This document shows positions 1 to 28,840 of a stretch of DNA of 28,840 nt, one piece after another. The translations under genes and the position numbers were made by a program. The notes beneath the pieces are model-generated. The model saw nothing but the letters and a program-made list of their open reading frames with translations, did not search any database and was not told the origin of the DNA. This stretch comes from a virus: positions 1 through 28,840 of IMG/VR virus record IMGVR_UViG_3300046000_005218; one strand, given 5' to 3'. The first letter of the stretch is position 1. Each line of letters opens with the position of its first letter.

Positions 1-207
1 GACATTATTAATTCGGCACAAGGCGATTGGAAAGAGTATATACTTTGCGGTGTTGGAATTGATAATTACTTGAATAGCAGTGGTTCACAATTGCAATTGA
101 AAAAACAAATATTGTTACAATTAGCACAAGATGGATTTAGTTCGATAACGGTTAACTTCAGCGATAATAATAGTTCTAATTTTGATGTCGATGCAATACG
201 TAGTTAA
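1..207 (+). CDS. C-terminal part of a conserved phage tail protein (partial)
   Basis: The first reading frame is open from base 1 to the TAA at 205-207, giving the last 68 residues of a protein that begins before the window. It contains a GDWKEY then GVGI stretch and ends in a short hydrophilic tail. I have a general impression of similar proteins in Bacteroidota phages close to baseplate or tail-tip genes, but I cannot name a family from this fragment. The next gene starts inside its 3' end, so the two are probably translationally coupled. Position next to a LysM-like protein and fibre-like genes supports a tail role; the exact function is unknown. Confidence 0.7.
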   Translation, partial: DIINSAQGDWKEYILCGVGIDNYLNSSGSQLQLKKQILLQLAQDGFSSITVNFSDNNSSNFDVDAIRS

Positions 208-685
208 GGCAGGGCAAGGGATTTATGATGTTGCGATACAATTGTATGGCGATGCACAATATTCGGTTAAGTTATGCACTGATAATGATTTAACAATAAC
301 CGATTCAATAGAGGGCCTTACATTGACTTATGATGACACAATAAGGCGCAATGTTGTTTCGGCTGCAATAAAGCAACAGAACACACCACAACAGCCCGAC
401 AATAGTTATTATATTAAGCAAACACAATCGGTTTATGATTTGGCTTTGCAGTTTGGTTATGGACTTAATCGCGTGGCAGAATTTTGCAAGCTCACAGGAT
501 TAGATATTACTTCAACGGATGTTGGAACACAAATAATTCAAGTTACTAAAATACCAAATAACATTCCATTTAACACTATATTTGCAACTCAATCCGAAAG
601 CGAAGCGGCAGTAATTCCTTACTTTATTTTATTAGAGGATGGATTTTATTTGTTGCAGGAAGACGGATCTAAAATAATATTATAA
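191..685 (+). CDS. Tail protein with two LysM-like repeats
   Basis: A 164-residue protein. It holds two similar segments: residues about 3-50, starting YVVKAGQGIYDVAIQLYG, and about 73-120, starting YYIKQTQSVYDLALQFG. Both have the LysM pattern of an aromatic-V start, a Q-S/G-I/V-YD-A turn and a later short beta strand. LysM modules bind glycan or act as structural joints in phage tails (for example tail tube or baseplate proteins), so a cell-wall or tail-assembly role is inferred. The C-terminus carries the pattern ILLEDGFYLLQEDGSKIIL, a repeat often seen at the end of structural phage proteins. TTG at 182 and ATG at 185 are alternative starts; ATG 191 is chosen because the repeat begins at once after it. 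It overlaps the preceding gene by 17 bases. Confidence 0.75.
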   Translation: MQYVVKAGQGIYDVAIQLYGDAQYSVKLCTDNDLTITDSIEGLTLTYDDTIRRNVVSAAIKQQNTPQQPDNSYYIKQTQSVYDLALQFGYGLNRVAEFCKLTGLDITSTDVGTQIIQVTKIPNNIPFNTIFATQSESEAAVIPYFILLEDGFYLLQEDGSKIIL

Positions 686-1779
686 TGGCAGATTTAAAAA
701 TAAGTGCATTAACAAGTGCTGGTGCATTAGCAGGCACAGAACCATTACCTATTGTGCAAGGTGGTTCAACTAAAAAAACAACCGCGCAGGATATAGCTAA
801 TTTAAAAGCAACACCTAACCTACAACAAGTAACAACTGCTGGTGCTACAACATCAGTAGGTGTAACTGTTGACAATGGAACTGAAAGCGTTGTAATTAAG
901 CACGACCGAATAAAAATAGTAAACGCATCATCAGGTGAGGCAACAATAACATCTCCAACACTTACAACTGCAACCGAATTTCAAATTCCCAATAAAGTAA
1001 CAAGCCCGCAAACCTTTGCGATGTTGAGTGATATAACTGGTGGTGTTCCTTATACTGGTGCGACTTCCGATGTCGACTTGGGTATTCATTCATTAACTGC
1101 TGACACAATTGGTATAGGTACACCCGCTGGTGCTGAAAAGTTGCATATTGATGGTGGGGCTACAACTGTACGAGTAAAAATTGATGCAGACAATGGAGTT
1201 GGTAGAATTTTGTCTTTTAGAACTAGTGATGTTCAACGATGGGCATTACGTGTTGATGGCATGGAAAGTGGGTCAAATAGCGGTGCAGATTTTCAACTTA
1301 GAAGATACAATGACGCAGGCACTCATATAGATAACCCAATAGCTATTAATCGTGCCAATGGAAACATTACGACTGCTCAAAATATAAATGGAGCAACACC
1401 AACGGAATTAGGTTATTTAAGTGGTGTAACAAGTGCGATTCAAACGCAAATTAATGCCTTAAAAGTTGAGAATCTATCTCTTCAAGATGGTGGCTCAAGC
1501 ATAGCAGCAACAACATACACATTAGAATTATATGCTCAATATGCATACACAATTAATCAATTAAAAATTATCTCTGCATCTGGCACTTGCACAGTAGCAG
1601 TTAAGATAAATGGAGTAGATGTAACTGGCATAAGTGCAGTATCGGTAAGTAGCACCATAGCAACTGCTAATGCGAGTGCAGCAAACACAGTTGCAATCGG
1701 TGATAAGATAACATTGGTCACAACATCGAATAGTGCATTGACAAACTTACAAGCATCGTTAAAAACTACACGAATATAA
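685..1779 (+). CDS. Putative tail fibre / structural protein
   Basis: A 364-residue, Thr/Ala/Gly/Ser-rich protein whose N-terminus reads MADLKISALTSAGALAGTEP. This kind of start is typical of fibre-type phage proteins that attach to a tail through the N-terminus. The middle (about 125-260) has the low-complexity, beta-rich look of a trimeric fibre stalk. The last 100 residues form a separate hydrophobic module rich in V, T and A that could be a beta-sandwich tip. The start ATG overlaps the previous stop by one base (TAATG), and the gene ends in TAATG with the next one, so it belongs to one operon. The fibre role is inferred from composition and position; no receptor can be read from it. Confidence 0.65.
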   Translation: MADLKISALTSAGALAGTEPLPIVQGGSTKKTTAQDIANLKATPNLQQVTTAGATTSVGVTVDNGTESVVIKHDRIKIVNASSGEATITSPTLTTATEFQIPNKVTSPQTFAMLSDITGGVPYTGATSDVDLGIHSLTADTIGIGTPAGAEKLHIDGGATTVRVKIDADNGVGRILSFRTSDVQRWALRVDGMESGSNSGADFQLRRYNDAGTHIDNPIAINRANGNITTAQNINGATPTELGYLSGVTSAIQTQINALKVENLSLQDGGSSIAATTYTLELYAQYAYTINQLKIISASGTCTVAVKINGVDVTGISAVSVSSTIATANASAANTVAIGDKITLVTTSNSALTNLQASLKTTRI

Positions 1780-2558
1780 TGGGTAGAAGATTAATATACA
1801 TAAGACCTGCTGCTGGTTACCTACCTCTAACAACTGCGTGGATAGCTGCAACATCGGAAACCGATACTGTTATTTTAAACGCTTTAAACACATTTGAAGC
1901 TGGACTTATTGCGAATAGTTTAACAACTAAATTCAATGCTATATATCCATTTGTTGGAGGTGATTCGACAAAGCACTCATATAATTTTATAAATACATTA
2001 ACATTCCAATTAACATTTATCGGAGGCTGGACACATAATGCAAATGGTGCTACAAATTCGATAACTGGATATGCAACAACTGGCATTATACCAAGCACAA
2101 CACTATCTTTAAATGATAATCATTTAAGTAGTTATATGGGTATAATATCTAATGCTAACTCAGATATTGGTTCTTTCACAACCATACCAGCACCAACAAG
2201 AGTTTTAGAATTAGATACAAGAACTACTAATTTATTTAGATACTTTGGAAATGATGCTACAACGCTTCAGGTTGCAACTGCTGACAATAGAGGGTGGTCA
2301 TTAGGTACAAGAACAGGCTCGACAACTAAGACTATTTATAAAAATGGAGTAAGCGTTGCTACTAATAGCGTTGCTTCTGTTGGGTTGCCATTGGTGGGAA
2401 TTTATTTAGGAACAAGAAATGTTGATGGTGTAGCCGCTCCAAGTTCTGTAAATCGTCATCAATTTGATTCTATTGGTAGCGGATTAACTGCTGGTGATGC
2501 ATCAACATTGTACACATTAATTCAAGCAATGCAAACAAGTTTAAGTAGAAGTGTATAA
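1779..2558 (+). CDS. Putative tail tip / LamG-like receptor-binding protein
   Basis: A 259-residue protein starting MGRRLIYIRPAAGYLPLTTA. The N-terminal third (YPFVGGDSTKHSYNF near residue 60) followed by alternating beta strands and a segment TKTIYKNGVSVATNS resembles the concanavalin/LamG-like folds seen in small phage adhesins of Bacteroidota phages. I recognise the general type but cannot assign a ligand. It is coupled by TAATG to the fibre-like gene before it and lies just before small membrane proteins, as receptor-binding proteins often do at the end of a tail module. It could equally be a minor structural protein. Confidence 0.55.
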   Translation: MGRRLIYIRPAAGYLPLTTAWIAATSETDTVILNALNTFEAGLIANSLTTKFNAIYPFVGGDSTKHSYNFINTLTFQLTFIGGWTHNANGATNSITGYATTGIIPSTTLSLNDNHLSSYMGIISNANSDIGSFTTIPAPTRVLELDTRTTNLFRYFGNDATTLQVATADNRGWSLGTRTGSTTKTIYKNGVSVATNSVASVGLPLVGIYLGTRNVDGVAAPSSVNRHQFDSIGSGLTAGDASTLYTLIQAMQTSLSRSV

Positions 2559-2559
2559 G

Positions 2560-2805
2560 ATGAAACTAACACAACTAACAGAAGAAGAAAAGTTAACCTA
2601 CGTTGGCTTACTTACGGAATTACAAAAAGATGAATTAATCGGGCAGTTATATGCGCCCTATTCTTACTACAATCCTATCCAAGATATTGACAATAATTGG
2701 ATAATTTCAATTGAAGAAATTGAACAAACAACAACACCAGAATTTATGTGGGTAAAAGATGTACCTATGATACTTTATACTCCTAAACAATACGAAAATT
2801 TATGA
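2560..2805 (+). CDS. Small conserved phage protein, unknown function
   Basis: An 81-residue acidic protein. A GTG at 2551 is in frame, but ATG 2560 immediately follows the previous stop and is the more likely start. The C-terminal half has the pattern NWIISIEEIEQTT, then EFMWVKDVP, typical of short proteins placed after fibre genes in Bacteroidota phages; some phages put a fibre-assembly helper here, but no direct evidence links this one to that job. It overlaps the next gene by four bases (ATGA). Confidence 0.6.
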   Translation: MKLTQLTEEEKLTYVGLLTELQKDELIGQLYAPYSYYNPIQDIDNNWIISIEEIEQTTTPEFMWVKDVPMILYTPKQYENL

Positions 2806-3008
2806 TACATTCACACCACCCAGACAATAGCATTTTAGTCATCATTACAAGCGTCATCATTCAAGCAGGGGTATGGACATCGGACTGGTTTGGCAATATG
2901 AATTTAGTCGGCATATATGACACGATTTACGATGGTGCTAAATTAGGTGCATTAGTAGTATCAATGTGGGCATCGTATCGTGTTGCCAAGAAAAACAAGA
3001 ATGACTAA
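2802..3008 (+). CDS. Small membrane protein, unknown
   Basis: A 68-residue protein with one clear hydrophobic segment (about 10-27, ILVIITSVIIQAGVW) and a second weaker one (about 47-60, GALVVSMWASYRVA) followed by a basic tail KKNKND. Two membrane segments with a positively charged C-terminus fit a holin-like topology, but nothing family-specific is visible, and another holin candidate lies in the minus-strand lysis operon. It overlaps both neighbours (ATGA before, eight bases after). Confidence 0.55.
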   Translation: MIHSHHPDNSILVIITSVIIQAGVWTSDWFGNMNLVGIYDTIYDGAKLGALVVSMWASYRVAKKNKND

Positions 3009-3177
3009 CCAAGAAATTGTAGCACTAAAGCCTTTGATATTAGTCTTGATTATTTTGTTTGTTTATTTGATTGCGATGTTGTATCAATATAGAGAAATTG
3101 CAAAGAATGTAGGAAGACTATTTAAAGGCGGTGTAATAGCGTTGTTAGTTATGCTTGGGATTATCGATGATAAATAA
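3001..3177 (+). CDS. Small membrane protein, unknown
   Basis: A 58-residue protein; ATG 3001 is preferred to the in-frame GTG at 2980 because it overlaps the previous stop by only eight bases. It has a strong hydrophobic segment (about 10-29, KPLILVLIILFVYLIAMLYQ) and a second one (about 46-56, GGVIALLVMLG). It is the last plus-strand gene before the convergent hairpin. Together with the preceding gene it may form a membrane pair, for example holin/antiholin or superinfection-related; this is inference from topology alone. Confidence 0.5.
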   Translation: MTNQEIVALKPLILVLIILFVYLIAMLYQYREIAKNVGRLFKGGVIALLVMLGIIDDK

Positions 3178-3180
3178 CAA

Positions 3181-3204
3181 AGCCCTCACATTTCTGCAAG
3201 GGCT
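3181..3204. terminator. Hairpin between convergent operons, likely terminator of the minus-strand operon
   Basis: The arms AGCCCT (3181-3186) and AGGGCT (3199-3204) pair over a 12-base loop. Read on the minus strand the hairpin is followed at once by TTTGTTATTT, which fits an intrinsic terminator for the lysis operon. On the plus strand it follows the last gene by three bases but has no U-run, so it would work less well there. Confidence 0.6.
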
Positions 3205-3251
3205 ATGAATCTAATAACTTAACTAACATTGAACGCTGCAAATGTAATAAT

Positions 3252-3818
3252 TTATTTCAAACCAACAAACAACCAAAGCATAAACATAGCCCCACCAACA
3301 CACCAGGCTGCTATTTTACCTTTGCGTTGTTTTTTCGTTTCCTGCTTGCTTATAGCTAACAACGTACTATCGGTAACATTCTCCGCCTTGTAAGCAACTA
3401 TTAAAGAATCCTTAATAGTTGAAGCATCAGCACACAATTGAAACGCATTAAATAACGCAGCATAACTGCTATCCTTTACATTGATTATTTCATCACATAA
3501 CACAAACACTGTGTCACACTCTTTTGGTAGTGTATTACGCAGTTTCTTCATCAATGCTATGTTAGTGTTGGTTAATGATATTTCACGCTTTCTAATGCTA
3601 TCTTTTGCGTTGTTCGCAACTTGCAGTCTTCGGTTAACATTCTCCAGTTGATTAAGTAAAATAACCTGCTCGATACCAAACTGCTTTTTAATCATTTCCG
3701 CTTCTAATTTGTAGTCAAATGGAATAGGCTTTGGTTTGTCTTTGGCGCAATGGTTTAATCCTATAATTAACAATAAACATAGGACTGCGAATGTTATAAG
3801 TTGGTGTTGTGGTTTCAT
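3252..3818 (-). CDS. Candidate spanin: protein with N- and C-terminal membrane-type segments
   Basis: A 188-residue protein. An in-frame ATG exists at 3881, but 3818 is chosen because the leader AACAAT precedes it and the hydrophobic signal-like segment starts right after (about 7-23). That segment ends at a cysteine (C24), though the preceding GLNHC is a poor lipobox. Residues about 36-165 are hydrophilic with coiled-coil character (EMIKKQFGIEQVILLNQLEN), and residues about 170-187 form a second hydrophobic segment (IAAWCVGGAMFMLWLFVGLK). A membrane anchor at each end of a periplasmic rod is the architecture of a unimolecular spanin. It is the last gene of the operon with the endolysin and holin-like protein. 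The spanin role is inferred; it may instead be an i-spanin-like protein. Confidence 0.5.
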   Translation of the reverse strand: MKPQHQLITFAVLCLLLIIGLNHCAKDKPKPIPFDYKLEAEMIKKQFGIEQVILLNQLENVNRRLQVANNAKDSIRKREISLTNTNIALMKKLRNTLPKECDTVFVLCDEIINVKDSSYAALFNAFQLCADASTIKDSLIVAYKAENVTDSTLLAISKQETKKQRKGKIAAWCVGGAMFMLWLFVGLK

Positions 3819-3822
3819 ATTG

Positions 3823-4188
3823 TTATTGTTTATACCATTTATTAAGCCAATCAATAAACGCTTCTGGTGTATTGACATCAACTTTAGTCTTATCTTTAAG
3901 CGTTAGAATTTTATCTACATTTTCATAAAGCCACCATTGCACATCATCAAGAGCCTTTTCAAAGTCATTTTCATTTTCGGTAAACATTAGCACAATGCTT
4001 TCTTCAAGCAAATTAATACCGTTTTCGTAATCAATTAAATCTATACCCAAAGCCTTTAACTTATGGTGTGTTTGCTGAATTTCTTTAATTCGTTTAAGTG
4101 TTCTTACTGCAAATTCTTTTTTCATATTGTTTGGTTCAAATAATTTGTTTTCGGTGGCATTCATAGCCTTGTAATCTCTTTCGTCCAT
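3823..4188 (-). CDS. Conserved phage protein, unknown function
   Basis: A 121-residue protein. Three in-frame starts exist (4218, 4188, 4125). ATG 4188 is preceded by AACTAACAAT, the leader seen before many genes here, and avoids overlap with the holin-like gene; ATG 4125 (MKKEFAVRTLKR) has a similar AACAAT leader and could be the real or a second start. The body is helical and charged, with a segment ENDFEKALDDVQWWLYENVD and a C-terminal VNTPEAFIDWLNKWYK. I recognise it only as a type that occurs in phages; no enzyme motif is visible. It sits between the holin-like and spanin candidates. Confidence 0.6.
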   Translation of the reverse strand: MDERDYKAMNATENKLFEPNNMKKEFAVRTLKRIKEIQQTHHKLKALGIDLIDYENGINLLEESIVLMFTENENDFEKALDDVQWWLYENVDKILTLKDKTKVDVNTPEAFIDWLNKWYKQ

Positions 4189-4198
4189 ATTGTTAGTT

Positions 4199-4453
4199 TT
4201 AGCACCCATCCCCATCAATAACCGCAGTTGTTGTAGGTGTTTCGGTTGTGAATTTAGTTAAGAATTTAGTATTAATAAGCAAGAATGTCGCTGCCAAACC
4301 GCCCCAAAAGGCTTGCTTCAGAGTGATTAATCCTTGCGTTTCTGCGAGTGCTAAACTTGTTTGAATGAATGGCAGCAAAACGTAGATTAAGTAGTCTGCA
4401 ATCTTTTTTAATTGGCGGTTGTCTGGGCTGCGGTATTTTTGTTTTAGATTCAT
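4199..4453 (-). CDS. Putative holin
   Basis: An 84-residue protein with a basic N-terminus (MNLKQKYRSPDNRQLKK), a first hydrophobic stretch (about 18-38, ADYLIYVLLPFIQTSLALA), a turn, and a second (about 42-65, LITLKQAFWGGLAATFLLIN), then a polar tail ending DGDGC. Two transmembrane helices, small size and place in the same operon as an endolysin fit a holin that opens the inner membrane at the end of infection. Such assignments are usually made on topology and context, as here. The start follows the PP-loop gene by 11 bases. Confidence 0.6.
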   Translation of the reverse strand: MNLKQKYRSPDNRQLKKIADYLIYVLLPFIQTSLALAETQGLITLKQAFWGGLAATFLLINTKFLTKFTTETPTTTAVIDGDGC

Positions 4454-4464
4454 ATTTTAGTTTT

Positions 4465-5274
4465 TTAATCAGTGCAAAATCCTGCTTGACAACCGCTTCC
4501 AGTGCCAAAGTTAAAGTCTTGTTGCAAACCTATTGTTTTAATTTGTGCATAAGTAGCTTCTTTTTTCCAAGTAGCGTGTTTTTCTTGGTCTGAAAACCAT
4601 TGCATCTTTTCAGTTTCTAAATCCCAATTTTTACGCAGTTGTTGTAATGGCTTATGAAAACAACCAACGCAATTTGAATCAGATGGAAATATTAAGTTTG
4701 TTGAATCAGCCCATTTTTTTACTTGCAAATGAGTAACTTTATTTTCAATCAATGGAAAATAACCCTCCCTCCATTCTAACTCACCCCATTTATTTCTTAA
4801 TCCATTTTTTGACTTTCCTATGATTCCTTTAAATGATGTGCTTAATCTATCTGCTCTTTCTTTTTCATCGTATCTAAAACCTATACCCATCTTTACCTTT
4901 TCGCCTATATTTTTAAACCACCAGTCCCAAATTGGGCGCATCTTCATTTCAGTTGTGCAAAACCTCCACTCCATATTTGGCATTGCGCTTTTCTTTTTCA
5001 TCATTTTCTCAAATGATAGTCCGTGTACCCAAATAATTTCTTGACCTATCATTTGCTCCAAGTCAATAACTGCTTTTAGTGTCATATCAGATTCAGCAGT
5101 TGCAATAAAATCTTCTCCTATTTTATCGGATATAAATTTTACAAGTGCTTTGTCTTTTGGGGCGCATTTTACATCATCAATTTTAACAAGAGCAAATAGA
5201 TTATAATCAGCAGGGTAATGGGCTGCTAAATAACTTGAGGTTTTACCTCCGCTTAAACTATTTATTGTTTTCAT
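4465..5274 (-). CDS. PP-loop ATPase, PAPS reductase / DndC-like
   Basis: A 269-residue protein beginning MKTINSLSGGKTSS. S8-G-G-K-T-S13 is the PP-loop of the adenine-nucleotide alpha-hydrolase superfamily, which activates substrates by adenylation, usually in sulfur chemistry. A cysteine in FCTTEMK (C106), a CVGC pair (C202, C205) followed by FHK, and C262/C267 near the C-terminus could hold an Fe-S cluster or zinc, as in PAPS reductase-like and DndC-like proteins. True sulfate assimilation is unlikely for a phage; DNA or RNA modification, or interference with a host modification or defence pathway, is a reasonable inference. It lies in the lysis operon between the holin-like gene and a small unknown, two bases from the latter. 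Superfamily confident; substrate unknown. Confidence 0.75.
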   Translation of the reverse strand: MKTINSLSGGKTSSYLAAHYPADYNLFALVKIDDVKCAPKDKALVKFISDKIGEDFIATAESDMTLKAVIDLEQMIGQEIIWVHGLSFEKMMKKKSAMPNMEWRFCTTEMKMRPIWDWWFKNIGEKVKMGIGFRYDEKERADRLSTSFKGIIGKSKNGLRNKWGELEWREGYFPLIENKVTHLQVKKWADSTNLIFPSDSNCVGCFHKPLQQLRKNWDLETEKMQWFSDQEKHATWKKEATYAQIKTIGLQQDFNFGTGSGCQAGFCTD

Positions 5275-5275
5275 T

Positions 5276-5461
5276 TCAATTAATTATTGTCCACTCAAAT
5301 TTACCCTTTAAATTCCATTCTACCAAAGGCATAATTAAATCTACTTTATCTTTTCGCCTAAAATAAACGTGGTCAATCTTTCGACCTCCGATTACAATAA
5401 AATCAATCTTGCTAAAGGTTATAACCTCCTTGCCATTAGTGTAGCGTGTATTGCGTGTCAT
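5276..5461 (-). CDS. Small conserved protein, unknown
   Basis: A 61-residue protein, mainly alternating beta-type residues with basic patches (VIGGRKIDHVYFRRKDK). No motif recognised. ATG overlaps the endolysin stop by four bases (ATGA), so it is translated from the same message directly after the endolysin. The PP-loop gene follows after one base. Confidence 0.55.
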   Translation of the reverse strand: MTRNTRYTNGKEVITFSKIDFIVIGGRKIDHVYFRRKDKVDLIMPLVEWNLKGKFEWTIIN

Positions 5462-5880
5462 ACAATGGTCATTTTCCAGTTAGTTAATTCGAAATGTGGT
5501 AGGTCTGAAAAGTTCTTAAAATTACCGCCCCAAGTTAGCTTATTAGATACCGATTGCAACATCTCCCAAAACTCTTTGAAATGCTTTGCAGAATAGTCTA
5601 ACTCACGTTTGCCAACCTTAACAAAGGCAATATCGAAAGCACGTGATGGGTAATAATTATGCGGTGACTGATTTGCTCGGGCTTGGGTTATCTTTGGTCT
5701 TTTAGCATAATAAACTTCCTGCATTGCGTTGTTGCGGTATGTACACACAATTATAACGTGAACATCGTTGTGTGCTGCGTTAAATTGCGCTTCTGCTTTC
5801 TTGTAAGCATTAGCAAGTGTTGGGTGTAGGTCCTCGATTAATCTCGATTCAAAGGGCTTGGTTTCATCTTTGGGTTTCAT
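5458..5880 (-). CDS. Endolysin, M15 family L-alanyl-D-glutamate / D,D-peptidase type
   Basis: A 140-residue single-domain enzyme of the M15 (VanY/Ply500-like) zinc peptidase family, which cuts the peptide stems of peptidoglycan. The zinc site is visible: H74 and D83 in QSPHNYYPSRAFDIAF, and H129 in WGGNFKNFSDLPHFEL, with D126 the likely catalytic acid. Length is normal for phage enzymes of this type, and no signal peptide or wall-binding domain is seen, so release through a holin is expected. ATG 5880 overlaps the previous stop (ATGA). With the holin-like and spanin-like genes downstream it makes a lysis cassette on the minus strand. Confidence 0.9.
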   Translation of the reverse strand: MKPKDETKPFESRLIEDLHPTLANAYKKAEAQFNAAHNDVHVIIVCTYRNNAMQEVYYAKRPKITQARANQSPHNYYPSRAFDIAFVKVGKRELDYSAKHFKEFWEMLQSVSNKLTWGGNFKNFSDLPHFELTNWKMTIV

Positions 5881-6098
5881 ATTGTTTTATAAATTTTATT
5901 GTAGTATTCTTCTCTGTTACAAAAATTAGTTCTATGAGCATTTAAACCATCTCCATAAGCATTCTCTATCTGCTCCTTTTCCATTGCTTTGGCTTGTTGG
6001 ACTATATCTCTAATCATATCCCATTTTTGCATTGGAATAAAATCTATCTTTTCGTTTAGTTGCTCAACCAACCATTCAACTGCTGTGACTTGTTTCAT
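5877..6098 (-). CDS. Small conserved phage protein, unknown
   Basis: A 73-residue helical protein with the pattern TAVEWLVEQL near the N-terminus, QQAKAMEKEQIENAY in the middle and EEYYNKIY at the end. This composition recurs in small proteins of Bacteroidota phages and prophages, but no function is known to me. It overlaps the gene on either side by four bases, so it is part of the polycistron. Confidence 0.65.
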   Translation of the reverse strand: MKQVTAVEWLVEQLNEKIDFIPMQKWDMIRDIVQQAKAMEKEQIENAYGDGLNAHRTNFCNREEYYNKIYKTI

Positions 6099-6298
6099 AG
6101 GTTGTTTATTTCGGTTTTAACTTGTTGCCAATAACTCATTCCTGTTGATGGTTTCCAAATGAATTGATTTAATACCTCATCAACTGCTATCAATGCTGCT
6201 TGTTTTGAAAAGTATTTATTTGATTGACCTCCATTATAGCCAGCGCAAATAGGTTTATATTTATTAAATAATTCTTCTGCTTTTAATTTTGCTTCCAT
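6095..6298 (-). CDS. Small conserved phage protein, unknown
   Basis: A 67-residue protein with the pattern SKQAALIAVDEVLNQF and a C-terminal YWQQVKTEINNL, another type recurrent in Bacteroidota phages and often adjacent to the preceding TAVEWL type, as here. Function is unknown. It starts one base after the stop of the 31-residue lipoprotein and overlaps its downstream neighbour by four bases. Confidence 0.65.
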   Translation of the reverse strand: MEAKLKAEELFNKYKPICAGYNGGQSNKYFSKQAALIAVDEVLNQFIWKPSTGMSYWQQVKTEINNL

Positions 6299-6299
6299 T

Positions 6300-6395
6300 T
6301 TAATTACATTTAGTCATTTTGTGTACCATTTTAACTTCTTTACTTACGTGGCAGCTATTGAATAGCAACCACATTAATATCATTAAGACACGCAT
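6300..6395 (-). CDS. Very small lipoprotein (31 residues)
   Basis: A short ORF: ATG at 6395, TAA at 6300-6302. The product starts MRVLMILMWLLFNSC, a hydrophobic signal ending in a lipobox-like LFNSC (C15), followed by HVSKEVKMVHKMTKCN. Lipoproteins this small occur as outer-membrane spanin subunits (Rz1-like) and as unknown lipoproteins in Bacteroidota phages. It overlaps the upstream gene by 13 bases and leaves one base to the next ATG, so it fills an otherwise empty gap in a dense operon, which supports it being real. With the two-anchor protein at the end of the operon it could be part of the lysis set; this is inference. Confidence 0.6.
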   Translation of the reverse strand: MRVLMILMWLLFNSCHVSKEVKMVHKMTKCN

Positions 6396-6799
6396 AGATT
6401 CATTATCTCAATCTCAATAGGCACTTGCACACCCTCTACACCATCTTTCTCAGCGTAACTATACAACTGATACCCAATCGGAAAAGAGTGTCTTGGTGCT
6501 ATTCTAAATGCGTAACCATCGTTAGCTTTGCATTCGATATAACTGCCCCATTGCAATTCAACCGATACATTTTCGCCAATCTCAAATCTGCCTAAACGCT
6601 GGATTACTCTCTTGCCATTAATGTACGCATAGAAATATAGCACAATGTAGGTGTCTTCCTTACGAATACCTAACCTAATGCTATTCCAATGATGCCAACC
6701 ACGTGAGAAGCCGATAACCTTTTGCACTCCATCTGACTTTTCAATGTCGGGAATGACAATGTCGCAGGTTAACTTTGTTGGTTTCCAGAGCAACTTCAT
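6383..6799 (-). CDS. Unknown protein
   Basis: A 138-residue protein, mostly beta-type, rich in aromatic and charged residues (GWHHWNSIRLGIRKEDTYIV, then VLYFYAYINGKRVIQRLGRF). ATG 6799 overlaps the preceding stop (ATGA) and is preferred to the in-frame ATG 6859, which would overlap by 60 bases. No catalytic motif, signal peptide or membrane segment is seen. A beta-sandwich binding protein is possible, but nothing decides this. Confidence 0.55.
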   Translation of the reverse strand: MKLLWKPTKLTCDIVIPDIEKSDGVQKVIGFSRGWHHWNSIRLGIRKEDTYIVLYFYAYINGKRVIQRLGRFEIGENVSVELQWGSYIECKANDGYAFRIAPRHSFPIGYQLYSYAEKDGVEGVQVPIEIEIMNLCVS

Positions 6800-6987
6800 T
6801 TTTTCAACCATTGTTGCATAAACCCTGCACCGCAAACCGCACTTGTTAGCGATGCACATAATGAAAGAGTAAAGGTTAAAAAGTCAGAGTTCCCATTTTC
6901 TGCGCCAGTCATTGCGAATGATACTGCCCAAAAAGACATAAATAGGGCCGATGCTGCCCATAGGATAAGTGATGCTTTTGTTTTCAT
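6796..6987 (-). CDS. Small two-segment membrane protein
   Basis: A 63-residue protein with two hydrophobic segments (about 6-26, LILWAASALFMSFWAVSFAM, and about 37-57, LTFTLSLCASLTSAVCGAGF) joined by a polar loop GAENGNSD and ending in WLKK. This is a holin or antiholin-like topology, and it lies in the same operon as the endolysin, so it competes with the gene at 4199-4453 for the holin role. No family is recognised. Confidence 0.55.
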   Translation of the reverse strand: MKTKASLILWAASALFMSFWAVSFAMTGAENGNSDFLTFTLSLCASLTSAVCGAGFMQQWLKK

Positions 6988-6989
6988 AG

Positions 6990-7157
6990 TTATAAATTGT
7001 TAGGATCTAATTCCTCATTAATAAGTTGTTCAAGTTTAGGGCTTAAATGTACTGATGTTTTTCCATTTGTGATGTCAGTAAGCACCCAACCGCCACGAAT
7101 TCCGTTTTCACGGTCATCTTCTTCATACTCCCAATGCAATGTTAATGTTGTTTCCAT
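6990..7157 (-). CDS. Small conserved protein, first gene of the minus-strand operon
   Basis: A 55-residue protein starting METTLTLHWEYEEDD. ATG 7157 is preceded by AACTAACATT, the usual leader here; a longer in-frame start at 7205 would place the promoter inside the gene and is rejected. Beta-rich and acidic, with a segment GGWVLTDITNGKTSVHL. No function recognised. A TAnnTTTG box lies 21 bases upstream, so it heads the operon ending at 3252. Confidence 0.55.
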   Translation of the reverse strand: METTLTLHWEYEEDDRENGIRGGWVLTDITNGKTSVHLSPKLEQLINEELDPNNL

Positions 7158-7178
7158 AATGTTAGTTTTAAATTTTGG

Positions 7179-7210
7179 CAAATATAAAACAAAAATAATT
7201 AGCAAACAAT
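7179..7210 (-). promoter_or_regulatory. Bacteroidota-type promoter for the minus-strand (lysis) operon
   Basis: On the minus strand TATATTTG (7186 to 7179) matches TAnnTTTG, with ATTG (7210 to 7207) 20 bases upstream as a -33 element (a TTTG with spacing 16 overlaps it). Transcription would start near 7172 and give a leader of about 15 bases before ATG 7157. Confidence 0.55.
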
Positions 7211-7233
7211 TTTATTTTTAAAAATATTATTAG

Positions 7234-7241
7234 TAGGTTTG
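7234..7241 (+). promoter_or_regulatory. -7 box of the divergent plus-strand promoter
   Basis: TAGGTTTG fits TAnnTTTG; a clear -33 TTTG is not seen at the right distance (the sequence there is AT-rich). It would start transcription near 7248 and serve the early genes from 7280 on, with an A-rich leader ending ACTAAACAA. Confidence 0.45.
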
Positions 7242-7279
7242 CCGAAACTTTTAAAACTAACAATTAAACAACTAAACAA

Positions 7280-7516
7280 ATGACACCAGTAAACACAAAA
7301 TCATTATTTGCACACCTTTGCATCCAAATGGATAAATTAGACAAAGGAGAAATCGATGCTTCAACTGCATCAGCACAAGCTAAACTTGTAGCACAATGTA
7401 ACAACCTTTTAAACTATGAATTAAAAAGGGCAGTTGTTATAAACGCTATTGAAAGCACCAATGCAAAGGAACAAATTAGAGAAATTGAAAGTAAAAAATT
7501 TGATTCACTTGCATAA
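7280..7516 (+). CDS. Small conserved phage protein, unknown
   Basis: A 78-residue helical protein with segments LFAHLCIQMDKLDKGEID and NNLLNYELKRAVVINAI. This pattern is recurrent at the start of early modules of Bacteroidota phages, but no function is known to me. It is the first gene after the divergent promoter and its stop overlaps the next start by one base (TAATG), so it may be regulatory; that is inference from position only. Confidence 0.65.
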   Translation: MTPVNTKSLFAHLCIQMDKLDKGEIDASTASAQAKLVAQCNNLLNYELKRAVVINAIESTNAKEQIREIESKKFDSLA

Positions 7517-8139
7517 TGAGTTACGAAATCACATATTGTGGAGATTGCCATTGCAATCATTCGTGTGGTATAGAAAGCAACTTATGTTTAAAAAGATTTT
7601 TTGACATATCGCTACCTACACAAGTTGAGACATTAAGACTTGTTTTTTGTGCTGAGTATTTAAGAAGTTGTATTCAAACAGAAATGATAAAAACAGATAC
7701 AAGTTATATTGGCAAACAAAATATAAAGTATTTATTGGAAAAAATTATAACTCCATATTTGCCCAAAATTGTTGCTGGAGGTTATAACCCTAAAAAAAGT
7801 AGAATAAACAATATTTATTTTACTGTAAACAAAAAACTTGGAATATTTTGTACTTATACTTTTGAGGAGTGTTTGGAGTTTATTATTAATAATCAGGAAT
7901 CAAGATTCACGGATATTTTAAATTCTGTTATTCGTGAAATAGATAATTATTGCCTTACAAAAAAGGCTTATTTAAAATATAAATCAACTGTTGCTAATTT
8001 AATAAGACTGTCAAAACAATTAAAAAAAACTTGTATTTCAAATGAACAAATTGCAATTATCTGTTGCGAAATAATGACAATAATATTAATGTCAGAATCA
8101 GAAGTTAAAAAACAAAACAAAATAATCTTAAACAACTAA
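7516..8139 (+). CDS. Unknown protein with a cysteine-rich N-terminus
   Basis: A 207-residue protein. Residues 8-24 hold five cysteines (C8, C11, C13, C17, C24) and one histidine (H12), a spacing suggestive of a metal-binding finger (CGDCHCNHSC). The rest is helical and Lys/Ile-rich, with no catalytic motif. Base composition is more AT-rich than the flanking genes, which may mark recent acquisition. The ATG overlaps the preceding stop by one base. No family recognised. Confidence 0.5.
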   Translation: MSYEITYCGDCHCNHSCGIESNLCLKRFFDISLPTQVETLRLVFCAEYLRSCIQTEMIKTDTSYIGKQNIKYLLEKIITPYLPKIVAGGYNPKKSRINNIYFTVNKKLGIFCTYTFEECLEFIINNQESRFTDILNSVIREIDNYCLTKKAYLKYKSTVANLIRLSKQLKKTCISNEQIAIICCEIMTIILMSESEVKKQNKIILNN

Positions 8140-8143
8140 CAAA

Positions 8144-8311
8144 ATGAAAACACTAATCCAACGCTTACTCTTCGGTTACCGAAGCAACCCTAACGCCTAC
8201 ACCCCAAAAGGTGGCGCGAAACTTACCTATAAAGGTGGCAATGCAGAGGCCATACATTCAGCACTTGTATTAATGCAATATAACATACGCAATGCCGAAA
8301 AAATCAATTAA
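8144..8311 (+). CDS. Small protein (55 residues), unknown
   Basis: ATG 8144 follows a leader AACTAACAAA, the usual start context in this phage, and reads MKTLIQRLLFGYRSNPNAYT to a TAA at 8309-8311, overlapping the next gene by 20 bases. The middle is Gly/Lys-rich (PKGGAKLTYKGGNAE), the end helical. The overlap with its neighbour and the good leader support that it is translated. Function unknown. Confidence 0.6.
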   Translation: MKTLIQRLLFGYRSNPNAYTPKGGAKLTYKGGNAEAIHSALVLMQYNIRNAEKIN

Positions 8312-8669
8312 ACCACGCAACCGTAAGACAAGCCGCTACATTAGTGATGCTTACGTTAACATCATAAGACCCGATGTAATAAACCCACAACATTGGGATA
8401 TGTGGCTAAAACATAATGCAGGATTAACGCAAGTTGAAATCGCAATGCTATTTCACGTTAAGAAGTTTGAGGTGGTGCAGATACTTGCAACGGTTGTGGA
8501 GCTCTTGAAATACAAACCGAAAATTATCGAAAAGGAATGGACTCAAGAGTTTAGAGTTTGGATAGATGGGCAACTATTTAGAGATAAGATAAGGGCTAAA
8601 CTACATGCCGCTTATAAGGTGGCAAAGAAAACGAATACAAATCAGTTATTAATAATGTCAGAAGTATGA
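8292..8669 (+). CDS. Small HTH-like protein
   Basis: A 125-residue basic protein (MPKKSIKPRNRKTSRY start). Residues about 44-66 (GLTQVEIAMLFHVKKFEVVQ) look like a helix-turn-helix of the sigma-region-4/antirepressor type. It is followed by a second small HTH-like gene, overlapping by four bases, so both may form an early regulatory pair. A role in transcription control is inferred; operator and partner are unknown. Confidence 0.5.
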   Translation: MPKKSIKPRNRKTSRYISDAYVNIIRPDVINPQHWDMWLKHNAGLTQVEIAMLFHVKKFEVVQILATVVELLKYKPKIIEKEWTQEFRVWIDGQLFRDKIRAKLHAAYKVAKKTNTNQLLIMSEV

Positions 8670-8914
8670 ACATAACCGCAGAACAACCCCGAATCAAACC
8701 AAGCAACACACAACTTAAACAAGAATACAAACAGATGTTAGCACTTGTCGAACACAATGGATCAAGGCCAGCTAAATGCAACCCTATAACCGAAGCGGCT
8801 AAACAATTTGGCTACACTCGGCCCGGAATAGCCAGACTTATGAATGGTAAAGTTGACCGGTGGAAGCCACAACATTTTATAATTTATGATTTTCTTAAAA
8901 ATTATTTAACATAA
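8666..8914 (+). CDS. Small HTH-like DNA-binding protein
   Basis: An 82-residue protein. Residues about 41-62 (ITEAAKQFGYTRPGIARLMN) have the form of a helix-turn-helix: an AAKQFGY turn and a recognition helix RPGIARLMNG. Small proteins of this kind act as repressors or activators in phages. The gene overlaps its upstream neighbour (ATGA) and is followed by a strong promoter at 8941-8970, so it might regulate that promoter. Inference only. Confidence 0.55.
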   Translation: MNITAEQPRIKPSNTQLKQEYKQMLALVEHNGSRPAKCNPITEAAKQFGYTRPGIARLMNGKVDRWKPQHFIIYDFLKNYLT

Positions 8915-8940
8915 ATTAACACTTTAGTTGAAAATATTAT

Positions 8941-8970
8941 TTTGAGGTAATGAATTTAAGTGTACATTTG
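8941..8970 (+). promoter_or_regulatory. Strong Bacteroidota-type promoter
   Basis: TTTG (8941-8944), 18 bases, then TACATTTG (8963-8970) match TTTG-N17-20-TAnnTTTG. The best promoter match in the window. It would start transcription near 8977, giving a leader of about 29 A-rich bases before ATG 9006, and drives the recombination module. Confidence 0.7.
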
Positions 8971-9005
8971 CATCAACCAATAACAACAACTAAAAACAAA
9001 ACAAC

Positions 9006-9188
9006 ATGAACACAATAGCAAATTTAAAAAACGCAATTACTACACAATCTGAATTAGAATTGATTTCTAAAGAAATTTGGTTTATGAATTTTACAAAATT
9101 AATAAAGTTAGGATTTACAGTTGAGTTTGCAACAAAAAAAGCAACTGATATATCTCAAATGCAAATTAATTTATTACAATCTATTTAA
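9006..9188 (+). CDS. Small protein, unknown
   Basis: A 60-residue helical protein starting MNTIANLKNAITTQSELELI, with a hydrophobic segment WFMNFTKLIKLGF. First gene behind the strong promoter at 8941-8970; leader A-rich (AAAACAACATG). No family recognised. Confidence 0.55.
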   Translation: MNTIANLKNAITTQSELELISKEIWFMNFTKLIKLGFTVEFATKKATDISQMQINLLQSI

Positions 9189-9203
9189 ATAAAACAAATC
9201 AAA

Positions 9204-9220
9204 GGGGGCTAAACACCCCC
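9204..9220 (+). terminator. GGGGG/CCCCC hairpin between early genes
   Basis: Five G (9204-9208) and five C (9216-9220) enclose a seven-base loop CTAAACA. There is no U-run after it, so it may be a weak terminator, an mRNA-stabilising hairpin or simply a leader structure of the following gene. Confidence 0.35.
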
Positions 9221-9250
9221 ATTTACTAACCCAATAAAAACAAACTAACA

Positions 9251-9571
9251 ATGCAATCAATTCACATTAAAAAACAAATTACCACAGTTACAACTTGGAT
9301 TAACGATGAACAAAAACAAAAGATTGAACACGAAAGTGATTCAGCAACATTCTACTTTTGGTTTGATGGTAAAATAGCAGCCTCATTCGATCAAAAAGAT
9401 GCAACCGACATACTTAAGAAATGCGATGCACTTATTTCGGCAGGATTTAACGAAATGGATTTAAGCGGTCAAAACTACATCCCTAACAATGCTTTTCTCT
9501 CAATAGTGTTGTCGCAATTTCTTCACGTTCCAAAAGTAGATACAATACATAATAATTCTAATCATAATTAA
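9251..9571 (+). CDS. Unknown protein
   Basis: A 106-residue protein with a beta-strand-rich first half (TTVTTWINDEQKQKIEHESD) then a helix (ATDILKKCDALISAGFNEMD) and a histidine/asparagine-rich tail (IHNNSNHN). The start follows AAACTAACA. It lies immediately upstream of the SSB-like protein, so a link to replication or recombination is possible; no family recognised. Confidence 0.55.
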   Translation: MQSIHIKKQITTVTTWINDEQKQKIEHESDSATFYFWFDGKIAASFDQKDATDILKKCDALISAGFNEMDLSGQNYIPNNAFLSIVLSQFLHVPKVDTIHNNSNHN

Positions 9572-9583
9572 TAAACAAAAAAA

Positions 9584-9925
9584 ATGACAATCAAAGGCAC
9601 AATTAAGCGCATAGGCGCAACGCAAACAGTTAGTGATGGTAAATTCTCCAAACGTGAATTAGTACTCACTACTGCAGACCAATACCCACAGATAGTATCA
9701 GTTCTATTACAACAGAAATCCTGCGCACTTGCAGATTCTTTATCAGTTGGTCAGGACATTGAAGCTCACATTAACATCAGAGGTAGAGAGTGGACATCGC
9801 CACAAGGTGAGGTTAAGGTGTTTAACACGATAGTGTGCTGGAAAGTGGATGCGAATCCGTTTACGCAGACTGAAGACCCGCAAGCAAGCTATTCAAAGCC
9901 GATTTCAACAGATGACTTATTTTAA
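9584..9925 (+). CDS. DUF3127-like single-stranded DNA-binding protein
   Basis: A 113-residue OB-fold protein of the DUF3127 type: GTIKRIGATQTV near the start, KRELVLTTADQYPQ, then INIRGREW and FNTIVCWKV. These resemble the DUF3127 consensus and a short SSB core. The C-terminus is acidic and ends STDDLF, like the acidic SSB tip that recruits partners. It precedes a conserved recombination-associated protein and the YqaJ-like exonuclease, so it most likely coats single strands during recombination and replication. The family call is good, biochemical activity inferred. Confidence 0.75.
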   Translation: MTIKGTIKRIGATQTVSDGKFSKRELVLTTADQYPQIVSVLLQQKSCALADSLSVGQDIEAHINIRGREWTSPQGEVKVFNTIVCWKVDANPFTQTEDPQASYSKPISTDDLF

Positions 9926-9945
9926 ATCTTAATACATAACTAACA

Positions 9946-10413
9946 ATGAACACACAAAAAACACATTTTAAACAACTCCGAAATACCAACTATATCGGTG
10001 GGTGGGATTTAACCGATGCAGACAAAACCGTAACTATTACCAAAGTGGATAAAGAAAAAGTACACGATGGCAAAGGTGGCGAATCCGAATGCTGCATCGT
10101 TCACTTTGCTGAATGCAAACCGATGGTTGCTAATGCTACTAACTTAAAGCGCATTTCAAAACTATTGGGCAGCCCATTTATTGAAGACTGGGCAAACAAA
10201 CAAATAGTGCTTACAACCGAAAAGGTCAGAGCATTCGGTGAGATGCACGATGCGGTGAGGGTGTCAACCAAGCCAGTAGTTAAACCGACATTGACCGGTG
10301 AAGCAATTGAAAAGGCCAAAGCAGCTATCGCTGCGGGATCAGTTACAATAGATGCAATAAAGAAAAAATATAATGTTACTAACGAGGTGGAGGCTCAATT
10401 GACCAATGGATAA
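9946..10413 (+). CDS. Conserved phage recombination-module protein
   Basis: A 155-residue protein. The N-terminal part has GGWDLTDADKTVTITKVDKE, then CCIVHFAECKPMVANAT and LLGSPFIEDWANKQIVL, a pattern I know from phage proteins next to YqaJ-like exonucleases; the last 40 residues are a separate helical tail. It overlaps the exonuclease start by eight bases. A single-strand annealing or accessory role is a reasonable inference, but no RecT, Erf or Rad52 motif is visible. Confidence 0.65.
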   Translation: MNTQKTHFKQLRNTNYIGGWDLTDADKTVTITKVDKEKVHDGKGGESECCIVHFAECKPMVANATNLKRISKLLGSPFIEDWANKQIVLTTEKVRAFGEMHDAVRVSTKPVVKPTLTGEAIEKAKAAIAAGSVTIDAIKKKYNVTNEVEAQLTNG

Positions 10414-11029
10414 GATATTCAGAATACACTGCTCTCAAATCGGGAAGATAATGAGCAACGCAAAAACAAAAGGCGAATTGTCAGCAACGTGCAAAACTTT
10501 CTTAATGGAATGGTATGCCAATGACCGCGAACAAATCCATTCCAAGTACATTATGAAAGGCAACTTAGTTGAGATTGACCTGATTGATTTTATGGCCGAG
10601 CAAATCGGTTTGGGAATGGCTCAAAAAAACGAAGTAACTGTGCATAACGAATGGATGGTAGGCACTTGCGATGTAATCACGAATCACTTAATAGTTGATG
10701 TTAAGGCTGCTTGGTCACGCAAAACATTGCAGCAACAAGCTATTGAGGGAATGAATAGCGACTATGAGTGGCAAGGTAGAGGTTATATGGCACTTTATGA
10801 GCGACCTACCTTTATCGTGTTTCATGGCCTAATGAACACACCAGAGGAGGCTAACTACGATGGCGAGGTTGTTTATGATGACTTACCCGATAACGAAAGA
10901 TGGGTTGCCTATCAGGTGCAACGTGATGTAACTATTGAGCAATTAATTATTCAACGTGTGATTCAATGCAGAGAATGGCTTGAAGAATATGATAAAAAAA
11001 TAGTTGCTACTTTGGGTAAGATTCATTAA
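10406..11029 (+). CDS. YqaJ / lambda-exo-like PD-(D/E)XK exonuclease
   Basis: A 207-residue nuclease. Visible motifs of the lambda-exo/YqaJ fold: E56 in KGNLVEIDLIDF, D89 in GTCDVIT, then D98-V-K100 in IVDVKAAWS, and Q123 in EWQGRGYM. This is the catalytic set of the family (magnesium-dependent 5' to 3' resection of DNA ends). With the SSB-like protein and the accessory gene upstream it makes a recombination module. The -7 box of the downstream RNA element overlaps its stop codon. Confidence 0.85.
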   Translation: MDKIFRIHCSQIGKIMSNAKTKGELSATCKTFLMEWYANDREQIHSKYIMKGNLVEIDLIDFMAEQIGLGMAQKNEVTVHNEWMVGTCDVITNHLIVDVKAAWSRKTLQQQAIEGMNSDYEWQGRGYMALYERPTFIVFHGLMNTPEEANYDGEVVYDDLPDNERWVAYQVQRDVTIEQLIIQRVIQCREWLEEYDKKIVATLGKIH

Positions 11030-11034
11030 GTTTG
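11003..11034 (+). promoter_or_regulatory. Promoter of RNA element 1
   Basis: GTTG (11003-11006), 20 bases, TAAGTTTG (11027-11034): -7 consensus, acceptable -33. The expected start is at about 11041, exactly where the first hairpin begins, and the -7 overlaps the exonuclease stop. Confidence 0.5.
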
Positions 11035-11040
11035 CATTGT

Positions 11041-11133
11041 TGTTTCGGTTCGACACTAAAGAAACATAAACTTATTGGCCTATTTAATGGAGTGTAGAAG
11101 TCGAACCCTACACGAAATTAGATAGGCTTTTTT
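11041..11133 (+). ncRNA. Candidate structured phage RNA 1 (terminated, kissing-loop)
   Basis: Hairpin 1: TGTTTC (11041-11046) with GAAACA (11061-11066), its 14-base loop holding GGTTCGAC (11047-11054). Hairpin 2: GCCTATTTAAT (11078-11088) with ATTAGATAGGC (11117-11127), 11 pairs with one G-U, containing an apical stem GTGTAG (11092-11097) with CTACAC (11108-11113). Its ten-base loop contains GTCGAACC (11100-11107), the exact complement of the loop of hairpin 1. Six U follow (11128-11133). So the two loops can kiss by eight pairs, and the molecule ends in an intrinsic terminator. A promoter ends six bases before it. It may be a small RNA or an attenuator in front of the gene at 11147. No known family recognised. 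Confidence 0.5.
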
Positions 11134-11146
11134 AATTTTTATAAGT

Positions 11147-11296
11147 ATGAAAATATTTTTAGTAAAATCCCCAAGCGGGAAAATCCTTCCAACATGGGCC
11201 GAAACAATTTATCATGCAATCCAAAAAGCAATGGTAGTGGATGGCTTTAATTACAATCAAATTGAGTACAATAAACTTAATACTGCGAAAAAATGA
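11147..11296 (+). CDS. Small protein (49 residues), unknown
   Basis: ATG 11147 lies 13 bases after the U-run of RNA element 1; the product begins MKIFLVKSPSGKILPTWAET and its TGA overlaps the next ATG (ATGA). A helical middle (YHAIQKAMVVDGF) and a basic end. Its coupling to the following nuclease gene supports real translation. The gene may be controlled by readthrough at the terminator in front of it. Confidence 0.6.
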   Translation: MKIFLVKSPSGKILPTWAETIYHAIQKAMVVDGFNYNQIEYNKLNTAKK

Positions 11297-11856
11297 AAAC
11301 AGAAAAAGAATTGGTTAATCAAATGGTAGTGCACTTTAAAAAGTATTTTGAAGTCCAAAGAGAAGTAGTAAGCAAATGTAAAAAAAACAGAATTGATTTG
11401 CTTTTGACTATTGATGGTAAATATCATTTTGGTATTGAATGCAAAAGGCCCGACAAAAAAAGAGGCGAGGAAATCGGTGAATATGTTTTGCAAGCCAATA
11501 AATACACAAAAGCAGAATGGGAATATAGACCAGGCGAATTTGTAAAAGCACTTATATTTATTTACCCTGCATTATCTTATAACTATTTTATACTTAATGA
11601 AGAATCTATATTTATTGATGGTATCGAATATCATAAGGATAGACATCATAAATTGCATGATCATAATACTGTTAATTCATTTATTTGTAAAATTGCGGAT
11701 ATTGGTGAAGTAAGAAAGAAATCATTAGGCTATCAGTTTTCTTTTATGAACAAACCAATATTTGAACATATAATTTACCCACATACGGGTAAAGATTATT
11801 CAAAGGTTCATGAAGTTAATTATAATTTCTATATGAATAAACTATGCAACCAATAA
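11293..11856 (+). CDS. PD-(D/E)XK family nuclease
   Basis: A 187-residue protein. The catalytic core is visible in residues about 33-71: D35 in RIDLLL, E49-C-K51 in FGIECKRP and Q67 in LQANKY, the restriction-endonuclease-like D...ExK...Q set. The C-terminal half is aromatic and basic with no further motif. It may be a structure-specific endonuclease of replication or recombination; unlike the YqaJ-like protein it lacks that family's conserved GTCD. It starts inside the short gene before it (ATGA) and overlaps the primase gene by 13 bases. Confidence 0.7.
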   Translation: MKTEKELVNQMVVHFKKYFEVQREVVSKCKKNRIDLLLTIDGKYHFGIECKRPDKKRGEEIGEYVLQANKYTKAEWEYRPGEFVKALIFIYPALSYNYFILNEESIFIDGIEYHKDRHHKLHDHNTVNSFICKIADIGEVRKKSLGYQFSFMNKPIFEHIIYPHTGKDYSKVHEVNYNFYMNKLCNQ

Positions 11857-12722
11857 CATTCAACTACTACGAAGCCGATATCAAACGTAGCACTCCACTT
11901 GGTAGTGTTACGCTTGAATATCTTATAAACGCTATTAGAACACCTAAAAAAGATATCCGCAATGTATTTGAGGAGATAAGGATTGCAGAGGAAAATAAAG
12001 ACATGGCTAAAAAACAAGCATTAAAGTCAAAACTATACTCGTTTACTCCATGTGTTTATGTTAACGGGCCGCGTAAGTATTCCAACATTCAACATTGGAC
12101 TGGCTTACTTGTTTTAGACTTTGACCATTTAGCATCCGATGTGGCAGTTGAATTTAAAGAATATTTATTCAATGAATATAAATACATCATAACCGCGTGG
12201 CTATCGGCTTCAAGGCATGGTGTTCGCGCACTGGTTAAGATTCCGATTTGCACTTCGGTAGATGAATTCAAACAATACTATGCAGGAATTGAGCGACACC
12301 TTAACTGTTATAATGGGTTTGATACAGCACCAAAGAACTGCATACTACCAATGTTTATTAGTTACGATGCCGACATTCTACACAGAAACGATGCTCAAAC
12401 TTGGTCAACAAAACATATTGAAATCGTTAGGCCTGCAGTAAAACAATATATTATTGATGACAAAACTTCTGTTATAGAAAAGATTATTTCAAAGCGTATT
12501 AATACCATAACCGATACTGGGCATATTATTTTACGTGCTACGAGTTACTTGCTCGGAGGTTATGTTGGCGCAAATTATATTGATTATAATGATGCCATTT
12601 CTTTAATCAATAACTTAATTGATTCGCAAAGCTACCTTTCTAAAAAGCCTGATGTGTATAAACAAACCGCAAAACAAATGGTGGATAAGGGTTTAAATTT
12701 TCCTACTTATTTATCTAAATAA
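11844..12722 (+). CDS. BT4734/VirE-N-like primase domain protein
   Basis: A 292-residue protein. The N-terminal 180 residues match the BT4734 / VirE N-terminal type of primase-like domain common in Bacteroidota: GLLVLDFDHL with the metal-binding D92-F-D94, SRHGVRALVKI (residues 123-132) corresponding to the S-x-H step, then NCILPMFISYDAD. This is an archaeo-eukaryotic primase relative. It is normally coupled to a helicase, here found as a separate gene 316 bases downstream. It likely makes replication primers; no zinc motif is visible. The overlap with the nuclease gene indicates one operon, and RNA element 2 follows its stop. Confidence 0.75.
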   Translation: MQPITFNYYEADIKRSTPLGSVTLEYLINAIRTPKKDIRNVFEEIRIAEENKDMAKKQALKSKLYSFTPCVYVNGPRKYSNIQHWTGLLVLDFDHLASDVAVEFKEYLFNEYKYIITAWLSASRHGVRALVKIPICTSVDEFKQYYAGIERHLNCYNGFDTAPKNCILPMFISYDADILHRNDAQTWSTKHIEIVRPAVKQYIIDDKTSVIEKIISKRINTITDTGHIILRATSYLLGGYVGANYIDYNDAISLINNLIDSQSYLSKKPDVYKQTAKQMVDKGLNFPTYLSK

Positions 12723-12723
12723 A

Positions 12724-12754
12724 TTTAGGAATTAAAAATATTTAATTATATTTG
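12724..12754 (+). promoter_or_regulatory. Promoter of RNA element 2
   Basis: TTTA (12724-12727), 19 bases, TATATTTG (12747-12754). The -7 is a full match, the -33 imperfect. Expected start is about 12760, at the first paired strand of the RNA. It overlaps nothing coding. Confidence 0.55.
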
Positions 12755-12758
12755 CACC

Positions 12759-12860
12759 GCTTACTCACTTATGAAAATATTTAAAAATCCTATCATTCAC
12801 ATTGCCAATTGTTGCGACCGCAACGAGTGGGTAAGCCTTTGTGTTTGATAGGTATTTTTT
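12759..12860 (+). ncRNA. Candidate structured phage RNA 2 (A-B-A'-B' pseudoknot with terminator)
   Basis: Strand A, GCTTACTCACT (12759-12769), pairs with A', AGTGGGTAAGC (12826-12836), 11 pairs with one G-U. Strand B, AAAAAT then CCTATCA (12783-12795), pairs with B', TGATAGG (12846-12852) and, after one bulged base, ATTTTT (12854-12859), as a terminator-like stem with a U-rich end. Hairpin C, GTTGC (12811-12815) with GCAAC (12820-12824), lies between B and A'. A encloses B and B' lies past A', so the whole is a pseudoknot or two exclusive folds. A promoter ends four bases before it. Element 1 has the same order and the same CCTAT/ATAGG stem core. Confidence 0.5.
12771..12848 (+). CDS. Possible 25-residue ORF inside RNA element 2
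   Basis: ATG 12771 opens a frame ending at TGA 12846-12848. It reads MKIFKNPIIHIANCCDRNEW and ends VSLCV, with three cysteine codons, two adjacent. It spans the paired strands of element 2, so it may be a leader peptide whose translation decides the fold, or it may be chance. No clear ribosome binding context beyond A-rich sequence after the ATG. Low confidence. Confidence 0.25.
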   Translation: MKIFKNPIIHIANCCDRNEWVSLCV

Positions 12861-12863
12861 ATT

Positions 12864-13052
12864 ATGGAAAACCCAAAAACAAAAAAAGAAAGATTTGATT
12901 ACTTTGCAGGATTAGCAATGCAAAGTTTTATTTCAAAAATGGAAGAAAGTTATAAAGATTTTGAAGAACTTGACATAGAAATTATATGTTTTGCTGCAAG
13001 AGAATTTGCTCAAGAAATGATAAAACAAATTGACGAAAATGAACAAATTTAA
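12864..13052 (+). CDS. Small conserved phage protein, unknown
   Basis: A 62-residue helical protein with the pattern FDYFAGLAMQSFISKMEES and a C-terminal FAQEMIKQIDENEQI, similar to small proteins (YFAAMAL type) found beside replication genes in many phages. Its start follows the terminator of RNA element 2 by a few bases, so its expression may depend on readthrough. It overlaps the helicase by 14 bases. Confidence 0.6.
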   Translation: MENPKTKKERFDYFAGLAMQSFISKMEESYKDFEELDIEIICFAAREFAQEMIKQIDENEQI

Positions 13053-14595
13053 GAAACCCGAAAAGAATTCAATCTACAATCCAATAGATTGGTTTAACGA
13101 ATTTGGAACGATGCAACAAATATTTGAGGGCGATAAAAAATGTATTTCGTTTTCAGAAACTGAAGCAACATATCCAGTTAGTGATGCAAGTGATTTGTCT
13201 AAAAGTCCTAATTTTATTTTAAATAAAAACGGAAAGATTGACATTAAGAAGTCAAACCCATTTGATTTAGCAACTGGACAAAGCTTCAGTAAATTTATTT
13301 TACTTACAACAGTAAAATTTAAAGGCGATTACTTTCAAGCAATGAGTCACGTTTCTTACAATATAATGCAAAACGAAATACCTTACATTCGCGTTGGCTC
13401 CGATTATTTTAAAGTAATTAAAAAAGATGACCGCTATTCAGGAACTAATGTTATTTTAAAGTCTTGGAAAAAAGATGAAATAAAAGAAGATCATACGAAA
13501 AATATACTTTGCAAAATTTATAAGTTTGATGACTTCACAATTATTCCTAATAATGTGACTTTTATTCCATCTAAAAACAACTGCTATAATTTGTATGCCA
13601 AATTCCCACATACAAAATTTAGTGATACTGTTTACACCAATGACATTAGTGTTACACTTGGTTTGTTAAGTCACATATTTGGTGAGCAGTTAGAATTAGG
13701 TTTGAAGTACATGAAGTTACTTTATGAGTATCCTTGTCAAATATTGCCAGTGCTTTCGTTAGTTTCAACTGAAAGAGAAACAGGTAAGACTACTTTTTTA
13801 AATTATATTCAGATGTTATTTGGCGAAAATTCAACACTTATCAATCCAAGTGACTTAATGAGTAGCTTTAACGATGCTTATGCCACAAAGAATATAATTA
13901 TGATTGATGAAACCGTAATTGAAAAGCAACACGTTGTTGAAAAACTTAAATCGTTGGCAACTGCAAAAACTATTTCAGTATCGCAAAAGTTTGTGCAACA
14001 TTACAGCGTTCCATTCTTTGGTAAAATTATCGTTTGCACAAATAAGGAAACCGATTTTATGCGAATTGATGACGAAGAAATTCGCTTTTGGATTAGGAAA
14101 ATAAACCCAATCGTTGGCAAAAAAAATACAAACATTGAAAATGATTTGTTTAACGAGATACCTAAATTCCTAAAATATTTAGAACAACTGCCTGATATTG
14201 ACTTTTCAAATTCGCGCATGGTATTCACGCAGGAAGAAATACAAACTGATTCGCTGGAGCTTATCAAAAAAGAAAGTAAAAACGGATTGAGAAAAGAACT
14301 TGAAATATACATTGATGACTTTTTTAACAATAACGATGTAAATGAGTTTGAAGCAACTGCAAAAGATATTAAAGAAAGGTGGTTTGACAAAGAAAGAGAA
14401 AAGATGTCTTACATCCTTAAAGTGCTTAAAAATGAAATGAAAATGACACCACAACCGAATAAGTATTATTTTCCATTTAATAGCAATAATTACCTTGAAA
14501 AAAAGAAAGGCACTCCGTTTCTATTTGTGAGGGAAAATACTCAAACCGTTCAAAATGAATCTTATAGCGATTATGAAAACAGACAACCATATTAA
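13039..14595 (+). CDS. SF3-type replicative helicase (phage primase/helicase family)
   Basis: A 518-residue protein; TTG 13030 is in frame but ATG 13039 is preferred. The ATPase core is in the second half: Walker A STERETGKTT (residues 243-252), Walker B NIIMIDE (285-291) and the third SF3 motif KIIVCTN (329-335), followed by an RFW motif at 349-351. The first 200 residues have no visible primase motif and may be an N-terminal domain for origin binding or primase contact. A hexameric DNA helicase in phage replication is the usual role; primase activity here is probably given by the BT4734-like gene upstream. AT-rich sequence with repeats follows directly. Confidence 0.8.
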   Translation: MNKFKKPEKNSIYNPIDWFNEFGTMQQIFEGDKKCISFSETEATYPVSDASDLSKSPNFILNKNGKIDIKKSNPFDLATGQSFSKFILLTTVKFKGDYFQAMSHVSYNIMQNEIPYIRVGSDYFKVIKKDDRYSGTNVILKSWKKDEIKEDHTKNILCKIYKFDDFTIIPNNVTFIPSKNNCYNLYAKFPHTKFSDTVYTNDISVTLGLLSHIFGEQLELGLKYMKLLYEYPCQILPVLSLVSTERETGKTTFLNYIQMLFGENSTLINPSDLMSSFNDAYATKNIIMIDETVIEKQHVVEKLKSLATAKTISVSQKFVQHYSVPFFGKIIVCTNKETDFMRIDDEEIRFWIRKINPIVGKKNTNIENDLFNEIPKFLKYLEQLPDIDFSNSRMVFTQEEIQTDSLELIKKESKNGLRKELEIYIDDFFNNNDVNEFEATAKDIKERWFDKEREKMSYILKVLKNEMKMTPQPNKYYFPFNSNNYLEKKKGTPFLFVRENTQTVQNESYSDYENRQPY

Positions 14596-14870
14596 TAGTA
14601 ATGTTTTTTCTAAAAGTCTTTTCTATATTAAACTATTGATTACTAATTATTTAGAAAAAAATAGAAATAGAAAAGGTATTTGGCAAACTACTACAAAAAA
14701 TATTATCAATAATAATAATAGGAATAGTTTTAGCCATTTACCTCTTTCTTTTTTCTATATATATATAAAATATAGTAGTAGTAAGGGTTATAGCTTAGAA
14801 AAGACTTAGAAAAGTTATTAGAAAAGACTTAGAAAAAAATTACGTTTTCTATAAATTATAAATTAACAAT
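14596..14870 (+). repeat. AT-rich iteron-like region, candidate replication origin
   Basis: The 275 bases after the helicase are about three quarters A/T and hold ten copies of TAGAAAA or its complement TTTTCTA: minus-oriented at 14606, 14619, 14751 and 14845, plus-oriented at 14652, 14668, 14796, 14807, 14819 and 14830. The last four form TTAGAAAAG repeats with spacings 11, 12 and 11, close to one helix turn. A weakly supported ORF (from 14555 or 14573) runs through part of this region but has a random-looking product. Regions of this kind next to a replicative helicase commonly hold the origin. TACGTTTT at 14841-14848 might also be a -7 box for the gene at 14871. Confidence 0.5.
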
Positions 14871-15401
14871 ATGAAAATTTACACAATCCCCGAATTCGAA
14901 CTATATTACCACAACCAATACAAACGGTCAAACATGGCTCAGGCGTTTTGGAACACATTACCGATTGAGCGATTTAACCTCAACAAAAAGAAAGTAGTTA
15001 AGAAGCGCAAAGCGGAGCTCACGACAAACCATTTAGACTTGCCAGTAAACAATGTTATCCAACCGAAAGAAACCAAAGATGCTTTTAATACTAATAAGTT
15101 TACTGACCTTATTATTGCCTACCTTAAATCAGTACACAGTTGCAATAGTGCAAGGCGCATCAGTAGTGAGGGCAGATATCGAAAAGGTATTGGTTACATT
15201 GCAGGATTGAACAAAGGCATGGAGGATATCCAGTGCATATTGAAAGGCCGATTGTTTGCGATTGAGGTTAAATCCGAAAGTGACCGAATGGGAGAAGCAC
15301 AATTAAAACGTAAAGCATCAATAGAAGCCGATGGAGGTCATTACATTATTGCTACATCGTTTGAGCAGTTGCAAACGGAATTATTGAGCATATTAAAATA
15401 A
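14871..15401 (+). CDS. VRR-NUC-like PD-(D/E)XK nuclease
   Basis: A 176-residue protein. The C-terminal half is a VRR-NUC-type nuclease: GMEDIQCIL (D119), FAIEVKSESDRMGEAQLKRK (E132, K134, Q144) and GGHYIIATSFEQL. The N-terminal 70 residues are basic and may bind DNA. Phage proteins of this type are thought to resolve branched DNA during packaging or recombination. The start follows AATTAACAAT. It lies just before the terminase genes, a common place for phage resolvases. Confidence 0.8.
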   Translation: MKIYTIPEFELYYHNQYKRSNMAQAFWNTLPIERFNLNKKKVVKKRKAELTTNHLDLPVNNVIQPKETKDAFNTNKFTDLIIAYLKSVHSCNSARRISSEGRYRKGIGYIAGLNKGMEDIQCILKGRLFAIEVKSESDRMGEAQLKRKASIEADGGHYIIATSFEQLQTELLSILK

Positions 15402-15413
15402 TACTTATCTTTG
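15383..15413 (+). promoter_or_regulatory. Leaderless promoter for the packaging and structural genes
   Basis: ATTG (15383-15386), 19 bases, TATCTTTG (15406-15413). The start codon of the next gene lies only four bases after the -7 (ATG 15418), so transcription would begin at or right beside the ATG, giving a leaderless message. Confidence 0.55.
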
Positions 15414-15417
15414 TGGT

Positions 15418-15774
15418 ATGAAAGCCGATGACAAAACGACCAAAAAACGACCTCAAAAACTATTTAAAGGCGATGAGGGTGTTAAGTTTAGCAAAGACAA
15501 TCAACCACCGCCTGAAAACAAAAGCAAAGGATGGGAGGCAAGGCGCGCGGAAAGGTTATTGACTCAAAAGATTATTGAAAAGTTAACGGGCGCCAATAAT
15601 TTAGAGGACTATGTCGATAGCCTTTTTAACAACGCAAAGATGGGCAATGCTAAAGCCATTGACACATTGAATAACGGAATAGAGGAGCAAATAACCAAAA
15701 CCGAAACAACTATCACCGACAACCGCCCACCATCAACGGTTACGATGCCTGATGGAACTAAGATTGAAATTTAA
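15418..15774 (+). CDS. Putative small terminase subunit
   Basis: A 118-residue protein. Basic N-terminus (MKADDKTTKKRPQKLFKGDE) then VKFSKDNQPPPENKSKGWEA, reminiscent of DUF5681-type proteins that precede TerL, and a helical middle rich in charged residues. It ends with TVTMPDGTKIEI. The gene abuts TerL (TAATG) and follows a promoter. TerS recognises phage DNA and passes it to TerL; here the assignment rests on position and weak similarity, as small terminases vary widely. Confidence 0.55.
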   Translation: MKADDKTTKKRPQKLFKGDEGVKFSKDNQPPPENKSKGWEARRAERLLTQKIIEKLTGANNLEDYVDSLFNNAKMGNAKAIDTLNNGIEEQITKTETTITDNRPPSTVTMPDGTKIEI

Positions 15775-17084
15775 TGAATGTTGATTTACAAGCCAACCCA
15801 AAGCAATACGATTTCTACATTCAAGCGATGGCAGCGGCACAAGGCGCAACAGAGAAGCGCAACTTGCTTTATGGTGGCGCTATTCGTGGTGGCAAGTCAT
15901 TCATCTGCGCCACGATCTGTTTGCGTTTGGCATCAATGTATCCAGGCAGCAAGTGGCATGTTATTCGTTCCGACTTTCCTAAGTTAGTTAAGACAATCAT
16001 ACCGACATTTGAAAAAATTATCGATGGCTCACCACACTTTAGATGGTCACGCGATAAGTCAAACTACTTCTTAGAGAATACTAAGACCAAATCAAAAATA
16101 TTTTTTATGGCTGAGAACATAAGCCATGACCCCGAGTTGAATGCATTTCTTGGACTTGAAACGAATGGAGTTTACTTTGAGCAAATTGAGGAACTGAGTA
16201 AGAAACTTTGGAATATCGGCAGCTCACGCGTTGGCTCATGGTACATTGATAAGATGCCAACACCTTTGATATTAGCAACCTTTAACCCAACTCAAACGTG
16301 GATTAAAGATGAAATACATATCCCGTATTTAAAAGGCGAATTAGGCCCCGAGTTTTACTATCAGTTAGCTTTGCCCGATGACAATGCTTTTGTAACTGAA
16401 GAGCAGCGAAAGGTTTGGTCACGTATGGATGAGCGTTATAAGCGGCAGTTTATTGGTGGCGATTGGACAAACTTTGACATGGATGGTAACCGATGGGCCT
16501 ATGCTTACGATTCGACTAAACACCTCAAGCCCGTTGAACTTAATAAACAACTGCCCATTATACTTAGCTTTGACTTTAACCGTAACCCGATTTGTTGCTC
16601 AGTACTTCAAGTTATGCCGCCATCAACCATAAGAGTTAAGGAAACGATTAAACTTGCCAACAGTGACATATATCAACTATGCGATGTTATTAAGTCTAAG
16701 TATGGCAATGCACTATACCAAGTAACTGGCGATGCAAGTGGCAAGTCATCGAGTGCATTGGTTCAGGATAACCTCAACTATTATGTTGTGATAAGGCAGA
16801 AGTTTAACCTCAGCAACAATCAGATGTTAGTTCCAAGCGTTAACCCATCGTTAGAAGACAACCGAATGTTAGTAAACTCATTGTTGGCGCGAGGCAATGT
16901 AGAACTTGACCCTCAGTTTACTAAGGGCTTGCAATTCGATTTAGAAAACGTGGCGGTGTTGCCCGATGGGACAATAAAGAAAACAGACCGTAACGATCCG
17001 ACACAACAAGCGGATGCATTAGACACATTTCGTTATGCATGTAACACTTATTTAAAAAATTTCATATATTTGTCAAATGTTTAG
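15774..17084 (+). CDS. Terminase large subunit (TerL)
   Basis: A 436-residue packaging motor. ATPase: Walker A GGAIRGGKS (residues 34-42), Walker B VYFEQIEE (133-140), coupling motif ATFNP (168-172). Nuclease: D267 in LSFDFNR, D320 in TGDASG and D414/D417 in QQADALDTFRY, the three-acidic RNase-H-like set. Length is normal for TerL. It cuts the genome and drives it into the procapsid through the portal, which here is encoded 8.8 kb downstream. It overlaps the next gene by eight bases. Confidence 0.92.
   Translation: MNVDLQANPKQYDFYIQAMAAAQGATEKRNLLYGGAIRGGKSFICATICLRLASMYPGSKWHVIRSDFPKLVKTIIPTFEKIIDGSPHFRWSRDKSNYFLENTKTKSKIFFMAENISHDPELNAFLGLETNGVYFEQIEELSKKLWNIGSSRVGSWYIDKMPTPLILATFNPTQTWIKDEIHIPYLKGELGPEFYYQLALPDDNAFVTEEQRKVWSRMDERYKRQFIGGDWTNFDMDGNRWAYAYDSTKHLKPVELNKQLPIILSFDFNRNPICCSVLQVMPPSTIRVKETIKLANSDIYQLCDVIKSKYGNALYQVTGDASGKSSSALVQDNLNYYVVIRQKFNLSNNQMLVPSVNPSLEDNRMLVNSLLARGNVELDPQFTKGLQFDLENVAVLPDGTIKKTDRNDPTQQADALDTFRYACNTYLKNFIYLSNV
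17065..17072 (+). promoter_or_regulatory. -7 box before the glycosyltransferase
   Basis: TATATTTG inside the end of TerL, four bases before ATG 17077. It resembles the leaderless promoter at 15406. No good -33 is seen, so it is a possible internal promoter only. Confidence 0.35.
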
Positions 17085-17697
17085 CGTAATAATACCAACC
17101 ATGTGGAAATCTCCACGCATCACACAACTGTTAACCGATTTGTGCGAATGCGAATTGGTGGGTGAGGTAATCATTATTGATAATGCACCAGGAGAAGAAG
17201 CGGAATGGCGTTTTCACGAAAAAATATCAATGAGTTTTATGCCACGCAACATTTACGTAAACCCTGCGTGGAATTACGGAGTTGAACGTTCCCAATTTGA
17301 GAACATATTAATTTGCAACGATGACATAAACTTTGATCCTGCATTCCTATCGATTTACGATGATTCATTGCAACACGTTGGCGTTATTGGCATGGACTTT
17401 ACTAACTACCAACTACCGAAAGACCACAACATCCACCTCAAACCGATGAAAACGCGACCTTATGGATGGGGCTGTTTGATGTTGATACACAAATCAAAGT
17501 ACACACCGATACCCGAAGACCTATTGATTGCAAACGGTGACGATTGGTTAGCACAACACGCCACACCATTTGTTTTGCATGGATTAGCGGTGCAATCCGA
17601 AATCAGCACAACATCGAGAATGGAGGAGTTTGGAATGATTCAACACACCGATAACGAAACTTATAAACTAAAATATGGCACACAGAGAACAAGCTGA
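17077..17697 (+). CDS. GT2-like glycosyltransferase
   Basis: A 206-residue GT-A protein. The N-terminus FSVIIPTM begins the nucleotide-binding fold, with VGEVIIIDNAPG next, NPAWNYGVER and the DxD-like metal site LICNDDINFDP (N81-D82-D83) that binds the nucleotide-sugar. Short for family 2, so it is probably only the catalytic domain. In phages such enzymes glycosylate DNA, virion proteins or host surface. It directly follows TerL and is coupled to a methyltransferase, which suggests a shared modification pathway. Donor and target unknown. Confidence 0.7.
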   Translation: MFSVIIPTMWKSPRITQLLTDLCECELVGEVIIIDNAPGEEAEWRFHEKISMSFMPRNIYVNPAWNYGVERSQFENILICNDDINFDPAFLSIYDDSLQHVGVIGMDFTNYQLPKDHNIHLKPMKTRPYGWGCLMLIHKSKYTPIPEDLLIANGDDWLAQHATPFVLHGLAVQSEISTTSRMEEFGMIQHTDNETYKLKYGTQRTS

Positions 17698-18208
17698 ATG
17701 GTGCAAATTAGTCAAACACGCACACCCTGAACACTTTATTGGTGTTAAGGTATTAGACATTGGCTCACTTGATATCAATGGCAACAACCGTTACTTGTTC
17801 GAGCAATGTGATTATACTGGCATCGATATTGGAGATGGCCCGAATGTTGACTTAGTAATTAAAGGGCACTTGCATAGGACAGATATTGATAACAATTACG
17901 ATGTGGTTATTTCAACTGAATGCTTTGAGCACGATGAATATTGGCAACAAACATTAAAGAATGTAATCAATAACCTACTCAAAGATGGCGGCTTGTTTTT
18001 GTTTAGTTGTGCGGCTCCAGGCAGACCCGAACATGGCACAAAGAAAACAAGCCCAAAGGATAGCCCATTCACAACCGACTATTACCGCAACCTATCTGAG
18101 GAGGACATTCGCAGCGTGTTGGATTGCGATAAAATATTTTCAAATTATAAATTCAAAACACGCAAAGACTTCCCACAAGATTTGTACTTTTACGGAATAA
18201 AAAAATAA
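17675..18208 (+). CDS. Class I SAM-dependent methyltransferase
   Basis: A 177-residue methyltransferase: motif I VLDIGSLDINGNNRY (residues 26-40), acidic motif II end YTGIDIG (D51) and motif IV YDVVISTECFEH (75-86), then a hydrophobic NLLKDGGLFLFSC strand. Family 11-like. No DNA-methylase DPPY or NPPF motif is present, so protein, sugar or small-molecule methylation is more likely than DNA. It overlaps the glycosyltransferase by 23 bases, so the two are probably translated and act together, for example on a sugar. Confidence 0.75.
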   Translation: MAHREQAEWCKLVKHAHPEHFIGVKVLDIGSLDINGNNRYLFEQCDYTGIDIGDGPNVDLVIKGHLHRTDIDNNYDVVISTECFEHDEYWQQTLKNVINNLLKDGGLFLFSCAAPGRPEHGTKKTSPKDSPFTTDYYRNLSEEDIRSVLDCDKIFSNYKFKTRKDFPQDLYFYGIKK

Positions 18209-18211
18209 ACC

Positions 18212-18571
18212 ATGAGCATACTTAACTGTTTAACAAGCTACACCCAAGACATTAGCGGATGCGCTGAGGTATTAGAATTTAGTTCACCCACATTCACAAA
18301 CGATACTAACTACGTCATTAAGTTTACCTATTCAAATGGATGGGTATTAAAACGAGATGTAACAAGCGGATTATACGATGCAGTCATTGAAATGAACAAC
18401 AACGGATTCTGGAACATTGGAACGGGCCCCGTAAAAGTTGAAATACTAAATGGCTGCAATGTCGCAACATTTGACATTTGTGGCACCGTTTACTCATCGA
18501 TTACCCTTAACTTCATAAACATAACTGAAGATGATACTATTGCCATTATTCCTTGTCCTTGTCCTGAATAG
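18212..18571 (+). CDS. Unknown protein, possibly structural
   Basis: A 119-residue protein, mostly beta-type and Asn/Thr/Ile-rich, with an N-terminal NCLTSYTQDISGC and a C-terminal AIIPCPCPE. Several cysteines are present but no clear metal motif. Its place between the modification genes and the tail chaperone makes a virion or tail role possible. No family recognised. It overlaps the next gene by 41 bases. Confidence 0.5.
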   Translation: MSILNCLTSYTQDISGCAEVLEFSSPTFTNDTNYVIKFTYSNGWVLKRDVTSGLYDAVIEMNNNGFWNIGTGPVKVEILNGCNVATFDICGTVYSSITLNFINITEDDTIAIIPCPCPE

Positions 18572-18821
18572 CCTCGGTTGTTTAGGTGTTCACTGCCTAA
18601 CGCGTGACGGTATGTTATTGGAGCAAGCAGCAACCTTAATACGTGATAACATTGGCGAATTTTGGAGCAAACCATTATTTGATTGCCCACCTTGTATGGC
18701 TTCGGTTTGGGGTTTAATTGGTTGGTTTTATTTTGAGCCAAACATTGCAATGATACCCTACTTACTTACCCTTTGTGGGCTTAACGCTTTAACATCTAAA
18801 ATGTTTTATTATGGAGATTGA
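18531..18821 (+). CDS. DUF1360-like small membrane protein
   Basis: A 96-residue protein with an N-terminal hydrophobic segment (MILLPLFLVLVLNSLG), a middle FDCPPCMASVWGLIGWFYF and a C-terminal hydrophobic segment (MIPYLLTLCGLNALTSKM). The LTRDG element followed by a CPPC-containing membrane helix resembles DUF1360. Function of the family is unknown; in phages such proteins are common near tail genes. The long overlap (41 bases) with the previous gene suggests coupled translation. Confidence 0.6.
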   Translation: MILLPLFLVLVLNSLGCLGVHCLTRDGMLLEQAATLIRDNIGEFWSKPLFDCPPCMASVWGLIGWFYFEPNIAMIPYLLTLCGLNALTSKMFYYGD

Positions 18822-19011
18822 AGATGCACATAAGTTTCTGCTAAGTTTAGGATACACCTATACCGGTCAAACGTGTGGGTGTGGAGGCAGCGCAAAGAAG
18901 CGGACTTACAATAAAACAGATAGTAAAATTATAATTAATCTAAGAACGAAACACTATACACATAACAATGAACTTCCGAAACCTATTCAAGAACTCGCCA
19001 CCAGTTTATAA
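18811..19011 (+). CDS. Small protein with a CGCGG motif, unknown
   Basis: A 66-residue protein, MEIEDAHKFLLSLGYTYTGQ followed by TCGCGGSAKKRTYN; the Cys-Gly motif followed by a basic segment is reminiscent of small DNA- or metal-binding peptides. It overlaps the previous gene by 11 bases and the tail chaperone by 44, so it is compressed into the operon. Function unknown. Confidence 0.5.
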   Translation: MEIEDAHKFLLSLGYTYTGQTCGCGGSAKKRTYNKTDSKIIINLRTKHYTHNNELPKPIQELATSL

Positions 19012-19558
19012 ATCCGAATTCCCGCTTGAATTTGCGTTCAAGTGCGGAGGCGTTGACTACTTTGAGTTTGTCGATAAAAATAATCTACCTTATGAGCGTG
19101 GGTTAGAAGCGTTGACATTCTACCAAGAAATGCAAAACGGAGTCACAAACGATTACATTAAGAATTACAACGCGGCAATGAGCAAGTTGTTAAGTGATCC
19201 AAAGAAAATCAACCTTAACGAAATCATTAAATTGCAAATGCGATTCGAGGAACGTTGTAACTTCATTATAAGCAAGGATATTATTTACAAGGTTGCTTCT
19301 GTTGCGTTTGTTGATAAAAGTGAGCCATTGACACGCTATGACTTTAAGGCCAACGAAAAGAAGATTAAGAACTGGAAAGAGAATGCGGGCGATAGTTTTT
19401 TTTTGTCAATGCCAATAAAGAAATTAGTACCGTTTTTAGCGAAGTCAGGAGACACTTCCCTGACGTATTTGGCGATAGTGGAAAAGGTAGAGCAGATTCA
19501 ACGGGATATTCTTTCGTTACAGACGTTAGGGATGGAATTGCAAGCAGAGAAAGATTAA
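18968..19558 (+). CDS. Tail assembly chaperone (short, unshifted form)
   Basis: A 196-residue protein starting MNFRNLFKNSPPVYKSEFPL, helical, with FKCGGVDYFEFVDKNNLPYE and MRFEERCNFIISK in the middle. It lies two reading frames from the tape measure, as the gpG-type chaperones of siphoviruses do, and holds a nine-T slippery run at 19396-19404. The TAA at 19556-19558 ends the short form. The chaperone binds the tape measure and prevents aggregation before tail assembly. The assignment rests on position and the frameshift. Confidence 0.7.
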   Translation: MNFRNLFKNSPPVYKSEFPLEFAFKCGGVDYFEFVDKNNLPYERGLEALTFYQEMQNGVTNDYIKNYNAAMSKLLSDPKKINLNEIIKLQMRFEERCNFIISKDIIYKVASVAFVDKSEPLTRYDFKANEKKIKNWKENAGDSFFLSMPIKKLVPFLAKSGDTSLTYLAIVEKVEQIQRDILSLQTLGMELQAEKD

Positions 19559-19677
19559 AGATTACCGTATTAAAATATTTACCCGCGAATTATCAAATTA
19601 ATTTACTAAATTTGTGGGATTTCTTTTTCTTTGCCAACGAAGCAAAGAAGCCACAACCTAAACCGCCCAAAAAGTAA
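18968..19677 (+). CDS. Tail assembly chaperone, -1 frameshift product (gpGT-like)
   Basis: The -1 frame is open from the TAG at 19393-19395 to the TAA at 19675-19677 and has no ATG, GTG or early TTG start, so it can only be translated by frameshifting from the gene before it. Slipping at T TTT TTT (19396-19402) joins residues 1-145 to a 91-residue extension: VNANKEISTVFSEVRRHFPD and, near the end, LKYLPANYQINLLNLW then FFFFANEAKKPQPKPPKK. The stop lies six bases before the tape measure start. This matches the gpG/gpGT pair of lambda-like siphoviruses, in which the rarer long form links to the tape measure. Confidence 0.75.
19396..19404 (+). other. Slippery site for -1 programmed frameshift
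   Basis: Nine T: the zero-frame codons are AGT, TTT, TTT, TTG. The heptamer T TTT TTT (19396-19402) is in the right phase for a X XXY YYZ slip. No hairpin is seen 5-9 bases downstream; the nearest, GTCAGG (19444-19449) with CCTGAC (19459-19464), is 41 bases away, so it may be stimulated only by the run itself. Confidence 0.75.
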
Positions 19678-19683
19678 TGGCAG

Positions 19684-21972
19684 TTGGAAAACGTAATAAT
19701 AAAGTTTGTTGCCGACACTTCAGGACTTGAGCCTGCAATAAAGCAACTTGAGTTACTTGGCAAAATTAGCAAAGATGATGCGGCCGCGTTTGCGCAAGTA
19801 AACAATGAGCAAAAGGAATTTATCCAAAACTTAAATAAATCCACAACCGAAATGGGCAAATTGTCCAACGAGGTCGATGGGCTTATGGCTGAAATTCAAG
19901 CGGGAGTTATGGAGGGATTTGCTGACCATTTAGCTGAGGTAACAAAAGAAACCAAGCAAGCGGGTGGCGGTTTCAAGTCAATGAAAGCCGAACTAAAAGA
20001 ACTTAAAGCACAAATAGCAAGCGGGTCATTAGGCGAAAAGGAATTGCGAGAGGCCACAAAACGCGCGGCTGAGTTAACCGATACTATTGGCGATGTCAAC
20101 GATAAGGTTAAGGCATTAGCAAGCGATACAAAGAGAATAGATGCGGTTGTAACTGCGTTTAGAGGTATAGCGGCAGCGGCTTCGGTTGCTGCGGGTGCTG
20201 CAACATTGTTTGGAAGTGAGAACGAAAAGTTAACTAAAACATTAGCGCAAGCCCAAGGCGCAATGGCATTGTTGCAAGGTGTCCAAGAATTAGCAAACAT
20301 AGCCACAACTGAGGGGGCATTGAGAACGTTTCTTTTGGATGGAGCGCAAAAAGCGGCAACAATATCATCAGCAATAATGGGTAGAACTATTGCTGCATCA
20401 ACAGCGGTTGCAACTGGTGGTTTAAGTTTACTTGTTGCGGGGTTAGCCTACCTAATTATTACTATGGATGATGCGCGTGATAGCGCAACAGACATGAATA
20501 AAGCATTAGCAGATGATGCTGGTGTAAGGCAAAAATCTAACGATAAGTTGATAAGCATGATTAAAGATGGCTTGGACAAAGAATTGTTAATGAATAAGCA
20601 AGCGCATCAAAGAGAAATAAACGAACTCGATAAGAAATTTCGCGCTAAAACATTATCACAAGAAGCCTATCAAGATGCGGTGCGTATTGAAGATGATTTG
20701 TTTTTATCTATTCAACAACAAACGAGAGATAAGTTTGCAAAGCAAGAAGCCGATGCAGCAAAAGCCCATCAAGAAAAGTTAGTGCAAGATAAAAAGATTG
20801 CTAACGATAAAGCATTACAAGCGCAACTTAGACAGATACGTGATGAGATAGCAGCAAATGAATTATTGATGCGTGAAACAAACGATTTGGATGCTAAGAT
20901 GGCTTATTATGCTGCAATAACAAAACTAAAACAAGACCAAGTTAGACTTGATAGTTCATTAACTGCAAATGAAAAAAAATTAGAAATTGCAAACCTTAAT
21001 GATTCACAACGTGTTTATGAGGAATCATTTAATAAGCGTAGTGAAACCGATATAGAAGCGTTTAATGAAGCCAATGAGGTAAAGTTAGAAGCTAATTTAG
21101 ATTGGTGGGAAAAATACTTTGAAACTGAGGATGCTTTTTTAGAAGAGCAAGAAAGAAAAAATAAAGAAAGAAGAAAAGAATCAATTAAGGAATACACTGA
21201 CTTAGCACTTTCTTCAGCGCAAGTTATCTCCGGCACCATCTTCACTATTAACCAACAAAATAGAGATGCCGAAACCGCATCGATATTAGAGTCACTTAGC
21301 ATGCGTAAAGATGCCGAGTTAAGCAATAAAGAGTTAACCGATGCACAACGCTTACAGATTGAGGAAAGATACGCACAACAAGAAGCCGAAATCAAAACAC
21401 GCGCGTGGGAGGGACAGAAACAAGCGGCAATAATGCAAGCTATAATCAATGGAGCATTAGCAATTGGTAACATACTTGCAACAGTTCCAGGCGGGCCATT
21501 AAGTCCTGCAACCATAGCATCATTATCAGCCGCTGCCATAGCAACGGGCGCACAAATTGCAGTCATTGAAAGCGCACAACCGCCAAAGTTTGAAAAGGGC
21601 GGTGTTGTTGGCGGTCAATTGCATTCAAGTGGAGGCACATTGATAGAGGCTGAGCGAGGTGAATACGTTGTAAACCGACATGCAACTGCCGAATATTTGC
21701 CCGTATTAAAAGCCATCAATGAGGGAGAGCCAACATTTGCAAACAATATATTAGCATCATTAGCCAACGGAACATTCGACCTTGCGGCACAATTTCAAAC
21801 CAAACAAAGTGCAAGTAGTCATGGAATTAACTACGATAAGTTAGACCGAATTATGGCAAAGCACAAATCGAATCTTAATGTCAATATTGATGAGCAAGGG
21901 TTAACAACTTTTTTGCTTAAAGAAAATAGCCGCGTTGAATTTCGTAACAAAAAAATGAGATATAGAGCATGA
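19684..21972 (+). CDS. Tape measure protein
   Basis: A 762-residue protein that sets tail length. N-terminus MENVIIKFVADTSGLEPAIK, then coiled-coil helices. Hydrophobic segments follow: about 160-180 (GIAAAASVAAGAATLFG), about 245-262 (GLSLLVAGLAYLIITM) and about 590-620 (INGALAIGNILATVPGG). Then comes KFEKGGVVGGQLHSSGG, a typical tape measure end. The start is TTG 19684, because the in-frame upstream stop is at 19675 and no ATG fits. At about 1.5 angstrom per residue, the length suggests a tail of roughly 110 nm. It follows the frameshifted chaperone, and the large tail proteins follow it. Confidence 0.85.
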   Translation: MENVIIKFVADTSGLEPAIKQLELLGKISKDDAAAFAQVNNEQKEFIQNLNKSTTEMGKLSNEVDGLMAEIQAGVMEGFADHLAEVTKETKQAGGGFKSMKAELKELKAQIASGSLGEKELREATKRAAELTDTIGDVNDKVKALASDTKRIDAVVTAFRGIAAAASVAAGAATLFGSENEKLTKTLAQAQGAMALLQGVQELANIATTEGALRTFLLDGAQKAATISSAIMGRTIAASTAVATGGLSLLVAGLAYLIITMDDARDSATDMNKALADDAGVRQKSNDKLISMIKDGLDKELLMNKQAHQREINELDKKFRAKTLSQEAYQDAVRIEDDLFLSIQQQTRDKFAKQEADAAKAHQEKLVQDKKIANDKALQAQLRQIRDEIAANELLMRETNDLDAKMAYYAAITKLKQDQVRLDSSLTANEKKLEIANLNDSQRVYEESFNKRSETDIEAFNEANEVKLEANLDWWEKYFETEDAFLEEQERKNKERRKESIKEYTDLALSSAQVISGTIFTINQQNRDAETASILESLSMRKDAELSNKELTDAQRLQIEERYAQQEAEIKTRAWEGQKQAAIMQAIINGALAIGNILATVPGGPLSPATIASLSAAAIATGAQIAVIESAQPPKFEKGGVVGGQLHSSGGTLIEAERGEYVVNRHATAEYLPVLKAINEGEPTFANNILASLANGTFDLAAQFQTKQSASSHGINYDKLDRIMAKHKSNLNVNIDEQGLTTFLLKENSRVEFRNKKMRYRA

Positions 21973-24167
21973 ATTGGAAGTTCACATTAATAGACAGTTC
22001 AAGTGTTTCAACCGTTGTTGAATCGCCAGTAGGGTGGAATGGCATCGGTGGAAACCTAACGCGAAACATCATACACCATGGCATCAATATAAACATCTCA
22101 ACCGATTCATTTGAGTGGGTAGGCGAGGCTTACGATTTGCTTTATGCTGAATACTTAACCAATGGCGCCAACGGTCAATACCAAGTGCAAATTGATTACG
22201 AATGTGCCGAGGGCGATGGCTATACAAACTACTTTATTGGTGCATTTGACTTCAATACATTTGAGCGACAATGCTCGGATTATTGCTTTATTAAAATTAG
22301 CGTTACCGCATCAAAGTGCACCGATGTGTTTATGAGTAGAATGGGGCAAGATGTGGACATTGAAGCAACAACTAACTTTGATGGGCAAGCGATTACACCA
22401 CCATTGTTGAGGGTATTAAACATTGAGGGGCAAGATATATTGTTGCAGAATAAAGCAAACAATAAAGATGGTGCGAATTGGAGTGGACATCACGATGATC
22501 CTATTGGTCTATCACCTGATGAAAGATTTTACTACTTTCCAGTTTATTTGCCAAAAAATCCTATAATCGAGTTTAAAAATAGTAACATTTCAAATGTATC
22601 TCCATCACTTGTTTTTATTAACAATGCACAATCTAATATAATAATTTGGCCAATGACATCCATTCAATTTGCAGGTTATAAAAAATTACGATTTTATAAG
22701 CCAGTTGAATCGGAAAATATTATTAATACAATAGATGTTACATGGCGATGCAAAGGCACAATGACAATAACTTGCAGTTATGACGCAAACTTTGCAATTT
22801 TTATTTTTGCAGAAAAAGCATCAGACACTGTATTTTTAACATCTTTAGGAAGTACAACGATTGCTACTGGCTCATTAACTGCATCTACACCTTTAGTTAT
22901 ATCTTTTGATGAATCATTTTCAGGAAGTGTTACAAATCCAGAGGGTGACTTGGAGCAAATAAGTTATTATTTTAATATAGATATTGTAAAATTAACAACA
23001 ACTGGCGGAGTTGATACATTTGATGTAAGTGTTGATTATGATGCAGGTGGTGTTAACTATTTCAATATGGAAGCGAATAGCATTAGCCCGGCATCAGTTG
23101 CCACATCAGTTTATTTGCCTGAGTTGTTAAAGTTTCTCCCATCGGCATACATGGACACAGATTGCCCATCGTTAGTAATGGAAGATGAATTGAATCAATG
23201 TTTAGATTTTTATCAAATAACTAAGGGCTCATTTTTACGTGATGTAACTCAGCCAAGTGTTCCAAAATTATTTGTATCATACGAGTATTTATTTGAGCAA
23301 TGCCGAAAAATATTCAACATCGGTTGGGGGTTTGACAACAACGAAACTGAATTAAAGATTGCAAGCATTGATTATTTTTATAAGTCAACAATAGTTTTCG
23401 ATGTTGGGTTGGTTGACAAAGCTATATTCACAACTGCCCAAGATTTGATTTATGGCACGATTAACGTGGGCTATGACAAATGGGAAGCCGAAGAGTATAA
23501 CGGACTTGATGAGATGAATACAGAGCGACAATATCGCAGAAACATAGACTCAAATCCAAGCGAGTTAGACCTAATGTCTGACCTTATAAGCGCAGGATAT
23601 ACGATTGAAGTAACACGTAGAAAAAACCAAACCGAAACGGGCACAAGTGATTGGCGTTATGATGATGACTTGTTTATTGTTAATGCAGTTGTTGAGGGTG
23701 GTAATTTATATGCTTACCGCGGCACAACAGATGCCGCTAATATGTACTCACCATCAACAAGAATGAATTTAAGGATTACACCTTTAAGAAACTTGATGCG
23801 ATGGTTTAAATCAATATGTGCACCAACGCCATTGATTACGAATGAGTCATTAATATTCACAAGCGGAACTGGAAACTATATTGCCGAGTCACGATTTGCA
23901 GACCAGTGCTTTGTTGAAACGGGAGTTGTTGCCGAAAATCAAACAGTAATAAGCACCGATGTAGCTGACCCAACACCAATTTGGAAGACAGAATACGTGA
24001 CCTTTACCGCACCGTTTTCAATGGCAGACTTTGAAGATGTTAAAGTAAATCCTTATGGTGCGATTCGATTCAGATGCTCAGACACTTACTACATTGGTAA
24101 CATTGTTGAAATCAATCACGATCCAAACGAGGGATTAGCAGAATTTAAACTTTTAATAAGAAGATAA
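21969..24167 (+). CDS. Large tail protein (hub/distal tail type)
   Basis: A 732-residue protein starting MNWKFTLIDSSSVSTVVESP. The first 130 residues include GYTNYFIGAFDFNTFERQ, which occurs in distal tail-like proteins of Bacteroidota siphoviruses; the middle is beta-rich, and the last 100 residues (LKVNPYGAIRFRCSD type) may form a separate domain. No enzyme motif recognised. The start overlaps the tape measure stop by four bases. It probably builds the tail tip, with the downstream gene. Confidence 0.65.
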   Translation: MNWKFTLIDSSSVSTVVESPVGWNGIGGNLTRNIIHHGININISTDSFEWVGEAYDLLYAEYLTNGANGQYQVQIDYECAEGDGYTNYFIGAFDFNTFERQCSDYCFIKISVTASKCTDVFMSRMGQDVDIEATTNFDGQAITPPLLRVLNIEGQDILLQNKANNKDGANWSGHHDDPIGLSPDERFYYFPVYLPKNPIIEFKNSNISNVSPSLVFINNAQSNIIIWPMTSIQFAGYKKLRFYKPVESENIINTIDVTWRCKGTMTITCSYDANFAIFIFAEKASDTVFLTSLGSTTIATGSLTASTPLVISFDESFSGSVTNPEGDLEQISYYFNIDIVKLTTTGGVDTFDVSVDYDAGGVNYFNMEANSISPASVATSVYLPELLKFLPSAYMDTDCPSLVMEDELNQCLDFYQITKGSFLRDVTQPSVPKLFVSYEYLFEQCRKIFNIGWGFDNNETELKIASIDYFYKSTIVFDVGLVDKAIFTTAQDLIYGTINVGYDKWEAEEYNGLDEMNTERQYRRNIDSNPSELDLMSDLISAGYTIEVTRRKNQTETGTSDWRYDDDLFIVNAVVEGGNLYAYRGTTDAANMYSPSTRMNLRITPLRNLMRWFKSICAPTPLITNESLIFTSGTGNYIAESRFADQCFVETGVVAENQTVISTDVADPTPIWKTEYVTFTAPFSMADFEDVKVNPYGAIRFRCSDTYYIGNIVEINHDPNEGLAEFKLLIRR

Positions 24168-25060
24168 TGGCAGCGATATTAAACATACCTAATAGCTTTG
24201 TAACATTTTACAACCTGGCAAATGACTTAGGCATACCCGAGTATGTAACTGATACCGAATGCGGAATTCAAAAAGATTTTTGCTTACCTATTTATGATGT
24301 TGGCGATGTGGCTTTTCAAACGCAAATAGTATCAAGTGAAGTAATAAGTAGCGTGACAGTTTATAAAGTGCCGACAAGTGGCACTGGTATAATTTTGAAC
24401 GATGTAATAACAAGCATTGTAACTAATGGAACACAAAGCGGAGTGCCGATTTACAATATTTATTTTTCTTTTGTGTTATCTAATTTACTTGATAATACTT
24501 TTGATGGAGATTGTTTTCAGTTAGCGTTTGCTTGTGGTGTTTCTGAGCCAAGTTTTTTTATATCTAATCAATGCTTTAAAAAGGTTAATGATAAATGCTT
24601 AACCACTAAACTTGCATACACAAACACATCAAACGCATTTGGTTTTTATTATAGGACTGCGGTTGTTGTTATTAACCCACCTCCTGCACCACCATTGCTT
24701 ATACCTACAACTAACTATATCCGCTTACCATTATACTTCAAAGAGCCAAACATTAGCAGCGACAAAACTGTTTACGTTAGACCTGATGGAAGCCGCCAAT
24801 TATTGTCGGCACGATTGGCAAAGCGTTATAAAGGTTATGTCGATGAAGTGCCAGAGGAAGTGCATCAAAACTTAGTAATTGCATTGAATCACGATGGCAT
24901 TTACTTTACACCCGAAAACTTTACAACTCAAATACAAGCACGATTTGAGGATGAGTATAACAATAATTATCCCGAAATAATGCAGAACGTAAACATTTGG
25001 AGCTCAGATTTTACTATCTTTGAAACGCCATTTAACAACTTTAATTCTAACTGCGAATGA
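24167..25060 (+). CDS. Tail protein, unknown
   Basis: A 297-residue protein starting MAAILNIPNSFVTFYNLAND. Beta-rich, with many cysteines (for example ECGIQKDFCLP, FACGVSEPSFFISNQC) that could form disulfides outside the cell, and a proline stretch NPPPAPPLLIP near residue 173. No family recognised; the place between two tail-tip genes and the head genes suggests a tail component. It overlaps the previous gene by one base (TAATG) and the next by four. Confidence 0.55.
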   Translation: MAAILNIPNSFVTFYNLANDLGIPEYVTDTECGIQKDFCLPIYDVGDVAFQTQIVSSEVISSVTVYKVPTSGTGIILNDVITSIVTNGTQSGVPIYNIYFSFVLSNLLDNTFDGDCFQLAFACGVSEPSFFISNQCFKKVNDKCLTTKLAYTNTSNAFGFYYRTAVVVINPPPAPPLLIPTTNYIRLPLYFKEPNISSDKTVYVRPDGSRQLLSARLAKRYKGYVDEVPEEVHQNLVIALNHDGIYFTPENFTTQIQARFEDEYNNNYPEIMQNVNIWSSDFTIFETPFNNFNSNCE

Positions 25061-25926
25061 CAACTGGAATACTATTAATTGGAATAGGTCATAAAAACTA
25101 TGGGTGCATGGCTGCAAACCTTGCGATGTCATTACGTGCCAACGGTTGTCACTTGCCTATAACATTAGTAACGCAAGCCGACACCATAACGCGTTTAGAT
25201 GATGACTATAAAGCGTTGTTTACCGAGATAAAAGAAATACCACCACATTGCTACACACTTGCCGATAACGAAACGTGTTACATTAAAGCAAAGGCGCACA
25301 TGGATGAACTCACACCGTATGACTATACGTTGTTTATTGATGCCGATGTGATAATGATTAACAACCATTCCATTAATGCAGAGATTGAGAAATTAAAAGG
25401 TATTGATTTCGCGGTAAAAAATAGCGGTTTCACTACCTATGATAGTGATAAGATTACACCCGATGCAAAGCAATGGGCTAACTTGTTAGAAGTTAAAGAG
25501 GCGTTTGGATTTACAAATGAAAAGATTTGGAACGTACATAGTGAATTTATTTGGTGGAAAAAAGGCCATCCATTATTTGCAAAGTGGGTAGAAAACTTTG
25601 AAAACATACGTGTAAAAAACATTGAGTTTGCGGGTTGCATACCCGATGAGCTACCGTTATGGATAGCAATGTGCCAATTAGGTGTTGACTGCCATCAAGA
25701 GATGTATCATCCTACTTTTTGGCCAATGGATTCAACTAAAACAATGCGATTAAAGGATTTAACAGATGATTATTGTGGTGTATCTATTGGAGGTAACAGA
25801 ATAAGTGAAGTGCAATTAACAATCTATAACAACCTTGTGCAAATTCATGCATTAAGAATGAATATGCGATATAAATTTTTACAACAGCCTAAAAGAAGAT
25901 GGGCTCCAGAACGCCATACTTATTAA
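25057..25926 (+). CDS. GT8-like glycosyltransferase
   Basis: A 289-residue GT-A enzyme: TGILLIGIGHKNYGCMAANL start, DYTLFIDADVIMIN with the DxD motif D95-A-D97 that binds the metal and nucleotide-sugar, and HSEFIWWKKGHPLFAKW. The general form is that of families 8 and related glycogenin-like enzymes. It is the second glycosyltransferase in the late operon, between tail and portal genes, so it most likely glycosylates a virion or host surface component. Donor and acceptor unknown. The start overlaps the previous stop by four bases. Confidence 0.7.
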   Translation: MTTGILLIGIGHKNYGCMAANLAMSLRANGCHLPITLVTQADTITRLDDDYKALFTEIKEIPPHCYTLADNETCYIKAKAHMDELTPYDYTLFIDADVIMINNHSINAEIEKLKGIDFAVKNSGFTTYDSDKITPDAKQWANLLEVKEAFGFTNEKIWNVHSEFIWWKKGHPLFAKWVENFENIRVKNIEFAGCIPDELPLWIAMCQLGVDCHQEMYHPTFWPMDSTKTMRLKDLTDDYCGVSIGGNRISEVQLTIYNNLVQIHALRMNMRYKFLQQPKRRWAPERHTY

Positions 25927-27876
25927 ATGGAAACCGAAAACAAATACATTATTATTGATGCCGATATCGTTGCAGATGTGGCGCGTAATCCACATATCGA
26001 AGATGAAGAGTATGTTAACTTCCAGTACTATTCCGATGGAGAATATCCGCGTAAATTAATTGATGAGGTAAGACCTAACGAACACATTATCGTTAAGGAA
26101 TATCGCAAGAAAACTTATGAGGCGGTGTTTAGCGAGGTTTATGATCGTGTGTTAAATGCACTTAATAAAATACAACGTGCTGATGGATTCTTTTTAAAGT
26201 TTCCAGACACGCAATATCCACGAATAGCAAAAGATGAGGACTTAAAAACATACCTTACTAAAAACTTTACCGCTTCCAAATCATTAATTAATTGGGCCTT
26301 TCAAGTTGGGTTAAAACAATATACAATCGATGCTAACGGTGTTATTATTGTTTGGGCGGAACAAGCTGAACCAACTGAATATAAGAAGCCGAAACCTTAC
26401 GTAATCAATTCAAGCAGTATTGTTTACCATTACGAGGGCAATTCGATTGTCTATAAAGATGATGACAATGGCAATGTATATTATTCGATTGATAAGATTA
26501 GTTGGTCCAAGTGGCGCAAGAAAAAGAAAGGAAACGGATTTGATTTAGTTGAGGAAACATTCCATGGCTTAGGTGTATTCCCTGGCTTTACAATTGGTGG
26601 TGTAGTTGAAGAGGAAGAGGAACTTGGCCGCGAATATCAAAGTAGATTAAAGGCAATGTTACCATGGCTTAACGTGGCAACGGTTGAGTTTAGTGATTTG
26701 CGTGCTGAGATTACGCAGCACATACATTCAACGGTTTGGATTTACCAAGATGAGCAATGTAAATCATGCAACGGTCAAGGCTTTACCTTTACCAAAGAGC
26801 AAGAGCGTGTGCCATGTACGAATAGCAAGTGTAAGGATGGGCAGATACCGACATCACCTTACGAAACTATACGTGTAAGGCCTGCAAAAACAACGATGGG
26901 GGAAGTGCCTGCACCGACTCCACCGATGGGCTATATTCAAAAACAAACCGAGATTGCAGAGTTGCAGGACAAACGCATAAACGAAATGCGTTATCGTTCG
27001 TTAGCTGCCATCAATATGCAGTTTTTAGAGGCACAACCAGCGGCTCAAAGTGGTGTTGCAAAGGCATACGATAGAGATGAAACTAACAACACATTTTATG
27101 GTGTTGCAGTTGACTTAGGAACGATAATGACTAACATTGCGGAGTTATGTGCGATGTGGAGATATAAAGAGATATACGATGTGGCAACCATTAAGTCAAT
27201 GGTGCCCGTTTGCGTTGTGCCAAATCAGTTTGACATCTTAGGCAGTCAACTAATACTTGAGGAGATTAAAGCGGCTAAGGATAGCGGTCTAAACGATGCG
27301 GTGTTAAGTGCGCAAGAGTTGGAATATATCGTTAAGCGTTTCCCGAATGACATTGCAATGCAAGATATGTTACGTGATGCATTCAACCTTGACCCTGCGA
27401 GTGGTAAAACGCAAGAGGAGAAAGCGTTGTTGGTTAGCAATAAGATGATGTCCAAAACAGATGCAGTTATAAGCACATACATTCAAGATTTCGTGCAACG
27501 TGCATACGCTGAGAATCCTGAATTCAACCGCTTAGATAAGTCAAGGCAGCAAGCGGTATTGAATGCATTTGCAGTTGAGAAGTTAAGAGAAATAAACACT
27601 AAGGATATATTGTTTAATCAGATATTTAATATAAACGAAACCGAAACTTTAAGTAGTGGTAAATCTCCTGCGGATTTAAAATACACAGTAGGTGGTTTAA
27701 CTGGTATTATTGAAATCGTTAAAGCGGTAAGTAGTGGTGTTTACGATTTGGAGGCAGCTATTCAAATGGTTATGGATAGATTCGGATTAACTTATGAGCA
27801 AGCAAGAGCTCAATTAGGTACACCTCAAATCATAACATCGGAGGCGCAGTTAGATAAGATAACTCAGTTGACTTAA
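25927..27876 (+). CDS. Portal protein with zinc-finger insertion
   Basis: A 649-residue protein recognised as the portal by its place before a MuF-like protein, its size and the helical C-terminal half (about 440-640). The portal is the dodecameric ring through which DNA enters and leaves the head. A DnaJ-like zinc motif is inserted at residues 278-305: CKSCNGQG then CTNSKCKDG, with four cysteines (C278, C281, C297, C302). I believe similar insertions occur in portals of Bacteroidota phages. The start ATG follows the glycosyltransferase stop directly. No scaffold or protease is seen in the window. Confidence 0.7.
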   Translation: METENKYIIIDADIVADVARNPHIEDEEYVNFQYYSDGEYPRKLIDEVRPNEHIIVKEYRKKTYEAVFSEVYDRVLNALNKIQRADGFFLKFPDTQYPRIAKDEDLKTYLTKNFTASKSLINWAFQVGLKQYTIDANGVIIVWAEQAEPTEYKKPKPYVINSSSIVYHYEGNSIVYKDDDNGNVYYSIDKISWSKWRKKKKGNGFDLVEETFHGLGVFPGFTIGGVVEEEEELGREYQSRLKAMLPWLNVATVEFSDLRAEITQHIHSTVWIYQDEQCKSCNGQGFTFTKEQERVPCTNSKCKDGQIPTSPYETIRVRPAKTTMGEVPAPTPPMGYIQKQTEIAELQDKRINEMRYRSLAAINMQFLEAQPAAQSGVAKAYDRDETNNTFYGVAVDLGTIMTNIAELCAMWRYKEIYDVATIKSMVPVCVVPNQFDILGSQLILEEIKAAKDSGLNDAVLSAQELEYIVKRFPNDIAMQDMLRDAFNLDPASGKTQEEKALLVSNKMMSKTDAVISTYIQDFVQRAYAENPEFNRLDKSRQQAVLNAFAVEKLREINTKDILFNQIFNINETETLSSGKSPADLKYTVGGLTGIIEIVKAVSSGVYDLEAAIQMVMDRFGLTYEQARAQLGTPQIITSEAQLDKITQLT

Positions 27877-28793
27877 TGGCTGTTGGAAGTAAAGAAATAC
27901 AAGCAACATTAAACGCCATTGACAGTGGTTTAATTACTTGGAATGAGGCAATGCCGAAAATCCAAGAGCAAATTTATCGTAGGCTATTACAATTCCAACG
28001 TGAGTTAGGTATTCAAGGCGATACGATAACGAATTCAGTTAAGAACATTAAACTGTTATCCAGTCTTAAGAGTGATTTGGAAACAATCATTCTTGATGAC
28101 TCGGATTATGGCGAAAGTGTAACTAAATTTGCAAAACTTTATGATAAGGTAAACGCGCTTAATTTTTCTTACTACAAAGCACTTGAAAAGAAATTCAAAC
28201 CGCCCAAAGTAGTTGAAGCAATCAGGCAACAATCAATATCAGTTACCTTGGAGGGATTAACTGAATCGGGATTGAATCAAAACCTCATAACACCGGTGCG
28301 CGAAATGATAAACACCTATGTGACTACGGGTGGAAGTTATTCGCAACTATCTAAGGAGTTAAACAACTACATTAACGGAACACCAACGATTGATGGTGCA
28401 CTTGTTAAGTACACAAAACAGATTGCAACCGATTCAATCAATCAATACAACGCAACCGTTAACCAAGCTATAAGCGCGGATTTAGGGTGGGATTGGTTTC
28501 GATATGTCGGCAGCAATATAAAGACAACACGAACGTTTTGTAAGGCATTAACGCAAAAGCAATACTATCACAGAAGCGAACTACCAAAGATTATCAAAGG
28601 TAACTTTGCTGAATTCAAAGAAATGAAAGGAGAAATCTATGAGCGTACTGGATTACCGCAAGGAATGATTGAGGACACTAACCCAAGTAACTTCCAAACT
28701 TATCGAGGCGGTTATAACTGCGGGCACCAAGCATATCCGATACCCGCATCGCTTGTGCCTAAGAATATAATTGCTACATTTGCAAATAAATAA
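27876..28793 (+). CDS. MuF-like minor head protein
   Basis: A 305-residue protein. The N-terminal half is helical; the C-terminal half has the phage head morphogenesis (MuF) form: an Asn/Ser/Thr helix IATDSINQYNATVNQAIS, then WFRYVGSNIKTTRTFCKALT and GGYNCGHQAYPIP, equivalent to the usual end with NCRC. It follows the portal (TAATG), as in many phages, and is injected or sits inside the head near the portal. No toxin domain is visible. Confidence 0.75.
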   Translation: MAVGSKEIQATLNAIDSGLITWNEAMPKIQEQIYRRLLQFQRELGIQGDTITNSVKNIKLLSSLKSDLETIILDDSDYGESVTKFAKLYDKVNALNFSYYKALEKKFKPPKVVEAIRQQSISVTLEGLTESGLNQNLITPVREMINTYVTTGGSYSQLSKELNNYINGTPTIDGALVKYTKQIATDSINQYNATVNQAISADLGWDWFRYVGSNIKTTRTFCKALTQKQYYHRSELPKIIKGNFAEFKEMKGEIYERTGLPQGMIEDTNPSNFQTYRGGYNCGHQAYPIPASLVPKNIIATFANK

Positions 28794-28810
28794 TTAAACC
28801 CAATAATAAA

Positions 28811-28840
28811 ATGGAAACAAATCCGACACTATTTAAACTA
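28811..28840 (+). CDS. Start of the next gene (partial)
   Basis: ATG 28811 with an A-rich leader (AATAATAAA) opens a frame of ten codons, METNPTLFKL, before the window ends. From the gene order the scaffold, head protease or capsid protein would be expected here; this cannot be seen in the sequence. Confidence 0.5.
   Translation, partial: METNPTLFKL

Follow-up and report, generated by a model that had tools for sequence, protein, structure and literature searches.

Three kinds of RNA device that resemble the leaders described here are already known: transcription attenuators, pseudoknot riboswitches, and the RNA-controlled homing endonuclease genes of phages. In attenuators that use an intrinsic terminator, such as ribosomal-protein leaders (e.g. 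rplJL; PMC4538822) and leader-peptide attenuators, a promoter is followed by a structured leader, a terminator and a gene, and the leader-peptide attenuators contain a small ORF. The preQ1, fluoride and SAM-II pseudoknot riboswitches and the kissing-loop purine riboswitches are short leaders with a pseudoknot or loop-loop contact near a terminator. The expression of homing endonucleases such as Aeh1 mobE and T4 I-TevI is limited by hairpins over the ribosome-binding site (PMC3014915).

In the arrangement that we describe, a terminator forms a pseudoknot with the first bases of the transcript that it ends, and this combination recurs ahead of unrelated phage genes. It appears to be a variation on the known kinds that has not been seen before. 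It has the same succession of parts as an attenuator, and a putative small ORF is likewise present in some of its types. In contrast to the known attenuators, the terminator loop itself is the pairing partner of the RNA's 5' end, there is no overlapping antiterminator stem, and the genes it heads are unrelated phage genes rather than members of one pathway. Unlike in the riboswitches, the bases in contact are free to change as long as their partners change too, there is no sign of an invariant ligand pocket, and the genes behind the leaders have no common metabolite; both sequences and genes are unrelated across the types. The RNA control of homing endonucleases is similar in that a structure is located just upstream of a free-standing HNH or GIY-YIG gene, which one of our types (type D) often precedes, whereas the kissing leader is a promoter-proximal pseudoknotted terminator that is also found ahead of replication and methylase genes.

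The type III toxin-antitoxin system ToxIN has the same order of promoter, pseudoknotted RNA, terminator and gene. The kissing leader, by contrast, is a single unit, present in the sequence as a single copy without tandem repeats, and no toxin family was found among the downstream genes scanned. The phi29 pRNA is also a phage RNA with two mutually complementary loops. Its hallmarks are kissing between separate molecules and participation in the packaging motor, whereas the kissing leaders differ in fold and genomic context, are not linked to packaging genes, and have a linker of sufficient length for the two loops to pair within one molecule.

A terminator whose loop pairs with the 5' end of its RNA

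The window, i.e. the whole stretch of DNA analysed, is an entire virus record of 28,840 bases. Its gene complement matches Bacteroidota phages, and a search for tRNA and tmRNA genes in it returned none. The first-pass annotation had proposed a promoter-to-terminator RNA with kissing loops at 11003-11133, and the promoter box, 5' hairpin, terminator, apical stem and six U that it listed are all present (element 1, Table 1). The promoter lies within the 3' end of the exonuclease gene, the first three bases of TAAGTTTG being the exonuclease stop codon. Both hairpins were returned by RNAfold, with a minimum free energy (MFE) of -26.9 kcal/mol and a z of -4.5 (0 of 200 shuffles were as good). Element 1 was picked up by a scan for terminators carrying a loop 8-mer complementary to upstream sequence, which gave no match in 10 Markov-simulated windows.

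Table 1. Positions of the two kissing leaders, the plain terminator site and the neighbouring genes in the window
Feature	Position	Strand	Sequence	Remark
Site 3	3180-3260	minus	TACATTTG; AGCCCTTGCAGAAATGTGAGGGCT	promoter, then plain terminator; no co-directional gene
Exonuclease ORF	10406-11029			phrog_5715
Element 1 promoter	11004-11034	+	TTG; TAAGTTTG	TTG 11004-11006, 20-nt spacer, -7 box 11027-11034
Element 1 5' hairpin S1	11041-11066	+	TGTTTC/GAAACA	arms 11041-11046 and 11061-11066; RNAfold
Element 1 K	11047-11054	+	GGTTCGAC	kissing strand in S1 loop
Element 1 linker	11067-11077	+	TAAACTTATTG	S1 to terminator; single-stranded, unpaired in MFE
Element 1 terminator hairpin T	11078-11127	+	GCCTATTTAAT/ATTAGATAGGC	arms 11078-11088 and 11117-11127; RNAfold
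Element 1 apical stem S2	11092-11097, 11108-11113	+	GTGTAG/CTACAC	inside T
Element 1 K'	11100-11107	+	GTCGAACC	in terminator loop; perfect complement of K
Element 1 U-run	11128-11133	+	six T	from sequence
49-aa gene	11147-11296	+		ATG 13 nt past U-run
BT4734-like/VirE gene	11844-12722
Element 2 -7 box	12747-12754	+	TATATTTG	from sequence
Element 2 K	12759-12770	+	GCTTACTCACTT	about the first 12 nt of the predicted transcript; box-to-K 4 nt
Element 2 putative leader peptide ORF	12771-12848	+	MKIFKNPIIHIANCCDRNEWVSLCV, then stop	begins directly past K
Element 2 terminator stem	12789-12852	+	CCTATCA/TGATAGG
Element 2 apical hairpin	12811-12815, 12820-12824	+	GTTGC/GCAAC
Element 2 K'	12825-12836	+	GAGTGGGTAAGC
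Element 2 U-run	12855-12860	+		62-aa gene begins at 12864
DUF5906 primase/helicase	at 13030
Terminase	at 15774

The promoter consensus of sigma-A(Bfr) is TAnnTTTG / TTTG (PMC7366714), and the -7 box occupies positions -12 to -5 (PMC9723704). The distance from this box to the structure is fixed, at 5, 6, 4 and 4 nt in the types that we call A, B, D and E (for type A, to which element 1 belongs, 5 nt in 49 of 50 instances). Taken together, box position and fixed spacing predict an RNA start at the structure or at most 2 nt from it. For element 1 the predicted start is about 11039, so the earlier estimate of a 5' end near 11041 was about right.

The product of the 49-aa gene downstream of element 1 had no match in Pfam. 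Among relatives, genes of 49, 42, 93, 57, 111-118, 132 and 232 aa are swapped in this place, which is a hypervariable accessory slot behind a constant exonuclease and leader.

Covariation of the kissing pairs

About 150 viral loci were gathered by scanning with the proteins encoded nearby and with a pattern that left most of the kissing bases free. Matched pairs of kissing 8-mers were found downstream of the exonuclease: GGTTCGAC/GTCGAACC, GATTCCAC/GTGGAATC, GGTCTCAC/GTGAGACC and GATCTCAC/GTGAGATC. In all 24 distinct type-A sequences the kiss helix is 100% paired, and four of its eight pairs (2, 4, 5 and 6) have changed on both sides. Over the whole type-A structure, 17 of 31 pairs have changed on both sides, in 115 double-change cells. 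No slid control had more than 9 such cells, and none of 500 shuffles equalled the covariation score. The 5' hairpin S1 is paired in 97% of cells, with one pair turned from U-A to A-U, and the terminator T has double changes at 12 of its 17 pairs. T is a GC-containing hairpin directly before a U-run, conserved with compensation, as in an intrinsic terminator. For type A the kiss has a predicted energy of -10 to -13 kcal/mol, and the kiss energies as a whole range from -7 to -20 kcal/mol. The 8-bp loop-loop pairing, seen in the first-pass annotation as perfect complementarity and expected there to leave compensatory changes among homologues, is strongly supported by this covariation; such changes are clearly present in the kissing pairs.

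A family of leaders with one design

The earlier reading had missed that element 1 belongs to a large family and that the same design recurs in the window at 12747-12860, with promoter, K, linker, terminator with K' in its loop, and U-run (element 2, type D). We searched 17 near-complete phage records for this architecture, defined as a TAnnTTT[GA] box, K, 5' terminator arm, K', 3' arm and T-run. At a score of 38 or more there were 39 matches, a few of them chance or duplicate boxes, as compared to a single match in Markov-shuffled genomes. The kissing-terminator design recurs in several sequence-unrelated types, each with matching K and K', across dozens of uncultured phage contigs. Type B is marked by GATTCAC/GTGAATC and GATTGAC/GTCAATC, type C by ACCCGCCAA/TTGGCGGGT and type E by GTAGGAG/CTCCTAC. 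Read directly in the sequences, types A and E have one order of parts: stem, K, A-rich linker, stem, and in the second half apical stem, short linker, K', stem.

At the gathering threshold Rfam 15 gave no match in the window, and at E<=10 the region 10950-12900 gave two chance-level matches only, neither of them on the elements; this agrees with the first-pass annotation, which had not recognised element 1 as any known family. Literature searches in open-access papers returned no description of such an arrangement. The kissing leaders are a recurring and apparently undescribed set in Bacteroidota phages.

A distant relative (L199, record G008) has three kissing leaders of further sequence-unrelated types, at about 2064, 4545 and 6240, with K:K' helices of 10-13 bp; they precede a 380-aa gene, a helicase and a 97-aa protein. 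The type-D pattern scan returned many further alleles in diverse contigs. One contig, L209, carries at least four kissing leaders (6868, 9644, 10639 and 13406), and one of these precedes a homologue of the VirE-like gene of the window.

Kissing terminators lead genes

All 87 distinct instances end 0-18 nt upstream of a co-directional ATG, a count that leaves out the 88th in the list (L167), which is a chance bacterial match. The leaders lie between a promoter and a co-directional start codon, and no further promoter intervenes. Since phage genomes are compact, the short distance to a gene start is weak evidence by itself. The downstream genes are unrelated to each other: the 49-aa gene, 93-aa and 57-aa proteins, nucleases, a DUF5906-type primase, a helicase, a BT4734-like primase, a C5 cytosine methylase, and NUMOD4/HNH, NUMOD3 and GIY-YIG homing endonucleases. 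We then compared terminators with a promoter box 20-100 nt upstream. All 30 of the kissing ones stand ahead of a gene (28 by the script, which missed the ATG at 7 nt in two copies of the type-D2 allele), and none of the 24 plain ones does. The Fisher p of about 7e-16 overstates the evidence, since the genomes are related, the counts being phylogenetically non-independent, and some of the 24 boxes are chance occurrences within genes.

Site 3 of the window carries a plain terminator. In relatives, a kissing leader (type E) and an accessory gene, a methylase or another, stand ahead of it, and the kissing type is found at this site only with such a gene behind it. The plain form, type F, which makes up 14 of the 24 plain terminators, either closes a unit, or has no gene after it, as in the window, or is followed by a gene with its own promoter. 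Judged by these comparisons, site 3 can be regarded as a natural experiment.

Action in cis or in trans

Each record that carries a type-A allele has exactly one copy of K and one of its complement, both inside the element, and no trans target with an 8-base match was found inside the phage genomes. The K and K' of different elements in one genome, e.g. those of the A1 and D1 alleles in the window, barely cross-pair. The first-pass annotation had left the choice between a small RNA and an attenuator. The second of these is the better supported, given the gene start close behind every instance, the behaviour of site 3 and the unique K and K', and the first has become less likely. A free-standing structured RNA of about 90 nt, closed at both ends (by a 5' hairpin or K at nucleotide +1, and by the 3' terminator), would act in trans on host RNA or bind a host or phage protein, and the genes behind it would be accessory cassettes inserted by chance at its 3' end. 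An own promoter and terminator, a compact fold (z about -4.5 to -4.7) and an RNA that stays constant while its flanks and downstream gene vary are what such a molecule might be expected to have. However, the leaders are always gene-linked, plain terminators are absent from such gene-start positions, and the downstream genes have no room for a separate promoter. The phage genomes hold no second copy of K or K', and the sequence-unrelated types have only the fold in common, which argues against one conserved trans target. We therefore consider a trans-acting RNA unlikely.

An upstream reading frame in type D

In element 2, K and K' are paired at 11 of 11 positions when U-G is allowed, and both stems are compensated in the D2 allele (CCCATCA/TGATGGG and GTTAC/GTAAC). 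Over 13 type-D alleles the K:K' helix is 98.6% paired, with at least three pair types at several positions and 5 positions with several types; these pairs were counted by script, since the MAFFT alignment gapped K badly. In a control with K' swapped between elements, the mean was 82% paired and the maximum of 2000 was 94%.

A start codon stands directly after K in types C, D and X1. For type D this is not independent evidence, because the scan pattern required ATGAA after K; two type-D alleles (those of the window group and of G008) were first seen without this pattern. The frame that follows K has 13 stops in 396 codons, compared to 39 in 393 and 23 in 391 in the other frames, a difference that is suggestive only, and an early stop is found in the upstream ORF of 2 of the 13 alleles. 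A ribosome on the type-D ORF would cover K, which suggests gating by translation. The open frame past K often ends near the next ATG or overlaps it, as in TTATGA (L209, L211, L213, L218 and others), hinting at translational coupling. For types A, B and E, including element 1, no sensor is apparent, and reading of their sequences gave no such upstream ORF. An ORF overlapping the type-A terminator was rejected on reading, its frame being broken at different places in different alleles.

The RNA of element 2 is identical in several contigs with different flanks. In some relatives the gene after it is an HNH endonuclease (170 aa in L172).

A model for the kissing leaders

The explanation that we favour, and which we hold to be probable, is that these RNAs are cis-acting leaders, in the form of promoter-proximal transcription attenuators with a pseudoknotted terminator. 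The kissing leader probably controls whether the next gene is expressed. Host RNA polymerase would start at the TAnnTTTG promoter and make a leader of about 90-110 nt, in which the 5' segment K would pair with the K' of the terminator loop. The polymerase would then either stop at the U-run, with the release of a short RNA, or continue into the gene, no more than about 20 nt away. We infer that termination is partial and regulated: it would happen in a fraction of passes, and the kiss would be the regulatory handle that sets this fraction. Since K directly adjoins the start codon of the upstream ORF in types C, D and X1, a ribosome loaded at this ORF and the K:K' pairing should exclude each other there, and read-through would be coupled to translation. 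The terminator arms share no bases with K and K', and the kiss and the terminator stem can form together; no classical switch of exclusive structures is therefore visible. Besides this and the early stops in two of the 13 type-D alleles, what speaks against an attenuator is that one type-A RNA precedes many unrelated genes, with no hint of a sensed signal.

The pseudoknot might instead be a mechanical 5' element, which from nucleotide +1 would shield the read-through mRNA from decay or insulate the next translation start, without regulation by the kiss and with a U-run that merely lowers the yield. Judged by the spacing and box position (PMC9723704), types A, B, D and E do have a structure that begins at about +1, and very different genes follow, as this explanation would allow. 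Yet a canonical terminator stem and U-run are present in every type, which would be costly if stability alone were selected, and the kiss partner is specifically within the terminator loop. We find this account improbable. Still harder to sustain is the idea that the leader is recognised, by its fold rather than its sequence, by an antitermination or processing factor of the phage, which would switch several operons together, the leader being functionally like the lambda nut or HK022 put sites beside early promoters: two or more leaders per genome with different sequences and one architecture, some ahead of replication genes, and an A-rich linker like AAAACATTAAA in several types (by eye) would fit it, but no candidate factor was identified and isolate relatives of the same phage group are without the element.

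Returning to the attenuator, we put forward more tentatively that the kissing leaders may be a fold-conserved, previously undescribed class of phage leader, whose terminator would be made conditional by its own loop pairing with the first nucleotides of the transcript. They would give many Bacteroidota phages a portable module for the control of genes for replication, modification and homing endonucleases, which in some types would be read by ribosome loading. The regulatory RNA of Bacteroidota phages is hardly charted. If the proposal is true, it would add a common and modular leader class with an unusual terminator that is already backed by covariation, and whose mechanism is therefore directly testable with compensatory mutants. 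Such a class would further indicate how phages restrain accessory genes that are costly, homing endonucleases and methylases among them, and could be a source of compact regulatory parts for Bacteroidota genetics.

Relatives and hosts

A blastn search against phages gave no match, and a helicase-based search for relatives of G008 returned G008 itself only. In isolate relatives with related replication genes (pippi8-1, phi18:1, P12024L, phi46:1, FPSV-S1, PF672P2 and phi38:2), architecture matches did not exceed the Markov background. The type D and E patterns were found in 0 of 395 genomes from the phylum of the one metagenome-assembled genome (MAG) that carries type A. By eye, an A-rich linker like AAAACATTAAA is located between K and the terminator in several otherwise unrelated types. 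The type-A pattern scan of genome contigs gave three chance matches and one true match, on a 4.6-kb contig (L168) in the Bacteroidetes MAG ZE-17mar17-168, which is a possible pointer to the host.

Follow-up and report, generated by a model that had tools for sequence, protein, structure and literature searches.

The 28,840-nt window (the whole stretch of viral DNA analysed, positions 1 to 28,840 of IMG/VR record IMGVR_UViG_3300046000_005218) was found to carry two short intergenic stretches, E1 and E2, whose predicted products are folded RNAs. Each has a promoter and a terminator of its own, and in both the terminator appears to be tied to long-range RNA pairing. Comparison with related sequences indicates that E1 and E2 are members of a group of interchangeable elements, so far undescribed, which occurs in phages of Flavobacterium and relatives and probably sets the transcription level of the following gene. 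Seven sequence families were recognised, E1, E2 and five more with related layouts, several of which are found in place of E1 or E2 at one and the same border between genes. The reading that best fits, with a probability of roughly 55%, is that of a promoter followed by an attenuator-like leader, the next gene being transcribed by readthrough. Both elements are present in the window as an earlier note on this DNA had described them, with a TAnnTTTG box followed by strands in the order A-B-A'-B', and its length of 95–105 bases agrees with the predicted ~95 nt (E1) and ~103 nt (E2).

11004-11006, + strand: TTG near -35 of E1 (sequence)
11027-11034, + strand: -7-like box of E1, TAAGTTTG, which overlaps the exonuclease gene's stop codon (sequence)
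11039-11133, + strand: predicted E1 RNA, ~95 nt, a kissing-loop RNA ending in an intrinsic-terminator-like hairpin (29-sequence alignment A1, pair counts)
11041-11046, + strand: E1 P1, 5' strand, pairs with 11061-11066; its loop carries K (covariation)
11047-11054, + strand: E1 K (A strand), GGTTCGAC; 4 of 8 K/K' pairs changed on both sides
11061-11066, + strand: E1 P1, 3' strand (pair counts)
11078-11088, + strand: E1 P2, 5' strand (B); 8 of 11 pairs changed on both sides
11092-11113, + strand: E1 P3 hairpin (11092-11097 with 11108-11113), loop carries K'; 5 of 6 pairs changed on both sides
11100-11107, + strand: E1 K' (A' strand), GTCGAACC (pair counts)
11117-11133, + strand: E1 P2, 3' strand (B', 11117-11127) and T-run (11128-11133) (sequence, pair counts)
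11147-11296, + strand: first gene behind E1, 49 aa (MKIFLVKSPSGK), one among several variable genes found there
12747-12754, + strand: -7 box of E2, TATATTTG (sequence)
12759-12861, + strand: predicted E2 RNA, ~103 nt, an H-type pseudoknot ending in an intrinsic-terminator-like hairpin (four distinct sequences)
12759-12769, + strand: E2 K (A strand), GCTTACTCACT; 3 of 11 K/K' pairs changed on both sides
12789-12801, + strand: E2 P2, 5' strands CCTATCA (B, 12789-12795) and CACA (12798-12801); 2 of 11 pairs changed on both sides
12811-12824, + strand: E2 P3 hairpin GTTGC-gacc-GCAAC; 1 of 5 pairs changed on both sides (GUUGC/GCAAC to GUUAC/GUAAC)
12826-12836, + strand: E2 K' (A' strand), AGTGGGTAAGC (pair counts)
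12840-12860, + strand: E2 P2, 3' strands TGTG (12840-12843) and TGATAGG (B', 12846-12852), and T-rich tail
12864-13052, + strand: gene directly behind E2, 62 aa
3178-3246, - strand: E8, a related slot on the opposite strand, with -7 box TACATTTG (3239-3246), a short RNA and a plain terminator hairpin

Alignment of 29 distinct E1 sequences (A1, only copies with full body and T-run, L199 being left out) showed that 96.1% of the cells pair and that 18 of the 31 pairs have changed on both sides; these counts are slightly lowered by a one-column shift of L147 near K' introduced by MAFFT. Two-sided cells numbered 171; shuffles gave 52.2, and sliding the partners gave no more than 18. Judged from this covariation, E1 is a kissing loop between the 5' hairpin and the hairpin inside the terminator stem, and its helices are supported, P1 through one pair only (1 of 6; GUUUC/GAAAC to GUUAC/GUAAC in 5 of 29 rows). 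The K types differ within E1 (GGTTCGAC, GATTCCAC, GGTCTCAC and others). As the loop strands co-vary with their partners in the same molecule, no invariant target outside it constrains them, and the earlier suggestion of an action on host RNAs found no support in the phage sequences compared. For E2, four distinct sequences gave 108 of 108 cells paired and a two-sided change in 6 of 27 pairs (one gap placed by hand), so that on the same kind of evidence its helices are supported and E2 is an H-type pseudoknot. Its predicted +1 is the first base of K; that of E1 was deduced from the position of the box.

E1 and E2 do not form a single family. E1 has an extra 5' hairpin and only E1, not E2, is a kissing loop, while a covariance model of E1 built without use of K/K' (R1) gave no match at E≤1 to copies of E2 or E4–E7 and matched E3 only at 0.79. 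The CCTAT/ATAGG stem on which the kinship had been based is real in both window elements, but E1 homologues carry GCCCTT, GCCCGT, GCCTGT or ACCCAT in its place; since it varies within E1, it was rejected as a sign of kinship and the likeness of the two stems is taken as coincidence.

Chance, that is ordinary terminators near promoters that have been over-interpreted, is barely credible as an explanation, and for E1 and E2 it is refuted at the level of structure on the sequence comparisons made here. A scan for promoter, A-B-A'-B' order and T-run over the window plus 37 stretches from 19 related contigs (38 stretches in all) gave 25 hits at a score of at least 42 and 38 at a score of at least 38, double counts, antisense copies and a few hits in coding sequence included, against 0 and 1.5 in dinucleotide shuffles of twice the length. 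A strict kissing descriptor combined with the promoter was run on two sets of relatives that have some contigs in common and found 20 places in one (618 kb) and 37 in the other (698 kb), against 1 and 0 in double-length shuffles; unrelated viral contigs (374 kb) gave 0 and their shuffles 1. Without the promoter condition the strict descriptor was much less clean (33 vs 14 and 62 vs 19 in the relatives and their double-length shuffles; 3 vs 6 in cultured phages). What speaks for chance comes from the looser scans: at its lowest score the loose descriptor gave 107 hits where 47.5 were expected, and the loose kissing scan 172 against 128. The background of the latter was high (53 vs 18 at score 46, 12 vs 0 at 55), and the strict scan took over from it. 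Chance is contradicted by the shuffle and slide controls, by the covariation and by E1-model matches in phages outside model building. A simple promoter/terminator scan, which covers sigma-70 promoters and terminator loops of 3–8 bases only, listed neither E1 nor E2.

A search with the E1 model did find further members outside its training set, namely in the cultured Flavobacterium phage hattifnatt9-1 (E=3.9e-14), whose E1 was overlooked by blastn, and in Cellulophaga phage phi10:1 (E=1.3e-5). Against the phage collection, blastn gave no match for E1; for E7 and E4b it returned one weak match apiece, to Staphylococcus, and both were put down to chance. In the first six cultured-phage records (Arctus_1 in part, 11b to 35.0 kb, phi10:1 to 50.0 kb) a looser scan printed 19 hits, four of which (11b, phi10:1, RAP44 and 6H) were judged convincing by eye, while of the three hits from the strict kissing scan two had a promoter-like box, and only that in phi10:1 was convincing; no element was accepted in P12024L or Arctus_1 in these scans. 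The 18-kb records of morran9-1, Harreka_1 and hattifnatt9-1 were chosen by DNA match to phi10:1/11b queries and are not a random sample. A pattern scan of cellular genome contigs, centred on no Bacteroidota genome and too strict in its pattern for a fair prophage test, pointed to a single place, in a Butyrivibrio MAG; this was rejected as an E1, having by eye neither A' nor terminator, and the E1 model finds nothing in the MAG.

The loop-loop kiss of E1 appears to recur in E5, E6 and the phi10:1 element, and in E3 and E4 K' is placed in a hairpin loop. E4 showed 20 two-sided cells against 5.4 in shuffles, and in 10 of its 18 rows one base is missing in K and one in K'; this matched deletion, which may be one event, is the sole support for K in E4. 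K of E3 occurs in two main matched versions (no formal count) and that of E5 is invariant among 14 sequences. In E7 both K and K' are invariant in seven sequences, and covariation thus lends its kiss no support. In E8 no K/K' pairing was seen by eye, and in some other phages the E8 slot is occupied by E5 and a cargo gene. Behind the exonuclease or a 164-aa gene, E1, E4, E4b or E6 was present in 72 of 81 contexts, four of them named by descriptor score only (two of which read as E4b-like); eight of the other nine have E7 or E1 further on, and the last (L147) has E1 elsewhere in the contig. Where E1, E4 and E6 occupy one slot the promoter flanks are common and the cargo genes differ; families are exchanged within one slot. 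The genes behind the elements are variable, and no element family is tied to a single downstream gene. The earlier idea of a class of phage RNAs is upheld by homologues with covariation, the seven families, their repeated placement at gene borders and the cultured phages that carry them.

Position also supports the leader reading. A gene on the same strand starts at most 22 nt from the T-run in all 121 contexts examined from seven families (E1 51/51, E2 8/8, E3 15/15, E4 23/23, E5 14/14, E6 3/3 and E7 7/7 distinct contexts), which leaves no room for a second promoter. The published promoter consensus is -33 TTTG/-7 TAHHTTTG with G at -5, and in promoters of Flavobacterium johnsoniae G at -9 is virtually absent (PMC6847099). 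A box TAnnT(T/C)T(G/A) was present in 99 of 100 contexts counted (one E5 and no E2 among them); within E1 (n=51) the window-type box TAAGTTTG occurs in 19 contexts and TATATTTG in 21. In each of five intervals from four cultured phages the only -7 box precedes the element. This is a count of TAHHTTTR boxes, and promoters of another type, or antiterminated transcription from a distant upstream site, may still be present. The element of morran9-1 and that of hattifnatt9-1 lie behind a plain terminator (by eye) and hold the sole -7 box before the primase operon, and the intervals of phi10:1, 11b and hattifnatt9-1 (helicase) likewise have one box each, before the element. The plain terminator E8 offers a natural contrast, since all 13 MEATL genes behind it have their own -7 box after the terminator.

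From these arrangements we infer that Bacteroidota phages carry a set of exchangeable promoter-leader cassettes, to which E1 and E2 belong. Transcription would begin at the host-type TAnnTTTG promoter directly before the structure, and the first strand, K, would pair with K' in the loop of the terminator stem P2. A polymerase stopping at P2 and the U-run would leave a compact RNA of ~95–105 nt, and otherwise it would continue into the gene, whose start codon lies within ~20 nt. As K' is made before the second strand of P2, the K:K' pairing is in a good position to determine the frequency of timely P2 closure, and may do so alone or with a phage or host factor, in either direction. Of the two functions guessed at earlier, regulation of readthrough is the better supported, by gene-start spacing and single -7 boxes, and is put forward as a probable role. 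The order of promoter, leader, intrinsic-terminator-like hairpin and gene is that of an attenuator. No mutually exclusive antiterminator was found in the E1 consensus fold without the B' strand: P1, P2, P3 and K:K' use different bases and B stays unpaired when B' is removed (28 of 29 rows, L147 left out), which argues against a classic antiterminator. Several observations count against a leader: the terminators look strong, the close ATG spacing possibly reflects phage compactness, the downstream gene is not fixed per family, the E1 box in the window, with G at -9, is off-consensus, and the annotation of morran9-1 places a hypothetical protein, gp042, over the element.

The main rival holds that the terminated RNA of ~100 nt is itself the product of a stand-alone small RNA gene, its nuclease-resistant kissing or pseudoknot fold acting on protein or RNA and the downstream gene being reached by leaky readthrough or antiterminated phage transcription. 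This is possible, though the odds are against it. In its favour, the terminated RNA can hold every conserved helix at once, with no mutually exclusive helix found, the 5' ends predicted by the published start rule (PMC6847099) lie at most two bases from the first helix in E1, E2, E5 and E6, and the promoter-terminator unit E8, behind which no gene was found in the window, indicates that such units can exist without a leader role. Set against it are the same-strand gene just downstream in every context, the lack of a second promoter for that gene, unlike the genes behind plain E8, and the swapping of unrelated sequences in one slot, which is hard to reconcile with a sequence-specific target of the RNA. 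It is unlikely, but conceivable, that the kiss also forms between molecules, the accumulated terminated RNA pairing through its K or K' with a nascent leader to switch the other transcript. Each phage would then measure its own RNA through a self-antisense attenuator, each K type would be a separate channel, and co-infecting phages would show allele-specific cross-talk like plasmid incompatibility; no locus was seen with the same element type twice, which agrees with what such a system would predict.

Leader-peptide attenuation, in which a ribosome on a short frame through the element blocks closure of P2, is very unlikely. The window E2 does have a frame of 25 codons that opens at 12771 and closes within B', and by eye E7 has an open frame running from its 5' hairpin into the T-run; but in L003 a stop interrupts the E2 frame and in L208 a frameshift does so, with every pair intact, an ATG lies between B and A' in 8 of 29 E1 sequences, and by eye ATG is absent from the E5 and E6 bodies and present in 3 of 18 E4 bodies. 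Even less credence is given to the elements being mainly recombination borders, with a common promoter and start-codon flank for cargo exchange and the fold a by-product of terminator evolution. The common flanks and differing cargo of E1, E4 and E6 fit this, but if the fold were a by-product, the two-sided changes and the matched deletion would not have left long-range K/K' pairing intact.

Riboswitches with a pseudoknotted intrinsic terminator, such as the fluoride riboswitch, have the same order of promoter, pseudoknotted leader, terminator and gene, around a conserved ligand pocket; the phage elements differ in being unrelated, exchangeable sequences with related layouts and without an Rfam match. 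The put RNA of phage HK022 is also a structured RNA just behind an early-operon phage promoter, but it suppresses downstream terminators and its own end lacks a terminator hairpin and U-run, whereas E1 and E2 themselves end in a terminator-like hairpin and T-run. Type III antitoxin RNAs (ToxI-like) are tandem pseudoknot repeats before a ToxN-like toxin; here a locus has one copy of any element type it carries, with variable genes behind. Rfam 15 gave no match in the window at E up to 1 and, at gathering score in six loci (E1–E7 copies and phages 11b and phi10:1), only tRNAs, in phi10:1. In the leader of pT181-type plasmids, as described in PMC3753616, a hairpin in a kissing interaction controls transcription of the gene behind it; it resembles E1 in having a kissing hairpin before a gene, but there the partner is an antisense RNA acting in trans, and the system includes an antiterminator sequence, while both kiss loops of E1 lie in one RNA and no antiterminator was found in its fold. 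Candidate structured RNAs of the human microbiome include Bacteroidetes motifs near phage domains and terminator-like palindromes (PMC8040213); its main text lacks the word 'pseudoknot' and the passages compared describe no promoter-pseudoknot-terminator unit, with overlap possible in the supplements. The small RNAs of Flavobacterium psychrophilum come from the same host group and a sigma-A promoter (PMC9723704), and its main text, from which 'phage' is absent, gave no link to elements of the E1/E2 type. In the open PMC papers searched, supplements apart, no description of such elements was found.

If the leader reading is right, these phages control replication and accessory genes through leaders with a kept fold and freely swapped sequence, and Bacteroidota genetics would gain a natural set of promoter-leader parts. 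An intramolecular kissing loop that acts on an intrinsic terminator would then be open to direct testing in phages already cultured, those of Flavobacterium sp. LMO6/LMO9 and of Cellulophaga baltica.

Two predicted RNAs, E1 and E2, each preceded by a TAnnTTTG box, lie in a recombination/replication module at 9–15 kb of the window, a 28,840-base virus record of IMG/VR. The features of the module are as follows.

9584–9925: DUF3127 protein
10406–11029: exonuclease (PHROG 5715)
11039–11133, plus strand: E1, between the exonuclease gene and a 49-aa gene
11293–11856: protein with weak, below-cut-off HSDR_N/PDDEXK matches
11844–12722: BT4734-N protein, 292 aa
12759–12861, plus strand: E2, with the BT4734-N gene before it and a 62-aa gene after it
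13030–14595: DUF5906 primase-like protein

Rfam gave no match anywhere in the window at E up to 1, and ARAGORN found no tRNA genes in it. A PAPS reductase-like protein (PHROG 424) is encoded at 4465–5274 on the minus strand.

Forty-six viral loci were collected via the 292-aa protein, and blastn found E1 in 36 of 47 sequences, the window included, while a pattern scan of IMG/VR disclosed 53 E1 stretches. The alignment comprised 29 distinct sequences, each with full body and T-run. The 5' hairpin P1 (UGUUUC/GAAACA) has a loop of 14 nt, the first 8 of which form K, one strand of a long-range pairing, and a linker of about 12 nt leads to the terminator stem P2 (11 pairs, one position weak), enclosing the hairpin P3 (6 pairs), the loop of which is made of two bases and K', the partner of K. 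Pairing was retained in 96.1% of 899 cells, and 18 of 31 pairs showed two-sided change (K 4/8, P2 8/11, P3 5/6, P1 1/6), the matched K/K' versions including GGTTCGAC/GTCGAACC, GATTCCAC/GTGGAATC, GGTCTCAC/GTGAGACC, GCTCTCAC/GTGAGAGC and GGTTCAAC/GTTGAACC. Two-sided cells numbered 171, against 52.2 ± 6.7 in shuffles, figures that are not probabilities because the aligned sequences are related, and against 5–18 with slid partners, a control that retains this relatedness. The count of further pair types was not in excess over shuffles. When B', the 3' strand of P2, was left out, the consensus fold contained P1 and P3 only, and no antiterminator was found.

E2 bodies occurred in four distinct versions. 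Here K is 11 nt long and begins at the predicted RNA start, P2 (CCTATCA/TGATAGG) is extended by CACA/TGTG, and P3 (GTTGC-gacc-GCAAC) is placed ahead of K'. All 108 cells were paired and 6 of 27 pairs had two-sided change, in an alignment of four sequences with a hand-placed gap; a 25-codon frame within E2 was disrupted in two of the four.

The earlier note had suggested that E1 and E2 could belong to a class of phage RNAs with the order A-B-A'-B' (K, P2, K', P2), and this is supported by homologues with covarying pairs, by further families that recur at gene borders and by cultured phages that carry such elements. A scan of the window and 19 related contigs for promoter, A-B-A'-B' and T-run returned 38 hits at a score of at least 38 (1.5 expected) and 25 at a score of at least 42 (0 expected), antisense copies, overlaps and some coding-sequence hits being included. 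Together with a second locus set, gathered with a DUF3127 alignment, it revealed further sequence families of related layout.

E3: slot (exchangeable position at a gene border) of E2, with K' in a hairpin loop
E4 and E4b: slot of E1
E5: separate slot, on the leftward genes
E6: slot of E1
E7: behind a 164-aa gene, with one further stretch in between

In E1, E5 and E6, K sits in the loop of a 5' hairpin. A clear 5' hairpin is lacking in E4, whose K' occupies a hairpin loop. Pairing in E4 held in 99.8% of cells, and two-sided cells numbered 20 where shuffles had 5.4; pairs with two-sided change were four, no excess over shuffles, and the sole support for its K was a matched deletion. E7 matches the layout, yet its K is invariant. 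An open frame (MIQIL...), possibly a leader peptide, runs across most of E7 (L208 3659–3752 and six other copies).

When a promoter-like box was required within 34 nt, a strict kissing descriptor, compared with shuffles of double length, gave 20 and 37 hits in two sets of relatives (618 and 698 kb, some contigs in common) against 1 and 0 in shuffles, 2 in six cultured phages (252 kb), one of them convincing, against 0, and none in unrelated viral contigs (374 kb) against 1. Without the box, the relatives gave 33 and 62 against 14 and 19, the cultured phages 3 against 6, and the unrelated contigs 10 against 12.

The E1 model, built without knowledge of K/K', matched phage phi10:1 of Cellulophaga baltica (E=1.3e-5, 47 sources searched) and the Flavobacterium sp. 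LMO9 phage hattifnatt9-1 (E=3.9e-14, 7 sources searched), and K complements K' in both; the phage collection has the hattifnatt9-1 E1 in seven records, with duplicates among them. A second element type precedes the primase operon; in hattifnatt9-1 its K reads GTGAGACG, in morran9-1 it reads GTGAGAAG, and K' matches in both. DNA similar to this stretch occurred in 50 records, 46 from Flavobacterium and four from Cellulophaga, the Cellulophaga matches shown covering the gene-start part only. Similar units were seen in Flavobacterium phage 11b and Olleya phage Harreka_1. Rfam at gathering score returned only tRNAs for phi10:1 and nothing for 11b. Candidate units of promoter, H-type pseudoknot and terminator, with long-range helices of 15–18 bp, were noted on the minus strand in Riemerella phage RAP44 (L287, about 30559) and Flavobacterium phage 6H (L288, about 7947).

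In contexts distinct in sequence, though not independent phages, an element was present behind the exonuclease in 37 of 38, and in 35 of 43 behind the 164-aa gene that replaces it in other phages, the remaining eight having E7 or E1 farther on. The E2 slot, behind the 292-aa gene, held E2 in 5 contexts, E3 in 13 and nothing directly in 19, where the next gene mostly abuts. E5 filled its slot in 14 of 34, each time with a gene after it. A given next gene was seen with different families ahead of it, and a given family ahead of different genes. A 703–706-aa protein, often downstream of E4, E4b or E6, is tentatively taken for a fused primase because of where it lies and because its L068 copy has a 25% match to the 292-aa protein. 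In related phages (L277, L213 and others) one such protein may correspond to two of the window, of 292 and 521 aa (11844–14595); in that case the E2 slot would separate the two parts. Several direct and inverted CACATTGA-like words, perhaps a replication origin or operator, were seen by eye in intergenic DNA ahead of E7 or its preceding gene (L248 2890–3130, L208 3380–3630, and the corresponding region of L268 and L253).

The working of the elements was considered by comparison with a simpler unit, E8, matched in 30 contexts across all loci.

3178–3246, minus strand: E8, located where the leftward genes end and made up of a promoter-like box, a short RNA and a plain terminator

No gene was found behind E8 in the window. 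Some other phages have E5 and a cargo gene ahead of it, for example with a product starting MNVLSLFDGM, presumably C5 methyltransferase-like. Where a MEATL gene follows E8 it has its own -7 box (13 of 13 cases), and the other 17 contexts are without this gene. Behind E1–E7, in contrast, all 121 contexts have a gene start within 22 nt of the T-run, and a further promoter therefore does not fit. In each of five intervals, drawn from four cultured phages, the sole TAHHTTTR box was the one ahead of the element, and a plain terminator was seen by eye upstream of it in morran9-1 and hattifnatt9-1. Together these observations point to readthrough as the simplest route, by which polymerase would pass through the element into the next gene. 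K' would be transcribed ahead of B', and the K:K' pairing survives sequence change, which makes it the likely control point. Alternatively, the short terminated RNA is itself the product, a reading in line with the lack of a competing antiterminator and with E8, a unit that has no gene behind it in the window. In presumed mode of action, the closest known system, from the passages on it in PMC3753616, is the pT181 transcription attenuator with its kissing interaction; since no antiterminator was found, the elements are not classed as attenuators.

Promoter facts used here come from passages of PMC6847099 and PMC9723704. The main text of PMC7077304, which describes the Baltic phages, does not contain the words 'promoter', 'terminator' or 'non-coding', and a search of open PMC papers found no published report of these elements. 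A structured leader or small RNA with a terminator is already known in kind; what is new is how the elements are built and that unrelated sequences of this build replace one another.

The cultured phage records read carry no RNA annotation at the element sites. In morran9-1 the hypothetical protein gp042 is annotated over promoter and RNA element (L291 8867–9010, MN812219.1 14157–14300) and probably does not correspond to a real gene. For the hattifnatt9-1 helicase the annotated start falls within the E1 RNA (L293 8990, MN812207.1 about 9441), and translation more likely begins at the in-frame ATG directly past the T-run (L293 9026).
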